From Natronococcus sp. A-GB7 (GTDB lineage Archaea; Halobacteriota; Halobacteria; Halobacteriales; Natrialbaceae), in the NCBI RefSeq assembly GCF_029688865.1, contig NZ_JARUKV010000008.1:62001-126000 (forward strand): DNA of 64,000 nt, read 5' to 3'. Position 1 is the first letter of the stretch, and each line of letters starts with the position of its first letter. This document shows, in pieces, positions 1 through 64,000 of this stretch. The notes beneath the pieces were generated by a model. It saw only the letters and a list, made by a program, of their open reading frames with translations, searched no databases and was not told the origin of the DNA. A program made the position numbers and the translations under genes.

Positions 1-1
1 G

Positions 2-241
2 ATCCTCGTCGCCGCGATGCTCGTCATCCCGGTCGCGGCGGCCTCCCAGGTCGCCCACGGGTTCCGCGAGACGCTCTCGCTGTCGATCCTGTTCGGGCAG
101 GCCTCGGTGCTCGGCGGCTTTGGCTTCGCGATCTCGCAGGGGCTCCCTCCCGGCGGTTCGATCGTCGTCGTCGCGATCGCGATCTACGCGCTGGCGATCC
201 TCGCCTCGAGCAGGGCCGGCAGTGCGATTTCGATGCATTAG
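2..241 (+). CDS. Metal (Zn/Mn-type) ABC transporter permease, C-terminal part
   Basis: Only the last 79 codons are in the window; the frame is open to the left edge, so the start is missing. The fragment is almost wholly hydrophobic, with two or three membrane segments and only short polar links such as QVAHGFRE. The pattern LVIPVAAASQVA followed by a Gly-rich helix and a short polar tail is typical of the end of ABC-3 (ZnuB/MntB/TroB) permeases, which carry zinc or manganese across the membrane with a separate ATPase and binding protein. Those partners would lie to the left. It ends 60 nt before the next gene on the same strand. The family call is fairly sure; the metal is not determined. 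Confidence 0.75.
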   Translation: MLVAAMLVIPVAAASQVAHGFRETLSLSILFGQASVLGGFGFAISQGLPPGGSIVVVAIAIYALAILASSRAGSAISMH

Positions 242-301
242 GTTCCCGGACTGCGGGAGCACGCTACACGTTTAACCCGCTGCCCGGCAAACACTCGAGT
301 G

Positions 302-2398
302 ATGGGACGGTTATCCGACCTCTTTGCACCCGAGACCGTCGCCGTGGTCGGCGCCACCGACCGCGAGGGCGCCGTCGGTCGGGCGATCCTCGAGAACCTG
401 CGAGACGAGTTCGCAGGCGAGGTGATCCCGATCAACCCCAACCGCGACGAGGTCCTCGGACTCGAGTGTTACCGCGACGTACAGGACGCACCGTCGATCG
501 ATCTGGCGGTGGTCGTCGTTCCGCCGACGGTCGTGATCGACGCCATCGAGGACGTCGCCGAGGCGGGTACCGACGACGTCGTCGTCATCACCGCCGGGTT
601 CTCGGAGACCGGGGGTGAGGGCGCCGAGCGCGAACGGCGCCTCCGCGAACTCGCCGCGAAGCACGACCTCAACGTCGTCGGCCCGAACAGCCTCGGCGTG
701 ATGTCGACCCCGAACGGGATGAACGCGACCTTCGGCCCCGAGAGCGCCCTCGAGGGCTCGATCTCCTTTATGAGCCAGTCGGGGGCGTTCATCACGGCCG
801 TACTCGACTGGGCCAACGAGCAGGGGATCGGCTTCCAGGACGTCGTCTCGCTGGGCAACAAGACGGTCCTCGACGAGACCGACTTCGTCCGCGAGTGGGG
901 CCAGGACCCCGACACGGACGTCATCATCGGCTACCTCGAGGATATCGACGACGGACAGGGGTTCGTCCGGGCGGCCCGCGAGGTGACCGACGACACCCCG
1001 ATCGTGCTCGTCAAGTCCGGCCGCACCGACGCTGGCGCGCAGGCCGCCTCCTCGCACACCGGGGCGATCGCCGGCAGCGAACGCGCCTACGAGGCCGGCC
1101 TCGAGCAGGCGGGCGTCGTACGGGCGACGTCGGTCCAAGAGCTGTTCGACTACGCTCGAGCGCTGTCGGGGCTGCCCGAGCCCGAGACCGACGGCGTCGC
1201 CGTCGTCACCAACGCCGGCGGCCCCGGCGTGCTCACGACCGACGCGGTCGGGGACTCCTCGCTCCGGATGGCCGACTTCACCGACGAGACGATCGGCGCG
1301 CTCGCCGAGGCGATGCCCGACGAGGCCAACGTCTACAACCCGATCGACGCCATCGGCGACGCCGACATCGAGCGCTTCCGCGAGGCGCTGGACATCGCGC
1401 TCGAGGATCCGAACGTCGGAAGCGCGGTCGTCGTCAGCGCGCCGACCGCAGTGCTCGCCTACGACAAGCTCGCCGAGGTCGTGATCGAAAAACGGGAGGA
1501 ACACGGCAAGCCGGTCGTCACCTGCATGATGGGTGGCGACCGCGCGCGGGCCGCCGAAGAGGTCCTGCGGGAGTTCGGCATTCCGAACTACTTCGACCCC
1601 TCCCGCGCGGTCGCGGGACTCGACGCGCTGGCTCGCCACCGCGACATCAGCGATCGGCCGATCGACGAGCCGACCGAGTTCGACGTCGACCGCGAGCGCG
1701 CCCGGAAGATCCTGGAGCGGGCCCGCGACCGCGACGACAACCGCCTCGGCGTCGAGTCGATGGATCTACTCGAAGCCTACGGGATCCCGACGCCGGAGGG
1801 AGAGATCGTCGACGGCCCCGACCGGGCCCGCGACGTCGCCGAATCGATCGAGGGCGACGTCGTGATGAAGATCGTCAGCCCCGACATCTCCCACAAGTCC
1901 GACATCGGTGGCGTGAAGGTCGGGGTCAGCGACGACGACGTCTACGACGCCTACGAGGACGTCGTCGCCCGGGCTCGTAACTACCAGCCCGACGCGACGA
2001 TTCTCGGCGTCCAGGTCCAGGAACTGCTCGATCTCGACGAGTCGACCGAAACGATCGTCGGCATGAACCGCGATCCGCAGTTCGGTCCCCTGCTGCTCTT
2101 TGGCCTGGGCGGAATCTTCGTCGAGATCCTGGAGGACACCTCGGTCCGGGTCGCCCCGATCGGTGACGGCCAGGCCCGCGAGATGGTCGACGGGATCCGG
2201 GCGGCGCCGCTGTTGCGCGGCGCCCGCGGGCGCGAGCCGGCCGACGTCGACGCCGTCGTCGAGACGATCCAGCGGCTCTCCCAGCTCGTGACAGAGTTCC
2301 CGTCGATCCTCGAACTCGACGTGAATCCGCTCGTGGCCGGCCCCGATGGCGTACAGGCGATCGACCTCCGACTCACCGTCGACACCGACGAACTATGA
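302..2398 (+). CDS. acd: Acetate/acyl-CoA ligase (ADP-forming), fused alpha-beta chain
   Basis: A 698-residue single-chain ADP-forming acyl-CoA synthetase, which turns acetyl- or other acyl-CoA plus ADP and phosphate into the acid, CoA and ATP; haloarchaea use it to excrete acetate. Residues about 1-130 form a CoA-binding Rossmann domain (VAVVGATDREGAVG). Residues about 140-300 form the succinyl-CoA-ligase-like part, with the expected phospho-histidine at His252 in SSHTGAIAGS. The C-terminal part from about 480 is an ATP-grasp domain (KIVSPDISHKSDIGGVKVG). ATG 302 is preferred over GTG 299, and TTTAA at 271-275 sits where a TATA box of a leaderless gene would. The stop overlaps the next start (ATGA), so the two are co-transcribed. 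Acyl preference cannot be read. Confidence 0.92.
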   Translation: MGRLSDLFAPETVAVVGATDREGAVGRAILENLRDEFAGEVIPINPNRDEVLGLECYRDVQDAPSIDLAVVVVPPTVVIDAIEDVAEAGTDDVVVITAGFSETGGEGAERERRLRELAAKHDLNVVGPNSLGVMSTPNGMNATFGPESALEGSISFMSQSGAFITAVLDWANEQGIGFQDVVSLGNKTVLDETDFVREWGQDPDTDVIIGYLEDIDDGQGFVRAAREVTDDTPIVLVKSGRTDAGAQAASSHTGAIAGSERAYEAGLEQAGVVRATSVQELFDYARALSGLPEPETDGVAVVTNAGGPGVLTTDAVGDSSLRMADFTDETIGALAEAMPDEANVYNPIDAIGDADIERFREALDIALEDPNVGSAVVVSAPTAVLAYDKLAEVVIEKREEHGKPVVTCMMGGDRARAAEEVLREFGIPNYFDPSRAVAGLDALARHRDISDRPIDEPTEFDVDRERARKILERARDRDDNRLGVESMDLLEAYGIPTPEGEIVDGPDRARDVAESIEGDVVMKIVSPDISHKSDIGGVKVGVSDDDVYDAYEDVVARARNYQPDATILGVQVQELLDLDESTETIVGMNRDPQFGPLLLFGLGGIFVEILEDTSVRVAPIGDGQAREMVDGIRAAPLLRGARGREPADVDAVVETIQRLSQLVTEFPSILELDVNPLVAGPDGVQAIDLRLTVDTDEL

Positions 2399-3510
2399 CT
2401 GACACCGACACCGACACCGACACGGACAGCGAACCGACCGCCGACAGCTCACCGCAACCGATCCTCGTCGCCTCGCTCGAGGAGAGCACCGGGAAGACGG
2501 CGATCGCGCTGGCGCTCGCCAGCCTCGCTCGCGAGCGCGGCGAGGGCGTCGGCTACATGAAACCTAAGGGCACCCGCCTGCAGAGCAACGTCGGGAAGAC
2601 CCTGGACGAGGATCCGATGCTCGCCAAGGAGCTGCTCGAGCTCGAGGCCGAGATCCACGACCTCGAACCCGTGGTCTACTCGCCGACGTTCGTCGAGCAG
2701 GCGATCCGCGGCCGCGAACAACCGGAGGAGATCCGCGAGCGCGTCCGGGAGGCGTTCGACGCGCTCGCGGCCGACCACGATCGAATGATCCTCGAGGGTG
2801 GCGGCAGCTACGACGTGGGCGAGATCGTCGAACTCGCCGACGCCGATCTGGCGGCGCTGCTCGACGCCCGAGTGTTGCTGGTCGCCTCCTACGAGGTCCC
2901 CGGCGACGCCGACGACGTGCTCGCGGCGGCCCGGACGTTCGGCGACCGCCTCGCAGGCGTCGTCTTCAACAACGTTTCCGACGCGGCCTACGACGGGCTC
3001 GAGACCGACGTCGTCCCCTTCCTCGAGGGCCGAGGGATCCCGGTCCACGGCGTAATCCCAAGCGAGCAGACGCTCGCGGGCGTGACCGTCGCTGAACTGG
3101 CGAACGAACTCGGGGCGTCGACGCTGGTCGATGCGGGCGACGACGCCTACGTCGAGCGCTTCACCGTCGGCGCGATGGGTGCCGACAGCGCCCTGCGACA
3201 CTTCCGCCGGACGAAAGACGCCGCGGTCATCACCGGCGGTGACCGAGCCGAGATCCACACGGCCGCGCTCGAGGCGCCCGGCGTCCGCTGTCTCATCCTC
3301 ACGGGCGGGCACCGCCCCTCGGGCGCGATCGTCGGTCAGGCGACCGAGAAGGGGATGCCGATCCTCTCGGTCCAGACGGACACGCTGACGACGGTCGAAC
3401 GAGCCGAGGACGTCGTCAGGAGCGGGCGCACCCGCGACGCCGGGACGGTCGAGCGGATGGCGGAGCTGCTGGCCGATCACGCGACCGTCGACGAACTCCT
3501 CGAAGAGTAA
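2395..3510 (+). CDS. Phosphotransacetylase-like protein (BioD-like ATPase + DRTGG domain)
   Basis: 371 residues. After a short Thr/Asp repeat (TDTDTDTD) comes a BioD/CobB-like nucleotide-binding domain (about residues 20-225) with a modified P-loop, ESTGKTAIALA. It is followed by a DRTGG domain (about 230-340), the arrangement seen at the N terminus of large bacterial Pta proteins. The catalytic phosphotransacetylase domain itself is absent, so enzyme activity should not be assumed; in Pta this region is regulatory. Its ATG overlaps the stop of the acyl-CoA synthetase, implying translational coupling and a role in controlling or assisting acetate/acetyl-CoA exchange. That role is inference from context. 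Confidence 0.8.
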   Translation: MTDTDTDTDTDSEPTADSSPQPILVASLEESTGKTAIALALASLARERGEGVGYMKPKGTRLQSNVGKTLDEDPMLAKELLELEAEIHDLEPVVYSPTFVEQAIRGREQPEEIRERVREAFDALAADHDRMILEGGGSYDVGEIVELADADLAALLDARVLLVASYEVPGDADDVLAAARTFGDRLAGVVFNNVSDAAYDGLETDVVPFLEGRGIPVHGVIPSEQTLAGVTVAELANELGASTLVDAGDDAYVERFTVGAMGADSALRHFRRTKDAAVITGGDRAEIHTAALEAPGVRCLILTGGHRPSGAIVGQATEKGMPILSVQTDTLTTVERAEDVVRSGRTRDAGTVERMAELLADHATVDELLEE

Positions 3511-3588
3511 CGCGCTCGGTCGGAGCCGATCGGCGTCGCCCGCCCCGTCTGACCAAGAGTTAAGAGTCACCCCTGCATGCCACCTACC

Positions 3589-3885
3589 ATGGACGACACG
3601 CACCAGGAGGTCACCTCGCTCGTCGGTCGCGAGGTGTACTCGAACAACGGCGTTTTCGTCGGCGAGGTCGAGGATCTCCAGCTCAACATCAGCGAGGAGA
3701 CGATCGAAGGACTCGCGCTTGGCAACCTGAACGAGGAGCTGTTCCGGGAGGAGGCTCGCGCCAGGAAGGGCGTCATCGTCCCCTACCGCTGGGTTCGGTC
3801 GGTCGGCGACGTCATCCTGATCAACGACGTCGTCGAGCGCGTCCGCGACCCCGACGACGAGGAAGAGGACGAGATCGTCGCCTGA
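3589..3885 (+). CDS. PRC-barrel domain protein
   Basis: A 98-residue soluble protein. The motif LVGREVYSNNGVFVGEVEDLQ is the opening of a PRC-barrel, a small beta-barrel found in photosynthetic reaction-centre H subunits, RimM and many short archaeal proteins of unknown role. The tail DPDDEEEDEIVA is acidic. ATG 3589 is chosen over ATG 3577 because the domain begins directly after it. It converges with the TrkA-N/DHH gene, whose stop codon abuts. Function unknown. Confidence 0.85.
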   Translation: MDDTHQEVTSLVGREVYSNNGVFVGEVEDLQLNISEETIEGLALGNLNEELFREEARARKGVIVPYRWVRSVGDVILINDVVERVRDPDDEEEDEIVA

Positions 3886-5337
3886 TCAGTTTCCGTTCGA
3901 TCCCTCGCTGCCGTCGACGCCCATCGCGTCGAACAGCGTCCGCTTGACCGCTTCTTCGGTGAGCTGAAGCAGGGTGTCTCGAGTCCCCTCCGAGATTTCG
4001 ATCCCGGTGAAGATGCCCAGCGGGATCTCCGCGCTGGCCTGCGTCGAGTGGCCCGCGGTCTCGCCCATCTCGCCGTAGGCGTCGTCGAGGACCTTTCCGA
4101 TGTTGATACGGATATCCTTCGAGCGGCCCGCGAGGAAGATCGTCTCGTCGGCGATACCGAACACGGCGGTCGTCGTCACGCCCTCAAGGTCGAGCAGGTG
4201 GCCCGCAGCCTGGGTCAGCGCCTCGCGGTCCCGAACGAAGCCGGCGTTCGAGACGAGATGGCTGCCCTGGACGTCCCGGTTGGTGATCGCTTCGGCGAGG
4301 ACGTCGAGCGTCTCGGGTGACATCGACGGCGACTCCACCTGCTCTAAGGTGTCGTGGTTCGCGAAGGGGTAGAGGTAGGCGGCGGCGGTGAGGTCGGCGG
4401 GGGTCGTGTCGCGTTTGAAATCCAGGGTCTCCGCGCGGATCCCGTACAGCAAGGCGGTGGCCACCTCCTCGGAGACGTTCATGTCGAACTCCTGGATGTA
4501 CTTCGTCATGATCGTCGACGTCGAGGACATGTTCGGGCGGATGTCGACGAACCCGGGGTCGTAGGTCTCCTCGGCCTCGTGGTGGTCGATGACGATATCG
4601 ATATCGAGGCTCATCTCGGAGGAGGTGGCGTGATCGACCAGCGCGACGGTGTCGTACTCGCTGGGGTCCTCGATCTCGTCCCACTGAACCAGATCGATCC
4701 CCAACAGGTTGACGAACGCCCTGTTTTCCTGGTGACCGACGTCACCCAGGTAGATGATGTCGGCCTCGACCTCGAGGTGATCGGCGATCGCCTGCAGGGC
4801 CGCGGCGCTGGCGATCGAGTCCGGATCCGGGCTGTCCTGAGTGAGGATCGCCATCCGCGAGTCGGTCTCCTCGACCAGCCGAGCGAGTTTGCCCGCGTTG
4901 TACTCGAGTTCGCCCGACTCGAGCGCCCGCAGGGCGGACTCGGCGATCACCGAGGAGGGGTTGATAACGATGTCGGCGCCGAGATCGGAGAGCTCGTCGC
5001 CCGAGACGGGGTCGCTCGCGCGCGCGACGAGGAACTGACTCTCGTCGTTTTTCGTGCGGATGTGCTCGACGGCGGCCTTGTTCGCTTCGACGTCGGAGGC
5101 GAGAATCAGGACGACGTCCCGCTCGGCAACGAGGTCGGCGGCCTCGGGTTCGCGGATGTCGGCGGTTCGGGCATCCAGATCCTGGTCGCGCAGGGATTCG
5201 ACGCGGCTCTCGTCGCGATCGATGATCACGACGTCTTTCCCCTGCTCGACGAGTTCCTCGGCGACGGCGTAGCCGACGCTCCCGCAGCCGAGAATCGCAT
5301 AGTCCGAGATCGACGAGATAGTAACCCCCGTGCTCAT
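3886..5337 (-). CDS. TrkA-N (RCK) / DHH-DHHA1 phosphoesterase fusion
   Basis: 483 residues in two parts. Residues about 10-140 form an NAD-type Rossmann fold of the TrkA-N/RCK kind, with GCGSVG and an acidic end to strand 2 (VVIIDRD). From about 165 onward lies a DHH phosphoesterase: SPDPDSIASA, VALVDHAT, DIVIDHHEAEE (the DHH motif) and the DHHA1 signature TAGHSTQASAEI. The metal-binding residues all appear present, so it is probably active. DHH-DHHA1 enzymes cleave small nucleotides such as c-di-AMP, pApA or nanoRNA. An attached RCK domain would fit potassium- or nucleotide-linked control. The substrate is not determined. No membrane segment is visible. It is transcribed away from the tRNA-Lys locus. 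Confidence 0.9.
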   Translation of the reverse strand: MSTGVTISSISDYAILGCGSVGYAVAEELVEQGKDVVIIDRDESRVESLRDQDLDARTADIREPEAADLVAERDVVLILASDVEANKAAVEHIRTKNDESQFLVARASDPVSGDELSDLGADIVINPSSVIAESALRALESGELEYNAGKLARLVEETDSRMAILTQDSPDPDSIASAAALQAIADHLEVEADIIYLGDVGHQENRAFVNLLGIDLVQWDEIEDPSEYDTVALVDHATSSEMSLDIDIVIDHHEAEETYDPGFVDIRPNMSSTSTIMTKYIQEFDMNVSEEVATALLYGIRAETLDFKRDTTPADLTAAAYLYPFANHDTLEQVESPSMSPETLDVLAEAITNRDVQGSHLVSNAGFVRDREALTQAAGHLLDLEGVTTTAVFGIADETIFLAGRSKDIRINIGKVLDDAYGEMGETAGHSTQASAEIPLGIFTGIEISEGTRDTLLQLTEEAVKRTLFDAMGVDGSEGSNGN

Positions 5338-5450
5338 GTGAGAGTGTGGTCGAACCGACCGTACTTAACGGTCCCGAAGATTGGAACGTCGGCGTACGCT
5401 CGAGGAGAAGCCGTTTGGAGACGCCTGACACGGCGCCTCCCAAGGGAAAC

Positions 5451-5460
5451 GTATATTTAT
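5451..5460 (+). promoter_or_regulatory. TATA-box-like element of tRNA-Lys
   Basis: GTATATTTAT lies 25 to 34 nt upstream of the mature tRNA 5' end, the expected distance for an archaeal TATA box, in otherwise GC-rich sequence. Confidence 0.6.
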
Positions 5461-5484
5461 CCAGGTCCGAAAGTCGGAGGTACA

Positions 5485-5558
5485 GGGCCGGTAGCTCAGT
5501 CCGGCAGAGCGTCTGACTCTTAATCAGACGGTCGCGTGTTCAAATCGCGCCCGGCCCG
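5485..5558 (+). tRNA. tRNA-Lys (anticodon CUU)
   Basis: A complete 74-nt cloverleaf. The acceptor arms are GGGCCGG (5485-5491) and CCGGCCC (5551-5557) with discriminator G. The D arm is GCTC...GAGC, the anticodon stem is TCTGA/TCAGA around CTCTTAA, giving anticodon CTT, and the T arm is GCGTG-TTCAAAT-CGCGC. CCA is not encoded and no intron is present. Its 3' end is partly repeated at 6704-6721. Confidence 0.97.
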
Positions 5559-5561
5559 CTT
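5544..5561 (+). repeat. Possible attachment site, tRNA-Lys copy
   Basis: The 3' end of tRNA-Lys (T-arm 3' strand, acceptor 3' strand and two following bases) matches 6704-6721 at 17 of 18 positions. The first 12 bases (ATCGCGCCCGGC) are identical. tRNA 3' ends are the usual target of haloarchaeal integrases. No integrase is visible, so this is at most a scar. Confidence 0.45.
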
Positions 5562-5883
5562 CCTTCTTTCACGACTTTGAGTCATGCTAACCAGCAGACG
5601 GCGAGGCGATAGGCTCCGCGCCGATGTTATCTCAGCTTGATTTGAGTCACTCAGTGAGCGGCACCCGACGACGTCTGGCATCTACACCGTAGTTCTCGCG
5701 CGCAGCCTTCATTCTGTTGGTTGTTACCATCCACCTCTCCCGTCAAAGATGACCTCTCGTTATTTGATTACAGCTAAAAGTTCACATAAAGTCGATGGGG
5801 GACGTGGGGTCGAGCACTCGAGGCAGCAGGGTTAGAAACGTATAGATGATTTTAGAAGCCAGTTTTCCTTAGTTGTTGGAAGA
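5559..5883. other. Gene-free stretch after tRNA-Lys
   Basis: No convincing reading frame on either strand. The sequence becomes clearly A+T-richer from about 5700 on, unlike the chromosome on either side. It lies just inside the proposed left edge of the tRNA-linked segment. Confidence 0.5.
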
Positions 5884-6459
5884 CTAATCTGTACTCCTAT
5901 TTACGAAGTATCCAACAGCCCCGACAACGATCGCAAGTAATAGTCCGATGAATCCCCAGACAACCATACCAAGGATACTGCCCACGGCTTGTCCCGTTCC
6001 TGCAGCCGTATCAGGATCTGCCCCTCCTGCTAGTCCCATGTAGAATAACAACGGTGCGAGAATGAGCCAGATTGCAGTAATATACAATCCGCTTCCAATC
6101 GCACTACGTGGGGACTCCTTTCGTGAGTACAAATAATAACTCACCCCTACAATAGTTACGAGAAACCAGAAGGCAAATCCACCAATCTCGGCAAATGCGA
6201 GTGCAACCAACATTCCAACGATTAGTCCCATTCCGACGGAAACTACCGCTAATATCGTGTCGATTCCGTCCTCATCGTTCTTGATACTTGAGTCTGGCTC
6301 ACCCCTAGGAGGTAATTCAGATTCTTCATCAAGCGATTCTGTTTCATCTGGAATGGTAGTCGATTCCGATTGGCTTCTATCCAAGAGTTCAGTCCCGCAC
6401 TCTCGGCAGAATTTTGCGCTAACATCTGCTTCAGCACCGCATTCACTGCAGTAAACCAA
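5884..6459 (-). CDS. Zinc-ribbon multi-pass membrane protein, unknown function
   Basis: 191 residues. An N-terminal zinc ribbon (YCSECGAEADVSAKFCRECG, two CxxC knuckles) is followed by a Ser/Glu-rich linker and then four or five hydrophobic segments from about residue 68 to the end. The only usable start is TTG 6459, because the next in-frame codons upstream are CAA and then a stop. Base composition is A+T-richer and codon use less GC-biased than in the neighbours, which suggests a foreign origin. It is the only gene between tRNA-Lys and the partial tRNA-end repeat. Many haloarchaea carry short zinc-ribbon membrane proteins of this kind; no function is assigned. Confidence 0.8.
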   Translation of the reverse strand: MVYCSECGAEADVSAKFCRECGTELLDRSQSESTTIPDETESLDEESELPPRGEPDSSIKNDEDGIDTILAVVSVGMGLIVGMLVALAFAEIGGFAFWFLVTIVGVSYYLYSRKESPRSAIGSGLYITAIWLILAPLLFYMGLAGGADPDTAAGTGQAVGSILGMVVWGFIGLLLAIVVGAVGYFVNRSTD

Positions 6460-6922
6460 TTGCTATCACCACGAAAGACTTTCTATCTAATTCAAATATA
6501 TGTAATGGCCATTATCTGAGCTCATGAATCACCTCTTCTATTACAATCGAAACACTTCTCAATGATATCGTGGGCCCCGAATTCGTTGATCCGTTCACAG
6601 AGCGCGCTATCGTTGTCAAGACCTATTCCTGTGGTCTTGGGCAACTCGGAGCGAACTCCTGCTGGGATCCGCGGACCGCGCTGCGCCACCGCGCAGAGCG
6701 CCTATCGCGCCCGGCGCGCTTTTACGACGAACAACTTCGTGCGGAGCAAACCGGCCAGCGCGATTTGAGGGACTACTACCGGGTGCTCCACTGGACCAGA
6801 AAGGCCCAGCGTAGCGAGCGTTTCTGGGCGTAGTTCACAACCGTGTCCGACCCGCTACCCTCGAGAACTATCCCTCGAGCGCTCCGCAAGATCGATATCG
6901 GTTCCGGCGGAGTAACGGACGA
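6460..6922. other. Gene-free stretch with hairpin cluster and tRNA-end repeat
   Basis: The left part (6470-6590) is A+T-rich and may hold the promoter of the zinc-ribbon gene. From 6618 to about 6725 come several short hairpins: AAGACC/GGTCTT (6618-6638), GGAG-CGAA-CTCC (6648-6659) and CTGCGC-CACC-GCGCAG. The stretch ends in the tRNA-end repeat and a run of T. A frame of 87 codons crosses it but lacks protein-like composition. From 6725 to 6922 nothing further was recognised. Confidence 0.4.
6704..6721 (+). repeat. Partial copy of the tRNA-Lys 3' end
   Basis: Matches 5544-5561 in 17 of 18 bases; the single difference is C5556 versus G6716. With the tRNA copy it brackets about 1.16 kb of A+T-richer DNA, as expected for an old integration event. 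Confidence 0.45.
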
Positions 6923-7585
6923 ATGAGTATCATCGCGGAGTTTACCGTCCCGTCCTCGGAGTTCGTTTTCGGCGACGTCTTCACCGAGGCGCCAGACACC
7001 ACCATCGAACTCGAGCGCATCGTCCCGGCGACGGGGTCGATGATGCCGTACTTCTGGGTTCGGTGTGACGACCCGGAGGAGGTCGAACGGGCGATCCGAG
7101 CGCATCCGGCGGTTCACGATCTGATGCGTCTGGATTCGGTCAACGACTACGCCCTCTACCGGGCGACCTGGGACGGCGACGTCCACGACCTGCTGTACGG
7201 AATCGGCGAGGCCGACGGGGTGATCCTCGAGGCCTACAGCACCGACAGCTGGTTCTTTCGGCTGCGGTTTCCGAACCACGACGCGCTCGCGGAGTTTTAC
7301 AACTTCTGTACGGACCACGAGATCTCGGTTCACCTCGAGCGGGTCTACTCGCTGTCCGAACACGTCAACTCGGGGCGACAGCTGGGGCTGACGCCGGAAC
7401 AGCGAACGGCGCTCGTACTGGCGCTCAACCGGGGCTACTTCGATACGCCGAGCGAGGCCTCCCTGTCGGAGCTCGGCGCCGAACTCGGAATTACCCAGCA
7501 GGCGATGTCCAAACGGATTCGGGGCGGGACCAAGCAGGTCCTCACGACGGTGTTGCTCGATTCGGTCGAGCGAGCGCCGAGATAG
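6923..7585 (+). CDS. Bat-like HTH-10 transcriptional regulator
   Basis: 220 residues. The C-terminal segment starting LTPEQRTALVLALNRGYF and continuing through ELGAELGITQQAMSKRIR is the helix-turn-helix domain of bacterio-opsin-activator (Bat) type regulators, an abundant haloarchaeal family. The N-terminal 155 residues form the usual companion domain, with no ligand site recognisable by eye. No membrane segment. It is followed by an independent histidine kinase gene. A second member of the same family lies at 9731-10399. The regulated genes are unknown. Confidence 0.85.
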   Translation: MSIIAEFTVPSSEFVFGDVFTEAPDTTIELERIVPATGSMMPYFWVRCDDPEEVERAIRAHPAVHDLMRLDSVNDYALYRATWDGDVHDLLYGIGEADGVILEAYSTDSWFFRLRFPNHDALAEFYNFCTDHEISVHLERVYSLSEHVNSGRQLGLTPEQRTALVLALNRGYFDTPSEASLSELGAELGITQQAMSKRIRGGTKQVLTTVLLDSVERAPR

Positions 7586-7659
7586 CCGCCCGGATATAAT
7601 TCCGTTGTTCGGACTACCCCACATACTATTTCGATTTGTGCCGGACGCCTTCGTACGGA

Positions 7660-8889
7660 ATGAGTGGCACCCACCCCGCCGATGTCGGCGTCGAACCGTC
7701 CGTCTCCCGCTCTCGCCGACGGATACTCCGACTCCTTCGCTCGAGTGACGAACCGCTGTCCGTGGCCGACCTCGCGACGCGTCTCGCCGCGAAGGAGTCG
7801 TCGCGCGAACTCGAGAACGGAACGTGCGAGCGAGTGCGAGTCGCCCTCGTTCACGTTCACCTCCCGAAGCTGGCGGATTCCGGGCGCGTGGAGTGGGATC
7901 GCGAACGTCGGATAGTCCGGGCGGCGGATCCTCGAGAGTGTGACGACGACGGGGACGACACGGATCGAAACCACGGTCGGTCCCGCGACGGGCAGCAGTT
8001 CGAGGCGTGGCTGTGCTGTCCGAACTGTGGCCGCCGCGACGTGACTCGCGTTCGCGTCGGAGCCGGCCTCGAACTCGAGTGTCACGACTGCGGACGTAAT
8101 GAGACGCTCCCGCTCGAGTGGCGACCCGAAAGGCGGTCCGGCGGTTCCGAACCGAGCCGGCCCGGTTCCGGTGACCGAAACGATCGTGAACGGGCGCTCG
8201 AGGCCTCGAACGAGCGCTTAGAGCAGTTCGCCTACGCCGCCAGTCACGACCTCCAGGAGCCCCTGCGGATGGTCTCGAGCTACCTCCGGCTGATCGAGGG
8301 GCGCTACGGGGACGAACTCGACGCCGACGGAGAGGAGTTCCTGGCGTACGCGGTCGACGGCGCCGACCGGATGCGAGCGATGATCGACGGGCTGCTCGCG
8401 TACTCGAGGGTCGAGACGCAGGGAACCCCGTTCGAACCGGTCGCGCTCGAAGCGGTGCTCGAGGACGTGTGCAAGGACCTGGAGGTTCGGATCGAGGAGA
8501 CGGACGCGGACGTGACGATCGAACCGCTGCCCCGCGTCGAGGGCGACGAGACGCAGCTGCGACAGCTCTTTCAGAACCTCCTCTCGAACGCCCTCGAGTA
8601 CGGCGGCGACGAACGCCCGGTCGTTCGAGTCGAGGCCGAACGCAAGGGTTCGGAGTGGCACGTCTCGGTTCGTGACGAGGGAATCGGGATCGAACCGCAG
8701 AACCAGAAGCGGATCTTCGACGTCTTTGAGCGGCTTCACGGCTACCACGAACGGCGGGGGACGGGGATCGGACTCGCGATCTGCGAGCGGATCGTCGAGC
8801 GCCACGGCGGCGAGATTCGAGTCGACTCCGAGCCCGGCGAGGGATCGGCGTTCGTGCTGACGCTGCCGACACTGGGGAACCGTCCGTGA
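7660..8889 (+). CDS. Sensor histidine kinase with N-terminal winged-helix and zinc ribbon
   Basis: 409 residues. Residues about 15-90 look like a winged-helix domain of the kind found in short haloarchaeal proteins (RRRILRLLRSSDEPLSVADL). Residues about 118-150 form a zinc ribbon with CPNC and CHDC pairs. Next is a HisKA dimerisation segment with the phospho-accepting His196 in ASHDLQEPLRMVSS, then a HATPase domain with FQNLLSNALEYGG (about 304), DEGIGIEPQNQKRIF and GTGIGLAI. No membrane segment and no receiver domain, so it is cytoplasmic and must pass phosphate to a partner elsewhere. ATG 7660 is chosen over TTG 7636. A kinase directly fused to a putative DNA-binding domain is unusual. Confidence 0.88.
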   Translation: MSGTHPADVGVEPSVSRSRRRILRLLRSSDEPLSVADLATRLAAKESSRELENGTCERVRVALVHVHLPKLADSGRVEWDRERRIVRAADPRECDDDGDDTDRNHGRSRDGQQFEAWLCCPNCGRRDVTRVRVGAGLELECHDCGRNETLPLEWRPERRSGGSEPSRPGSGDRNDRERALEASNERLEQFAYAASHDLQEPLRMVSSYLRLIEGRYGDELDADGEEFLAYAVDGADRMRAMIDGLLAYSRVETQGTPFEPVALEAVLEDVCKDLEVRIEETDADVTIEPLPRVEGDETQLRQLFQNLLSNALEYGGDERPVVRVEAERKGSEWHVSVRDEGIGIEPQNQKRIFDVFERLHGYHERRGTGIGLAICERIVERHGGEIRVDSEPGEGSAFVLTLPTLGNRP

Positions 8890-9049
8890 CCGGGTTCTCG
8901 GCCGAGTCGTGATCGCGTGAGATCGAACCGACCGCCCTCGAGTCGACCGCGCGGCGGGACCGAACCCGAACGGCTATTGTCGAACGGGGTCCACGTCCGC
9001 GCGTGAACACCGTGAGTGCTCTCGAACGACCCGCGCCGACGAGACCGCT

Positions 9050-9562
9050 ATGAGAGTCGTCTCTCTCGCGGGGCCGAGCGACTCGGGCAAGACGACGCTC
9101 GTCGAGGAGCTCGTCCCACGACTGGCCGAGGAGGGGCGAGTCGCGACCGTCAAGTCGATCCACCACGATATCGAGATCGACACTCCGGGCGCCGACACCC
9201 ACCGTCACCGAACCGCGGGCGCCGAAACGGTCGTCGGCGTCACGCCCGAGCTCACCTTCGACATCACCGCCTGCGGGAAGCGCGATCCGCCCGACGAGCC
9301 CGACGACGAGTTCTTCCGGACGGACGACCCCGAGCTCCGGGCGCTCTCGAGTCCCCTCGCCCGCCTCGAGCGCCGCGGTTACGACGTCGTCGTCGTCGAG
9401 GGGTTCTCCGAGGCGCCGCTGCCGACAATCCTCGTCGGCGATCGCGATCCCGAGACGGTCAGCGGTGAGATCGTCGGCAGGGGAAGCGAGGATCCCGCCG
9501 ATCTCGTCGAAACGATACTGGAACTCGAGCCGTTCCCGACGTCGATGGCGGACGAGAACTGA
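9050..9562 (+). CDS. mobB: Molybdopterin-guanine dinucleotide biosynthesis protein B
   Basis: 170 residues of a P-loop GTPase. The Walker A motif GPSDSGKTT lies at residues 8-16, followed by the family pattern VATVKSIHHDIEIDTPGADT with HRHRTAGAE, and VVVVEGFSEAPLPTI near residue 120. MobB assists MobA in attaching GMP to molybdopterin for molybdoenzymes. It is a single gene here; no other molybdenum-cofactor gene is in the window. Length fits the family. Confidence 0.92.
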   Translation: MRVVSLAGPSDSGKTTLVEELVPRLAEEGRVATVKSIHHDIEIDTPGADTHRHRTAGAETVVGVTPELTFDITACGKRDPPDEPDDEFFRTDDPELRALSSPLARLERRGYDVVVVEGFSEAPLPTILVGDRDPETVSGEIVGRGSEDPADLVETILELEPFPTSMADEN

Positions 9563-9730
9563 TCGCACGGCCCGTTTCGGCCGTTTCTCGGGCTGACACC
9601 CGGATATCCTCCGCTACAAATAATATAATTTTAATTGAGTGTAAAGAATGATTGATTTTCAGGTCAGTGGGTTCTGATCAGTTTGGAAGTGCGGTTATTG
9701 TGTTTCCTCCTGTATTCGTGAGTGAGAACA

Positions 9731-10399
9731 ATGACATCCATTGCAGACCTCGAGATTCCGGGCGACGGAACCGGACTGGCCGAGCTGTTCGACGCCGTCC
9801 CATCGCTCACCTGCGAGATGGAGCAGGTCATCGCCTCGAGCGGCCACGGACTGTGGCTGTCCGGGCCGTCGAAGGAGGAGATCGAAGCCGCGATGGCGGA
9901 CGCCGCCGCGATCGAGGACTACTCGCTGATCAGCAGCGACGACGACCGCTGGCTGTACGACATCGAGTTCGACCCCGAGACGGTCGACCCCCTCGAGCTC
10001 GTCCTCGAGGAGGGTGGCACCGTCCTCAGCGCGTCGGCCTCGGGCGGCTCCTGGCTCCTGAGCGTGCGCGTCCTCGAGCGCGAGGACGTCAGCTCGCTGT
10101 ACGATCGTCTCGTCGACAACGACGTGACGCCGACGATCGTGCGCCTGTTCGACGTCGCCGACGAGAGTCACTCCCAGTGCGGTCTCACGCAGCGCCAGTA
10201 CGAGACGCTGGTCGCAGCGATCGACCACGGCTACTTCGAGATCCCCCGCGAGGTCTCGATGCAGGAGCTCTCCGAGGAGCTCGACATCTCCCACCAGGCG
10301 CTCTCCGAGCGCCTGCGCCGGGCCTACCGGGCGCTGGTCACCTCCGAACTCAACGTCGCCGAGGAGGAGGCGACCGCCCCGCCGGTCCCGTCCGACTGA
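9731..10399 (+). CDS. Bat-like HTH-10 transcriptional regulator
   Basis: 222 residues. The C-terminal HTH begins LTQRQYETLVAAIDHGYF and continues LSEELDISHQALSERLRR, the same architecture as the regulator at 6923-7585. The N-terminal domain is very acidic. ATG 9731 is preferred over GTG 9722. About 100 nt upstream is a markedly A+T-rich stretch (9613-9660), probably part of its control region. Targets unknown. Confidence 0.85.
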   Translation: MTSIADLEIPGDGTGLAELFDAVPSLTCEMEQVIASSGHGLWLSGPSKEEIEAAMADAAAIEDYSLISSDDDRWLYDIEFDPETVDPLELVLEEGGTVLSASASGGSWLLSVRVLEREDVSSLYDRLVDNDVTPTIVRLFDVADESHSQCGLTQRQYETLVAAIDHGYFEIPREVSMQELSEELDISHQALSERLRRAYRALVTSELNVAEEEATAPPVPSD

Positions 10400-10533
10400 C
10401 GACAGCTCCGTCCCCAGCCCGCTCTCGAGTTCTACTCCTCGCGTTTTGCCGTAACGGCCGCGCAACTGACCACGCTGCCTACTGAACCGACCACACCGCG
10501 TACTGTTATTAGCCGTCCGCGACGTGTTGGCGT

Positions 10534-11301
10534 ATGCACGTCGATACCGACGACGGCGTTCTCGAGATCAGGTTCGATCGACCGGGCGTTCTCAACGCGA
10601 TGAGCCAGGCGGTCGCGACGGAGCTGGCCGAGACGATCGAGCGGGCCGACCCCGACGACCACCACGCGATCGTCGTCTCAGGAGAAGGCGACGCGTTCAG
10701 CGCCGGCGGCGACATCGAGGCGATGGCCGAACCGCCCAGCCCGCCCCGCGAGTCCTACGAGGAGGTCACCGAGACGTTCGGCCGGGTGGTCGAGGCGATG
10801 CTCGAGTCGCCGGTTCCGATCGTCGCGAAGGTAAACGGTGACGCCATCGGGGCGGGGCTGGCCGTCGTCGCCCTCTCCGATATCGCCTACGCTAGCGCGG
10901 ACGCCACCTTCTCCTGTGCGTTCGTCAGGGTCGGGCTCATCCCCGACACCGGTGGGACGTTCATGCTTCCCCACATCGTCGGCCTGCGGGCCGCAAAGAA
11001 GCTCGCGTTTACCGGGGAGTTCTTCGACGCCGATCGGGCGGCCGACCTCGAGCTGGTCAACGAGGCCGTTCCCGCGGACGAACTCGACGATCGGGTCCGA
11101 GAGACGGTCGAGCGACTCGGACGCCGACCGACGGACGTGATCGGGATGACCAAGCAGGCCCTCCACGAGAACATGGCCCGCCACTGGCGGGAGGCCGCCG
11201 ACTACGAGAACACGCTGCAGGTCCAGGCGCGCGGCTCTGACTCTCACGAGGAGGGGGTCGCGGCCTTCCTCGAGGGGCGTGAACCGGAGTTCAATGAGTA
11301 G
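10534..11301 (+). CDS. Enoyl-CoA hydratase/isomerase family protein
   Basis: 255 residues of the crotonase fold. FSAGGDIEAM (about residues 49-58) gives the first oxyanion-hole element, KVNGDAIGAGLAVVALSDI the second, and GLIPDTGGTFMLPHIVG the active-site region. The family hydrates or isomerises enoyl-CoA in fatty-acid or aromatic-acid breakdown. The usual second acidic residue of true hydratases is not obvious, so an isomerase or related activity is possible. It stands alone, not in an operon. Confidence 0.88.
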   Translation: MHVDTDDGVLEIRFDRPGVLNAMSQAVATELAETIERADPDDHHAIVVSGEGDAFSAGGDIEAMAEPPSPPRESYEEVTETFGRVVEAMLESPVPIVAKVNGDAIGAGLAVVALSDIAYASADATFSCAFVRVGLIPDTGGTFMLPHIVGLRAAKKLAFTGEFFDADRAADLELVNEAVPADELDDRVRETVERLGRRPTDVIGMTKQALHENMARHWREAADYENTLQVQARGSDSHEEGVAAFLEGREPEFNE

Positions 11302-11396
11302 TTGACGGACGTCCGATATCGCCCGCGAGAACACTCGAGTCGCAAGCCACCGCAAGCAACACCATTGTACGGTTCTCCGTCGTGTTTCAAATCGCA

Positions 11397-12005
11397 ATGT
11401 CCCCAGAGTTTACCGACGACGACATCGGAAAGACAGTGATCAACGCCGACGGCGAGGAGGTCGGTCTCGTCGCCGACGTCGAACACGGCACCGCACACGT
11501 GGAGCCGGACCCCGGAATCACGGACACGATCAAGGCCAAACTCGGCTGGGGGGACTCCGACGGGGACGCCTACCCCCTACAGGAGCCAGCGGTCGCCGAG
11601 GTAACCGACGACGAGATTCACCTCGAGCGCGACCTCGACTCCGGCTCCGGAGCGGACACCGGCGCGGCCGGTGCCGGGACGACGGCGGGTGCCGAATCGG
11701 CGACCGGCGCCACCGACACGGCGGATCGAGGCGACGACGACCTCATCGGTGACGACGATGACGAGTTCGTCGACGACGACGACGACCTGATCGGCGACGA
11801 TGACGATGACCTCATTGGCGACGATGATGACGACGACCTCATCGGCGACGATGACGATGACGACCTGATCGGTGACGACGACGATGACGACCTGATCGGC
11901 GACGACGATGATGACCTCGTCGGCGACGATGACGATGACCTGATCGGTGACGACGATGACGACGACCTGATCGGCGATGACGACGATCGTCACGACACGC
12001 GATAA
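11397..12005 (+). CDS. PRC-barrel-like protein with long Asp-rich (DDDLIG)n tail
   Basis: 202 residues. Residues about 1-75 (DIGKTVINADGEEVGLVADV) resemble a PRC-barrel and contain KAKLGWG. A Gly/Ala/Thr linker follows (about 80-112), then roughly 90 residues made almost only of Asp, interrupted at regular steps by LIG (eight times), LVG (once) and EFV (once). No signal peptide and no membrane segment. ATG 11397 is preferred to GTG 11382. The tail has extreme negative charge and would bind cations or stay extended at high salt. The repeat number is likely to vary between strains. Function unknown. Confidence 0.8.
   Translation: MSPEFTDDDIGKTVINADGEEVGLVADVEHGTAHVEPDPGITDTIKAKLGWGDSDGDAYPLQEPAVAEVTDDEIHLERDLDSGSGADTGAAGAGTTAGAESATGATDTADRGDDDLIGDDDDEFVDDDDDLIGDDDDDLIGDDDDDDLIGDDDDDDLIGDDDDDDLIGDDDDDLVGDDDDDLIGDDDDDDLIGDDDDRHDTR
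11736..11994 (+). repeat. In-frame tandem repeat coding Asp-run + LIG
   Basis: Imperfect tandem units of about 21-27 nt, core GACCTGATCGGCGAC plus variable GAC/GAT codons, lie within the Asp-rich gene. Unit lengths differ by whole codons, as slippage under selection for frame would give. Confidence 0.85.
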
Positions 12006-12214
12006 CGTCGCAGCCACGATCCTCGTCCGAGCGAAGCACGCCTTCCCGATCTATCGCCGTTCGGATAACCGACCAGCACCACAGGGGACGTTTCGAACTC
12101 GAGAACCGCGTTCCGAGGACGGAGGGCCGTCTCGTACGGCCTGCTGTAATGATTTCCCGAAGCGACTGCAGGACCGCTCGCGGTCGCTCCGGAAATGACT
12201 GACAGTAATCCGTG

Positions 12215-12649
12215 TCACGCCTCGAGACGGTGTCGAACCGTCAACACCGGAACGTCCGAGAGCCGAACGACTTTCTCAGTGACACTCCCGACCAGATACC
12301 GGTCCAGCCCGGTTCGACCGTGCGTCCCCATTACGATCAGGTCGACGTCGTGGTTCTCCGCGTAGGAGAGAATGCCGTCGTGGGGCCGGCCGTGGACGAC
12401 CGTGCCGACGGCCCGCTCGTGGCCCCGCTCGCGGAGTCGTTCGACGAGGTTCTCGACGGTCGCCGATCCCGTTCGCTCGGCCTGCTCGAGCGCGGGTCCG
12501 GTTTCGACGTCCGTGGCGACCCTCGTCGTGTCGACGACGGTGAGGACGTGGAGTTCCGCGTCGTACTGCTCGGCGAGGTCGAGCGCGGTCTCGAGCGCCC
12601 GCTCCGGGGGGTCGCCAACGTCGGTCGGGAACAGCACGCGCTCGTACAC
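12215..12649 (-). CDS. Universal stress protein (UspA family)
   Basis: 144 residues when started at GTG 12649 (VYERVLFPTD), the normal length and opening of haloarchaeal Usp proteins; a longer frame upstream has Arg-rich nonsense composition. The ATP-binding signature GTHGRTGLDRYLVGSVTE sits near the C terminus, and the first strand ends in the usual Asp (FPTD). It is probably a cytoplasmic nucleotide-binding stress protein. No clear operon partner. Confidence 0.88.
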   Translation of the reverse strand: MYERVLFPTDVGDPPERALETALDLAEQYDAELHVLTVVDTTRVATDVETGPALEQAERTGSATVENLVERLRERGHERAVGTVVHGRPHDGILSYAENHDVDLIVMGTHGRTGLDRYLVGSVTEKVVRLSDVPVLTVRHRLEA

Positions 12650-12764
12650 GAACTCGGGTTCGACCCCGAGGACCAAAAGTTGTGTGTCAGCTGTCACCAC
12701 TGTGCAACGGTGGAACCGAACGTCGGTTACCGACGCCGGGCGGCGACTTCGCGCCCGATCCCGC

Positions 12765-13601
12765 TCAGGCGCCGTCGGGATCCCCGTGGGTGACGCCGTC
12801 GCGCTCGTCCGCGCTGCGGCGGCGCAACGCGGCCCGGGCGTTCGACGCCTGGTAGCCAAAGAAGACGTTCGTCCCGTAGGCTTCCGCGACCTCCGTCGCG
12901 TGGATCAGGTTGTCGACGTCGACGTCGACGGCGTACAGCTCGATACTGAAGGGCGTCTCGAGCGCGCTCTCGAAGCCCTTCGCGATCGTCTCGAGCCAGT
13001 AGGTCGTCTCGTAGGCCGTGTCGTACAGCGGGACGACGAACTCGTCGACGTACTCCTCGAGGGCCTCGAGATCGATCCCGGCCCGCTCGTAGAGATGGCC
13101 GGGGTAGGGGTCCGGATACAGCGTCATGTAGACCCGACCGGGGATGTGTTCGACCGCCTCCGCGACGAACTCGGTGATGACGCTGGCGCGCCACTCGAGG
13201 CGGTCGTCGTACTCGCTCTCCTGGAAGTTCTGCTCGCAGACGCCACAGCGACAGTACTCCTCGCGGGGGAAGCCGATATCGTCGAGACGGACGTCCGCGT
13301 TCGCCTCGGCGCAGTCGTCGATGATTTCGAACAGTCCATCGCGGTAGTCCTCGCGAGAGGGACAGACGTACGCCCAGTCGAAGTACTTCCGATCCCGCGT
13401 GGCGGGCCGACCCAGATCGTCGACCGGGACCAGCGACGGATCGGCGTCGGCCGCGGCGTTGTCGCCGAAACAGGAGACCATGTTCACCGCGTCTTCGATC
13501 GGTTCGGCGGATCTGCCGGTGACGTCTTTGACCTCGTAGAAGCCGCGGTCGAACTCCGGCCACCGTACCTCGTCCTCGTTTCGGGTGACGACGCCGTACA
13601 T
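12765..13601 (-). CDS. Conserved hypothetical protein, possibly TIM-barrel hydrolase-like
   Basis: 278 residues, soluble, acidic and rich in aromatic residues. It contains a compact cysteine cluster, EYCRCGVCEQNF, which may bind a metal. Fragments such as DYRDGLFEIIDDC, ANADVRLDDIGFPREEY and GRVYMTLYPDPYPGHLYE resemble the strand ends of TIM-barrel glycosidase-like proteins, but I do not recognise the family with confidence. ATG 13601 starts right at the beginning of well-formed protein. The C-terminal 20 residues are charged and probably disordered. No enzyme activity is claimed. Confidence 0.75.
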   Translation of the reverse strand: MYGVVTRNEDEVRWPEFDRGFYEVKDVTGRSAEPIEDAVNMVSCFGDNAAADADPSLVPVDDLGRPATRDRKYFDWAYVCPSREDYRDGLFEIIDDCAEANADVRLDDIGFPREEYCRCGVCEQNFQESEYDDRLEWRASVITEFVAEAVEHIPGRVYMTLYPDPYPGHLYERAGIDLEALEEYVDEFVVPLYDTAYETTYWLETIAKGFESALETPFSIELYAVDVDVDNLIHATEVAEAYGTNVFFGYQASNARAALRRRSADERDGVTHGDPDGA

Positions 13602-13644
13602 ACGAACGGTGTACGGCTACGGGGCCGTAAGCCGTTCGGATCGA

Positions 13645-13755
13645 CTACTGCTCCGGTTCGTACTCGTACTCGACGTCCGAGGAGCCACCGAGGGTAACCT
13701 TCCAGACGAGCGCGATGACGAACGTAGCGATCAGGATGGTGCGTACGCGGGACAT
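13645..13755 (-). CDS. 36-residue single-pass membrane protein
   Basis: A very short frame beginning MSRVRTILIATFVIALVWKV: two Arg near the start, one hydrophobic helix, then an acidic tail ending EYEYEPEQ. The positive-inside start and charged tail make sense as a membrane microprotein, and codon use matches real haloarchaeal genes. It lies 43 nt downstream of the 278-residue gene on the same strand, so the two may be co-transcribed. Function unknown. Confidence 0.65.
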   Translation of the reverse strand: MSRVRTILIATFVIALVWKVTLGGSSDVEYEYEPEQ

Positions 13756-13828
13756 GTCCGCTCGAGACGTCGCGTGGCTCGTACTTATCAATTATGGGCT
13801 CTTTCGGAAGTCCGTATCAGTCGGCCGA

Positions 13829-14308
13829 TCAGGTCTCGATCAGCGACGCGATCCCCTCACGGACGATCGTCCCGCAGTACGAACACCGAACCCCGTCGTC
13901 GACGACCTCGAACCGCGAGTCGACGGGCTCTTCGCCGGTCGAGATGCAGCCGTCGTTGGGACAGGAGAGGACGCCCACGACGACATCGGGGCGCTCGACG
14001 CGGTGTTTCTCGATGACGTCGTACTCCCGGACGATGTTGATCGTCGCGTCGGGCGCGATCAGCGAGAGCACGTCGACCTCGTCCTGGCTCAGCTCCCGAC
14101 CCTCGACCTTGACGATGTCCTTGCGCGCGAGCCGATCGGAGGGAACGTTCATCCCGACCGAGATCTCCTCGCCCTGGCTGCCGTCGATGCCGAGGATCGC
14201 AAGGACGTTCAGCGCCTGCCCGCCGTTGATGTGGTCGATGACGGTGCCGTTCCGAATCTTGCTAACCCGCAGCTCGTGCTCGCTGCGGTCGTCGCCCCCG
14301 TTACTCAT
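13829..14308 (-). CDS. pyrI: Aspartate carbamoyltransferase regulatory chain
   Basis: 159 residues. The N-terminal allosteric domain starts at [20 protein letters not shown]. The C-terminal zinc domain has CPNDGC and CSYC, supplying the four zinc cysteines. The protein binds ATP/CTP and regulates PyrB in pyrimidine synthesis. ATG 14308 is chosen; it overlaps the end of pyrB by 8 nt, so translation is coupled. Length fits the family. Confidence 0.96.
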
Positions 14309-15239
14309 CGCTTCCACCTCCGTCCTCGCTCAACAGGAGATCGAGCAGCGCCATCCGAACCGGCACCCCGTTGTGGGCCTGCTCGAAGTACGCGGCGTAC
14401 TCGGTGTCGTCGACCTCGGGCGCGATCTCGTCGACCCGCGGCAGCGGGTGCATCACCGTCAGCTCGTCGCTCGCAGCCTCGAGCGTCTCCGCGTCGATCT
14501 GGTACTCCCCCGCGACCTCCCGATACTCCGACTCGTCGGGGAACCGCTCGCGCTGGATCCGGGTCACGTAGAGGACGTCCAGATCGCCAAGCACCGCCTC
14601 GAGGCTCTCGTGTTCGCGAATCCCCGTCCGGCCGCCCTGTTGCTGGTGGAGGTCGTAGACGACCTCCCGGGGGAGCTGCAGGCTCTCCGGACTGATGAAG
14701 TGCTGGCGGGTGTCGAAGTTCGACAGCGCGTAAGCCAGCGAGTGGACGGTTCGGCCGTACTTCAGATCGCCCATGATCCCGATCGTGATATCGTCGAGCC
14801 CGGCGTTCTCCCGGATCGTGTACAGATCGAGCAGGGTCTGTGTCGGGTGCTGTCCGGCCCCGTCGCCGGCGTTCAGTAGCGGCACGTCGACGAACTCGCT
14901 GGCCATCGTCGCGGCGCCCTCCTTGGGGTGGCGCAGGACGAGCGCGTCGGTGTACCCCTCGATCACTCGGACGGTGTCGGCGAGCGTCTCGCCCTTCGTG
15001 ACGCTCGAGGACTCGACCGATCCCATGTCGACGACGTCTCCGCCGAGGCGTTTCATCGCCGTCTCGAAGCTCATCTTCGTTCGCGTGCTCGGTTCGAAAA
15101 AGAGCAGCCCGAGCAACGCCCCGGCGTGGCGATCCGCGACGGCTGACGGATCGGCGGCGATCTCGGCCGCCCGGTCGAGGACGGTCTCGACGTCCGCTCG
15201 CGAGAGGTGTTTGCTCGTGATCACGTGGTCGTGGCGCAT
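14301..15239 (-). CDS. pyrB: Aspartate carbamoyltransferase catalytic chain
   Basis: 312 residues. The carbamoyl-phosphate site [12 protein letters not shown] lies near residues 49-60 and the aspartate-binding motifs [13 protein letters not shown] and HPLPRVDEI are present. It makes carbamoyl aspartate, the first committed step of pyrimidine synthesis. It is followed by pyrI in an overlapping operon. ATG 15239 gives the usual N terminus ([14 protein letters not shown]). Confidence 0.97.
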
Positions 15240-15329
15240 CTCGTTGGATAGGGGGCCTGCGAACCCCTTGAATCTCCCTGTTCGCGGGGAGAAAAGCTAT
15301 ACCGTCGCTGTCACAACCTCGCCGACCGC

Positions 15330-15950
15330 ATGGCCGATCGGCTCCCGACCGGGATCGACGCGCTGGATCGCAAGCTCGAGGGCGGCCTGCCGACGGGGGC
15401 GCTCGTCGCCTACACGGCCGAACCGGCCAGCCAGTCCGAACGCCTGCTGTACGAGCTGACGGCCGCACGCGAGACGCAGTACCTCTCTACCGAGCGGTCG
15501 GTCCGGGCCGTCCGGTCGGCACTCGAGGCCGCCCCCGCGGCGGTCGGCGAACCGGCGGTCGAACGGCTCCCGGCGGACGGGCTCGAGGACGCGACCCGGA
15601 CCGTTGCCGACCTGTCCGAACAGACGCTCCTGATCGTCGACACGGCCGATCGACTCGAGCGATCCGATCCGGACGACTACGTCGCCTTTTTGAACGAGCT
15701 GAAGGGGGCGCTGCTCGAGACCGACAGCGTCGCCGTCCTCCACTGTCTGCGCGGCGCGGAACCCCGTAACCGGGCCCGAACCCTCCACGCCGCCGACGCC
15801 GTCTTCGAGCTCCACACCGACCGCGTCGGGGGTCGCCTCGAGACCGTCCTCACGGTGCCGACGTTCAGGTACGGCGGCCAGCCTACCGAGTCGATCACCC
15901 TCGAGCTGACAGAGGGGGTCGCGATCGACACCAGTCGAGATATCGCCTGA
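15330..15950 (+). CDS. KaiC/RadA-like protein with degenerate P-loop
   Basis: 206 residues. It opens like a KaiC/RadA-type RecA-fold protein (LPTGIDALDRKLEGGLPTGA), but where the Walker A GxxGxGKT should be it has YTAEPASQSERLL, lacking both the Lys and the flanking Gly residues. The putative Walker B strand TLLIVDTADRL is kept. So the fold is probably retained but ATP hydrolysis is unlikely. Haloarchaea carry families of such short KaiC-like proteins, often linked to signalling. Divergent from pyrB, with about 90 nt between them. Confidence 0.75.
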   Translation: MADRLPTGIDALDRKLEGGLPTGALVAYTAEPASQSERLLYELTAARETQYLSTERSVRAVRSALEAAPAAVGEPAVERLPADGLEDATRTVADLSEQTLLIVDTADRLERSDPDDYVAFLNELKGALLETDSVAVLHCLRGAEPRNRARTLHAADAVFELHTDRVGGRLETVLTVPTFRYGGQPTESITLELTEGVAIDTSRDIA

Positions 15951-16160
15951 CCGCCCGCTAACGCGCCCGCTCCTCACTTTCGAGGCAGGGCCGTCGCCGC
16001 GGCCGGTCGGAGTTCGCGCTCCTCCTCGGGGTGGCGCAGTCGGGTCGAGACGAGCGCGGGATCCGTCCGTTCGGAGAACGGTCACGCGTGTACGGTTGTT
16101 CAACGAACCAACGTACCCGGAAACGTGGGTTTATTACCCCTCTCATACAGGCACGGTAAC

Positions 16161-17261
16161 ATGGATCGAAGGGTGGTCACTCGACGCGCCACACTCGCGA
16201 CGATCGGGGGAACCGCGATCGGACTGACGGCCGGCTGTCTCGGCGGAACCGACGACGAGGACGTTCTCGGGGATCCGGAGTACGTGGAGGGGCGTTCGGA
16301 CCCCGGTGGTGTCTCGATGGAGGAACTACCCGACCTGAGCGGGGAGCTCACGGTGTACTCCGGGCGGAGCGAGCCCCGAATCGGGGAACTGATGGAGTAC
16401 ATCGAGTCGGAGTACGACGAGTTCTCGCTCGAGGTGCGTTACGACGACACCGCCGACCTCGTCGGCGCGATCGAGGCCGAGGACGAGACGCCGGCGGACG
16501 TCTTCTACGGGAGCGAAAGCCAGTCGATGACCGACCTCAAGGACGACGGACACACGGTCGAACTCTCGGGGGACGTTCTCGACCGCGTCGACGAGGGGTC
16601 CCGAGATTCGGACGGCCACTGGGTCGGGTTCACGAGGCGGTACCGTGCGGTCGCGTACAATACCGAGGCCTACGACGCCGACGACCTGCCCGAAGACATC
16701 TTCGCCTACGCCGAGGACGACCGCTTCGCCGGCGACATCATGTGGCCTCCGGACCAGGGCTCGACGCAGGCGTTCCTGACTGCGATGATCGCCATTCACG
16801 GCGAGGACGAGGCCCGGGAGTGGGTCGAGACGCTGACGAACGGCCAGGACGCCGAGATCTCTCCGGGCGGAGACAGCGGGCTGGCGCAGGCGGTCACCGA
16901 CGGCGAGGTCAGCGTCGGACTCACCAACCACTACACGCTCGCCGACGGCCCCGGTGATACCTACGACATCACGTTCACGAGCGACGACGCCGGTGCGATG
17001 TACAACGTTACCGGCGGGACGGTCATGGCCGACAGCGACGACCGGTCGACGGCGGAGGCGTTCGTCGAACACCTCGTCTCGGCGGAGGCCCAGGAGTACT
17101 TCGCGACGACGACCTGGGAGTATCCGACGATCGACGGCGTCGACCCCATCGAGGAGGTGCCGGGGACCGACGAGTTCGAGCCTCCGGAGTTCGACCTCAA
17201 CGAGCTGGCCGACCCCGAACCGGCCCAGGAGATCCTGCGGGACGTGGGCGTGCCGTTCTGA
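16161..17261 (+). CDS. Iron(III)-type ABC transporter substrate-binding lipoprotein
   Basis: 366 residues. The N terminus has a twin-arginine signal (VTRRATLATIGG) and lipobox LTAGC, so it is exported folded and anchored by lipid at the outer face. The mature part starts with LTVYSGRSEPRIG, typical of the FbpA/SfuA ferric-iron-binding family, and has the two-lobe pattern with hinge region VGFTRRYRAVAYN. ATG 16161 places the signal correctly. The fused permease-ATPase gene starts 18 nt after its stop, so the pair is one operon. Thiamine or other anions are less likely alternatives. Confidence 0.9.
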   Translation: MDRRVVTRRATLATIGGTAIGLTAGCLGGTDDEDVLGDPEYVEGRSDPGGVSMEELPDLSGELTVYSGRSEPRIGELMEYIESEYDEFSLEVRYDDTADLVGAIEAEDETPADVFYGSESQSMTDLKDDGHTVELSGDVLDRVDEGSRDSDGHWVGFTRRYRAVAYNTEAYDADDLPEDIFAYAEDDRFAGDIMWPPDQGSTQAFLTAMIAIHGEDEAREWVETLTNGQDAEISPGGDSGLAQAVTDGEVSVGLTNHYTLADGPGDTYDITFTSDDAGAMYNVTGGTVMADSDDRSTAEAFVEHLVSAEAQEYFATTTWEYPTIDGVDPIEEVPGTDEFEPPEFDLNELADPEPAQEILRDVGVPF

Positions 17262-17279
17262 GCGGCTCCGTCCACACCA

Positions 17280-20156
17280 ATGTCCTCGCTTCCACCCTTC
17301 GAGGCCGTCGACGACTATCCGGACGAGAAGCGCCAGCGCCGCGAGGACGACGCGGACGACGACGGCGACGAGCGGATGCCGGTCGGCCTCACGCTTCTGG
17401 CCGGTGCGGTCGCCGCGACGGTCGTAATTCCGGTGGTCTGGATCGGCGTCGTCGCGCTCAGCGTCGACTTCGATCGGGCCGCCTCCATCGTCCTTCGGCG
17501 GGGAATGCTCGACGTGTTGCTCAACACGGTCGTCCTGATCGTCGCGGTGACGACGCTGTCGGTTCTGATCGCGGTGCCGCTTGCCTTCCTCACCGTCCTC
17601 ACCGACCTCCCGTTCAAACGGTTCTGGATCGTCGCGCTCTCCCTGCCGCTCGTCGTCCCCAGCTTCGTCTCCGCGTTCTCCTTCGTCTCCGTCTGGGGGC
17701 CCCAGGGCCGATTACAGTCGGTACTCGCACCCCTCGGCGTCGACTCCCTCCCCGAGATCTACGGCATGCCGGGGACCGTGTTCGTCCTCACGCTGTACAA
17801 CTACCCGTTCGTCTACCTCACGACGATCGCGGGCCTTCGGGCGCTGGACAAGACCTACGTCGACGCCGCCCGGAGCCTCGAGACCGGGATTCGGGGCGTG
17901 TTCCTCCGTATCGTCCTCCCGATGGTGAAACCGGCCGTCGCGGCCGGGGCGTTGCTCACCGCCCTCGAGACCGCCGGTGACTTCGGCGTCCCCGCGATCC
18001 TCCGGCTCAGCGTGTTCACCCGGCAGATCTACCTCGAGTACAACGCCCTCGCCCACGACTACGCCGCGATGCTCTCCCTGCACCTGGTCGCGATCACGCT
18101 CGTGATCCTCCTCGTCGAGTCCCAGGTCCGCAGCCACGAGCGGATCCACGGCAGCGCCCGGGGGAACTCGGGACCGTACACGATTCGGCTCGGTCGCTGG
18201 CGCTGGCCCGCGCTTATCGTCCCCGCCGCGATCGTCGCGCTCGCGATCCTCGTACCGATCGGCTTTCTCTTCTCCTGGCTGCTCACGGGGCCGGACGCCT
18301 ACGCCGGCAGCTTCGGGTTCGAGCCGGGGTACGCGATCAACTCCGTCTACGTCTCCGCGCTGGCCGCGGTCGTCGCCGCCTGCCTCGCGCTCCCGGTAGC
18401 CTATCTCGCCGCGCGACACCGTTCGCCACTTTCGGGGACCCTCGAGCGGGCGACCTACATCGGCTTCGCCGTTCCCGGGGTCGTCATCGGCCTCAGCCTC
18501 GTCTACTTCGCCACCCGCTACCTCCCTGCGGCCTACCAGACGGTGCCGCTCGTGGTCTTCGCCTACGTCGTGCTCTACCTGCCACTGGCCGTCGGCTCGA
18601 CTCGAGCGGCGATCCTCTACGTCAACCCGCAGTTCGTCGAGGCGGCTCGCTCGCTTGGCAACACGCCGTTCCAGGCGTTTCGCCGGATCACGCTCCCGCT
18701 CGTGTTTCCGGGGGTGGTCGCCGGCGCGGCGCTCGTCTTCTTACACGGGATGAAGGAGCTGCCGGCGACGCTGTTGCTCCGGCCGATCGGATTCGACACG
18801 CTCGCCACATTCATCTGGGCCGCCGAGCGAAACGCCTACTACGGCTACGCCGCCGTGCCGGCGCTGGTGCTCGTCTTCATCTCCGGGCTCTCGATCCTCG
18901 CGGTGGTCTCCCGGGAGTACCCCGAGGCGCTGGCGGCCCTCCGGAAGTGGCGCCGGAACCGCAGCGACGCCACGGACGTCGGAGAGGAGCCGTCTCCCGG
19001 TCCCGACGGGACGGGAGACCGAGCCGTGATGGACGGCGGGACGACCGTGGACGCCTCGAGAATCGGCTCGAGCGCAGGCAGTGCGGACGACGAGGCCGAC
19101 TCCGGGGAGCGAGAGGTCGTCCTCGAACTCGAGGACGTTCGGAAGCGCTACGAGGGTCGACCAGCGGTCGACGGGATCTCGCTGTCGGTGCGCCGCGGCG
19201 AGATCCTCACCCTCCTCGGGCCGTCGGGCTGCGGGAAGACGACGACGCTGCGGCTGATCGACGGGCTCGACCGTCCCGATGGCGGGACGATCCGGATCGA
19301 CGGGGAGACGCTCGCGGACGGGGAGACCTACCGTCCCGCCGAGGAGCGCGACGTCGGCATCGTCTTCCAGGAGTTCGCGCTCTTTCCCCACAAGACGGTC
19401 GCCGAGAACGTCGCCTTCGGGCTCGATGACGACGACGACGAGGAGCGAGCCGACGTGGTCGCGGAGCTGCTCGAGCTGGTCGGCCTCTCGGCGTACCGCG
19501 ACAGCTACCCCGACGAGCTCTCGGGCGGACAGAAACAGCGGGTCGCGCTGGCTCGGTCGCTCGCGCCCCGTCCCGAGGTACTGCTGCTCGACGAGCCGCT
19601 CTCGAACCTCGACGCCGGGCTCCGGGCCCGAATGCGAAACAGCGTCCAGCGGATCTTAGAGGAGGTCGACGTCACCGCCGTCTGGGTCACGCACAATCAG
19701 GAGGAGGCGCTCTCGGTTGGCGATCGCACGGCGGTGATGAACGCCGGGCGAATCGAACAGCTCGCGTCGCCGCGGGCGCTGTACATGGAGCCCGACTCGC
19801 GGATGGTCGCCGACTTCCTCGGCCGGGGCGACTACCTCCCCGGCCGTCTCGAGGGGGGAGCCGTCGAGACGCCCCTCGGAGCGTTCGACGCCGACCGCGT
19901 CTCCCTGCCCGAGACCGAACGGGCGGTCGAGGTCCTCGTCCGCCCCGACGACGTCGCGATAACGCCGTCGGCGACCGGCGACGGACGGATCGTCGGCCGC
20001 CAGTTCAACGGGGAGACGGTCCGCTACCGGATCGAACTCGAGGGCGGCGAGCGCGTCTCGAGTCGCCAGTCTCACGACGACTGGTACGACGTGGGGACGT
20101 CGGTCGACGTCTCGGTGACGGCGACCCACGCGCTGCCGGCGTTTCCCAGGGCGTAG
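17280..20156 (+). CDS. Fused ABC importer: two permease domains plus ATPase in one chain
   Basis: 958 residues. Residues about 35-290 and 300-560 are two BPD-type permease domains with six or so helices each and EAA loops (DAARSLETGIRGVFLRIVLP; EAARSLGNTPFQAFRRITLP), as in FbpB/SfuB. A polar linker of about 55 residues follows. Then comes a full ATPase: Walker A GPSGCGKTT (about 646), Q-loop FQEFALFPHK, signature LSGGQKQR (about 747), Walker B VLLLDEP, and a C-terminal TOBE-like regulatory part. No stop or frameshift separates the parts, so the permease and ATPase that are normally separate polypeptides are joined. With the upstream binding lipoprotein it forms a complete, probably ferric-iron, importer. 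Confidence 0.9.
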   Translation: MSSLPPFEAVDDYPDEKRQRREDDADDDGDERMPVGLTLLAGAVAATVVIPVVWIGVVALSVDFDRAASIVLRRGMLDVLLNTVVLIVAVTTLSVLIAVPLAFLTVLTDLPFKRFWIVALSLPLVVPSFVSAFSFVSVWGPQGRLQSVLAPLGVDSLPEIYGMPGTVFVLTLYNYPFVYLTTIAGLRALDKTYVDAARSLETGIRGVFLRIVLPMVKPAVAAGALLTALETAGDFGVPAILRLSVFTRQIYLEYNALAHDYAAMLSLHLVAITLVILLVESQVRSHERIHGSARGNSGPYTIRLGRWRWPALIVPAAIVALAILVPIGFLFSWLLTGPDAYAGSFGFEPGYAINSVYVSALAAVVAACLALPVAYLAARHRSPLSGTLERATYIGFAVPGVVIGLSLVYFATRYLPAAYQTVPLVVFAYVVLYLPLAVGSTRAAILYVNPQFVEAARSLGNTPFQAFRRITLPLVFPGVVAGAALVFLHGMKELPATLLLRPIGFDTLATFIWAAERNAYYGYAAVPALVLVFISGLSILAVVSREYPEALAALRKWRRNRSDATDVGEEPSPGPDGTGDRAVMDGGTTVDASRIGSSAGSADDEADSGEREVVLELEDVRKRYEGRPAVDGISLSVRRGEILTLLGPSGCGKTTTLRLIDGLDRPDGGTIRIDGETLADGETYRPAEERDVGIVFQEFALFPHKTVAENVAFGLDDDDDEERADVVAELLELVGLSAYRDSYPDELSGGQKQRVALARSLAPRPEVLLLDEPLSNLDAGLRARMRNSVQRILEEVDVTAVWVTHNQEEALSVGDRTAVMNAGRIEQLASPRALYMEPDSRMVADFLGRGDYLPGRLEGGAVETPLGAFDADRVSLPETERAVEVLVRPDDVAITPSATGDGRIVGRQFNGETVRYRIELEGGERVSSRQSHDDWYDVGTSVDVSVTATHALPAFPRA

Positions 20157-20311
20157 CCACAGTATCGGACGACCCGATCGGAGAACCGGCGACCGTGTCA
20201 GTAGTCGGTAATACGGTTTCGTTATTCAGTCCGGTCTGTGTATCTGAACCGCGCGAATCGTTACGTAAATACCGTCTCTTTCATCAACTAATAGAGTTTT
20301 TGAGGAAGTCA

Positions 20312-20329
20312 TGCTGAATACAGCGCGCG
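20312..20329 (+). repeat. Partial copy (right arm) of the 85-nt element
   Basis: TGCTGAATACAGCGCGCG matches the right end of the full element. The remaining part to the left is not recognisable. It marks the left edge of the array. Confidence 0.6.
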
Positions 20330-20396
20330 AATGCAGCACTATGTCATCGAGAGAAGTGACATTAGCTTTTTGACACCAACCATAGTGGTTGCAAAT

Positions 20397-20666
20397 ATGG
20401 CACCACTAGAAGAATCGAATAATGCAGATGTGCAGTTCAGGAAGCGACTTGCGAGGGTGTGCGTCTCAATCGTTATACTGACTGGCGTGACTGTTATTCT
20501 TGGATACGGTGGTTGGATTGTGTTGACGTTCACCGCCAAAATCAGTGGCTATGATCCGAAGACAGCCGATGGGGAGTTACTACGTGATCGGTTACTGGAA
20601 TGGCCCGACCGCAACAGAGAAGTCATGCGCTCAAACGGCAGAACGAGCCTCCCGTTAAAACCGTAG
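20397..20666 (+). CDS. 89-residue single-pass membrane protein, unknown
   Basis: A polar N terminus, one hydrophobic helix (residues about 25-47, VSIVILTGVTVILGYGGWIV), then a soluble tail with LLEWPDRNREVMRSNG. Similar short proteins with a one-helix body and a WPxRNR tail are common in haloarchaea, but I cannot name a function. ATG 20397 is preferred to the longer frame from ATG 20331, which runs back into the repeat arm. The gene lies between a repeat arm at 20312 and an inverted arm fragment at 20813. Confidence 0.65.
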   Translation: MAPLEESNNADVQFRKRLARVCVSIVILTGVTVILGYGGWIVLTFTAKISGYDPKTADGELLRDRLLEWPDRNREVMRSNGRTSLPLKP

Positions 20667-20734
20667 CGCATTTGCGACGGTCGTCTTCTGTCTCTCGCAC
20701 ACCGTTTGTAACATTTGATGAATAGATTGAGTGA

Positions 20735-20769
20735 GTCGTGCAAGATACAAGGCGCATGTCTTGCACGAC
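20735..20769. terminator. Perfect 11-bp inverted repeat between convergent genes
   Basis: GTCGTGCAAGA (20735-20745) and TCTTGCACGAC (20759-20769) are exact complements with a 13-nt loop. The position between two convergent genes suits a two-way transcription stop, though there is no T-run. It could instead be a recombination hairpin. Confidence 0.4.
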
Positions 20770-20812
20770 GACGAGTCAAAGCGCAATGGCTCGACAGTCG
20801 CTACTGGGTGCG

Positions 20813-20823
20813 GTATTCAGCAC
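20813..20823 (-). repeat. Inverted fragment of the 85-nt element arm
   Basis: GTATTCAGCAC is the exact reverse complement of the arm GTGCTGAATAC. It overlaps the stop codon of the XRE regulator gene. Short enough that chance cannot be excluded. Confidence 0.35.
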
Positions 20824-21029
20824 TCTTTGGTGTCGGTGAGGTCGGGATCGAACAGGTCTTCGATTGTACAATCGAAGTGATCTGCGAGTTTGAACGCGAG
20901 TTCCAACGAGGGATCGTACCGGTCACGTTCGATGGCGTTGATCGTTTGACGAGAGACGCCAACAGCCTCTGCGAGGTTTGCCTGGCTCTCGTCGCGTGCT
21001 TGCCGTTTCTCGCGGATCTTCGAGTCCAT
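20817..21029 (-). CDS. XRE-type HTH transcriptional regulator
   Basis: 70 residues, essentially one Cro/CI helix-turn-helix: MDSKIREKRQARDESQANLA followed by VGVSRQTINAIERDRYDPSL and an acidic end. This length matches small repressors that control a partner membrane protein. It begins 2 nt after the stop of the DUF2178-like gene upstream (TAG-CG-ATG), so both come from one transcript. It probably represses its own operon through the palindromes at 21460-21483. ATG 21029 is chosen; the longer frame upstream is unrelated in composition. Confidence 0.9.
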   Translation of the reverse strand: MDSKIREKRQARDESQANLAEAVGVSRQTINAIERDRYDPSLELAFKLADHFDCTIEDLFDPDLTDTKEC

Positions 21030-21031
21030 CG

Positions 21032-21436
21032 CTATCGGTAGTACCCGAGGAGAAGCCCGTAGGTGATGTACACGACTGCGGTCGTGATCGAGAGAGTCAT
21101 CGTCACTGGCCCCCACTCGAAGTGCGGGGTCGTCGATAGCGCCACCAGCGATGGGAACACGATGGCTGCAAGCCACCCGAACACGGCGAGCGTGACGCCG
21201 CTCGCACGCTGATGGATCGTGTCGTCTCGCTCGTCGAACAAGGTGTAGTTCGTTGTATAGGGGATCATCATGCCCCCAGCCATTCCGAGAACGTAGAGCC
21301 CAACGGCAACTAGCGGGAACTCGAGCGCGGTTCCTACACCAAGGGCAATTCCTGCAAACACGAAACAGGCTACCATCAGTCGTTTGTACGCTTCCGGCGG
21401 TCGGGATTGTATGTTGGTGGATGCTAGTTCTGACAT
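21032..21436 (-). CDS. DUF2178-like multi-pass membrane protein
   Basis: 134 residues with four hydrophobic segments. Between segments two and three is the loop NYTLFDERDDTIHQRASG, characteristic of the DUF2178 family, small membrane proteins nearly always encoded beside an XRE regulator. Function unknown. ATG 21436 lies just below a promoter with nested palindromes. It is the first gene of a two-gene operon with the regulator at 20817-21029. It is A+T-richer than flanking core genes. Confidence 0.82.
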   Translation of the reverse strand: MSELASTNIQSRPPEAYKRLMVACFVFAGIALGVGTALEFPLVAVGLYVLGMAGGMMIPYTTNYTLFDERDDTIHQRASGVTLAVFGWLAAIVFPSLVALSTTPHFEWGPVTMTLSITTAVVYITYGLLLGYYR

Positions 21437-21459
21437 GACTAGTGTCAACCTCGCTTTCC

Positions 21460-21483
21460 GTAAAGTCTGCTTTACAGTAAAGC
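21460..21483 (-). promoter_or_regulatory. Nested palindromic operator at the XRE operon promoter
   Basis: GCTTTACAGTAAAGC (21469-21483) is a perfect 7-bp palindrome with one central base. It overlaps GTAAAG-TCTG-CTTTAC (21460-21475). A further arm pair (CTTTA) extends toward TATAAAGT on the minus strand at about 21487-21495, a good TATA box. Lying between TATA and the ATG at 21436, this is where a repressor such as the downstream XRE protein would block transcription. Confidence 0.6.
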
Positions 21484-21531
21484 GTACTTTATACACTTAC
21501 ATAAAACTCCGGGTTCAGTTCGTGCGAACCA

Positions 21532-21617
21532 TCCATTGACTACGCCCTCTCGATTCAGCACGGGGGTTTCTGACAGAATCTGAGTAGAACGTTCAGCCCC
21601 TGCTGATTATGCAGATG
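21532..21617 (+). repeat. Diverged copy of the 85-nt element
   Basis: It keeps ATTCAGCAC, the central TTTCTGACAGAATCTG (21567-21582) and GTAGAACGTTCAGCCC. The right arm is altered (TGCTGATTATGCAG) and merges with the family-B repeat. Confidence 0.7.
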
Positions 21618-21695
21618 TAGTGAACGGATGGTTCACGGCTCCCGGTGCGAAACAAACAGAGTCGTCGTGCTGCACTAATGCTTTATATTCAGCAC
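21601..21695 (+). repeat. Family-B repeat, copy 1
   Basis: About 95 nt shared with 29050-29148. Best preserved is 21649-21674: 24 of 26 bases equal 29102-29127 (GAAACAAACA...GTCGTGCTGCA). The last 29 nt (21667-21695) also match the left hairpin of the 85-nt element. Confidence 0.7.
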
Positions 21696-21782
21696 GACCT
21701 TCTTTCTCGAGATCTGGTAGTTTCGTTAGTCGCTGCTGGATATGGCGCGCGTATCTTCCACGGGAGGCTTACAGAAAGCCAG

Positions 21783-22448
21783 CTACTCGGGTCGATCCAT
21801 CGGTTCGAACACGTACATGTTATCCGCATTAATATCATAGAAGACTGTTCCGCGGGGCATACGGTAGAACCGCCAGAGCGCGTAGGCATCTCCCATCGCT
21901 CCGCCCGTATTCAACACGAGAACAAAAAACGCGGTCGTGGCGATCACCGGCTGGGGGACCGCAAGCAACGGCAGACAAATAAGCGTAATAATCGCTAACG
22001 GTGCGATGCCGACCCGAAGGTTATGCTCCCGAGAGTGGAACTGATGAAACACCGCCGCGTATACCGCCCCGAACCTCCAGTACACGCCATAACTCACCTC
22101 GTAGCCGTACCGCTGGTAGACAACGCCGTGGAGCAGTTCGTGGACGACGGCAACGGTCAGAAACGCGAACAATAAGGGAATCGCCGTTCCCGTAAGATTG
22201 AACAGAATCGTGATTTCCTCCTCTGCGCCGACTTCGAACACGACGGGGAGAATCTCCGGACCCTGCAACTGCACTAACAGCCAGCCGTAGACGACGGTGG
22301 AGACAACTGTGACTGCCATCGCAGCTACTGTCACGAGCAGTTTGGGGTACTCAAATTGATAGGGTTCGCTGTACCCCTCTGGCGTCGGTGGTGGAGAAAC
22401 CCCTCGGGCCTTCGCTTCAGCCGCTTCAATGGGGTCTTTGTCGGTCAA
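21783..22448 (-). CDS. DUF3267-like integral membrane metalloprotease
   Basis: 221 residues with about four membrane segments. The zinc motif HELLHG (HExxH) lies in a hydrophobic stretch (FLTVAVVHELLHGVVYQRYG), and conserved residues SREHNLRVGIAPL follow. This is the layout of DUF3267 putative site-2-like zincins. The likely role is cleavage of membrane or signal proteins, substrate unknown. The start is TTG 22448; a stop lies three codons upstream and no ATG is nearby. The downstream end FYDINADNMYVFEP is soluble. Part of the repeat-bounded unit 21.7-23.1 kb. Confidence 0.82.
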   Translation of the reverse strand: MTDKDPIEAAEAKARGVSPPPTPEGYSEPYQFEYPKLLVTVAAMAVTVVSTVVYGWLLVQLQGPEILPVVFEVGAEEEITILFNLTGTAIPLLFAFLTVAVVHELLHGVVYQRYGYEVSYGVYWRFGAVYAAVFHQFHSREHNLRVGIAPLAIITLICLPLLAVPQPVIATTAFFVLVLNTGGAMGDAYALWRFYRMPRGTVFYDINADNMYVFEPMDRPE

Positions 22449-22514
22449 CGTGTCTCACTTGTGAACCAGTTACTCATTACTCTTTGTGGATCAACGACAA
22501 ATGCAACGTAGGAA

Positions 22515-22742
22515 CTACTCTGCGTGGGTCGCTTCTGCAAGTCGCGTTCCCCGGCGATAGGCGTAGAACCCCACCCCGAGAAACACCGCTAACTGGAGCA
22601 ACTCGCCAGCAATGATTGCGAATGCGACGGCTGGGTCTTGTTCGGCGAAGATTCCCAGTGAGGTCGCGTTCACGGCATAGTGTCCAACGCCTGCACCCAT
22701 GAGTGCGAGTCCAGCGTAGTGATACGCGTTCAGGTTCTCCAT
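22515..22742 (-). CDS. 75-residue two-pass membrane protein, unknown
   Basis: Starts MENLNAYHYAGLALMGAGVG. Two hydrophobic helices (about 8-30 and 37-62) are joined by FAEQDPA, and the tail is RRGTRLAEATHAE. No motif identifies a function. It lies upstream of the DUF3267-like gene on the same strand with a 66-nt gap, so co-transcription is possible. Confidence 0.7.
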   Translation of the reverse strand: MENLNAYHYAGLALMGAGVGHYAVNATSLGIFAEQDPAVAFAIIAGELLQLAVFLGVGFYAYRRGTRLAEATHAE

Positions 22743-22820
22743 AGGCCGCGTTAGGTGATTTCCTCAATAACTTTTCCGACATACAGCATCCCATATTTCA
22801 TCTCAAGGAACTCGCAGGGC

Positions 22821-22994
22821 TTACTGTTCGCTTTGATTGTCGAGGTAGTTATTTACCATCATCGGTGCGATTACACCGATCAGCATGGAGATCCCCAGCA
22901 CGATCTCAAATTGAAGCGCCGTGAAAGATAGCAGAGCGAAATAAAGGCCTATTGCTACGACTACGAAGCCAGCAATTACCTTGTTCTCTCGCAT
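22821..22994 (-). CDS. 57-residue two-pass membrane protein, unknown
   Basis: Starts MRENKVIAGFVVVAIGLYFA: a charged first turn, two hydrophobic helices (about 6-28 and 31-46), then the polar tail NNYLDNQSEQ. It is the first of three small minus-strand membrane-protein genes in the same repeat-bounded unit. Function unknown. Confidence 0.65.
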   Translation of the reverse strand: MRENKVIAGFVVVAIGLYFALLSFTALQFEIVLGISMLIGVIAPMMVNNYLDNQSEQ

Positions 22995-23095
22995 AGTACA
23001 TCATCGTAACCCCGTCATATAGTATTCTCGACCAATATGCACATCAGATAGCACGGCTGGTTCAGTAGATCAGAGCCGGAATGAACGAGATCACC

Positions 23096-23180
23096 GTGCT
23101 GCATAGAACCTCTGAGTCGGTCACCCTATTCCTGACAGATGATGAGTAGTTCGTCCAACTCCTGCTGAACCCACAGCGCG
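23096..23180 (+). repeat. 85-nt element, diverged full-length copy
   Basis: Exactly 85 nt from GTGCTGCATAG to CACAGCGCG, the same length as the copies at 25585 and 28006. Core pieces CCTGACAGAT and TCCTGCTGAAC are kept; hairpin 1 is degenerate. It separates the small-membrane-protein unit from the CPBP unit. Confidence 0.7.
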
Positions 23181-23266
23181 ACTGTGCCACGAGAGTCTTG
23201 CTAACAGATGGACGAATAGACTGCGAACGATTCCAGTGCGAGCGACCGCAGAGTGTCGGTTCCGTG

Positions 23267-24226
23267 CTACTGCTCTGTACCGTAATCTGTGATGGTGGCA
23301 AGGGAGTTTGCGACCGTGAGTTCTCCATGACGGAAATAAAACCAGCCAACCACGAGGGGATACCCGGCAAGAACCGTCAGAATCATCGGAAGACCGGCTA
23401 ACGGATACCAGAGTTCGGAGGCGGTTAGTTCAGGGCGGATCACGGTCGGCAGTGCTATCTGTCCGGGTTCGGCAATCCCTAGGAACACGTTGTTCACGGC
23501 GAAATTAAATGTGAAGTGAAGGCCAATCGGGAACGCTAACTCCCCTGAGAAGAGGTAGGAAAGGCCGAGCACGCCGCCCAGTAACGTCCATACGGCAAGT
23601 AACCCCAACAGAGACACACCTTCTGGAACCCTGCTGAGGGGCACGTGAATCACTCCAAACGTGATCGTGCTCACCGCCCACGCACCGATGAACACCTGTT
23701 GTGGTGACGCAAGTCGTGCGGCGAGTCCTTCAATCCCGTTCAGGATGAATACGCCGCGAAATAATCCTTCCTCCCATATCCCGACTGTGAACCAACCAAC
23801 GCCAAATAACAGGAGCCAGGCGAGTACAGAAGGCGCATCGCCAGCGGACCAGACTGCAGTGATTTCAATCAACCCGGCCGCGTACCCAATCCCGAATGTG
23901 GTGCCGACGAGTACAATCCCGAGCAAGGCTCCACCGGCAAAATCAATAGCCCAGTCACGTGATAGATGAAATCCATACGCGCTGACCGGGCGACGGTCGA
24001 GGTATTTGGCAGACACATAGAGGACGAGAGCGAATCCGATTAATAATAGAACGTCTGTTAGGATCTGAAGTCCAAACTCTCCCAAAGGGGTCACTTGCAA
24101 CGCTATTAGCGGGAAGAGCATACCGCCAAGAAGAATCGTAAACAGAATTGGGAAGAGAACGCGCCATGTAGCCCGTGGTCGTGGATCATCGCCGTTGCCT
24201 CGCGTTATTCTGGTCAGAAATCTCAT
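23267..24226 (-). CDS. CPBP family intramembrane metalloprotease
   Basis: 319 residues with about eight membrane segments. The three CPBP (Abi) motifs are present: WEEGLFRG (EExxxR), FGVIHVPLS, and HFTFNFAVN. These form the intramembrane metal site of Rce1-like proteases, which trim prenylated proteins in eukaryotes and act in bacteriocin immunity or unknown roles in prokaryotes. ATG 24226 places the N terminus before the first polar stretch. It is the only gene of its repeat-bounded unit. Confidence 0.88.
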   Translation of the reverse strand: MRFLTRITRGNGDDPRPRATWRVLFPILFTILLGGMLFPLIALQVTPLGEFGLQILTDVLLLIGFALVLYVSAKYLDRRPVSAYGFHLSRDWAIDFAGGALLGIVLVGTTFGIGYAAGLIEITAVWSAGDAPSVLAWLLLFGVGWFTVGIWEEGLFRGVFILNGIEGLAARLASPQQVFIGAWAVSTITFGVIHVPLSRVPEGVSLLGLLAVWTLLGGVLGLSYLFSGELAFPIGLHFTFNFAVNNVFLGIAEPGQIALPTVIRPELTASELWYPLAGLPMILTVLAGYPLVVGWFYFRHGELTVANSLATITDYGTEQ

Positions 24227-24428
24227 ATATAGCTTCGGGATGAGCAGGCTGATAGTAGTTGAGGGGCTCACATGTTATTGGCGGTAATCATAGTGACTGT
24301 TTGTTGTGATGGAAGGCCACCTTCTCGATCGGAAGGCAGGTGGGACGGGGCTCGCGTCAGGATAGAGCATAGAGATGTAGCCTGACGGCCTCGTTGAAAC
24401 CCTCAGACGGTGATAGGTTTCAGAGGCT

Positions 24429-24457
24429 GTGCTGAATACAGGGCGCAAATCGGTCAC
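24429..24457 (+). repeat. Right arm of the 85-nt element with its 3' flank
   Basis: From TGCTGAATACAG to AATCGGTCAC (24430-24457), 26 of 28 bases equal 28073-28100, including ten bases beyond the element. The left two thirds of the element are missing. Confidence 0.75.
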
Positions 24458-24559
24458 GCCTGATTCGTCACCCGTTGCGTCTCTTTCGACGTCTGCAGAT
24501 CTCGCAGTGGTTGCTGTCATGCAACTGGGACGAATACGGAACCACCGGGGAACTCAGGC

Positions 24560-24649
24560 ATGCCTGAAGCAACACCACCAGATGAAGCGACTGAAATGGA
24601 AACTGTCACGCCGGCAGATAGAACTAAAATTGCAATCGAATTTGGATAG
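24560..24649 (+). pseudogene. Truncated 5' end of an alpha/beta hydrolase gene
   Basis: A 29-codon frame, beginning MPEATPPDEATEMETVTPAD and ending in TAG. It matches the first 29 residues of the intact hydrolase at 28189 at 17 positions, including METVT and the AD-T-IA-E pattern. Everything after that is lost; the intact but different hydrolase gene begins 14 nt later. It sits 130 nt after a repeat arm, as the intact paralogue sits 116 nt after its own. It is best explained as the remains of a duplicated repeat-plus-gene unit. Confidence 0.7.
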
Positions 24650-24662
24650 AGAGAATAGCCCA

Positions 24663-25499
24663 ATGAGTACAGAAACCCCGACGAACGAGGAGCGTATTCA
24701 CCGAGTCACGTCCGACGACGGCACCGAGATCGCCGGCCACGTGTACGGAGCGGGGCCGGCGTTGGTGTTCGTGCCCAGTCCGCTGGGCGTCGAGGCAAAC
24801 TGGGAGCCCATCGTGCCGTTCTTGAGCGATCAGTTCACCTGTTATACGATGAGCCTTCGAGGTCGCGGGCCGAGCGGGGACCACCCCAATCAATCGACCG
24901 AACGGCACGTACAGGACGTCGTCGCGTTCGCCGAGAGCATCGGTGAACCCGTGAGCCTCGTGGGAGTGTCTGGCAGCGGTATACTGGTACTCGGTGCGGC
25001 ACAGCACACCACAGCGGTCAACTCCGTCATCGTCCACGAGCCGTTCACGTACGGGGCACTCGACGAGGAGGAGACCGCAGAGTTTGACGAACTGTTCGAA
25101 CGGATGGCCACGGTTGCTGCAGAAGGTAACCTGTCCGATGCGGCCCGGACGTTCCTCGAGGGCGTCGCGACCGACGAGGAAATGGCCGCCATGGAGGAAT
25201 CAGACGAGTTCGAGAAACTGGCACCGACCGTCCCGCTGCTCTTCAAAGGTGTCGAGCAGACCGAAAACCGCCCAACCGACCCGTCGAGCCTTGCCACGAT
25301 CACCGTGCCAGTCCTTCTCTTAAAAGGGGACCGGTCGAGGCCCTTACTACATGCCGGTGTGACCTACGTGGCCGAGCATGTCGCTGAGGCCCACGTACGC
25401 GAGATCGCCGATGTCGGGCATGAGGCCGCCACGGTCGCGCCGGAGCCCCTGGCCGACCAGATAGACGAGTTTCTCGCCGACGAGCAGGTATCGATCTGA
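24663..25499 (+). CDS. Alpha/beta hydrolase
   Basis: 278 residues of the alpha/beta-hydrolase fold. The N-terminal strand region is VTSDDGTEIAGHVYGAGPAL, the nucleophile elbow is GVSGSG (Ser at about residue 104), and the catalytic His is in DVGHEA near residue 258; the acidic partner is probably in LLKGDRS. The usual HG oxyanion motif is replaced by VPSPLG. Substrate unknown; relatives include esterases, lactonases and haloperoxidase-like enzymes. ATG 24663 is chosen because the longer frame runs through the pseudogene region out of register. A paralogue lies at 28189 in the same array. Confidence 0.88.
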   Translation: MSTETPTNEERIHRVTSDDGTEIAGHVYGAGPALVFVPSPLGVEANWEPIVPFLSDQFTCYTMSLRGRGPSGDHPNQSTERHVQDVVAFAESIGEPVSLVGVSGSGILVLGAAQHTTAVNSVIVHEPFTYGALDEEETAEFDELFERMATVAAEGNLSDAARTFLEGVATDEEMAAMEESDEFEKLAPTVPLLFKGVEQTENRPTDPSSLATITVPVLLLKGDRSRPLLHAGVTYVAEHVAEAHVREIADVGHEAATVAPEPLADQIDEFLADEQVSI

Positions 25500-25814
25500 C
25501 CGGCGATCACTCACACCATCTCTGGCAGTCCTTCGATGGGCATCAAAACCGAGCAGACAGCTCGATAGAGATAGTCATCTCCCCGTGCTGAATATATGCT
25601 CTATATCCAGCACACAGTTTTTAACAGAATCTGGGTAGAACGTTCAGCCACTGCTGAATAGACAGCGCGAACGTGGCATGTCATCTGACTCGATCTACAA
25701 AAAGCAGTGATCGTTTGGTCCAGACCGTATGAGATTTATTCTCTTGCTCGAGGGATCGTGAATTCGTGTTTGGAAATGAATAAACGACTGCCGATAGAGA
25801 GAGGGAGAGCCTAA
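25500..25814. other. Intergenic block with full 85-nt element
   Basis: Holds the element at 25585-25669. The rest is unassigned; an A+T-rich patch at 25729-25745 may contribute to the promoter of the amidase gene. Confidence 0.5.
25585..25669 (+). repeat. 85-nt two-hairpin element, reference copy
   Basis: Hairpin 1 (25585-25613) has arms GTGCTGAATATA and TATATCCAGCAC (11 of 12 pairs) around TGCTC. A spacer containing ACAGAATCTGGGTAGAACG follows. Hairpin 2 is TTCAGC-CACT-GCTGAA (25643-25658), and the tail is TAGACAGCGCG. The last 62 nt equal 26848-26909 at 60 positions. Confidence 0.85.
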
Positions 25815-26810
25815 ATGTGTACGCGGTTGGTCTACATCGGGCCCGAGAATCTCGTTCTCACCGGCCGATCGATGGACTGGCACGGCGAGATCGGCACGAA
25901 CCTCTGGGTATTTCCACGAGGGATGGAACGATCGGGCGAAGTCGGTCCGAACTCGATGGAGTGGACCGCCGAGTACGGCAGCGTCACCGCCTCCGCGTAC
26001 GACATCGCGACGAGCGACGGGATGAACGAGGCGGGGCTGGTCACGAACCTCCTGTGGCTCACCGAATCCGACTATCCCGAGTGGGACGGCGAGACGCCCG
26101 GGCTCTCGATTTCGGTGTGGACGCAGTACGTCCTCGACAACTTCGCGACGGTCGCCGAAGCAGTCGATCACCACCGGAACGAGGAGTTCGTCGTCGTCTC
26201 CGACGAAATCCCGACAGAGGACCGATTCGCCACGCTACACCTATCGCTGTCGGATGCGACGGGTGACAGCGCGATCTTCGAATACCTCGACGGCGAGTTG
26301 ACGATCCACCATGATCGGGAGTATCAGGTCATGACGAACTCCCCGCCGTTCGACCGACAACTCGCACTCGCCGAGTACTGGTCGGAGATCGGCGGCACCG
26401 TCATGTTGCCGGGAACGAACCGACCATCCGACCGATTCGTCCGAGCGAGTTTCTTCGTGGACGCGATCCCGCAGACGCAGGATCGTCGTATTGCGACGGC
26501 GAGTGTCTTCGGTGCGATTCGTAACGTCTCCGTACCGTACGGGATCAGTACGCCGGACCAGCCAGAGATTTCCTCGACGCGCTGGCGGACGGTCGCCGAT
26601 CACGAGAGCCGACGCTACTACTTCGAGTCGGCACTGTCACCGAACGTCTTCTGGCTAGATCTCGACGGCATCGACTTCGCCCCCGATGCTGGTGTTCGAT
26701 CGTTGTCACTCGGCGAGAACCAGGCAAACATTTTCGCTGGGGACGTCGCCGATGACCTCGTCGAAACCGAACCGTTCGAATTTCTCGGCATCCCCGAACC
26801 TGCGAGCTAA
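25815..26810 (+). CDS. Choloylglycine hydrolase / penicillin V acylase family amidase
   Basis: 331 residues of the Ntn-hydrolase type that cuts linear amides (conjugated bile salts, penicillin V, N-acyl homoserine lactones, N-acyl ethanolamines). It starts MC, so Cys2 becomes the N-terminal nucleophile after Met removal. Arg18 and Asp21 (GRSMDW) and Asn175 (MTNSPPFD) are at the very residue numbers used by bile-salt hydrolases, and the later Arg is in PSDRFVRAS. All catalytic residues therefore look intact. No signal peptide, so it acts inside the cell. The natural substrate in a haloarchaeon is unknown. It is the sole gene of its repeat-bounded unit. Confidence 0.9.
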   Translation: MCTRLVYIGPENLVLTGRSMDWHGEIGTNLWVFPRGMERSGEVGPNSMEWTAEYGSVTASAYDIATSDGMNEAGLVTNLLWLTESDYPEWDGETPGLSISVWTQYVLDNFATVAEAVDHHRNEEFVVVSDEIPTEDRFATLHLSLSDATGDSAIFEYLDGELTIHHDREYQVMTNSPPFDRQLALAEYWSEIGGTVMLPGTNRPSDRFVRASFFVDAIPQTQDRRIATASVFGAIRNVSVPYGISTPDQPEISSTRWRTVADHESRRYYFESALSPNVFWLDLDGIDFAPDAGVRSLSLGENQANIFAGDVADDLVETEPFEFLGIPEPAS

Positions 26811-26824
26811 TCTCCGCTGCGTCT

Positions 26825-26909
26825 AAACAAGGCTCACGCTCTATATTCAGCACACAGTTTTTGACAGAATCTGGGTAGAACGTTCAGCCATTGCTGAATA
26901 GACAGCGCG
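26825..26909 (+). repeat. 85-nt two-hairpin element, copy
   Basis: Near-identical to the 25585 copy from CTCTATAT onward; the first dozen bases differ, so hairpin 1 has only its right arm. Hairpin 2 reads TTCAGC-CATT-GCTGAA. Confidence 0.85.
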
Positions 26910-27071
26910 TATCAGTCACTGGGTTCCGACCAGCGATGGCCGATCAAAATCTGTCGATCGACGGCAAGCAGCGACCGGCGATACACGTTGTCAATGTAAA
27001 GAGCGCTATGTGGCCGATACAATATGAAAGAGAGTCCGACCGTGACTTCTCCTGTGACCGCCGTTCGGTAC

Positions 27072-27845
27072 CTACTGGGTGTTCGTCATCCCGCCGTCAA
27101 CGACGAGCGATTCACCGGTTACGTAGTCCGAGAGATCGCTTGCGAGGTACAGCGCCGCATCCGCAACGTCTTCAGGTTGGCCCGCCCGCCGGGACGGGAT
27201 CGCCTGCAAGAAGTCCGCTTCGGCATCTGTGCCCATGATCGGGTAGTCGTCGGTCGTCATCGCCGTCTCGATCAGCCCCGGATGGATCGCGTTTACTCGA
27301 ATGCCATCTGGCCCCAGTTTCCCTGCCATGGCGTATGTGAACAGCCGCACAGCACCTTTCGTCCCGCAGTAGGTGACGAACTCACCCGACCCCTCGAGAC
27401 CGGCGACCGACGCGAGGTTGATGATCCGACCACCATCGCCTTCGACCATCCGCTTTGCCGCCGCTTGCGCGCCGAAAAAGACACCTTTGACGTTGATGTC
27501 CATCATTCGGCCGAACGCGTCCTCGTCGACTTCGAGGAATTCCTCGCCGTGGAAGATGCCCGCGTTGTTCACCATTACGGTGACGCCGCCGAACTCCTCG
27601 GCAGCCTCGACCGCCGCTTCGAGGTCAGCGACCTTTGTGACGTCACACTCGACGAACGTCGCCTTCGCGTCCGTTTCGGCCTCGATCAGTTCGTGCGTTG
27701 GTTTCCCGCCCTCTCGAGGCGACTCCTGAATGTCCGCGACAACGATGTCGGCCCCCTCTGCAGCGAACCGACGAGCGATCGCGCGTCCGTTTCCGCTTGA
27801 ACCACCCGTAACAACTGCTACGTCGTCCGTGAGTAATGGAGACAT
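27072..27845 (-). CDS. Short-chain dehydrogenase/reductase (SDR)
   Basis: 257 residues of classical SDR. The cofactor motif TGGSSGNGRAIA is near the start. VVADIQ at the end of strand 2 has an acidic residue that favours NAD. NNAG, the catalytic Ser in INLASVAG, YCGTK (Tyr and Lys), and HPGLIETAM are all present. The C terminus SDYVTGESLVVDGGM is typical of 3-oxoacyl-ACP reductase or glucose-dehydrogenase-like SDRs. Substrate unknown. ATG 27845 is chosen over TTG 27854. It points against the hydrolase genes on both sides and is alone in its repeat-bounded unit. Confidence 0.93.
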   Translation of the reverse strand: MSPLLTDDVAVVTGGSSGNGRAIARRFAAEGADIVVADIQESPREGGKPTHELIEAETDAKATFVECDVTKVADLEAAVEAAEEFGGVTVMVNNAGIFHGEEFLEVDEDAFGRMMDINVKGVFFGAQAAAKRMVEGDGGRIINLASVAGLEGSGEFVTYCGTKGAVRLFTYAMAGKLGPDGIRVNAIHPGLIETAMTTDDYPIMGTDAEADFLQAIPSRRAGQPEDVADAALYLASDLSDYVTGESLVVDGGMTNTQ

Positions 27846-28188
27846 GACACACAATCTAGGTCGGGTGAGGATATAGCTTTAGCGCGAGTGACATACCCCA
27901 GGCGCAGTGACCAATGTTTGGCTGAGTAGCGTACAGGAGTCTGTTCTCTCCCTCCCACCAGCGAACATATTTTATTAATATCCCAACGAATGAATCGGGT
28001 TTAATGTGCTGAACTCATGCTCTATATTCAGTAGACACTTTCTGACAGGATCGGAATAAGACATTCAGCTCCTGCTGAATACAGAGCGCGAATCGGTCAC
28101 CGACTGCACTCTCTTCGGGCAGTGCAGATTTGGTACCCGTTGACGCTATGTGACGGCCCAACACAGTCGAATAACGGTGAGCGAACAC
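27846..28188. other. Divergent promoter region with full 85-nt element
   Basis: Contains an A+T-rich patch (27966-27982) and the element at 28006-28090. The remaining sequence is a leader of about 100 nt before the hydrolase ATG, weakly similar in position to that before the fragment at 24560. Confidence 0.5.
28006..28090 (+). repeat. 85-nt two-hairpin element, copy
   Basis: Full length. Hairpin 1 is weakened (CTGAA/TTCAG); hairpin 2 is the best of all copies, ATTCAGC-TCCT-GCTGAAT. The right end and the following AATCGGTCAC are shared with 24430-24457. Confidence 0.82.
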
Positions 28189-29019
28189 ATGGCTGAAGCA
28201 TCCTCACCGGACGAAGGCGAGATGATGGAAACCGTCACGTCCGCAGATGGAACCGAGATCGCGTTCGAGCGAACAGGGAGTGGGCCGCCGCTCGTGTTCG
28301 TCCACGGTACTGGCGTTGATTATACGTGGTGGGACCTCTCCGGAGTTAGTCCTGCACTTGCAGACCATTGCACGGTCTACGCAATCAACCGTCGTGGGCG
28401 CGGCGAGAGTGGCGACGCCGAGGAATACAAGCTGGAACGGGAGGTCAAGGACGTGCTCGCAGTCGTCGAGCCGATTGACGACCCAGTAACCCTGCTTGGA
28501 CATTCCTATGGCGCTAATATATCGCTGGAGGCTGCCCGGCAAACTAATCATCTCTCTGACCTCATTCTCAACGATCCAGTCATACCCGTTGGCGACGACT
28601 ATCCCGACGGCGACGCATTAGTTGGTGAACTAACATCGCTACTAGCCGATGGCCAACCCGAGCAGGCGTTGGTGTTCATCTGGCAAGCGGCGGGGGTCCC
28701 ACAACCGCTCATCGACGAGGCTCGTTCGACTCCGAACTGGCGAGAACTCGTGGATGCCGCCGATACGATCCTCCGCGAGTTGCAAGCGATCACCGAGAAC
28801 GATTTCGATGCGCCCCGGTTCGCTGGGATGACCACGCCGACGCTGTTGTTGTCCGGGAGTGAGAGTTCCGAAATTCATAACGATACGAAGGAAGCGGTCA
28901 GCAACGCGGTCCCGAATTGCCGAACCGTGACCTTCGATGGACACGGCCACTTTGCAATGGTCACCACACAAGATCGGTTCATCGATGAAGTACTCGCAGT
29001 CGTCCGTGAATCGAACTAA
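28189..29019 (+). CDS. Alpha/beta hydrolase
   Basis: 276 residues. FVHGTGVDYTWWD supplies the oxyanion region, GHSYGA the nucleophile elbow (Ser near residue 107), and GHGHFAM the catalytic His near 258; the acid is probably in LLSGSES. The order and length fit small soluble esterase/lactonase-like hydrolases. It is related to the hydrolase at 24663 and more closely to the fragment at 24560. ATG 28189 is chosen rather than GTG 28150 because the fragment aligns from this Met. Sole gene of its unit. Confidence 0.9.
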   Translation: MAEASSPDEGEMMETVTSADGTEIAFERTGSGPPLVFVHGTGVDYTWWDLSGVSPALADHCTVYAINRRGRGESGDAEEYKLEREVKDVLAVVEPIDDPVTLLGHSYGANISLEAARQTNHLSDLILNDPVIPVGDDYPDGDALVGELTSLLADGQPEQALVFIWQAAGVPQPLIDEARSTPNWRELVDAADTILRELQAITENDFDAPRFAGMTTPTLLLSGSESSEIHNDTKEAVSNAVPNCRTVTFDGHGHFAMVTTQDRFIDEVLAVVRESN

Positions 29020-29345
29020 TGGATCAGCGGCTAGCTCCGACAGCCCAGGACCTGTTCAGTATGCAGATCTACTGAACAGCCGGTTCATTGAATCCGAGGG
29101 AGAAACAAACAAAGCCGTCGTGCTGCATACATCCTCTATATTCAGCGGCCTTCTCTTGGCAGCTATCGGAGGGATCGATTGCTGTGCCGTTATCCACTTG
29201 ACCTGCACGTAGCGCGAGTTTCACTCCCCACTCTCAATAACGAAATCGTGCTACTATCTACTGGTAGAGACGGCTCGAGGCGTCCGAAGCGGACGGACAG
29301 CGACGTGTCTGGACGGGGTTTACGAAAACCGCAAAAGCGGAACCG
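29020..29345. other. Intergenic block at the right edge of the array
   Basis: Family-B repeat at 29050-29148, then about 200 nt without gene or recognised signal, reaching the end of the FKBP gene. GC content rises to the core level here. Confidence 0.5.
29050..29148 (+). repeat. Family-B repeat, copy 2
   Basis: Matches 21601-21695: ATGCAGAT near the start, then GAAACAAACAAAG and CGTCGTGCTGCA. It closes with the left-hairpin half of the 85-nt element (29120-29148). Confidence 0.7.
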
Positions 29346-30326
29346 TTACTCCTCGGCGCCTTCGAGCTCCTCGACGATCTCGTCGGCGTCGACGTCGGCC
29401 TCCTCGAGGGCTTCCTCGATGTCGGCCTCGCCGCCTGCGCCGCCGCCCATGCCGCCCATCATGCCGGGCATGCCCATGCCGCCCATGCCGTCGATGACCT
29501 CCTGGACGATAACGCGGTCGACGCCCAGCTTGTCGATGACGTCCTGACCGATCTGCTGTTTGCCCATCATCCACTGCTGGTTCATCGTCATCTGGGGCGT
29601 GGCCTCGAGGTAGAGCGTCTCCTTCTCGACGACCTCGGTCTCGAACTCGGGCTCGGCATCCTCGTCGTCCTCGTCGTCCTCGTCGTCCTCGTCGGACTCG
29701 ACGGGGACCTCCTCCTCGACCTCGTCGGTCTCGATCCAGAGGTCGGGCTCCATCCCGAGGTACATCTCGAACAGGCCGGCGGCCTGCTGTTCGACGTCGT
29801 CGACCTCCTCGACGACCTCGTACTCGTACTCGACGTCCTCACCCGCGAGCGGGTGGTTGAAGTCGACGCGGGCGCGGCCGCCGACGATCGTGCTGATGTA
29901 GCCCTGCTTGCCGTCGATCTGGACGTTCGCGCCGGGGTAGCGGTCGTCCTCGTCGATCTTCTCGGCGCTGACGGTCTGGACGTCGTCCGGATCGTACTCG
30001 CCGAAGGCCTCCGCGGCCTCGATCGTGACGGTGCCGGAGTCGCCGACCTCGCCGCCGATGATGGCCTCCTCGACCTCGTCGAAGATGTGGCCCTCGCCGA
30101 GGACGAGCGTGCGCGGCTCGAACTCCTCGGCCTGGTCGGCGACGCCCTCCTCCTCGGCGACCTCGGGGTCGGTCGTGTCGACCAGCTGGTCGTCCTCGGT
30201 GGTGTAGGCGGTGTAGGCGAGCGTTACGAAGTCGCCGGCCTGAAGCCCCTCGGCTTCATCGGCGTCTTCGTTCTCGTCGACGTCATCGGCCTGCGCTTCG
30301 GCTTCGGCTTCCTCTTCCTCGGTCAT
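29346..30326 (-). CDS. FKBP-type peptidyl-prolyl isomerase (SlyD-like)
   Basis: 326 residues. After a Glu/Asp-rich N terminus, the FKBP domain begins GDFVTLAYTAYT and has the inserted-flap chaperone domain of SlyD-type proteins: LGEGHIFDEVEEAIIG, then AFGEYDPDDVQTV, and FNHPLAGEDVEYEYEV returning to the FKBP core. The C-terminal extension has an Asp/Glu run, then a Gly/Met-rich tract (MGGMGMPGMMGGMGGG), possibly metal- or client-binding. It helps protein folding by turning prolyl bonds. Length is normal for haloarchaea. Confidence 0.92.
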   Translation of the reverse strand: MTEEEEAEAEAQADDVDENEDADEAEGLQAGDFVTLAYTAYTTEDDQLVDTTDPEVAEEEGVADQAEEFEPRTLVLGEGHIFDEVEEAIIGGEVGDSGTVTIEAAEAFGEYDPDDVQTVSAEKIDEDDRYPGANVQIDGKQGYISTIVGGRARVDFNHPLAGEDVEYEYEVVEEVDDVEQQAAGLFEMYLGMEPDLWIETDEVEEEVPVESDEDDEDDEDDEDAEPEFETEVVEKETLYLEATPQMTMNQQWMMGKQQIGQDVIDKLGVDRVIVQEVIDGMGGMGMPGMMGGMGGGAGGEADIEEALEEADVDADEIVEELEGAEE

Positions 30327-30414
30327 ACGTTGTACGTCCGCCCGTCTACATTTAAGTACGACGTTTTCTCCCGAGAGCGACTGTTACTTAGGACCCGTCG
30401 ACCTTTTCCGAGGC

Positions 30415-30963
30415 ATGTACGAGGTCGAGGTCAAAGTGCCCGCCGATCTCGAGGTTGTCCGCGCTCGACTGGACGAACTCGAGGCAACGCCGATCGGCGC
30501 CGTCGTCCAGGAGGACACCTACTACGACGCGCCTCACCGATCGTTTCCCGAGACCGACGAGGCGCTGCGCATCCGTACCGAGCGGCCCGAGGACGACCCC
30601 GACGAGACCCGCCTCACGTACAAGGGACCCCTCGTCGACGACGCCTCGAAGAGCCGCGAGGAGGTCGAGACCGCGATCGGCAGCGGCGAGAAGGTCGACA
30701 CCGTCCTGACGAAGTTGGGGTTCGAGCCCGCCGCGACGGTCCGCAAAGAGCGCGACCGATTCGAACTCGAGGGGTACACGGTCACCCTCGACTCGGTCGC
30801 GGACGTCGGCGAGTACGTCGAGGTCGAGACGGAAGTCGACGACGAGACCGACCTCGAGCCCGCCCGCGAGGGCGCGTTCGACGTCCTCGAGGAACTCGGG
30901 CTCGATCCGGACGAGCAGCTCCGGACCTCGTATCTCGAACTGTTGCTCGAGTCCGACTCGTAA
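30415..30963 (+). CDS. CYTH-domain protein (class IV adenylate cyclase / CyaB-like)
   Basis: 182 residues. The EVEVKV motif at residues 3-8 is the CYTH signature (ExExK), followed by alternating charged strands (EDTYYDAP, LRIRTE, TRLTYKGP, RKERDRFE, VEVETEV) that line a triphosphate-binding tunnel. CYTH proteins include CyaB-type cyclases and triphosphatases; the reaction in archaea is not settled. ATG 30415 starts directly at the motif. Divergent from the FKBP gene. Confidence 0.88.
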   Translation: MYEVEVKVPADLEVVRARLDELEATPIGAVVQEDTYYDAPHRSFPETDEALRIRTERPEDDPDETRLTYKGPLVDDASKSREEVETAIGSGEKVDTVLTKLGFEPAATVRKERDRFELEGYTVTLDSVADVGEYVEVETEVDDETDLEPAREGAFDVLEELGLDPDEQLRTSYLELLLESDS

Positions 30964-30978
30964 GCGATCGTCGGCGAC

Positions 30979-31500
30979 TCACCGCTCGGCCGTCTCGCTC
31001 TCGGCGGCCACCTCGTCTACCTTCTCGAGCAGGTCGTCGATCTCCGGCCGATCGAACGTCGAGTTGCCCTTGTAGACGGCCCCGACCGTCGGCCGATCGC
31101 CGCGGCGGTCGACGACGACGACCGACGGCATCCGACCGAAGAAGTCGCTGACGTTGCCGAGCACGCCGAACCGGACGGGCTGGTCGTAGGCGTCGCCGAC
31201 CCGAGTCTCCGGATCCGCAAGCAGCGGGTACGGCAGCTCGTAGGCCGATTGCCACTCCTCGACGCGCTCGAGGGGTTCCGGAACGATCGAGACGATCTCC
31301 GCGTTGCGCTCTCTGAACGCCTCGACGTGCTCGGCGAGCGATCGAACCTGATCCCGACAGTTCGTACAGTAGTGATCACGCTGGAAGAACAGGACGACGA
31401 AGGCGACGTCGTCGGGGAGCGCGGCGAGCGAGAACGGGTCGGGACCGGCGGCCGTGTTCGGGAGCGAGAAATCGGGTGCATCGGGAGCGTCGGGAGCCAT
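30979..31500 (-). CDS. Peroxiredoxin/AhpC-TSA-like thioredoxin-fold protein
   Basis: 173 residues. PDFSLPN opens a peroxiredoxin-like fold, and YCTNCRDQ at about residues 44-51 carries two cysteines as CxxC rather than the single peroxidatic Cys of classical peroxiredoxins. PYPLLADPETRVGDAY follows. It probably reduces peroxides or disulfides in the cytoplasm. Convergent with the CYTH gene. Alternative: a thiol oxidoreductase of the AhpC-like group. Confidence 0.82.
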   Translation of the reverse strand: MAPDAPDAPDFSLPNTAAGPDPFSLAALPDDVAFVVLFFQRDHYCTNCRDQVRSLAEHVEAFRERNAEIVSIVPEPLERVEEWQSAYELPYPLLADPETRVGDAYDQPVRFGVLGNVSDFFGRMPSVVVVDRRGDRPTVGAVYKGNSTFDRPEIDDLLEKVDEVAAESETAER

Positions 31501-31556
31501 ACGAATCGTTTCCGCTCCCGCCGCAAAGGCATTACTCCGACAGTCGGTCTCGTCGG

Positions 31557-32258
31557 CTACGGGGCGCCGTCGAATCGCCGCCCGACCTCGGCTCTCGTCT
31601 CGCGCACGATTCGGCGCTCCGCGGCCTCCATCGCCCGGATCGCCTCGTCGGTGTACTCGATCGATCCCGTCGGCAGCCCGGCGGCGAACGGCCCGCCGAC
31701 GAACTCGCCGGGATCGAGCTCGACCGCGAAGACGAACGCGTCCCGGTGTCGCCCGAGCGGGCCGGTAAACGGGAACGCCTCCTCGACGAGTTCGAGCGCG
31801 TCGTCGCGATCGAACGCAGCCCGAACCGCCGGCCAGAACCCCGTCTCCGGTCGCTCGACGATGGGTTCGATCCCGTCGCCGAGACGCGCCAGTCGCTCGA
31901 GAACCTCCTCGCGGACGGCCCGTCGCCTGGCCGGCGGAACGTCCGGACGGAGCGCCTCGACGTAGCTATCGCGCGCGAGCAGCTCGTCCGCGAACTCCTC
32001 GATCGGCGCGTCGCCGTCGACGTACTCAAGGACGATGTCGAACTGCTCGAGCGAGCGTCGGCGGTACGTCGCGAGCTCCGGTTCGACGACCGCCCGCTCG
32101 AGGCCGTCGGCGTTTTTCCGGAGCAGATCGACGGCCGTCCCGCCGAGCCCGAGCCCGCTACCCCGCAGCGCTCGGCCGACGCTGAACTCCCGGCGGGTCG
32201 CGTCGATCGTTCGGTCGACGAACGTCTCGAACCCGGCTCTGGCGGCTTCACGACTCAT
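31557..32258 (-). CDS. Conserved hypothetical protein
   Basis: 233 residues, mostly helical and rich in Arg and Glu, with no membrane segment, signal peptide or metal motif. Distinctive segments are RRRSLEQFDIVLEYVDGDAP and HRDAFVFAVELDPGEFVGGP. I do not recognise the family. ATG 32258. Upstream and divergent lies the UbiA gene, with 80 nt between them. It appears to be a normal core gene by composition. Confidence 0.75.
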   Translation of the reverse strand: MSREAARAGFETFVDRTIDATRREFSVGRALRGSGLGLGGTAVDLLRKNADGLERAVVEPELATYRRRSLEQFDIVLEYVDGDAPIEEFADELLARDSYVEALRPDVPPARRRAVREEVLERLARLGDGIEPIVERPETGFWPAVRAAFDRDDALELVEEAFPFTGPLGRHRDAFVFAVELDPGEFVGGPFAAGLPTGSIEYTDEAIRAMEAAERRIVRETRAEVGRRFDGAP

Positions 32259-32338
32259 ACCTCGCGTTCTCGGCGCTCGGTGGCGATGAACCTTCGGGCA
32301 TCGACAGAGCTACCATCGGCGGACGATGACCGAACGGC

Positions 32339-33289
32339 GTGATCGGAGAGCCGATCCGGGTTCGACTCCGGGAGCGCACGCCCCGACTCTGGACGCTGTG
32401 GGCGGCGAGCCGACCGAGCCAGCTCGCGCTCATTTTGCTCGTCTACGCGCTCGGAGTCGGGATGGCGACGGCGGGCCCCCCGGTCGTCGTCGACGGGGCC
32501 GACGTCGGCTCGACGTCGTTTCGGCTGTCGGCCCTCGCGGGCGCGCTCGCCGTGCTCCCGGTCGCGGTCGCGATCCACTACGCCAACGAGTACGCGGACA
32601 TCGAGACCGACGCCCTGACCGAGCGCACCCCCTTCTCGAGCGGGAGCGGAGCACTCGAGGCCACGGGATTGTCGGCGGGGTTTCTCCGGCGGGCGACGGT
32701 CGGCGTCACCGTCGTCTCGGGCTGTGGCGTCGTCCTCGCGGCCGCGACGCTCCCGCTCGACGCCGTCGGGGTGCTCGTCGCGATCCTGCTCGCGGGGCTC
32801 GGCTACTCGCTCCCGCCCGTCGCGTTGATCCGGCGCGGATTGGGAGAGTTCGTCAACGCGGTCCTCGGCGGACTGTTGCTCCCGCTGTACGGTGTCACCG
32901 TCGTGGCGACCCCGACCGGAATCGCCGGGCTCGCAGTCGTCCCGTTCGTGCTCGTCGTCGGCTGTAACCTGTTTGCGACCCACTGGCCGGACCGGGAGGC
33001 CGACGCGGCCGTCGGGAAGCGGACGCTCGTCGTCCGGTGGTCACCACGCGGGATCCGACGGGCCTACGCCGTCCTCGGGCTCGGGGCCGTCGCGGTCACG
33101 ACCGGCCTGTGGGCTGCGGCCGCGGTTCCGACCGCCGTCGGGGTCGCCACGCTCGCTTCGCTGTCGATTCTCGTGTGGGGGTGGACGACTCTGACGCGCC
33201 AACGTGACCCGTCTCCCTCGGTGGTGGCGATGGTCGTCCTCGCCGTCGCATCGACGGTCGCGTGGTGGTGGGTCGGCCTCGGCCCGTGA
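32339..33289 (+). CDS. UbiA family prenyltransferase (MenA-like)
   Basis: 316 residues with about eight or nine membrane helices. The first Asp-rich motif is NEYADIETD (NxxxDxxxD) near residue 84, the second is DREADAAVGK near 220, which bind the magnesium-prenyl diphosphate. WAASRPSQL before the first helix fits MenA/UbiA starts. It likely attaches a polyprenyl chain to a quinone head group such as dihydroxynaphthoate for menaquinone; other UbiA substrates are possible. The start is GTG 32339, as no ATG fits. Confidence 0.87.
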   Translation: MIGEPIRVRLRERTPRLWTLWAASRPSQLALILLVYALGVGMATAGPPVVVDGADVGSTSFRLSALAGALAVLPVAVAIHYANEYADIETDALTERTPFSSGSGALEATGLSAGFLRRATVGVTVVSGCGVVLAAATLPLDAVGVLVAILLAGLGYSLPPVALIRRGLGEFVNAVLGGLLLPLYGVTVVATPTGIAGLAVVPFVLVVGCNLFATHWPDREADAAVGKRTLVVRWSPRGIRRAYAVLGLGAVAVTTGLWAAAAVPTAVGVATLASLSILVWGWTTLTRQRDPSPSVVAMVVLAVASTVAWWWVGLGP

Positions 33290-33359
33290 GCCGCCGGCCC
33301 TGCACGGACCGTCTCCGGCCGCGGGCCCTTTTAGTATCGGGGCTCCCTGGGGGAAGACG

Positions 33360-34091
33360 ATGAGCGATCCCGCGTCGGACGTCGGTGACGGTACGTCCGC
33401 TCCGGACCCCGTGGCTGCGGCTCGCGGCCTCCTCGAGCGAGTCAGACGCCAGGAACTGCCGACGGACCCGCTCCGAACGCTCGCTGACGCCTCCCACGGC
33501 TCGCTCGAGTCGGTACGGGAGGATCGCCACCATGGACTGGCCTTCTGGCTCAACGTCTACAACGCGGCGGCCCAGCTGCTGCTCGAGGCTCGTCCCGAGC
33601 TGTTCGACTCCCGGTGGCGGTTCTTTCGCGTGCCGTCGATCACCGTCGCCGGGGCCGAGCTGAGCCTGGACGACATCGAGCACGGCGTGCTCCGCGGTCG
33701 ACGCTCGAAGTACGGACTCGGCTACCTTCCTCGGCTTTCGACTGCTGGACTTCCGAAGGCGTACCGGCTCGAGCCCGACCCTCGGATTCACTTCGCCCTC
33801 AACTGCGGCGCCGCGAGCTGTCCGGCCGTCCTCGCCTACGAGCCCGACACGATCGACGAGACGCTCGACCGGGCGACGAAGAATTATCTGGACCGAACCG
33901 TCACCTACGACGCCGAGCGAAACCGAGTCCAGCTCCCGCGAGTCTGTCTCTGGTTCGTCGGTGACTTCGGCGGCCGTTCCGGGCTCCGGTCGTTCCTCCG
34001 GGCGTTCGAGCAGATCCCACCGGGGGCGTCACCGTCGCTCCGATTCCGGTCGTACGACTGGACCAGAGCGTCTCGCAAGTTCGCCACGTAG
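33360..34091 (+). CDS. DUF547 domain protein
   Basis: 243 residues. LAFWLNVYNAAAQLLLEARP and HFALNCGAASCPAVL are the two characteristic motifs of DUF547, a papain-fold-like domain of unknown activity whose Cys in ALNCGAxSC is thought to be functional. No signal peptide, so cytoplasmic. ATG 33360 is chosen; the longer upstream frame overlaps the UbiA gene with non-protein composition. Confidence 0.85.
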   Translation: MSDPASDVGDGTSAPDPVAAARGLLERVRRQELPTDPLRTLADASHGSLESVREDRHHGLAFWLNVYNAAAQLLLEARPELFDSRWRFFRVPSITVAGAELSLDDIEHGVLRGRRSKYGLGYLPRLSTAGLPKAYRLEPDPRIHFALNCGAASCPAVLAYEPDTIDETLDRATKNYLDRTVTYDAERNRVQLPRVCLWFVGDFGGRSGLRSFLRAFEQIPPGASPSLRFRSYDWTRASRKFAT

Positions 34092-34189
34092 TCCGGAGCG
34101 ATCAGCTCCGTTCTAGATTACCGTGGCGCATTTTCTCACCCCGGGCTGTTTCCGCAAGTTATAGAACCACGCTCGGACAACTCGAAGTA

Positions 34190-35395
34190 ATGAGTCAGCG
34201 GAATATCCGGGTCGAGCCGATCGACCGCCAGGCAGTAGAGGACCAGGAGGTCGAAATCGTCGAGCGAAAGGGGATCGGTCACCCCGACTCGATCTGTGAC
34301 GGCGTCGCCGAGAGCGTCGCCGGGGCGCTCGCCCGCGAGTATATCGACCGCGTCGGCGAGGTGCTCCACTTCAACACCGACGAGACCCAGCTGGTCGCCG
34401 GCGAGGCCGCGCCAGCCTTCGGCGGCGGCGAGGTCGTCGACCCCATCTATCTGCTGATCGTCGGCCGCGCGACCAAACGCTACGAGGGCCAGGCGATCCC
34501 CGCCGAAACGATCGCGCTGCGGGCCGCCCGCGAGTATCTCGAGGAGACGATCCCTCAGCTCACCTACGGCGAGGACATCGTCGTCGACGTCAAGCTCGGC
34601 GAGGGCAGCGGCGACCTCCAGGAGGTCTTCGGCGAGGACGAGGTCAGCGTCCCGATGGCCAACGACACCAGCTTCGGCGTCGGCCACGCACCCCTCACAG
34701 AGACCGAGCAGATCGTCCTCGAGGCCGAACGGCGGCTTAACGGCGAGTACGCGAGCACCCACCCCGAGCTCGGCCCCGACGTGAAGATCATGGGCAAACG
34801 GGAGGGTGATCGGATCGACGTCACCGTCGCGGCGGCGATGGTCGACGAGTACATCGCCGACATCGACGAGTACGCCGACGCGGTCGAGTCGGTCCGGGAG
34901 TTCGTCGGCGAGGTCGCGGACGACCACACCGACCGCGAGGTCGACGTCCACGTCAACACCGCCGACGACTACGAGGAGGGCTCGATCTACCTCACCGTGA
35001 CTGGCACCTCCGCCGAGCAGGGCGACGACGGCTCCGTCGGTCGGGGCAACCGCGCGAACGGCCTCATCACCCCCAACCGGTCGATGTCGATGGAGGCCAC
35101 CAGCGGAAAGAACCCCGTCAACCACATCGGGAAGATCTACAACCTGCTCTCGACGTCGATCGCCGAATCGGTCGTCGACGACGTCGACGGGATCCGCGAC
35201 CTGCGCGTTCGGCTGCTCTCCCAGATCGGTCGTCCGATCGACCAGCCCCACGTCGCCGACGTCCACGTCGTCACCGAGGAAGATGTCGCCCTCGAGGACG
35301 TCCGGGGCGACGTCGAGGCCATCGTCGACGCCGAACTCGGCGACGTCACCGAGATCACCCGCCAGGTGATCGACGGCGAGTTGACCACCTTCTAG
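34190..35395 (+). CDS. mat: Archaeal-type methionine adenosyltransferase
   Basis: 401 residues of the archaeal SAM synthetase family, not similar to bacterial MetK beyond the fold. Signatures: [14 protein letters not shown] near residue 27, [24 protein letters not shown], and [20 protein letters not shown]. It makes S-adenosylmethionine from methionine and ATP. Full length, single gene with its own promoter region upstream (34092-34189). Confidence 0.97.
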
Positions 35396-35508
35396 CGCCG
35401 CTTCGCGTTCGGTCTCCGTTCTCGGCGATCCGATACCGGCACGAGCTCCGGGCTTCGGAATAGTCAAGAACCGGTCCGGCCTATCGGGTTACGAATCGAA
35501 ACACTGGC

Positions 35509-36813
35509 ATGCCCGAACCGTCCCCAGACTCGAGCGAGCCGCTCGACGTCTCCCCCCGATCGGTCGTCCTCGCCGTCGTCGCGAGTACCTTCTTCGTCGG
35601 CTTCGGCGGCGGCGTCATCTTCCCGATTCTGCCGAACCTGGGGGAAGTCCTGGGCATCTCCGCGTTCATGGTCGGAGCGATCCTCGCGGCCAACCGCTGG
35701 ACCAGGCTGGTCGCGAACGCGCCCGCTGGCGTACTCGTCGACCGGATCGGCACCCGGAAACCGTTCATCGCGGGGCTGGCGATCGAAGGCGTCGCAACCT
35801 TCGGCTACGTCGTCGCCCTGCTCGCCGCCCATCCGTCGCTGTGGTTCCTCCCGGACGTCCCCGAGGCCTGGTTCATGATCGCTCGGATCCTCTGGGGGAT
35901 CGGTAGCGCGCTCGTGTTCGCGACGGCGTACACGATTACCGCCGACGTCAGCGACTCCGGCTCCCGGGGAACGAGCATGGGGATCGTCCGCGCGGGGATC
36001 ACCTTCGGCTTCCCCGCGGGACTCGTGCTCGGCGGAGTCGTCAGCGAGACCTACGGCAACGCCGAGGCGTTCGTCCTCGCGGCCGCCTTCGCCGGGCTGG
36101 CGAGTATCATCGCCTACTTCGTTGTCCCCGAAACCCACGTCGAGGAGCACGACTCCTCGGTCAAACCGTGGGACCTCGAGCTAACCGTCCCCGCGCTCAC
36201 CGTCGGCCTGGTCAACTTCGGGCTCTACTTCGCGTACGTCGGCGTCCTGTTCTCGACGCTCGTGATCTACCTGCAGGTCGAGGCGCTGACGATCTCGGCG
36301 ACGGCGTTCGGCTACGATCTCGAGTACGGCGCGCAGGGAACGTCGGGGATGCTGATGGCGGTTTCGGTGCTGGCGGGTGCGGTGTTTACGATCGTCGGGG
36401 GTGCGCTGAGCGACTCCGTCGGCGCACGGGTTCCGATTCTCGTCCTCTTTCTGGTTACGGCCTGCGTCGGCTTCGCGGTCCTGACGGTGGCGCCCTCGCT
36501 ACCCGCCGTCGTGCTCGCCTGTGCGCTGATCGGGGCGGGACAGGGTGGCGTCGGCGGTCCGCTGACCGCCTTACTGGCGGATCTCACGGAAGAGGATCGG
36601 ATGGGACGAGCGATGGGGACGAACAACGTTCTCGGCGACGTCGGCGGCGGACTCGGCCCGATGATCGCGGTGCCGTTCGCGGAGACGATCGGGTTCGAGG
36701 TGATGTACGCGGTGAGCACCGTCGTTCCTCTGCTGGCCGGCGTCGTCCTCGTCGCCGGCGTCTACAGCCACACCGGGAGCCTGAGCCCGACCGTCGAGGA
36801 GTCGGCGGCCTGA
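35509..36813 (+). CDS. Major facilitator superfamily transporter
   Basis: 434 residues with 12 predicted helices. The MFS loop-2/3 motif appears as ANRWTRLVANAPAGVLVDRI with G-x-x-x-D-R-x-G character, and repeats after the central loop (GALSDSVGARVP). The central cytoplasmic loop is short and acidic. Substrate unknown; drug or small-metabolite export is typical. It stands 58 nt before the aldolase gene on the same strand; linkage is uncertain. Confidence 0.9.
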   Translation: MPEPSPDSSEPLDVSPRSVVLAVVASTFFVGFGGGVIFPILPNLGEVLGISAFMVGAILAANRWTRLVANAPAGVLVDRIGTRKPFIAGLAIEGVATFGYVVALLAAHPSLWFLPDVPEAWFMIARILWGIGSALVFATAYTITADVSDSGSRGTSMGIVRAGITFGFPAGLVLGGVVSETYGNAEAFVLAAAFAGLASIIAYFVVPETHVEEHDSSVKPWDLELTVPALTVGLVNFGLYFAYVGVLFSTLVIYLQVEALTISATAFGYDLEYGAQGTSGMLMAVSVLAGAVFTIVGGALSDSVGARVPILVLFLVTACVGFAVLTVAPSLPAVVLACALIGAGQGGVGGPLTALLADLTEEDRMGRAMGTNNVLGDVGGGLGPMIAVPFAETIGFEVMYAVSTVVPLLAGVVLVAGVYSHTGSLSPTVEESAA

Positions 36814-36871
36814 TTGCCCGCGGTATCGCCGCGAGAGCAACGATTTTCACGCGAGCGATACTGCCTCCTCT

Positions 36872-37762
36872 ATGGACCTTCACGACGCACTCAGCGGGAT
36901 CACCTGTCCGACCGTCACGCCGTTCGACGGCGGCGAGATCGACGAAGCCGCGCTCCTCGACCTGCTCGCACACCTTCGGGAGGGCGGGATCGATAGCGTC
37001 TTCGCCTGTGGCACCTCCGGGGAGTTCCCGAGTCTCGGCCCCGAGGAACGCCGTCGCGTGATCGAGCTGACCGTCGACCACGCCGACGGCCCGGTGATCG
37101 CCTGTGCGGGCGCGACCAGCGTCGACGAGGCCGTCACCCACGTCGGTAACGCCGCCGACGCCGGCGCGGACGCGGCCGCGCTGGTGCCACCCTATTTCAC
37201 CCCGGCGAACGCCCCCAGCGGAAACGAGCGGTTCTTCGAGCGGGTCGCCGAGGAGACGACCCTGCCGATCGTCCTCTACAACATTCCCCAGTACACGGGC
37301 CAGCGGATCGAGCCCGAGACGGTCGCGGCCCTCGCCGAACGGGAGGCGTTCGTCGGAATCAAGGACTCGAGCGGGGATCTGACCTACTTCCAGTCGCTCG
37401 TCCGCGAGACCCCCGCGGAGTTCCTGTGTCTGATGGGCTACGACTCCCTGCTCGTGCCGTCGATCCGGCTGGGCGGGGACGGCGGGATCAACGCGCTGTC
37501 GAACGTCGTTCCGCGAACGTTCAGCGAGACGGTCGACGCAGCCGAAACCGACCGCGGGCAGGAACTGCAGTCGGAGGCGATCGCTCCGCTGTTCGAGACC
37601 TGCGCGAGCCACGGGTTCGCCCAGGCGACGAAGACCGGACTGGTCCAGCGCGACGTACTCCCCTCCGACGAGGTCCGACCCCCGCTGGTCTCGACCGACG
37701 AGGCGGCGGCCGACGAGATTCGAACGGCCCTCGAGCGGGCGCTCACGGTCGCCGAGCGCTGA
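36872..37762 (+). CDS. DapA/NAL-family aldolase (2-keto-3-deoxy sugar acid aldolase or DHDPS-like)
   Basis: 296 residues of the DapA TIM barrel. GTSGEFPSL binds the ketoacid carboxylate, the Tyr of YNIPQYTG assists, and the Schiff-base Lys is in VGIKDSSGD near residue 164. The family splits pyruvate-containing ketoacids or condenses pyruvate with aldehydes. GTSGE rather than GTTGE and isolation from lysine genes favour a KDG-type aldolase of the semiphosphorylative Entner-Doudoroff path, but this is inference. A 49-nt gap leads to thiI. Confidence 0.85.
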   Translation: MDLHDALSGITCPTVTPFDGGEIDEAALLDLLAHLREGGIDSVFACGTSGEFPSLGPEERRRVIELTVDHADGPVIACAGATSVDEAVTHVGNAADAGADAAALVPPYFTPANAPSGNERFFERVAEETTLPIVLYNIPQYTGQRIEPETVAALAEREAFVGIKDSSGDLTYFQSLVRETPAEFLCLMGYDSLLVPSIRLGGDGGINALSNVVPRTFSETVDAAETDRGQELQSEAIAPLFETCASHGFAQATKTGLVQRDVLPSDEVRPPLVSTDEAAADEIRTALERALTVAER

Positions 37763-37811
37763 CGCGCCCGGCTCGTAATCCCCTTATACTCGCACCCGGC
37801 TACGGTTCGGT

Positions 37812-38990
37812 ATGCACCCGCCGGGAGCCGACACCGTCCTCGTCCGCCACGGGGACATCAACACCAAGAGCAATACCGTCAGGCGGTACATGGAGGAGCT
37901 CCTCGCGGAGAACCTCCGGGCGATCCTCGAGGACCGCTCGATTCCCGGTTCGGTCGAACGCCGGTGGAGCCGACTGCTGATTCACACGACCGAGGAGGCC
38001 GTCGCGGACGCGACGGCGGCCGCGGCCGACACGTTCGGGGTCGTCTCCGCCAGCCCGTGTCTGACGGTCAGTACCGAGCAGGCGGCGATCCTCGAGGCGC
38101 TCGAGGAGATCGCACGCGCCCGCTACGACGGCGGCAGCTTCGCCGTCGACGCGCGACGGGCCGACAAGGAGCTCCCTTACGACAGCGAGGACCTCGCCCG
38201 GGAGGGCGGATCGACGATCTGGGCGGCCGTCGCCGACGAGTTCGAACCCGAGGTCGACCTCGACGATCCCGACCTCACCTTCGGCGTCGAGGTTCGCCGG
38301 GAGGGGGCGTTCCTCTCCCTCGAGGAGCGGTCCGGCCCGGGCGGGCTCCCGCTCGGCGCCCAGGAGCCGGTCATCGCGATGGTCAGCGGCGGGATCGACT
38401 CGCCCGTCGCCGCCTACGAGATGATGAAACGCGGGAGCCCGATCGTTCCGGCGTACGTCGATCTGGGTCAGTTCGGCGGGGTCGACCACGAGGCCCGTGC
38501 GATGGAGACGGTTCGGGTTCTCTCCCGGTACGCCCCGAACTTCGACATGCAGGTCTACAGGGTTCCCGGCGGAGAGGCCCTCTCGGTCCTCGTCGAGGAG
38601 ATGGAGGAAGGACGGATGCTCTCGATGCGGCGGTTTTTCTACCGGGCTGCGGAGGTGCTGGCCGAGCGCGTCGACGCCCACGGGATCGTCACCGGGGAGG
38701 CTGCCGGCCAGAAGTCGAGCCAGACGGTCCAGAACCTCGGCGTCACGAGCCGCGCGACCCGCCTGCCGGTCCACCGGCCGCTCCTGACCCGGGACAAAAA
38801 CGAGATCGTGGCCCAAGCCCGCGAGATCGGCACGTTCGCGGAGTCGACGATCGACGCCGGCTGCAACCGCGTCGCACCTGACAGGGCAGAAACCAACGCC
38901 CGACTGAAACCTCTGCTCAAGGCGGAACCGGACGACCTCTTCGAACGGGCCGAGGAGGCCGCGCGGAACGCGGAACTGGTCGAGCCGTAG
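37812..38990 (+). CDS. thiI: tRNA 4-thiouridine synthase ThiI
   Basis: 392 residues. The THUMP RNA-binding domain spans about residues 60-165; a PP-loop ATPase domain follows with SGGIDSPVAAYEMMKRG near residue 195. The enzyme adenylates tRNA U8 for thiolation. The C-terminal rhodanese domain of bacterial ThiI is absent, as is normal in archaea; a Cys in DAGCNRV is a possible sulfur carrier. ATG 37812 matches the usual N terminus with VLVRHGDINTKS. Confidence 0.94.
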   Translation: MHPPGADTVLVRHGDINTKSNTVRRYMEELLAENLRAILEDRSIPGSVERRWSRLLIHTTEEAVADATAAAADTFGVVSASPCLTVSTEQAAILEALEEIARARYDGGSFAVDARRADKELPYDSEDLAREGGSTIWAAVADEFEPEVDLDDPDLTFGVEVRREGAFLSLEERSGPGGLPLGAQEPVIAMVSGGIDSPVAAYEMMKRGSPIVPAYVDLGQFGGVDHEARAMETVRVLSRYAPNFDMQVYRVPGGEALSVLVEEMEEGRMLSMRRFFYRAAEVLAERVDAHGIVTGEAAGQKSSQTVQNLGVTSRATRLPVHRPLLTRDKNEIVAQAREIGTFAESTIDAGCNRVAPDRAETNARLKPLLKAEPDDLFERAEEAARNAELVEP

Positions 38991-39139
38991 CCGTTTGCCA
39001 GCGCGTTTGCTCGAAGGGACGGTTGATCCCGCTCCAGCGTCGTTACGGCTGCTTCGAGCGTTTCCGAGCCGAACAGTTCTCCGCTGGGAGACGATTGCCG
39101 AACTGGAGAGGTCGATCCCCGATTCGCTGCTGCGCCTCG

Positions 39140-39158
39140 AGATTCTATTTTAGAATCT
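39140..39158. promoter_or_regulatory. A+T-rich inverted repeat upstream of the beta-propeller gene
   Basis: AGATTCT-ATTTT-AGAATCT is a perfect 7-bp palindrome, followed at once by ATAATCTTT. It may be an operator beside a TATA box for the gene at 39226, or a terminator of thiI. The 235-nt gap holds nothing else recognised. Confidence 0.4.
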
Positions 39159-39225
39159 ATAATCTTTCAACTAATGCAAGCGATCACAAGAACCAATACA
39201 GAACGCATCGATCTGGATTACTGTC

Positions 39226-40461
39226 ATGGTGGTCAACAGAGAGGCAGTTCGACGGCGAACGGTACTGAAAACGATCGGTGCGGTCGGTGTGATCGGGAGC
39301 GCGAGCGGCGTCGCCTCGGCGAACGGACGGGGCAATCGCAGTCCGAAACTGGAGTTGGTCGGTCATTCGACGCTCGGTCCGCGCGACGGAGCGAACACCC
39401 ACGCCGCGGTGAACGAGGACCTCGACCTCGCAGCGGTCGGATCGTTCGTCTCAGTCGATCCTGAAGTTCGAATCGTGGACATCTCGGACCACACGAACCC
39501 GGAGATGACAGGATGGGTCGAGACGGGGCCGGGCGGTGACATCCGGAACGCTGACATTCACCCCACGGAGCCATGGGTGTTCACCGCCAACGAGGGCGGC
39601 TCGGATGCCGGCTGGGCGATCGTCGACGCCAGCGACAAGGAGAACCCGGAACTCGTCACCCATGTCAGCGTCGAGGGCGCCAGCGCCGGCGTTCACAACG
39701 TCCAGACCTTCGGCGAGGACTATCTCATCTGTGCGCTCCACCACGGAGACCGTGGGATCGTCGTCTACGACATCACCGATCCCGAAGATCCTGAGGAGGT
39801 TTCGGAGTTCCAGGTCGACGACCACATGGTCCACGCCGCACACGTCCATGGCGAGCACGTCTTCCTCGCCCACTGGAACGCGGGTCTCTACGTCCTCGAC
39901 ATGAGCGATCCTGAAAATCCGGAGGAAGTCGCCAGGTTCGATTATCGGGAGGAAGAGGCCGACGTCCCGCTCCGAAACTGCCACCACGCCGTTCCCCACC
40001 CCTCGAAGGATATCGTTTTACTCGGCGAGGAGGTCGGAAGCGAAGAGCCCGGGTACAAGCACACCGTCGAGTTCGATCTCGATACCGGCGAGACCGAACT
40101 ACTCTCCTCGTTCCAGTTCCCCCAGCACGCAACCCAGACCGACTCCACGACGTACTGGTGGACCGGTCACTTCTCGGACTGGGGCGTCGGCGATCAGGAG
40201 GACGTCGTTTTCAGCGGCGACTACAAGGCCGGCGTCCAGGCGTTCGACGTCTCCGATCCTGAAGACCCGGTGCGTATTTCCCAGTACATGCCGACCGAGG
40301 GCGTCGGCGAGGTCCGACGAGAAGATCCTGTCCGTTCGGACCTGCTCGATCACGTCCCGTTCACCTGGGGTGCGGAAAGTCAGCTCGCGGGAGACAGCGG
40401 GCGCGTCTACGCGGCTGACGCCACCACCGGATTCTACGTCCTCGAGCTCGAGGGATACTGA
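39226..40461 (+). CDS. Exported LVIVD-repeat beta-propeller protein
   Basis: 411 residues. A twin-arginine signal (RRRTVLKTIGAVGVIGSASG) directs folded export. The body contains repeated units such as IVDISDHTNPEMTGWVE, IVVYDITDPEDPEEVSEF, LYVLDMSDPENPEEVARFD and VQAFDVSDPEDPVRISQYM, the LVIVD-type blade that builds a beta-propeller. Conserved His-rich stretches (AHVHGEHVFLAHW) could bind metal. It probably acts outside the cell as a binding or enzyme scaffold. No lipobox, so it is soluble or wall-associated. Function unknown. Confidence 0.85.
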   Translation: MVVNREAVRRRTVLKTIGAVGVIGSASGVASANGRGNRSPKLELVGHSTLGPRDGANTHAAVNEDLDLAAVGSFVSVDPEVRIVDISDHTNPEMTGWVETGPGGDIRNADIHPTEPWVFTANEGGSDAGWAIVDASDKENPELVTHVSVEGASAGVHNVQTFGEDYLICALHHGDRGIVVYDITDPEDPEEVSEFQVDDHMVHAAHVHGEHVFLAHWNAGLYVLDMSDPENPEEVARFDYREEEADVPLRNCHHAVPHPSKDIVLLGEEVGSEEPGYKHTVEFDLDTGETELLSSFQFPQHATQTDSTTYWWTGHFSDWGVGDQEDVVFSGDYKAGVQAFDVSDPEDPVRISQYMPTEGVGEVRREDPVRSDLLDHVPFTWGAESQLAGDSGRVYAADATTGFYVLELEGY

Positions 40462-40568
40462 CGACACCGGACCGTCGCCCGTTCGGGGTTTCGACGTCCG
40501 GACACACCGGTAGTTCCGCTCGAGCGGAAGGGAAACGCCCATTATTCCGACTCGCCCACCTCCGAACA

Positions 40569-41090
40569 GTGACTCGCGTCTGTCTCGTCGGCGACTCCGA
40601 GGTGAACCTCCAGTACGAACTGCTCTCGAGGGAGACCTCCCGCGAGGCGCTTGCGACCTACGACCTCGAGCGACCGTTCGAGAACGCCCTCGCCGTTCGT
40701 ACGGTCAGCGTCGGCGCGGCGGTCTCGTTGCTGAACGACCTGGACTGGTACCTCACCCGGTTCGTCGACGAGGCGCTCGTCCAGGAGCCCTCCGTCAGCG
40801 AGACGGAGTGGCTCTCGCGGTCGCTGGCCGCCGAGCTGCGAAACGGCGCCCTCGAGGCCGACGACACCGGGGAGTTCTGCAAGATCTACGGACTCGAGCG
40901 CTCCGACGAACCCGAGGCGGACCACGACGACGGCGAGGAGGGAAGCGACCTCGAGGACCGTCCGACGAGACCGCGGCTCGTCGAGCCGCTGTACGTTCGC
41001 CGCACGGACGGCGAACTCCCCGAGTACGACCTCCGGGACGTCGCGGACACGCTGGTCGTCCGACTGACCGAATCGGAGTACTCGCCGTAG
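40569..41090 (+). CDS. Haloarchaeal conserved hypothetical (DUF5804-like)
   Basis: 173 residues, soluble and acidic. It begins with GTG 40569 (MTRVCLVGDSEVNLQYELLS). The stretch ENALAVRTVSVGAAVSLLND and the end LPEYDLRDVADTLVVRLTES are well ordered, separated by an acidic low-complexity loop (HDDGEEGSD). I believe it belongs to the haloarchaeal DUF5804 group, but this is from memory. No function known. Confidence 0.65.
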   Translation: MTRVCLVGDSEVNLQYELLSRETSREALATYDLERPFENALAVRTVSVGAAVSLLNDLDWYLTRFVDEALVQEPSVSETEWLSRSLAAELRNGALEADDTGEFCKIYGLERSDEPEADHDDGEEGSDLEDRPTRPRLVEPLYVRRTDGELPEYDLRDVADTLVVRLTESEYSP

Positions 41091-41120
41091 CCGACGGTCT
41101 CGCTCGCCGCCCGGTCGACG

Positions 41121-41801
41121 CTACTCGTCGGCAGCGAGGTCGAACTCGTGGATGTCGCCGTCGTGGTCGACGATCGTTACTGAGCCCTCATCGACCGGGT
41201 CGCCGCCCTCGGAGACGCGTACCAGCCGCCCCATAGTTACCTCCTGTTGTGCGCAGCCACCGACGTCGTCGCCGTCGTCGGCGACCGCCTCGAGTCGGAT
41301 CGCTCCCGCTTCGAGTTCCGCCGCCTCGAGACCGAGTTCGTAACACAGGTTCGGCCCGCGAGCCTCGAGCGCGACGAGCGAGGCCTCGTCGAACGCGGTC
41401 TCCTCGAGGAACGCCGCGGCATCCTCATCGACGTCCCGCTCGGCGAGCCACGCGTCGGCGTCCTCTCGGTTGGTCAGCAGCACCGCCGCCGGCTCCGAGC
41501 GCGGCTCGGTGGTGGTAAACGCCGCGTCCTCGATCGACGGACTCCCGTCCTCATCCCCGTCCCCGTTCTCGTCGTCGTCGGTTTCTTTGCCGTCGTCCGC
41601 CTCGGTATCGTCGTTCTCGCCGTCGTCCGCATCGTCCTCGTCCTCTCGGTCGTCGTCGTTGGTCGACGTCCCGTCGTCAGCGGTTCCGTCGTCGTTCGTC
41701 CCATCGTCAGCGCCCGACGGATCGTCCCCGATACAGCCGGCGAGGAGGGCGATTGCGCCGGCCGTCCCGGTCAACAACTCACGTCTGGATCGACGTTTCA
41801 T
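41121..41801 (-). CDS. Tat lipoprotein with acidic linker, unknown
   Basis: 226 residues. RRSRRELLTGTAGAIALLAG followed by Cys forms a twin-arginine signal and lipobox (LLAGC), so it is exported and lipid-anchored. About 70 residues of Asp/Glu/Thr/Gly linker follow, then a C-terminal domain of about 125 residues (FTTTEPRSEPAAVLLTNRED) with two cysteines (NLCYEL, GGCAQQ) that may form a disulfide outside the cell. Function unknown. Confidence 0.82.
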   Translation of the reverse strand: MKRRSRRELLTGTAGAIALLAGCIGDDPSGADDGTNDDGTADDGTSTNDDDREDEDDADDGENDDTEADDGKETDDDENGDGDEDGSPSIEDAAFTTTEPRSEPAAVLLTNREDADAWLAERDVDEDAAAFLEETAFDEASLVALEARGPNLCYELGLEAAELEAGAIRLEAVADDGDDVGGCAQQEVTMGRLVRVSEGGDPVDEGSVTIVDHDGDIHEFDLAADE

Positions 41802-41863
41802 ACATCCGACCGATGATGCGTGAGATAAAGAGGGTTCGCCAAGGTGAAAGAGCGACTGTAGCC

Positions 41864-42841
<978 letters not shown>

Positions 42842-42935
42842 TGCGAGCGCGTAGGAAGCGGAGACGTAAACCCGTACTGGCCCTCGCAGGACGTGCCGGT
42901 GTCGGCGGCCGGAGCGAGCGAACGGGCTCGACGGA

Positions 42936-43994
42936 CTACGGCTGTGGCAGCGACTGCGACTCGCCGTCCGCGCCCGCGATCCGCTCTTTGGCGTAAGCCT
43001 CGGCCGCCTCGAGGACGGTCGTTCCCTCGTCGTCGGCGCGCTCGATCATTCCGCGCAGCCGTCCCTCGATCGTCTCGGCTTCCGCGTAGGCCTCCTCGTA
43101 GCTGCCGCCGAAGTGGTCCTTGGCGACGGTGATCAGGCCGCCAGCGTTGATCACGTAGTCGGGCGCGTACAGGATCCCGCGCTCGCGAAGCGCCTCGGCG
43201 TGGCGGCGTTCGGCCAGCACGTTGTTCGCGGCGCCCGCGACGATGTCACACTCGAGCGTGGGGATCGTCTCGTCGTCGAGAATCCCGCCGATTGCACACG
43301 GCGCGAAGACGTCACAGGACTGGGCGTACACCGCGTCGGGTTCGACGGTGTCGGCGCCGTGCTCGGTCGCGAACGCCTCGAGGGCCTCCCGGCTTACGTC
43401 CGAGACCGTCACTTCGGCCCCGGCCTCGAGCAGCTCCTCGGCCAGCGCCCGCCCGACCTTCCCCAGCCCCTGGACGACGACCTCGAGGCCCTCGAGGTCG
43501 TCATCGCCGTGGACGTGATCGACGCAGGCCCGGATCCCGCAGAACACCCCGTGTGCGGTCACTCCCGACGGGTTCTCTAACCCGTCGCTCGCGCCGACGA
43601 CGTGGTCGGTCTGACGGGCGACGACGTCCATCTCCGCGGCGCTCGAGTTGATATCGACCGACGTGATGTACCGTCCGCCCAGGCGGTCGACCGCGCGGCC
43701 GTAGGCCTCGAGGGTCGCCTCAGTTTTGACCTCGTCAGGGTCGCCGAGGATCACCGCCTTCCCGCCACCCAGCGGGAGGTCGGCTGCGGCCGCCTTGTAC
43801 GTCATCGCCTTCGAGAGCCGGAGCACGTCCTCGAGGGCCGCGTCCTCGGAGTCGTAGTCGAGGATTCGCGTGCCGCCCAGCGAGGGACCGAGCGTCGTGT
43901 CGTGGATCGCGACGATCGCTTGCAGCCCCGTCTCGGGGTCGGTGACGTACGATACCTGTTCGTGGCCGGCGTCGCCGATCGCGTCGAATACCAT
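42936..43994 (-). CDS. Glu/Leu/Phe/Val dehydrogenase family protein
   Basis: 352 residues. The catalytic Lys lies in LSKAMTYKAAAADLPLGGGK and the NAD domain starts VVVQGLGKVGRALAEELLEAG. The shorter length and the GGTRILDY and AMTYK motifs resemble leucine/valine/phenylalanine dehydrogenases more than true glutamate dehydrogenase. It would deaminate branched-chain or aromatic amino acids with NAD. ATG 43994 is chosen, with an A+T-rich promoter patch just upstream (43995-44030). Confidence 0.9.
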   Translation of the reverse strand: MVFDAIGDAGHEQVSYVTDPETGLQAIVAIHDTTLGPSLGGTRILDYDSEDAALEDVLRLSKAMTYKAAAADLPLGGGKAVILGDPDEVKTEATLEAYGRAVDRLGGRYITSVDINSSAAEMDVVARQTDHVVGASDGLENPSGVTAHGVFCGIRACVDHVHGDDDLEGLEVVVQGLGKVGRALAEELLEAGAEVTVSDVSREALEAFATEHGADTVEPDAVYAQSCDVFAPCAIGGILDDETIPTLECDIVAGAANNVLAERRHAEALRERGILYAPDYVINAGGLITVAKDHFGGSYEEAYAEAETIEGRLRGMIERADDEGTTVLEAAEAYAKERIAGADGESQSLPQP

Positions 43995-44084
43995 GCATAA
44001 TAATGGTTTTGTTTCCCGTAAAAATACCACCGGTCTGCTCGGCGAAGCGCGGCCGTTAAGCCGCCGCGCCTGAAACTCGCGGGT

Positions 44085-44471
44085 ATGAGTCTCGAAACCA
44101 TGCGACCGAACCCGACGTGGGACGCCGCCTCCTACGAAGACGCCGTCGACACGCTCGCGGCCCACCGCGACGAGCTGACCTACAGGATCTGGGGCGGCGA
44201 CTGGTGTAAGGACTGTCGCGCCCTACTGCCCGATTTCGGTGCGGCGCTCGAGGCGGCCGAGATACCCGACGAGCGAATCGAGGAGATCGGCCTCGACGAG
44301 AACAAGGAGGGACCGAAGGTCGACGCCTACGACGTCGAGTACATCCCGACGATCGTCGTCGAGGACGACGACGGCGAGGAGATCACCCGATTCGTCGAGG
44401 AAGAACGCGTCCCACCGGCCGTCTGGATCGCGGGCCAGCTCGAGCAGGAACTCGGGACCGAAACGGCCTGA
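44085..44471 (+). CDS. Thioredoxin-fold protein
   Basis: 128 residues with the active-site motif GGDWCKDCRALLP (WCxxC) near residue 42 and the cis-Pro strand YIPTIVVEDDDG. A cytoplasmic thiol-disulfide reductant or related protein. It faces the large thioredoxin-domain gene, ending 4 nt before that gene's stop. Confidence 0.88.
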   Translation: MSLETMRPNPTWDAASYEDAVDTLAAHRDELTYRIWGGDWCKDCRALLPDFGAALEAAEIPDERIEEIGLDENKEGPKVDAYDVEYIPTIVVEDDDGEEITRFVEEERVPPAVWIAGQLEQELGTETA

Positions 44472-44475
44472 GCTT

Positions 44476-46689
44476 CTAGAAGGGAACGTCCCCGTCGTCC
44501 AGCTCTCCGCCCGTCTCCGGCTCCGCGAGCCAGTCGAGGGCCTCCTCGACGTCGTGGGTCGGCGGCGAGCAGGTTCGATTTCTGCAGACGTACAGCGTCG
44601 GCTCGCCGTCGCGAGCCTCGCGTCCGGCCCAGATCGGTGGTGCGTCCGCGAGTCCCAGGCGGTCGAGCCATTCCTCGAGCCCCTCGGCCGTCGGCGGTCG
44701 GAGCGCGAACTGCCGATCGGGCAGGTACCGCGAGCCGAACGCCTCGCGCCACTCGTCGGGCAGTTCGTCGGCCGCGACCGTGATCTCGAGGGCGCCCGAC
44801 TCGAGGCGGTCGGCGGCGAGACACAGCGTCACATGCTGGAGCGAATTCGACTCGAGGCGGCCGGCGTGGGTCCCCAGGACCGACGCGGCGATCCCCTCGA
44901 ACTCGTCGTCCTCGCCGGCAAAGCCCTCGAGCGCGAGCAGGGTCTCGACCGCGACGCCCGCAGCGGCGGGCGTCGACTGGTCGGTTAATTCCTGGGGCCG
45001 AGTCACGAGCGACTCGCCGCTTTCCGGCGTGAAGTACAGCGTCTCGCGCTCGGCGTCGTAGAACTCGGCCTCGATGCCGCGGGCCAGCTCGAGCGCGAAG
45101 GCGAGGTGGTCGACCTCGCCGGTGGCCTCGTAACAGCCGAGCGCGCCGCGCGCGAGGAAGGCGTAGTCCTCGAGGTAGCCATCGACCGCCACGTCCCCAC
45201 CGTGAGACTCCGTCTCACGAGCCTCCGAGCGTGGCTCGGAGACGTCCTTGTACCGCCGCGAGAGCCGTCCCTTGTCGGCGTCCCAGAGCCGATCCCGGAC
45301 GAACTCGAGGGCGTCGACCGCCATCCCCGTATAGCGATCCTCGCCCAGCGCGAGGGCGGCCTCGGCGCAGGTCGAGATCATCAGACCGTTCCACCCTGCG
45401 AGCACCTTCTCGTCGCGGTTGGGACGCGGGCGCTCCTCGCGAGCCTCGAACAGTTTCTCGCGTGCGCTCTCGAGCCGCTCTTCGACCTCGCGTTCCTCGA
45501 GATCGAACCGATCGGCGAGTTCGGAAATCGAGGCCGCGAGGTTGGGCTGGCTCTGCCCCTCGAAGTTGCCCGACTCCGTGATATCGTAGCGGGCACAGAA
45601 GAGGTCGGCGTCGAGATCGTCTTCGACGGCCGCCCGCACTTCGTCGGGCGTCCAGACGAAGAAGGCGCCCTCCTCGCGCTCGCCGGTTTCGGGGTCCTCG
45701 CTCTGGGCGTCCAGCGTCGAGAAGAAGCCGCCCTCGTCGTGGGTCAGCTCCCGGGAGACGAACTCGAGGGTCTCCCGGACGGCGTCGGCGTACCGTTCGT
45801 CGCCGGTGAGCCGGTAGCCCGCGAGCAGCGCCCGAGGAATCTCGGCGTTGTCGTACAGCATCTTCTCGAAGTGAGGGACCGTCCAGTCGGCGTCGACGCA
45901 GTACCGGTGGAAGCCGCCGCCGACGTGGTCGTAGAGCCCGCTCTCGATCATCGCGGTGAGCGACCCCTCGAGGACCTCGCGGTACTTGTCGCGTCCGGTG
46001 CGGTCGTACGCCCGGGCGAGGACTCGCAGCCGGGCGGGCTGGGGGAACTTCGGCCCGCCCGAGCCGAACCCGCCGTTCTGGCGGTCCGCGCTCCGGAGGG
46101 CGGCGTCGGCCGCCCGCTCGAGGACGTCGCTCGAGGGCGGTTCGGCGGCGCCGACCGAGTCGGGCGTCTCCTCGAGTTGATCCCTCGCGGCCGCGGTCCA
46201 CTCGTCGGCCCGGTTCTCGATCTCCTCGCGGTCGGTCTCCCAGGAGTCGGCCAGTCCCTCGAGCAGGTCCAGAAAGCCCGGCTGGCCCCGCTTCGAGTGC
46301 TTCGGGAAGTACGTGCCGACGTAGAACGGCTTTCCTTCGGGGGTGAGCCAGGCCGACAGCGGCCAGCCGCCCCCGCCGCTGACCAGCTGACAGACGGTCA
46401 TGTAGATGCTGTCGACGTCGGGTCGCTCCTCGCGGTCGACCTTGATCGGGACGAACTCCTCGTTGAGGAGTTCGGCGACCTCCTCGTCCGCGAAGCTCTC
46501 CTCCTCCATGACGTGACACCAGTGACACGCCGAGTAGCCGATCGAGAGGAAGATCGGTTTGTCCTGTTCGCGCGCGGTCTCGAGGGCCCGCTCGTCCCAG
46601 GGCTGCCAGTTGACGGGGTTGTCCGCGTGCTGGCGCAGGTAGGGGCTCTCCTCCTCGTCGAGCCGATTGCGCTCGGTCGGGGTGGTCAT
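44476..46689 (-). CDS. Thioredoxin-domain (DUF255/YyaL, SSP411-like) protein
   Basis: 737 residues. The N-terminal thioredoxin domain has GYSACHWCHVMEEESF near residue 50 (CHWCHVM hallmark). A long alpha/alpha-barrel region resembling glycosidase or epimerase toroids follows (GGFHRYCVDADWTVPHFEKM; LAGWNGLMISTCAEAALALG). This architecture is the conserved YyaL/SPATA20 family, whose role is unsettled. Cytoplasmic. The length is slightly over the usual 670-700 because of acidic insertions. Confidence 0.92.
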   Translation of the reverse strand: MTTPTERNRLDEEESPYLRQHADNPVNWQPWDERALETAREQDKPIFLSIGYSACHWCHVMEEESFADEEVAELLNEEFVPIKVDREERPDVDSIYMTVCQLVSGGGGWPLSAWLTPEGKPFYVGTYFPKHSKRGQPGFLDLLEGLADSWETDREEIENRADEWTAAARDQLEETPDSVGAAEPPSSDVLERAADAALRSADRQNGGFGSGGPKFPQPARLRVLARAYDRTGRDKYREVLEGSLTAMIESGLYDHVGGGFHRYCVDADWTVPHFEKMLYDNAEIPRALLAGYRLTGDERYADAVRETLEFVSRELTHDEGGFFSTLDAQSEDPETGEREEGAFFVWTPDEVRAAVEDDLDADLFCARYDITESGNFEGQSQPNLAASISELADRFDLEEREVEERLESAREKLFEAREERPRPNRDEKVLAGWNGLMISTCAEAALALGEDRYTGMAVDALEFVRDRLWDADKGRLSRRYKDVSEPRSEARETESHGGDVAVDGYLEDYAFLARGALGCYEATGEVDHLAFALELARGIEAEFYDAERETLYFTPESGESLVTRPQELTDQSTPAAAGVAVETLLALEGFAGEDDEFEGIAASVLGTHAGRLESNSLQHVTLCLAADRLESGALEITVAADELPDEWREAFGSRYLPDRQFALRPPTAEGLEEWLDRLGLADAPPIWAGREARDGEPTLYVCRNRTCSPPTHDVEEALDWLAEPETGGELDDGDVPF

Positions 46690-46801
46690 GGGACGCCCTA
46701 CGGCCGGACACCGGAAAAGCCCGACGTACCCGCGAACGCGACCACAGGCGTGACGGCGCGCTCGAGCCCGCGCTCCTCGTAACTGGGACGCGGCCCGTCG
46801 T

Positions 46802-47530
46802 TCAGGCCGGCTCCTCGAGTTCGAACTCGATCCGCGCTACGTCCTCGCCCTTCGACACGTGGTCGGTAACGGTTATTCGGCCGATCTCGCCGAGTCGCGA
46901 GACGTGGGTACCGCCGCAGGGACAGAGGTCGAACGCCTCGATCTCGACCACGCGGAGCGGGTCGACGGAGTCCGGGATCAGATCCAGCAGCGCGCGACCC
47001 TCGTCGACCGCCTCCTCGACGGCCGGCCGCGGACGGTTCTCCTTGGTAACTGGGTGGTCGCGCTCGATCGCCTCGTTCGACCGTCGTTCGATGCGCTCGA
47101 GATCCTCCTTGTCGAACGACGCGGGCTCGAAGTCGATCCGCGACCGGTCCGGATAGACCTGGTTGCCGGCGGTGCCCGCCCCGTACTCCTCGAGGACGAC
47201 GCGGGAGACGACGTGTTGGGCGGTGTGCATCCGGCTCAGTTTGCGGCGACGGTCCTCGTCGATCCGACCCTCGACCGTCGTTCCCTCGGGCGGGAGTTCG
47301 CCCGCTCGAAGCTCGACGTCGTGGCGCACGTCGCCGTGATCCTTCCGGACGTCGACCACGTCCGCGCGGCCGCCGTCCCACTCGAGGACGCCGCGGTCGG
47401 CGGGCTGGCCGCCGCCCTCGGGATAGAAGTAGGTTCCGTCGAGGAAGACGCTGTCCTGGCCCGTCTCCGTGATCGTCGCGGTGAACGCTGTCACGTCGTC
47501 CGCGTCGGGGAGGTATCGCAGATCGGTCAT
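46802..47530 (-). CDS. alaX: Alanyl-tRNA editing protein AlaX
   Basis: 242 residues. An N-terminal beta-barrel like that of AlaRS (TYFYPEGGGQPADRG) precedes the editing domain with HTAQH near residue 101 and CPCGGTH near 205, which together bind zinc. It removes Ser or Gly wrongly attached to tRNA-Ala. No catalytic aminoacylation domain is present, so it is a stand-alone AlaX. ATG 47530 is chosen (MTDLRYLPDAD). Confidence 0.93.
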   Translation of the reverse strand: MTDLRYLPDADDVTAFTATITETGQDSVFLDGTYFYPEGGGQPADRGVLEWDGGRADVVDVRKDHGDVRHDVELRAGELPPEGTTVEGRIDEDRRRKLSRMHTAQHVVSRVVLEEYGAGTAGNQVYPDRSRIDFEPASFDKEDLERIERRSNEAIERDHPVTKENRPRPAVEEAVDEGRALLDLIPDSVDPLRVVEIEAFDLCPCGGTHVSRLGEIGRITVTDHVSKGEDVARIEFELEEPA

Positions 47531-47655
47531 CGATCGACGTTGTGCACGGAACGCCAAAGACGCTGACGCTCACGCTCACTCTCCGACGGGACGCCCCTCT
47601 CCCTCGCGCTCGTCGGGTTCGGGCGAGCCGCCAAAAGAATCGGTGTCGGTCGAGC

Positions 47656-50418
47656 TCAGTTCATCTCGTCCTGTAGCAGCCGCCGCAACACGAGATGCAA
47701 GACGCCGCCGTTCTCGACGTACTCGACCGCCATCGGCGTGTCGACCTGCGCGGTCACCGTAAACTCCGTCGTCTCGCCGTCGTCGTCGGTGGCGGTGACG
47801 GTCAGCTCGGCGTTGGGCTCGAGACCGTCCTCGAGCCCCTCGATCGTGTACTGTTCGTCGCCTGCGAGGCCGAGCTCTTCCCAGCCCTCGCCGTCGTCGA
47901 ACTGCAGCGGGAGGACGCCCATCCCGATGAGGTTGTCGCGGTAGATCCGCTCGTAGCTCTTGCCGATGGTCGCGCGGATTCCGAGCAGGTCCGTGCCTTT
48001 CGCAGCCCAGTCCCGGCTCGAGCCGGTGCCGAGTTCGATCCCGGCCATGACGATCAGCGGGGTGTCCTCCTCGCGGTAGCGTTCGGAGGCCTCGAAGACC
48101 GTGGTTTCCTCGCCGGTCGGGTGGTGGATCGTGTACCCGCCCTCCTTTCCGTCGAGCATCTCGTTTTCGATCCGGACGTTGGCGAACGTCCCCCGCATCA
48201 TGACCTCGTGGTTCCCGCGGCGAGAGCCGTAGGTGTTGAACTCGTAGGGTTCGACGCCCTGTGCGGCGAGCCAGCGGCCCGCGGGCAGTCCCTCGCTGAA
48301 CGGGCCGGCGGGGCTGATGTGGTCGGTCGTGACAGTGTCGCCGAGGGTCAACAGCGCGCGAGCACCGTCGACGTTACCGACGCCGGGTTTCTCGAGCGGG
48401 AACTCCTGGAAGAACGGCGGCTCGCGGATGTAGGTCGACTCCTCGTCCCAGTCGTAGACGTCGCCCTCGGGGGCGTCCAGGGCCTCCCAGCGCTCGTCGC
48501 CCTCGTAGACGCTGGCGTACTTCTCCGCGAACATCTCGGGGGAGACGCTGTCGTGGATCGTCTCGCGGATCTCTTCGGCGTCCGGCCAGACGTCCTCGAG
48601 GTACACCTCCTCGCCGTCGTCGTTCGTGCCAAGCGGCTCGGTCTCGAGGTCGACGTCCATCTTCCCGGCGAGCCCGTAGGCGACGACCAGCGGCGGACTA
48701 GCGAGGTAGTTGGCCCTGATCTTCGGGTGGATGCGGGCTTCGAAGTTCCGATTTCCGGAGAGAACGCTCGTCGTCCAGAGGTCGTGTTCGTCGATCGCGT
48801 TCTCGATCGGCTCGGGGAGCGGCCCGGAGTTGCCGATACAGGTCGTACAGCCGTAGCCGACGACGTGGTAGCCCAGTTCCTCCAAGTCGTCGAGCAGGTC
48901 CGCACGCTTCAGGTACTCCGTGACGACGCGGCTCCCGGGTGCGAGGCTCGTCTTGACGTAGTCGGGCACCTCGAGTCCCTGCTCGGCCGCGTTGCGGGCC
49001 AGCAGGCCGGCGGCGACCATCACCGACGGGTTCGAGGTGTTCGTACAGCTGGTGATCGCGCTGACGAGGACGTCGCCGTGGCCGATTTCGACCTCGGTAC
49101 CGTCCTCGAGCTCGACGGGAACTTTCTCGTCGAGTGCGAGGCCGGGGTCGGCGTCGGTCGCCTCTGCGGCGGCCGCGCCGCTGCCGTCACTGATGGCGGG
49201 CTCGCCGCCCGCACCGAGCACGCCCTCCTCCTGTAGCAGAGCCGGGAAGTGCTCGTCGAGGTCGCCCATCGGGATCCGCTGGTGGGGCTTCTTGTGGCCC
49301 GCGAGGCTCGGTTCGACCTCTCCGAGGTCGAAATCGACGGTTTCGGTGTATTCGGGCTCCTGTTCGCCGAACAGGCCCTGGGCCTCGAGGTACTCGCGGA
49401 CGAGCTCGACGTGGTCCGGATCCCGTCCCGTGAGTTCGAGATACTCGAGGGTCTTCTCGTCGACGGGGAACATGCTGATCGTCGACCCCTGCTCGGGAGC
49501 CATGTTTGAGATGGTCGCCCGATCCGCCACGGAGAGCTCGGCGACGCCGGGGCCGAAGAACTCGACGAACTTGTCGACGACGCCGACCTCGCGGAGCCGT
49601 TCGGTGATGTGGAGCACGAGGTCCGTCGCCGTGGCGCCCTCGGGGAGCTCGCCCTCGAGGCGGACGCCGACGACTTCGGGCAGGCTCATGTTTATCGGCT
49701 GGCCGAGCAGGGCGGCCTCGGCCTCGATTCCGCCGACGCCCCAGCCGACGACGCCGATGCCACCGATCATGGGGGTGTGGCTGTCGGTGCCGACGAGCGT
49801 GTCGGGGACGAGCCACTGCTCGCCGTCGTGCTCGCGCTCGTGGACGACACGGCCGAGGTGCTCGAGGTTCACCTGGTGGACGATCCCCGTTCCCGGCGGA
49901 ACGACGTTGAACTCGTCGAACGCTTGCTGTGCCCACTTGATCGCACGATAGCGCTCCTCGTTTCGCTCGTACTCGATCTCGACGTTCTTCTCGTAGGCCT
50001 CGGCGCTGCCGAAGTGGTCGACCTGGACGCTGTGGTCGATCACGAGGTCACAGGGGACCTCGGGTTCGACGACCGTCGGATCGACGCCCTTTCGGTCGGC
50101 GGCCGAGCGCAGCGCCGCGAGGTCCACCACTGCCGGAACGCCGGTCAGGTCCTGCAGAACGACCCGCGACACCGTAAACGGTACTTCGGCGTCCGGGACG
50201 TCCGGCTCCCAGGATGCCGCGGCGCGGATCGACTCGGCGTCGATCTGATCGCCGTCCGCGTTTCGCAGCACCGACTCGAGCAGGATCCGGATGCTCACCG
50301 GCAGCTTCTCGAGCTCGCAGAGCCCCTCCTCCTCGAGGGCCGTGAGATCCGCCATCTTGTACGTCTCGCCGTCGTGTTCGAACTCCCGGATCGCCTCCGA
50401 GAACTCATCAACTACCAT
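47656..50418 (-). CDS. acnA: Aconitate hydratase
   Basis: 920 residues, the long AcnA/IRP type. The iron-sulfur cysteines are in SAITSCTNTSNPSV and YGCTTCIGNSGPLPE. The swivel domain carries NTYGSRRGNHEVMMRGTFAN and GTGSSRDWAAKG. It converts citrate to isocitrate in the TCA cycle. ATG 50418 gives the usual start after an A+T-rich promoter patch at 50440-50495. Acidic surface insertions add length. Confidence 0.96.
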   Translation of the reverse strand: MVVDEFSEAIREFEHDGETYKMADLTALEEEGLCELEKLPVSIRILLESVLRNADGDQIDAESIRAAASWEPDVPDAEVPFTVSRVVLQDLTGVPAVVDLAALRSAADRKGVDPTVVEPEVPCDLVIDHSVQVDHFGSAEAYEKNVEIEYERNEERYRAIKWAQQAFDEFNVVPPGTGIVHQVNLEHLGRVVHEREHDGEQWLVPDTLVGTDSHTPMIGGIGVVGWGVGGIEAEAALLGQPINMSLPEVVGVRLEGELPEGATATDLVLHITERLREVGVVDKFVEFFGPGVAELSVADRATISNMAPEQGSTISMFPVDEKTLEYLELTGRDPDHVELVREYLEAQGLFGEQEPEYTETVDFDLGEVEPSLAGHKKPHQRIPMGDLDEHFPALLQEEGVLGAGGEPAISDGSGAAAAEATDADPGLALDEKVPVELEDGTEVEIGHGDVLVSAITSCTNTSNPSVMVAAGLLARNAAEQGLEVPDYVKTSLAPGSRVVTEYLKRADLLDDLEELGYHVVGYGCTTCIGNSGPLPEPIENAIDEHDLWTTSVLSGNRNFEARIHPKIRANYLASPPLVVAYGLAGKMDVDLETEPLGTNDDGEEVYLEDVWPDAEEIRETIHDSVSPEMFAEKYASVYEGDERWEALDAPEGDVYDWDEESTYIREPPFFQEFPLEKPGVGNVDGARALLTLGDTVTTDHISPAGPFSEGLPAGRWLAAQGVEPYEFNTYGSRRGNHEVMMRGTFANVRIENEMLDGKEGGYTIHHPTGEETTVFEASERYREEDTPLIVMAGIELGTGSSRDWAAKGTDLLGIRATIGKSYERIYRDNLIGMGVLPLQFDDGEGWEELGLAGDEQYTIEGLEDGLEPNAELTVTATDDDGETTEFTVTAQVDTPMAVEYVENGGVLHLVLRRLLQDEMN

Positions 50419-50585
50419 ATTCGAGCTGCGAACCCGTGGTATTTGAATCCCTCGAGAATATTCCCTAGAGAACATATACTCCCTATATTTGGCGGCTCGG
50501 CGGACCGTTTCAAGAACTCGAGACGTCCGGCGGGAGCGCGCGGTGGCTCGAGGGTCGCTCGAGACGTTCGTTCGCCGGGCCCGAG

Positions 50586-51434
50586 TTAGTAGCCGAGTTG
50601 GTCGAGGGTCGCCTCGAGTCGGCCGGGGTACCGACCGCCGAAGAGGTGAGCGTGAACCAGCAGCGGATAGAGCCGGTAGACGTACCGCCGCCGCTCGAAA
50701 AAGCCCGCCTCGATCCCCCGGCGTTCCCGGTAGCGCTCGAAGAAGGGGTCGCCGAAGGTCCCGGTCCAGTCGACGTAGGCGAGTTCGACCTCAGGATGGG
50801 CGTAGTACGTCGCTGGGTCGAGAAACGCCGTCACCGCGCCGTTTCGCGAGAGGACGTTCGTGGTCCAGACGTCGCCGTGGATCAGCCCGGGCGCCGCGGG
50901 CTCGGAGAGCAGGTCCTCGAGCTCCGAGCGGAGGGTCTCGAGGCGTTTCGCGAGCGAGGTCGACAGCGATCCCGACTCGAGCGCCAGGTCGGCGACGTGT
51001 TCGAGGCGCTGCTCGCGGTAGAAGTCGATCCAGGAGTCTGTCCAGGGGTTCGGCTGGCGAACGGGACCGGTGAGAGTGTCGCGTTCGAATCCGAACGCCC
51101 CGGCCTCGACGTCGTGCAGCCGAGCCAGGTGGTCCGCCGCGTTGCGCGCGACGGCGGGACCGTGATCCGCCGTTCCCGGGACGTGCTCGAGGACCAGCAG
51201 GTCGGGGCTGGCGTGGTAGACGGCGGGAACCGGGAGCTCGCTCTCGTCAGCCAGATACCGAAGCATGAACGCCTCGACCTCGAGGGGCGTCTCGCCCGTC
51301 TTCGCGACCACCGACGAGCCGTCGGCCAGCTCGACGCGGTGGACGGACCCGATCTGACCGCCCTCGAGCGCGGTCGTGTCGACGACGTCGCACTCGAGCG
51401 CGCGGGCGACCGCGTCGGCGATCGGCTCCCCCAT
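50586..51434 (-). CDS. Fructosamine kinase family protein
   Basis: 282 residues. The kinase-like fold has VVAKTGETPLEVEAFMLRYL (ATP Lys and helix C), LVLEHVPG (hinge), LIHGDVWTTNVL (catalytic loop) and AFLDPATYYAHPEVELAYVD. Fructosamine kinases phosphorylate ketosamines on proteins, allowing deglycation. The ATG at 51434 overlaps the stop of folA by one base (TAATG), making it the third gene of the thyA-folA operon. The functional link to folate enzymes is unclear. Confidence 0.92.
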   Translation of the reverse strand: MGEPIADAVARALECDVVDTTALEGGQIGSVHRVELADGSSVVAKTGETPLEVEAFMLRYLADESELPVPAVYHASPDLLVLEHVPGTADHGPAVARNAADHLARLHDVEAGAFGFERDTLTGPVRQPNPWTDSWIDFYREQRLEHVADLALESGSLSTSLAKRLETLRSELEDLLSEPAAPGLIHGDVWTTNVLSRNGAVTAFLDPATYYAHPEVELAYVDWTGTFGDPFFERYRERRGIEAGFFERRRYVYRLYPLLVHAHLFGGRYPGRLEATLDQLGY

Positions 51435-51967
51435 TACGCCTCGCGGACGTACTCGACGAACGCGAACCCGTCGCGCTCGTCCCGATCGACCTCGGTCCAG
51501 GCGTCGCGGTCCCAGTCGGGAAACTCGGTGTCGCCCGCCGGATCGCGGTCGACTTCCGTGACGACGAGTCGATCGAGAGCGGGAAGGAACCCCTCGTAGA
51601 CCGTCGCGCCGCCGGCGACGAACGCGGTGTCGACCCCGCCGTGGCGGTTCTCGGCCGCGGTCTCGGCCTTTCGAAGCGCCTCCTCGAGACTCCGCGCAAC
51701 CACGGCGTTCTCGGGGGTCTCGAGCTCCCGGCTCGTCAGCACGACCGTCGTCCGACCCGGCAGCGGCTCGCCGATCGCCTCGAGGATCCCCTCGTACGTT
51801 ACCCGCCCCATAATCACCGGGTGGTCCATCGTGGTCTCCTTGAAGTGTTGCAGATCCTCGGGGAGGTGCCAGGGCATCTCGCCGTCCCGCCCGATGACGC
51901 CGTTGTCGGCGACGGCGACGATCGCGGCGAGCTCGAGCTCGGTCTCGAGAGCCGAAGCGTCGGTCAT
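51434..51967 (-). CDS. folA: Dihydrofolate reductase
   Basis: 177 residues. The N-terminal AIVAVADNGVIGRDGEMPWH, the acidic Glu in LPEDLQHFK, VIMGRVTYEGI and FVAGGATVYEGFLP match DHFR. It reduces dihydrofolate, which thymidylate synthase upstream generates. The ATG overlaps the thyA stop (ATGA, 51964-51967), and its own stop overlaps the next start, so translation of all three genes is coupled. Confidence 0.95.
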   Translation of the reverse strand: MTDASALETELELAAIVAVADNGVIGRDGEMPWHLPEDLQHFKETTMDHPVIMGRVTYEGILEAIGEPLPGRTTVVLTSRELETPENAVVARSLEEALRKAETAAENRHGGVDTAFVAGGATVYEGFLPALDRLVVTEVDRDPAGDTEFPDWDRDAWTEVDRDERDGFAFVEYVREA

Positions 51968-52977
51968 TCTGCCACCGCGAACCGAAGCCCCTCGTGGGAG
52001 TCGTACCCCCGCAGCTCGAGGTCAGCCACCGAGAGATCGTCGATCGAGGCGTCGCCGATCTCGAGGGTTGGTCGCTCGAGTGGTTCCCGGGCACACTGCT
52101 CGAGCAGGCCAGGGACGTGGTCGAGCCGTTCGTCGCCGTCGGCCTCGGCGGGGGCCTCGCGCTCGAGCCATTCCCGGATCTCGCGGTACTCCTCCGTATC
52201 GTCGACGTCGGCGAGCCGGGACTGGAGGGCCTCGAGGTTGTCGGCGTACCACTCGCCGCGCTCGCCGCGGCCGCAGTAGACGTGGGCGTCGACGACGGTG
52301 TGGGCGAACGTGCCGGGCTCGAACCCGGTCTGTCTGGCGACGACCTTCGTCAGGAGCGCGTAGGCCGCGATGTTGAACGGCACGCCGAGCGCGACGTCGC
52401 CCGAACGCTGCGTGAGATGGCAGTTCAGGCGGTCGCCCTGGACGTTGAAGACGAAGGAGTAGTGACAGGGCGGCAGCGTCGAGACGGCGGCGTTCGCGGG
52501 GTGCCAGGCGTTGACCACGAGCCGTCTCGAGTTCGGCGAATCGGAAAGCGTGTCGACGACGTACTGGAGCTGATCGAACGTTCTTCGATTACCCTCCTCG
52601 GTGACCCAGCGATGACTCTCGTCGGGCCAGCTCTCGCCCTCGAGCTGACTCTCGCCGTCGGGAACCGGATAGCGCCGCCAGAACCGGCCGTAGGCGGTGT
52701 CGAGTCGGCCATCGTCGTCGGCCCAGGCGTCCCAGATCTTGGTCTCCTCGCGCAGCTCACGGATGTGCTCCTCGCCCGAGAGGTACCAGGCGACCTCGTG
52801 GAGCATCGAGTTCCACCGGTAGCCGTCCATCTTCTTGGTCGTCAACAGCGGGAACCCCTCCTGGAGGTCGACCTCGTAGTGTTCGCTGAACGACGAGATC
52901 GTGTCGACGCCGGTCCGGTTGGGTTTGTGGGTCCCGTCCGAGAGTACCGAGTCGACGAGCTCGAGGTACTGATGCAT
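51964..52977 (-). CDS. thyA: Thymidylate synthase
   Basis: 337 residues, of the ThyA type. RTGVDTISSF near the start, the catalytic Cys in LPPCHYSFVFNV, the folate/dUMP residues in RSGDVALGVPFNIAAYALL, and AHTVVDAHVYC. It makes dTMP and yields dihydrofolate, recycled by FolA encoded next. An acidic insertion after residue 240 makes it longer than the bacterial enzyme. First gene of the operon; the upstream 200 nt hold no gene. Confidence 0.96.
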   Translation of the reverse strand: MHQYLELVDSVLSDGTHKPNRTGVDTISSFSEHYEVDLQEGFPLLTTKKMDGYRWNSMLHEVAWYLSGEEHIRELREETKIWDAWADDDGRLDTAYGRFWRRYPVPDGESQLEGESWPDESHRWVTEEGNRRTFDQLQYVVDTLSDSPNSRRLVVNAWHPANAAVSTLPPCHYSFVFNVQGDRLNCHLTQRSGDVALGVPFNIAAYALLTKVVARQTGFEPGTFAHTVVDAHVYCGRGERGEWYADNLEALQSRLADVDDTEEYREIREWLEREAPAEADGDERLDHVPGLLEQCAREPLERPTLEIGDASIDDLSVADLELRGYDSHEGLRFAVAE

Positions 52978-53175
52978 TGTAGCTACATTTGAAACGGTCC
53001 GATAATGGGTTTGCGCTTCAGCCTCGTCGATGGATTCGGTTCACCTGTCCCTCGAATACAACGAGTCGAGCTTTTTGGCACCAGATAATGGCTGATACCG
53101 AGTCGGATATCAAGAAGCAAAGAGGTTGGTCTTCGGACAGGCTACTATCTGTAGGTCAGCAGTAGTTGCCTTAGC

Positions 53176-53262
53176 TCACGCCACTGCCATTCCAAGTCTG
53201 AAGGCACCGAGCATCAGGGTGAGGATTGCGATGACCATCATGGTCTGTTGGTAGTTGTCCAT
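53176..53262 (-). CDS. 28-residue hydrophobic microprotein (candidate)
   Basis: A short frame starting MDNYQQTMMVIAILTLMLGA and ending RLGMAVA before TGA: a polar start and one hydrophobic helix. It lies in the gap before the exonuclease gene, on the opposite strand. Its composition is like a membrane peptide, but at this length chance is a serious alternative. Confidence 0.4.
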   Translation of the reverse strand: MDNYQQTMMVIAILTLMLGAFRLGMAVA

Positions 53263-53388
53263 TCGGATTCACTGGACCTATTCGTTTTCTTTGAGGTCCG
53301 GATAGCCAGTCGGATCGCCCGTACAAACGCCTTCACTTTCGCCGTGCTGTCCAAACCCTCTTTGTCCGCCCACCCTTCTCCCCGACCG

Positions 53389-54945
53389 ATGACGAGTCAC
53401 GCCGGGGCCCGCCTGCTCGCCCTTCCGCCGTCAGCCGTTCTCGGGCGCCCGGCCGAGACCCTCGCGGACGTCGATGCGACCCTCGAGCCCGACGCGGTCT
53501 GGCTGCTCGGCCCCGAACGCGAGGCGCGGGCCTTCGCACGGACACGACGGGAGTTCGACACGCCGGCGTTTCACCCCCCGCTCGAGACGAACGACGGACC
53601 CGTCTCCAGACAGGCTCTCGGGGCGGGACTCGAGGTTGCAGTCGTTCGAAGTATCCGTGCGCTTCGTGCGTCTCCTGCGGACGTCTCGAGGGCGCTGTCC
53701 GACACGCGTTCGAGTTCGACCCCGATCGCGGTCGTCTGTGACGACGTCACGACGACGACGCGACCGACGGCGCTCGAGACGACCCTCGAGGGGGCGGCCG
53801 AACTCGCGGCGGCACTGCCGACCGGTCGGGTGACGGCCGTCCTGACCGGGGGTCTTCCCGCCGACTACGACGAGCTGTGGCACCTCGAGGCCGAGACGGG
53901 CGCGGTTCGGGCCGTCGAGCACGAGCCCCAACTCGAGTGTGAGCCGGCCGGCGACGACTGCGTCTCCGTTCGGGTTCGAGGTGTCGGTCCCGTCGAGGGC
54001 TACGGCGGATCGGCGTCGCTCGCCGTCCTCGAACTCGACGAAACGGGAGTCACGACCGTCGACACGTCCGATACCTCGAACTTCGGCCTCGAGGCGGTCA
54101 CCGGCATCGGTCCGAAGACGGCGAAGCGACTCGCCGACTCCGAGGTGACGACGCGGGCGGAGCTCCTCGAGACGCCGATCGACGAACTCGCAGATTACCC
54201 CGGCGTCGGTCGGGACGGCGCACGCCGGATGCACCGCCACGCGACCGTGCTCGAGACGAACGAACCCCGGCGACTCACCGGCGAGTCGCTCCCGGGCGAG
54301 GGCGGGCGGCCCCCGCTGTGTCTCGATATCGAGACCGACGGACTCTCGCCGACGATCCTCTGGCAGATCGGGGTCTACGACCCGGTCGACGACTCGTACC
54401 GTGCGTTCGTCGAGCGCGACGACCCGGACGATCCCGCACCGGTGCTCGAGTCGTTCTGCGACTGGTTGTTCGCCAGTCACCCCGACAGGGCGCTGCTCAC
54501 CTGGAACGGCTGGCGCTTCGACTACCGCCACCTCGGGTCGTTCGTCACACGCCACGTGCCGTACTACGCCGACGAGTGGGAGTCGGTGCCGAAGTTCGAT
54601 CTCTACGACTGGGCCGTCCGCGAGGGGCACGCCCTGTTGCCGGGTCGGACGAACCGACTCGATGACGTCGCCGGCGCGCTCGGCTACGAGGGCGGCGGAA
54701 CCGGCCTCGACGGCGCGCAGACGGCAGCGGCCTACCAGCGGTTCGTGCGAACCGGCGAGGAGCTCGACTGGGATCGCCACGAGGCCTACTGCGAGGACGA
54801 CTGCCGGGCGCTGTGGCACGTCTACGACCGGCTCCGGGGCGCGCCGCGGGCAGCGGATCCGAGCGACACGTCTCCAGCGGACGCCGACGGAGCGACTCCC
54901 ACCGGAACGTCGGGAGGCGAACAGACCGGACTCGGTGATTTTTGA
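53389..54945 (+). CDS. RNase H-like DEDD exonuclease with HhH motifs (MrfB/YprB-like)
   Basis: 518 residues. The C-terminal part (about 305-490) is a DEDD 3'-5' exonuclease fold: LDIETDGLSP (Asp and Glu), LLTWNGWRFDYRHL (Asp) and YCEDDCRALWHVY (Asp). Before it lies a pair of helix-hairpin-helix motifs (VTGIGPKTAKRLADS; YPGVGRDGARRM, about 236-285), which bind DNA. The first 230 residues are a domain I do not recognise. ATG 53389 is chosen over the longer frame from 53248. The helicase gene starts 2 nt after its stop. In bacteria, MrfB (YprB) is encoded beside the MrfA helicase and both act in repair of mitomycin damage. Confidence 0.85.
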   Translation: MTSHAGARLLALPPSAVLGRPAETLADVDATLEPDAVWLLGPEREARAFARTRREFDTPAFHPPLETNDGPVSRQALGAGLEVAVVRSIRALRASPADVSRALSDTRSSSTPIAVVCDDVTTTTRPTALETTLEGAAELAAALPTGRVTAVLTGGLPADYDELWHLEAETGAVRAVEHEPQLECEPAGDDCVSVRVRGVGPVEGYGGSASLAVLELDETGVTTVDTSDTSNFGLEAVTGIGPKTAKRLADSEVTTRAELLETPIDELADYPGVGRDGARRMHRHATVLETNEPRRLTGESLPGEGGRPPLCLDIETDGLSPTILWQIGVYDPVDDSYRAFVERDDPDDPAPVLESFCDWLFASHPDRALLTWNGWRFDYRHLGSFVTRHVPYYADEWESVPKFDLYDWAVREGHALLPGRTNRLDDVAGALGYEGGGTGLDGAQTAAAYQRFVRTGEELDWDRHEAYCEDDCRALWHVYDRLRGAPRAADPSDTSPADADGATPTGTSGGEQTGLGDF

Positions 54946-54947
54946 GC

Positions 54948-57653
54948 ATGAATACGGACGACACCGCGGACGAAGACGCGATCGGGCCAGCCGACGGGAA
55001 CCGGGGCGACGTACCGATCACCGGCGACGAGCTGCTCGAGACGTTCCCTCGGTACCGCGACGACGAGGACGTCTCCGTCCTCGAGATTCCCGGCCGTGAG
55101 GCGTCGACGGTGCCGAACGACGAGGTCCTGCGGCCCGAACTCGCCGGCCCCCTCGAACAGGACCTGTACGCCCACCAGGCCGAGGCGCTCGCGGCGCTCG
55201 AGCGCGACGAGAACGTCTGCGTCGCGACGAGCACGTCGTCGGGAAAGACCCGGATCTACGCCCTCGAGATCGCCCGGAACGTCCTCGAAGCGCGCGCTCG
55301 CGGCGAGCGCTCGACCGCGTACGTGCTGTACCCGACGAAGGCGCTCTCGCGGGATCAGGAGCGGGAGCTGAACGACTTTTTCGAGCAACTGGGACTCGAC
55401 ATCTCGGTCCGAGTGTACGACGGCGACACGGACCCCGGCGAGACCCGACGGCAGATTCGCGAGGAGGCCGACGTGATCATCTCGAACTTCGCGGGCGTGA
55501 ACACGTACCTGCACGATCACGACCGCTGGGCGCGCTTTCTCTCGAGCTGTGAGCTCGTCGTGATCGACGAGTCCCACACCTACACCGGCGTCCACGGCAT
55601 GCACGTCGCCTGGGTCCTCAGACGATTGAAGCGGGTCCTCGAGTACTACGGCGCCGACCCGCAGTTCGCGCTCACGAGCGCGACGATCGGCAACCCCGGC
55701 GAGCACTCGAGCGCCCTGATCGACGAGCCAGTGACGGTGGTCGACGAGGACGGCTCGCCCGCGGGGCCACGAGAGCTGGTGCTCTGGAACCCGCCGGCTC
55801 GAGCGCGAGCAGACGGTGCGGACAGCGATTCGACGACCACCGGCGGGAGCGAGGACGAAGCTGACGACGCCGTCGTCGACCGCGTTCCCGCGAGCGTCGA
55901 GGCGCCGAAGCTCCTCTCGCACCTGTGTTACCACGACGCCCAGACGCTGCTGTTTACGCCCTCGCGGAAGCTCTCCGAGCTGTCGATCAGGCGGGCGTCG
56001 ACCCACCGCCGCGACCGAAGTCGGTACTACACGAACCCCGATCGGGGGAGCGAAATCGAACCCTACCACGCCGGCCACTCGCGGACGAAACGCCACGGGA
56101 CCGAACACCGACTCAAGACCGGTGCGCTCGACGGCGTCGCCTCGACGAACGCCCTCGAGCTGGGGATCAACGTCGGCGAGATGGACGCGACGGTCCAGCT
56201 CGGCTACCCGGGCCAGCGCCAGTCGTTCTGGCAGCAGATCGGCCGCGCGGGTCGGGGAACGAAGCGGGCGCTCTCGGTGCTCGTAGCGGGGCATCGCACC
56301 CTCGATCAGTACGTCGCGAACAACCCCGACTACCTGCTCGAGACCGACGTGGAGGACGCGGTCGTCGACGTCGATAACGACGCGGTGTTCGCCCGACACC
56401 TCCTGTGTGCGGCGGACGAACTCGCCCTCGAGGAGGCCGACACGGGCGCGTTCGCCGGGCGCGAGCGACTCGAGGGCGCCGTCGAGATGTGGCGCCGCGC
56501 GGGTCGGTTGGCGGGCCACCTCGAGACGGGCGTCTCCTACGTCGGCCCGCCCCGCCCCCAGGGGTCGATCTCGCTGTACGCGACGTCCGGCGAGGAGTAC
56601 GTCGTCGAACTCGCCGACGGCGTCGACGAGCGACACGATCCCGAGATGGAGCCCCTCGCCGAGGAGCGAGTCCTGCGGGACTTCCACGAGGGCGCGATCA
56701 GGCTCCACGAGGGCCAGCAGTACGAGGTCGTCGGTGTCGACCACGACTCGCCCCGGCCCACGGTGACGCTCCGACCGACGGACGCCGACTGCTACACCCG
56801 AACCCGGACCGACGTGACGGTCCTCGACGCCGTCCCGGAGGAGTCCCGCGAGATCGGCGACTTCGCGCTGCACTTCGGACGCGGACGGGTGTTAGTCTAC
56901 CACGGCACCTACGACCGGGTCGACGTCGACAGCGGCGACCCGAAGGAACAGGGGATCCCGACGGAGAACCCGCCGCTGTCGATCGAGACCCAGCTCTGCT
57001 GGCTCGAGGTGCCCGACCGCGTCGAACGGGCGCTCGTCGAGCGCTACCGCGAGTTCTCGCTCGAGGACGAGGACGGGGACGGAGACGGAAACGAACCCGC
57101 GGCGACGGCCCACCTCGGCTACGCGGGTGGACTCCACGCCGCCGAGCACGCGACCATCGGCGTCGCGCCGCTCGAGCTGATGGTCGACAAGCGCGATCTG
57201 GGCGGGCTCGCGACGCTCTCGATCGACTCGCACCTCGAGCGGGAGCGAGGCGAGAACGGGACGACGGGTGAGCGGGCTCCGCGCAACGTCGCCGCGGCCG
57301 AGGCCACCGTCAGAGAGATCGCCGACGGCCTCGAGCACGAGCCGAAAAGCGGCTGGTTCATCTACGACGGGATCGACGGCGGACTCGGCTTCTCGCGGGC
57401 GATCTACGAGAACTTCGAGGCCGTCGCCGAGCGCGCACGGGAGCTGATCGCGGACTGCGACTGCGGCCGCGTCGACGGCTGTCCGGCCTGCGTGATGGAC
57501 GACCAGTGTGGCAACGACAACCAGCCGTTACACCGCGAAGCCGCCGTCGACGTGCTGGATCGGTTGCTCGGAAACGAGGACCGGGAGGCGCTCGAGGCCC
57601 CCGCCGAGACCGAACCTGGCGGTGATCGGCGGCCGCCGTTGTTCTACTCCTGA
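54948..57653 (+). CDS. DEAD/DEAH-box helicase with DUF1998 zinc domain (MrfA/YprA-like)
   Basis: 901 residues. Superfamily-2 helicase motifs: STSSGKTRIYAL (about 94), VVIDESHTY (DExH box as DESH, about 203), TSATIGNP (about 245), TNALELGINVG and QQIGRAGRG. The C-terminal DUF1998 (MZB) domain holds a cysteine cluster, CDCGRVDGCPACVMDDQC, near residue 838. This is the full YprA/MrfA architecture, a 3'-5' DNA helicase. ATG 54948 follows the exonuclease stop by 2 nt. An Asp/Glu-rich N terminus and linkers are halophilic traits. In Bacillus the pair works in UvrA-independent mitomycin repair; the same job here is inference. Confidence 0.92.
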   Translation: MNTDDTADEDAIGPADGNRGDVPITGDELLETFPRYRDDEDVSVLEIPGREASTVPNDEVLRPELAGPLEQDLYAHQAEALAALERDENVCVATSTSSGKTRIYALEIARNVLEARARGERSTAYVLYPTKALSRDQERELNDFFEQLGLDISVRVYDGDTDPGETRRQIREEADVIISNFAGVNTYLHDHDRWARFLSSCELVVIDESHTYTGVHGMHVAWVLRRLKRVLEYYGADPQFALTSATIGNPGEHSSALIDEPVTVVDEDGSPAGPRELVLWNPPARARADGADSDSTTTGGSEDEADDAVVDRVPASVEAPKLLSHLCYHDAQTLLFTPSRKLSELSIRRASTHRRDRSRYYTNPDRGSEIEPYHAGHSRTKRHGTEHRLKTGALDGVASTNALELGINVGEMDATVQLGYPGQRQSFWQQIGRAGRGTKRALSVLVAGHRTLDQYVANNPDYLLETDVEDAVVDVDNDAVFARHLLCAADELALEEADTGAFAGRERLEGAVEMWRRAGRLAGHLETGVSYVGPPRPQGSISLYATSGEEYVVELADGVDERHDPEMEPLAEERVLRDFHEGAIRLHEGQQYEVVGVDHDSPRPTVTLRPTDADCYTRTRTDVTVLDAVPEESREIGDFALHFGRGRVLVYHGTYDRVDVDSGDPKEQGIPTENPPLSIETQLCWLEVPDRVERALVERYREFSLEDEDGDGDGNEPAATAHLGYAGGLHAAEHATIGVAPLELMVDKRDLGGLATLSIDSHLERERGENGTTGERAPRNVAAAEATVREIADGLEHEPKSGWFIYDGIDGGLGFSRAIYENFEAVAERARELIADCDCGRVDGCPACVMDDQCGNDNQPLHREAAVDVLDRLLGNEDREALEAPAETEPGGDRRPPLFYS

Positions 57654-57669
57654 GCGTCTCGCCCCGCGG

Positions 57670-59718
57670 CTACGGCGCGACGTACTCGACCTCGAGTCGG
57701 TCGAAGCAAAACGACCAGAGGTCGAGCTGTTCCTCGACGACCATCCAGGTCGGCTTGCCCGTTCCGTGGCCGGTGTCGCGGTTCGTCTTGCAGAGGAACG
57801 GGCCGCCCTCGACCTCGTTCTGCATGCGGGCGGCCATCTTCCAGGCGTGGACCGGGTGGACGCGCGTATCGCTCTCGGCGGTCTCGAAGAGGACGGCGGG
57901 ATACTCGGGCCCACCGTCTTCGGACGGCTCGAGGTTGTGGTACGGCGAGTAGTTCCTGATCCACTCGTACGCGTCGGGATCCTCCGGCGATCCGTACTCG
58001 CTCGTCCAGGACGCGCCGAGCAAGAACGTGTGGTAGCGAAGCATGTCGAGTAGGGGGACCTGACAGCAGACCGCCGCCATCAGCTTCGGCCGCTGGGTCA
58101 GCACCGCACCGACGGTCAGCCCGCCGTTCGAGCCGCCCCGGATCGCCAGTCGATCGCTCGAAGTGTACCCTCCCTCGATCAGATACTCGGCCGCGGCGAT
58201 CATGTCGTCGAACGTGTTCTGTTTGTTCTCGTGGCGAGCCGCCTCGTGCCACTCCGTGCCGAACTCGCCGCCACCTCGGAGGTTCGCCTGGACGTAGACC
58301 CCACCCGAGCGGAGGAACTCCCGTCCGAACTTCTGAAAGGTCGGCGTCAGGCTGTTCTCGAAGCCGCCGTAGCCGTACAGCAGCGTCGGACTGTCGCCGT
58401 CGCGCTCGAGGTCGGCACGGTGGACGACGAACATCGGAACGTCGGTGCCGTCGGCCGACTCGTACCGAACCTGCTCGACGGTGACGTCGAACTCGAGGGC
58501 GATATCGGGGCGGTCCAGTTCCGAGACGTCGCCCGCCTCGAGGTCGTAGCGAAACACCGCGGGCGGGTGGTCGAACGACTGGTAACTGAAGAACGCCTCG
58601 GGAGCGTCGCGATTGCCGCTCAGTCCGGCGATCGTTCCCTTCCCCGGAAGTTCGACGGATCGCAGATGGTCGCCGCCGAGGTCGAATACCTCGAGATCGG
58701 AGACGGCGCTCTCCTCGTACTGCACGAGCAGTCGGTCGTCCGTGACGGTCGCGTCTTTGACGATCCCGTCGCGCTCGGGGACCGCCTCGGGCAGCGCGGC
58801 GGGGTCGACCTCACCAACGTCTCCGGAGAGCTCGAGCTCGAGGAATCGGTAGAAGGGTGCCTCGAGGTCGGTCCGCAGGTAGGCAGTATCGTCGTGGATC
58901 AACGGCGTGTAGAAGTGCTCCGAATCGGTGATGACGGGCGTCAGATCCGTGTCGCCGACCTCGGCGTAGAACAGATCGCTTCGCTCCCAGCCGGTCACGA
59001 GCGCGACGAGCAGGTGGCTCCCGCTCCTGTCGGTGGCAAGCAGCGGCCAGGTCGCGGGATCGTCGACCTCGCGGACGAGCTCGTCCGCGTCGAGGGCGTC
59101 GCCGTGCTCGTGGTAGCAGATCTCTTTCTCGAGCTGGCTCTCGCCGGTTAGGCCGGTACGTCCGTAGTAGAACCCGTCCGGCGTCCACGCGAACATGCCG
59201 GGGTTCACGCGACCGAGATCGGTGAGCTCCTCGCGGACGGTTCCGTCGGACACCTCGAGAACCGTCACGTCGTACAGCTCGTCGCCGTCCTCGTGGACGC
59301 CGTAGGCGAGTCGCTCGCCGTCGGGAGAGACGGTCCACCAGCCCATCGACTTCGTTCCGTCGTCGCTGAACTCGTTGGGATCGACGAGGACCGCTCGGTC
59401 CGACTCGAGTGACTCCCGGACGTACAGAATCGGCTGGTCGTCCTCCGGTCGCTCGACCTCCTGGAAGTACCCCGTCGGCGCGGCCGTCACCGTTCCGTAG
59501 TCGGTCGTCCGCGCGAGCGATTCGAAGCGCGGCCGTAGCTCCTCGCGAACGTCGATCGACTCGAGGAAGGCGTCGGCGTACTCGTTTTGGCGGTCGACCC
59601 AGTCGTCGACCGCCTCCCCGCCGTCCTCGAGCCAGAGGTAGGGATCGTCTACGAGGTCGCCGTGTCGTTCGTAGCTCGTGTTTTTTCGCTTCGTTGGCGG
59701 GGGTCCAGCCGGGTTCAT
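57670..59718 (-). CDS. Prolyl oligopeptidase family serine peptidase (S9A)
   Basis: 682 residues. An N-terminal seven-blade propeller (DDPYLWLEDGGEAVDDWVDR at the start) gates a C-terminal alpha/beta-hydrolase domain. The nucleophile is in IRGGSNGGLTVGAV (near residue 532), the Asp in FETAESDTRVHPVHAWK, and His in the same segment. It cuts short peptides, usually after proline. No signal peptide, so cytoplasmic. ATG 59718 is chosen since upstream codons are Arg-rich nonsense. Convergent with the helicase, 16 nt apart. Confidence 0.93.
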   Translation of the reverse strand: MNPAGPPPTKRKNTSYERHGDLVDDPYLWLEDGGEAVDDWVDRQNEYADAFLESIDVREELRPRFESLARTTDYGTVTAAPTGYFQEVERPEDDQPILYVRESLESDRAVLVDPNEFSDDGTKSMGWWTVSPDGERLAYGVHEDGDELYDVTVLEVSDGTVREELTDLGRVNPGMFAWTPDGFYYGRTGLTGESQLEKEICYHEHGDALDADELVREVDDPATWPLLATDRSGSHLLVALVTGWERSDLFYAEVGDTDLTPVITDSEHFYTPLIHDDTAYLRTDLEAPFYRFLELELSGDVGEVDPAALPEAVPERDGIVKDATVTDDRLLVQYEESAVSDLEVFDLGGDHLRSVELPGKGTIAGLSGNRDAPEAFFSYQSFDHPPAVFRYDLEAGDVSELDRPDIALEFDVTVEQVRYESADGTDVPMFVVHRADLERDGDSPTLLYGYGGFENSLTPTFQKFGREFLRSGGVYVQANLRGGGEFGTEWHEAARHENKQNTFDDMIAAAEYLIEGGYTSSDRLAIRGGSNGGLTVGAVLTQRPKLMAAVCCQVPLLDMLRYHTFLLGASWTSEYGSPEDPDAYEWIRNYSPYHNLEPSEDGGPEYPAVLFETAESDTRVHPVHAWKMAARMQNEVEGGPFLCKTNRDTGHGTGKPTWMVVEEQLDLWSFCFDRLEVEYVAP

Positions 59719-59960
59719 ACCGACCGTATTCGATGCTGACACCTTGAAGCGACCGGTCGCGGAACCCCACTTCCGGTCCGAAAGCGCTCCTCTACCGGGA
59801 GCCCGCCTCGCTCGATCCGCCGTTCTCGACAACTGCACCGCTCGAGGTCTCGCCGAAACAGCAGCTGTCGATACCGCATTCGTCGATCGACGGCAGTTTG
59901 ATCGAAAAAGATGAGTTATACGTCTGGACCGAAGTTGGGCAAGTAGCGGCCACCATAACA

Positions 59961-61370
59961 ATGTCTGGCAAGTACGACCTCGTTATCGTCGGCGGCGGTA
60001 TCAGCGGCGCCTCGCTGCTGTATACGACCGCGACGTTCACCGATATCGACTCCATCGCACTGATCGAGAAGGAAGACGAGATCGCGGCGATCAACTCCGA
60101 TCACACGAACAACTCCCAGACCCTCCACTTCGGGGATATCGAGACCAACTACACCCTCGAGAAGGCCCGGGAGGTAAAGGAGGGTGCGGAGATGCTCGCG
60201 GGCTACCTCGAGAACCGCGACCCCGACCGGGAGATGCACGACAAGCGCAGCAAGATGGTGCTGGGCGTGGGCAACGAGGAGGTCGCGGAGCTCGAGCGAC
60301 GCTACGAGGGCGACGGCTTCGGCGACCTGTTCCCGAAGCTGCGCTCGATCGGCCGCGAGGAGATCGCCGAGATCGAGCCGAAGGTCGTCGAGGGTCGGGA
60401 TCCGGACAAGGAGCTGCGCGCGCTGCAGACCCCGGACGGCTACGTCGTCGACTACGGCGCGACGACCCAGTCGTTCGTCGAACTCGCCCGTGAGGAGGCG
60501 GGCGTCGACGTCTACACCGGGACGAAAGTGAAGGACATCACGCCGACGCTGGACGGCTACACCATCGAGACGACCGACGGTCGCTTCGACTGCGAGGCGA
60601 CCGTCGTCGCCGCCGGCTCCCACAGCCTCCAGATCGCCAAGGAGCTGGGGTACGGCGAGAACAAGGTCCTGCTCCCGGTGGCGGGCAGTTTCTTCCTCGC
60701 GGATGACCTGCTCAACGGCAAGGTCTACACCCTCCAGATGAAGAAGCTCCCCTTCGCCGCGGTTCACGGCGACGCAGACGTTCACGACTCTTCGATCACG
60801 CGCTTCGGTCCGACCGCGAAGCTCGTCCCGACCCTCGAGCGGGGGCGAATCTCTACCGTCACCGACTTTCTCGATGTCTTCGGCCTGAACGCCGCGGCGT
60901 TTCTCAGCTACGCGAACGTCCTCTCGGATCGCATTCTCCTGCCGTACGTGCTTCGAAACCTCGTCTACGACGTGCCGAACGTCGGTCCGAAGCAGTTCCT
61001 CCCGCACGTCCAGAAGGTCGTCCCTAGCGTCGAACTCGACGATATCGAGCGCGCGAAGGGGTACGGCGGCGTCCGCCCCCAGATCGTCGACACCGAGAAG
61101 AAATCGCTCGACATGGGCGAGGCCAAGATCGTCGGCGACGACATCATCTTCAACATCACCCCCTCGCCGGGCGCCTCGACCTGCCTGAAGAACGCGCGAC
61201 GCGACACCCTCGAGGTCCTCGAGTTCCTCGAGGGCGAGTACGAGTTCGACGAGGAGGCGTTCCGCGAGCAGACGATCGAACAGTTCCCGCGTCCGGACGG
61301 GATCGAGGAGGGCGACACCGACGAGGACGCCGGCGCGCCCCTCGAGCCCTCGCCCGCCGACGACGACTGA
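59961..61370 (+). CDS. mqo: Malate:quinone oxidoreductase-like FAD enzyme
   Basis: 469 residues. FAD-binding Rossmann motif LVIVGGGISGASLLYT at the start. NSDHTNNSQTLHFGDIETNY and the C-terminal half (VGPKQFLPHVQKVVPSVELD; NITPSPGASTCLKNARRDT) fit the Mqo family, peripheral membrane enzymes that oxidise malate and reduce quinone. A related L-2-hydroxyglutarate or other 2-hydroxyacid oxidase is possible. ATG 59961; about 240 nt upstream form the divergent promoter region with the peptidase gene. C-terminal 30 residues are acidic. Confidence 0.85.
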   Translation: MSGKYDLVIVGGGISGASLLYTTATFTDIDSIALIEKEDEIAAINSDHTNNSQTLHFGDIETNYTLEKAREVKEGAEMLAGYLENRDPDREMHDKRSKMVLGVGNEEVAELERRYEGDGFGDLFPKLRSIGREEIAEIEPKVVEGRDPDKELRALQTPDGYVVDYGATTQSFVELAREEAGVDVYTGTKVKDITPTLDGYTIETTDGRFDCEATVVAAGSHSLQIAKELGYGENKVLLPVAGSFFLADDLLNGKVYTLQMKKLPFAAVHGDADVHDSSITRFGPTAKLVPTLERGRISTVTDFLDVFGLNAAAFLSYANVLSDRILLPYVLRNLVYDVPNVGPKQFLPHVQKVVPSVELDDIERAKGYGGVRPQIVDTEKKSLDMGEAKIVGDDIIFNITPSPGASTCLKNARRDTLEVLEFLEGEYEFDEEAFREQTIEQFPRPDGIEEGDTDEDAGAPLEPSPADDD

Positions 61371-61481
61371 AACTCGAGACCGACCGCGAGGCGGACTTCG
61401 GCGAATCATACGCGTACTCGTGCATACTTCTCGCTCGCACAAAGGGCAACGCTTACAGGTTCGTGCGTTTCGCTATCGAGC

Positions 61482-62786
61482 ATGGCAGAGCACGTGCTCC
61501 TGATCGGCGGCGGCGGGCGCGAACACGCGATCGCGCGGGCGCTCGAGAACGGGTCCGACGACGAGGTTGCCCTCTACGCCTGCGCCGGCAACCGAAACCC
61601 GGGGATCGCCCGGCTCGCGACCGAGTTCGAGACCCTCGAGACGACCAACCCGAAGGCGGTCCGCGAGTACGCCGAGAAGGTCGGGGCGACGCTGGCGGTC
61701 GTCGGCCCCGAGGCGCCCCTCGAGGCCGGCGTCGTCGACGAACTCGAGGACGCGGGGATCTACGCGTTCGGGCCGAAGGCCGAGGAGGCCCGCATCGAGA
61801 CGGACAAGGCCTTCCAGCGGCGCTTCATGGCCGAACACGACGTGCCGGGCTGTCCCGATTTCGAGACCTTCGACGACATGGACGCGGCCTGTGACTACAT
61901 CGACGAGTACGACGGCGACCTCGCGATCAAGCCCGCCGGACTCACGGGCGGAAAGGGCGTGAAGGTCATCGGCGACCAGGTCACTGACGAGGAGGGCAAG
62001 GAGTACATCCGCGACTCCGACTACGATCGGATCGTCCTGGAGGAGCGGCTGGTCGGCGAGGAGTTCACTGTTCAGGCAGTCGTCGCCGACGGCGAACTCC
62101 GAACCGCACCCGCCGTCCAGGACCACAAACGGGCCTACGAGGGCGACGAGGGGCCGAACACCGGCGGGATGGGATCCTATAGCGACGCCACGTTCGAGCT
62201 CCCCTTCATGACCGAGGCCGACTACGAGGCGGCCGTCTCGATTATGGAGGCGACCGTCGAGGCCCTCGAGGAGTACCGGGGGATCCTCTACGGCCAGTTC
62301 ATGCTCACCAGCGAGGGGCCGAAGGTCATCGAGTTCAACGCCCGCTTCGGCGACCCCGAGGCGATGAACACCCTGCCGGTTCTCGAGACGCCGTTCCTCG
62401 ACGTCCTCTCGGCCGCCCGCGACGGCGATCGGCTGCCGGAGCTCGAGTTCGCCTCGCAGGCGACGGTCTGTAAGTACGCCGTCCCCGAGGGGTATCCGAC
62501 GGATCCGAAGGCGGGTGCGAAGGTGCAAGTGGACGAGGAGAGCGCGGGCGACGCGCTGCTGTACTACGCCAGCGTGGACGAGCGCGACGACGGCATCTAC
62601 ACGACGACCTCGCGGGCGTTCGCCGTCGTCGGCGTCGCCGACTCGATCACCGAAGCCGAGGAGATCGCAGAAGAGGCCCTCGAGGTCGCCGGCGAGGAGG
62701 GACTCCACGTCCGCCACGACATCGGCAAACCCGATCTCGTCCGACAGCGGATCGACCACGTCGAGGAGCTTCGAGGCGAACAGTAG
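61482..62786 (+). CDS. purD: Phosphoribosylamine-glycine ligase
   Basis: 434 residues. HVLLIGGGGREHAIARAL opens the N domain; the ATP-grasp centre includes IKPAGLTGGKGVKVIGD and VLEERLVGEEFTVQAVV; GPNTGGMGSYS and VIEFNARFGDPEAMN complete the active site. It joins glycine to phosphoribosylamine, the second step of purine synthesis. Full length, single gene. Confidence 0.97.
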   Translation: MAEHVLLIGGGGREHAIARALENGSDDEVALYACAGNRNPGIARLATEFETLETTNPKAVREYAEKVGATLAVVGPEAPLEAGVVDELEDAGIYAFGPKAEEARIETDKAFQRRFMAEHDVPGCPDFETFDDMDAACDYIDEYDGDLAIKPAGLTGGKGVKVIGDQVTDEEGKEYIRDSDYDRIVLEERLVGEEFTVQAVVADGELRTAPAVQDHKRAYEGDEGPNTGGMGSYSDATFELPFMTEADYEAAVSIMEATVEALEEYRGILYGQFMLTSEGPKVIEFNARFGDPEAMNTLPVLETPFLDVLSAARDGDRLPELEFASQATVCKYAVPEGYPTDPKAGAKVQVDEESAGDALLYYASVDERDDGIYTTTSRAFAVVGVADSITEAEEIAEEALEVAGEEGLHVRHDIGKPDLVRQRIDHVEELRGEQ

Positions 62787-62854
62787 CGTAGCGTGGCTCC
62801 GTTAGCCGACTTCGGTCGCGATCGAGACGGTGTACGACGGCCCGTCGGTACACG

Positions 62855-63304
62855 CTACGGTGCCGTTTTCGTCTCGGCGTCGTACTCGCGGACGAGCGCC
62901 GCCACGTACCAGAGCTTGAGCGCCATAGAAGCGACGCCGGCGAGCGCGGCTCGAAGCGGTCGCTGCCGGTACGCCGCGACGACCGCGTACGCCGTCACCG
63001 GGACGTTGACGGCGTTGAGAACGGTCGGGTAGGTGAGGCCGATAACGCCGTTCCCGCGTTCTTTCCACCACCGCTCGGCGAGCACGACGCGGGTCATCCA
63101 CGCGTCCTCGTTCTTCGGCGGCGAGAACAGAATCGGGTTGAGTAGCGTGAATACCGCGGCGACAGCCGCCACGTTCCAGTTCCGTCGGTACGTCGCGTAG
63201 AGGATGACCGGCAGCAGTACCGTCCGACTCCAGCCGCTCTTCGGATTGGAGTGTCGGCTCCAGAACGTCCCTTCGATCCCCTCGAGTGTCGATTTCAGCT
63301 CCAC
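62855..63304 (-). CDS. Small membrane protein, DUF6653-like
   Basis: 149 residues. GTFWSRHSNPKSGWSRTVLL near the N terminus is a strongly patterned motif; three hydrophobic segments follow (VILYATY...; AAVAAVFTLLNPILF; YPTVLNAVNVPVTAYAVV), with NEDAWMTRVVLAERWW between. I believe this is the DUF6653 family, common in haloarchaea, role unknown. The start is GTG 63304. Confidence 0.72.
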   Translation of the reverse strand: MELKSTLEGIEGTFWSRHSNPKSGWSRTVLLPVILYATYRRNWNVAAVAAVFTLLNPILFSPPKNEDAWMTRVVLAERWWKERGNGVIGLTYPTVLNAVNVPVTAYAVVAAYRQRPLRAALAGVASMALKLWYVAALVREYDAETKTAP

Positions 63305-63376
63305 GAGTCCGGATGCCGTCCCAGGTGAATAACGCTGCCGTACCGACTGCTCGGACGCCCGCCCTCACTTCGCCGG

Positions 63377-64000
63377 CTACCGGACGCGACGATCGGTCGA
63401 GGACGACTCGCGGGCTGCAAGCGACTCCCGAACCCGTTCCCGGAACTCCGAGTCGAGCTCCGTCCGCAGGGTCGTCCGAACGTCCCGCGAGGACCGACCG
63501 ATCTCGAGAGCGTACTCGCCCGGATCGACCGTCCAGCCGTCTCCGTCCTCGCCGTAGCGGGCGAACGCGAGATCCTCGAGGTCGACCGCGACCGAGGCGC
63601 GCTCGCCGGCCGGGATCGCGACGCTCTCGAAGCCCGCGAGTTCGCGGACGGGACGGTCGACGCCGTCGACGGATGGCGGACGGACGTAGACCTGGACGGC
63701 TTCTCGACCATCTCGGTCGGCCGTGTTCTCGACCGTGACTCGAACGACGCCGTCCTCGAGGTCCGGGTCGGCGTCGACGTACTCGTAGTCGGCGTAGCTG
63801 CGGCCGTGGCCGAAGGGGTAGGTCGGCTCCCGCTCGGTCGAGTCGAAGTGGCGGTAGCCGACGAAGACACCCTCGTCGTAGCGGGCCGTCCCGTCGACGC
63901 CCGGATAGCGCCGTTCATCTGCGGTCGGGTAGGCGTCCTCGGGCGCGAACGTCACCGGCAGCCGCCCGCCCGGGTCAACGTCGCCGTAGAGGATCGACGC
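63377..64000 (-). CDS. Glycoside hydrolase family 3 beta-glucosidase, C-terminal part
   Basis: The last 207 codons of a gene that continues beyond the right edge of the window. YGDVDPGGRLPVTFAPE and YPFGHGRSYADYEY are the end of the GH3 C-terminal domain. A fibronectin-III-like domain follows (VRVTVENTADRDGREAVQVY; RELAGFESVAIPAGERASVA). GH3 enzymes hydrolyse beta-glucosides or related sugars. Whether it has a signal peptide cannot be seen. Confidence 0.9.
   Translation of the reverse strand, partial: ASILYGDVDPGGRLPVTFAPEDAYPTADERRYPGVDGTARYDEGVFVGYRHFDSTEREPTYPFGHGRSYADYEYVDADPDLEDGVVRVTVENTADRDGREAVQVYVRPPSVDGVDRPVRELAGFESVAIPAGERASVAVDLEDLAFARYGEDGDGWTVDPGEYALEIGRSSRDVRTTLRTELDSEFRERVRESLAARESSSTDRRVR

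Follow-up and report, generated by a model that had tools for sequence, protein, structure and literature searches.

A conserved MrfA-type helicase and PIP-box exonuclease pair in haloarchaea, a probable PCNA-tethered DNA-repair module

Two adjacent genes of Natronococcus sp. A-GB7, found in the window (the whole 64,000-nucleotide stretch of DNA that was analysed), probably encode a haloarchaeal PCNA-tethered helicase-exonuclease module for DNA repair that resembles MrfAB but employs a different exonuclease. We put the probability of this reading at about 60%. To our knowledge, it is not known how MrfAB of Bacillus, which does not need UvrA, finds its lesions, nor what the TPR region of MrfB does. 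A natural variant in which the exonuclease appears to have been exchanged, and which carries an evident motif for docking on the clamp, offers a testable targeting mechanism for MrfA-type repair.

A stable gene pair with an MrfA-type helicase

The exonuclease gene (53389..54945, plus strand) starts with ATG and encodes 518 aa matching Pfam RNase_H_2 (E=1e-28) and HHH_5 (E=2.5e-10). It is followed on the same strand, after a gap of 2 nt, by the helicase gene (54948..57653, plus strand; 901 aa, ATG start), and both open reading frames lie where a first-pass annotation of this DNA had placed them. The survey of gene adjacency that it proposed revealed a stable partnership: the two genes share a strand in 81/81 loci (the window and 80 named loci), and of the 76 loci whose ORFs are complete, 64 have them overlapping or separated by at most 10 nt. 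Moreover, the pairwise identities of the two proteins co-vary with r = 0.96, while the maximum over 500 permutations was 0.13. Given this agreement of strand, spacing and co-variation, the pairing is not a product of chance.

The helicase contains DEAD (E=3.1e-25), Helicase_C (E=3.9e-12) and MZB (formerly DUF1998; E=4.9e-16) domains as well as the SF2 motifs DESH and QQIGRAGRG, and its best PDB match, extending over most of its length, is B. subtilis MrfA (6znp, E=1.7e-96). The MrfA zinc-binding (MZB) domain covers residues 732-849 (57141..57494, plus strand) and is followed by C854, the last of five zinc cysteines (837, 839, 845, 848, 854) that are conserved in 99% of pairs. A winged-helix profile, WHD_HRQ1, scored 23.2 bits against its cut-off of 27 bits. 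These features bear out the first reading of the protein as a DExH helicase with a Cys-rich DUF1998 domain, and its assignment to the repair-associated MrfA/YprA type is supported. The helicase shares with MrfA/YprA the DEAD, Helicase_C and C-terminal zinc domains, but has a longer insert in the MZB region, a different exonuclease partner and a long-branched clade of its own that holds the haloarchaeal helicases. Placement of this clade was tried three ways, and joining it to MrfA, to the methanogen pairs or to standalone helicases was in no case rejected (p = 0.37, 0.53 (AU) and 0.42, respectively).

An exonuclease of other descent than MrfB

The exonuclease core occupies residues 310-482 (54316..54834, plus strand; Pfam RNase_H_2), and its catalytic residues D313, E315, D378, Y467 and D471 are invariant columns in an alignment of 68 sequences. 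YCxxD is present in 139/139 distinct exonucleases. Tyr467 takes the catalytic position at which methanogen MrfB and 8un9 have HNxxD; in the DEDDh enzyme MrfB the catalytic histidine is His258 (PMC11194089). The first-pass annotation had regarded the pair as the haloarchaeal counterpart of MrfAB, of which the stable association of an MrfA-type helicase with a DEDD exonuclease stood, while the identification of the exonuclease with MrfB did not. Like MrfB/YprB of B. subtilis (8un9) and methanogen MrfB, it has the RNase_H_2 DEDD 3'-5' exonuclease fold beside an MrfA-type helicase gene, but it is DEDDy rather than DEDDh, ends after the core with a disordered tail in place of a TPR, and adds a phosphoesterase-like domain, a tandem helix-hairpin-helix domain, (HhH)2, and a PIP-box. 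In a PDB profile search at E<=1, its profile did not match 8un9, whereas that of a methanogen MrfB did at 7.6e-20. Methanogen MrfB copies likewise end at the exonuclease domain.

An ordinary orthologous MrfAB, with a diverged MrfB that acquired extra domains and performs UvrA-independent mitomycin repair as in Bacillus, would account for the same helicase type and pairing. It would also fit the methanogens of the same phylum, where a true MrfB gene precedes that of MrfA, exonuclease first and helicase second as here, and the helicase clade uniting haloarchaeal and methanogen pairs, which the AU test did not reject. We nevertheless consider it unlikely, since, besides the catalytic tyrosine, missing TPR and failed profile match that led us to reject the MrfB identity, the haloarchaeal exonuclease falls outside the clade of MrfB and methanogen MrfB (96/89; 100/96 with wider sampling) and its nearest relatives lie elsewhere. 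Its descent is distinct from that of MrfB. Because true MrfB-MrfA pairs exist in methanogens of the same phylum, haloarchaea appear, judging from these sequence comparisons, to have swapped the exonuclease partner of the MrfA-type helicase.

The closest relatives of the exonuclease are haloarchaeal plasmid proteins of phosphoesterase-HhH-exonuclease organization (L301, L302, L305, L308 and L309, with L304 as a longer variant), whose exonuclease domains form its sister clade (100/96). They share its domain order and DEDDy type, but their phosphoesterase is recognizable by sequence (PF00149, E=5.6e-9), they lack the PIP-box, and no MrfA-type helicase occurs among the annotated neighbours (L308, L309). 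Their genes lie on plasmids beside SRAP, PolB and orc1/cdc6, and the sister protein had no match in IMG/VR. The TM0106 family (TIGR03491: RecB-like, HhH and RNase H-like) aligns weakly with the HhH and exonuclease half; at 46.9 bits, against a family cut-off of 97.45, membership was rejected, and the N-terminal domain differs in not being RecB-like.

Accessory domains of the exonuclease

The N-terminal domain (residues 1-230; 53389..54078, plus strand) had been described as unrecognizable, and Pfam indeed gave no match in the window protein and no consistent family among 68 members. Structure prediction, which had been suggested as a check, yielded an AF2 model with a pLDDT of 92.4, for which the first 12 Foldseek matches in the PDB were all calcineurin-like phosphoesterases (best E=3.1e-6). 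Fold relatives include Mre11, YfcE and 5'-nucleotidase, with modest TM-scores of 0.27-0.48 against phosphoesterases. The model indicates that the domain is a degenerate calcineurin-like metallophosphoesterase fold devoid of metal motifs. A pattern search found GHxH in 0/133 N-terminal domains, and the other metal motifs (DxH, GDxxD, GNHD) are absent at the equivalent places of the family consensus; only GHxH is given as a count, because raw DxH and GDxx patterns matched chance positions. Comparison with the sister family phosphoesterase by hhalign gave a probability of 0.2%, that is, no sequence-profile link, so that where the sequence methods (Pfam, hhalign) failed the domain was identified by fold search alone. 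Eukaryotic DNA polymerases offer a parallel in their B-subunits, where a catalytic phosphoesterase fold has turned into a scaffold; the N-terminal domain may represent a similar transition beside an exonuclease.

The (HhH)2 domain spans residues 234-290 (54088..54258, plus strand; Pfam HHH_5 at 234-283). Both motifs, already noted in the first reading, can be read directly in the sequence (VTGIGPKTAKRL and YPGVGRDGARRM), and profile matches are to the HhH domains of L32e, Rad51/RadA and NusA.

The protein terminates in a PIP-box, QTGLGDF (residues 512-518; 54922..54942, plus strand), on a disordered tail (residues 500-518, pLDDT below 50). This motif, which the earlier annotation did not mention, occurs as QTGLGDF/QGTLSDF within the last 14 residues of 139/139 distinct exonucleases, after a variable tail, and in no other ORF of at least 200 aa of the window or the 80 named loci. 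The same genome encodes PIP-type motifs in FEN1, which ends QTGLDRWT, in RNase HII (QTGLEQF) and near the end of NreA (QSNLSAF). A weakness is that the motif of the exonuclease contains a single aromatic residue (F) instead of two, although the haloarchaeal clients of the same genome are reduced likewise. We infer that the exonuclease is a putative PCNA client through this terminal motif. With phosphoesterase-like domain, (HhH)2, DEDDy core and PIP-box in succession, the layout is new, as had been proposed. In Haloferax, NreA takes part in mitomycin repair in a PIP-dependent manner (PMC4929162). The exonuclease resembles H. volcanii NreA, a haloarchaeal repair protein needing PCNA docking, in its C-terminal PIP-box, but belongs to an unrelated family, and NreA acts with UvrABC. 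UvrA is also encoded in the Natronococcus genome.

Proposed module and genomic context

We infer the enzymatic activities, PCNA binding, physical complex and lesion type as follows. The MrfA-type helicase, probably a 3'-5' translocase, would open damaged or stalled DNA, and the DEDDy exonuclease would then digest the exposed 3' end. The (HhH)2 domain could hold DNA without sequence specificity, while the dead phosphoesterase-like domain may serve as a scaffold for helicase or DNA. The flexible PIP-box would dock on PCNA, so that excision occurs at sites of replication or repair synthesis and the gap is refilled there; bulky adducts or crosslinks are the most likely lesions. Because the exonuclease ends in a conserved clamp-docking motif, a repair step tied to the replication machinery is suggested. 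Such a pair would connect repair of the MrfA type with the PCNA network of archaea, to which the mitomycin factor NreA already belongs; the PIP-box, at seven codons, provides a genetic handle. That this is the first clamp-coupled MrfA-type repair machine, with MrfB replaced by an exonuclease of another lineage that has a dead phosphoesterase as scaffold and invariably a PIP-box, is a tentative proposition held at slightly under even odds; if true, the targeting principle would be PCNA-coordinated excision and not recruitment by a damage sensor.

The pair was found in about 93/242 haloarchaeal genomes, including 51/61 of the Natrialbaceae, the family of the window, and is on the best reading confined to Halobacteria. 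Halobacterium salinarum R1 carries it on PHS3 (OE_RS12870/OE_RS12865), with QGTLADFSR as the end of the exonuclease. In the window, dihydrofolate reductase and thymidylate synthase genes (51434..52977, minus strand) lie divergent from it, a conserved chromosomal context in Natrialbaceae; among the named loci, those of Natrialbaceae in the window's clade all have thyA next to the pair. These neighbours, the PIP-box, the frequent plasmid location and the sister exonuclease beside PolB and orc1/cdc6 would also suit a helper in replication or plasmid maintenance (Okazaki-end or 3'-flap trimming, fork restart). We regard this as quite improbable: about 60% of haloarchaeal genomes do without the pair, which is therefore not essential, repair is the role of MrfA relatives, and SRAP, a DNA-damage protein, is likewise encoded next to the sister gene.

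A module attacking foreign replicating viral or plasmid DNA is weakly supported by the YprA-family helicases that drive several defence systems (PMC12458937), such as DISARM, Dpd and Druantia, by the many plasmid copies and by one plasmid lineage that has a second YprA helicase and a ThiF/JAB-like gene beside the pair, but it is highly doubtful, as PADLOC matched only the helicase core and did not match the exonuclease, the nucleases carried by defence YprA proteins are different ones, the Natrialbaceae copies keep fixed housekeeping neighbours, and a PIP-box suggests the host's own clamp as partner. Outside Natrialbaceae, the pair is patchy and often on plasmids, a spread that is unusual for core repair.

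The exonuclease–helicase gene pair and its distribution

The two genes lie where the first-pass annotation had placed them, 2 bases apart on the same strand: an exonuclease gene (positions 53389–54945, 518 aa) followed by a helicase gene (54948–57653, 901 aa). In the exonuclease, Pfam recognises HHH_5 (residues 234–283) and RNase_H_2 (310–482); the helicase has DEAD, Helicase_C and MZB domains, the last being the MrfA zinc-binding domain once called DUF1998.

The pair is real and conserved. An exonuclease match was present in 100 of 242 haloarchaeal genomes, with a strong helicase match adjoining in the same genomes; once seven genomes with nothing more than a remote relative or an isolated HhH hit are left out, the pair occurs in about 93 of the 242, and in 51/61 of the window's own family. 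A scan of a named genome collection yielded 80 loci, exclusively from Halobacteria, the nearest being Natronococcus (86% identity), in line with a Natronococcus-like source for the window. Both genes are co-oriented in all 81 loci, window included, with gaps of ≤10 nt in 64 of the 76 having complete ORFs. Pairwise identities of exonuclease and helicase are tightly correlated (r = 0.96; maximum of 500 permutations, 0.13).

The Natrialbaceae chromosomal copy adjoins thymidylate synthase and dihydrofolate reductase genes. Outside this family the pair is often plasmid-borne; the exonuclease query hits 47 plasmid records, the majority with the helicase beside it, the weakest matches being a sister family of phosphoesterase–HhH–exonuclease proteins. 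Halobacterium salinarum R1 carries the pair on PHS3 (OE_RS12870, OE_RS12865), followed on the same strand by a third RNase H-like gene (L294:10488–11132; 214 aa, PolB-exonuclease-like). On a Haloarcula litorea plasmid (L296:1–10553), the neighbours of the pair include an additional, standalone YprA-like helicase, a protein resembling ThiF/JAB and a gene annotated as tyrosyl-DNA phosphodiesterase. Similar plasmids occur in Haloplanus, Halorussus, Haloprofundus, Natribaculum and Natronosalvus, and their standalone helicase is near-identical from one haloarchaeal family to another, pointing to a recent transfer of plasmids.

An MrfA-type helicase with a different exonuclease

The best solved-structure match of the helicase is Bacillus subtilis MrfA/YprA (6znp, E=1.7e-96), and its C-terminal cysteines 837, 839, 845, 848 and 854 are kept in 99% of pairs. 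In trees that also sampled MrfA from methanogens and from B. subtilis, standalone YprA-like helicases of haloarchaea and other sequences, the haloarchaeal pair helicases group together with full support, and the branch leading to them is long. AU tests rejected none of the candidate sisters (methanogen pairs, p = 0.53; standalone helicases, 0.42; MrfA itself, 0.37). The suggested MrfA identity stands as to type: the helicase is MrfA/YprA-type, without a proven sister group. The same genome also encodes a 1766-aa MZB helicase (L283:3916–9213, contig C28), in the size class of large defence-system helicases.

The companion claim, that the exonuclease is the MrfB counterpart, was not supported. 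MrfB is of the DEDDh type with catalytic His258 (PMC11194089), and methanogen MrfBs share its HNxxD motif, whereas the haloarchaeal exonuclease has YCxxD in 139/139 distinct sequences; it also lacks the TPR described in B. subtilis MrfB. Among the 60 top-ranking of its 124 profile matches, none was to MrfB at E≤1. Trees of the exonuclease domain unite MrfB with the methanogen MrfBs (support 96/89, rising to 100/96 when more taxa are sampled), and the haloarchaeal exonuclease falls outside this clade. Together these results speak against MrfB; most simply, the helicase acquired another exonuclease as its partner.

In methanogens and relatives of the same phylum, a gene for a ~360-aa RNase_H_2 exonuclease lies immediately 5' of an MZB helicase gene, and one such exonuclease matches B. 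subtilis MrfB (8un9, E=7.6e-20); canonical MrfB–MrfA pairs thus exist in archaea. These pairs in methanogens and other Halobacteriota (L246–L265) have the exonuclease gene upstream and an MrfB without TPR, making the TPR-less archaeal MrfB a separate natural variant. A small (~250 aa) Tyr-type RNase_H_2 exonuclease (L001:1204–2001 in the window's genome; L187–L215) was found in 24/24 haloarchaeal genomes sampled and in one non-haloarchaeal family of the phylum.

N-terminal domain and C-terminal tail of the exonuclease

The N-terminal domain had gone unrecognised, and structure prediction had been proposed for it. AlphaFold2 with 68 homologues modelled the whole exonuclease at pLDDT 89.7 and residues 1–233 alone at 92.4. 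All of the first 12 PDB matches of this domain are calcineurin-like metallophosphoesterases, including 5'-nucleotidase (E=3.1e-6), SapH, Vps29, TT1561, Mre11, YfcE, MJ0936 and aq_1956, pointing to a phosphoesterase-like fold. The modest TM-scores (0.27–0.48 by query length) and absence of a Pfam match to this domain are what a domain in decay should show. Of 133 N-terminal domains, none has the metal motif GHxH; as we read the alignment, GP, HP.L and TGxxPA stand in the family consensus at the expected places of GD, GNHD and GHxH.

The sister clade of the exonuclease (100/96) supports this fold independently: it consists of haloarchaeal, often plasmid-borne proteins of the same domain order, in whose N-termini Pfam detects Metallophos (E=5.6e-9 and 1.7e-10). 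Direct profile–profile comparison of the two sets of N-termini found no link, so their common origin rests on fold and position. Sister proteins with a sequence-recognisable calcineurin-like phosphoesterase fused to HhH and a DEDDy exonuclease include L301:3326–4765, L302:2573–4015, L308:6287–7732 and L309:6287–7732; on two plasmids (L308, L309) the gene adjoins SRAP (abasic-site shield), B-family DNA polymerase and orc1/cdc6 genes, possibly an uncharacterised plasmid repair cluster.

All 139 distinct exonucleases examined have a C-terminal PIP-box, Q-x-x-[LIM]-x-[DES]-[FWYA], within their last 14 residues (QTGLGDF, QTGLSDF, QGTLSDF and similar); QxxLxxFx is the form described for haloarchaea (PMC7776575). 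The tail is otherwise poorly conserved (mean majority frequency 0.32 vs 0.76 in the motif), and residues 500–518 are predicted to be disordered. A stricter pattern matched 75 of 1693 ORFs (all those ≥200 aa in the 80 named loci and window, a generous, uncurated background with many spurious antisense ORFs), and all 75 are pair exonucleases. Positive controls from the same genome are FEN1 (ending QTGLDRWT), RNase HII (QTGLEQF) and NreA (QSNLSAF near the C-terminus); in Haloferax, mitomycin repair by NreA requires its PIP-box (PMC4929162). Such a tail is absent from methanogen MrfBs and plasmid sister proteins.

A putative excision module

Most likely, the pair constitutes a two-protein excision module. 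Its architecture, conservation and descent are established here; what its enzymes do, whether they form a complex, their binding to PCNA and the kind of lesion are putative. The helicase would unwind DNA and the exonuclease trim the exposed 3' end, while the (HhH)2 domain may hold DNA and the dead phosphoesterase domain serve as scaffold. The C-terminal tail would tether the module to PCNA, placing excision at sites where newly made DNA can close the gap.

Since YprA helicases power several immune systems (PMC12458937), the pair might serve in defence; however, PADLOC matches are limited to the helicase core, and the Natrialbaceae locus has a housekeeping context. A role in replication or plasmid maintenance is a less probable alternative to the excision module. 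A plain orthologous MrfAB pair is disfavoured by the exonuclease results. In the freely accessible papers searched, supplementary tables aside, we found no description of this pair of haloarchaeal genes, nor of the PIP-box or the phosphoesterase-like domain of its exonuclease, although earlier notice is possible. Since the window's genome also encodes UvrA and NreA, the excision module would add to nucleotide excision repair.
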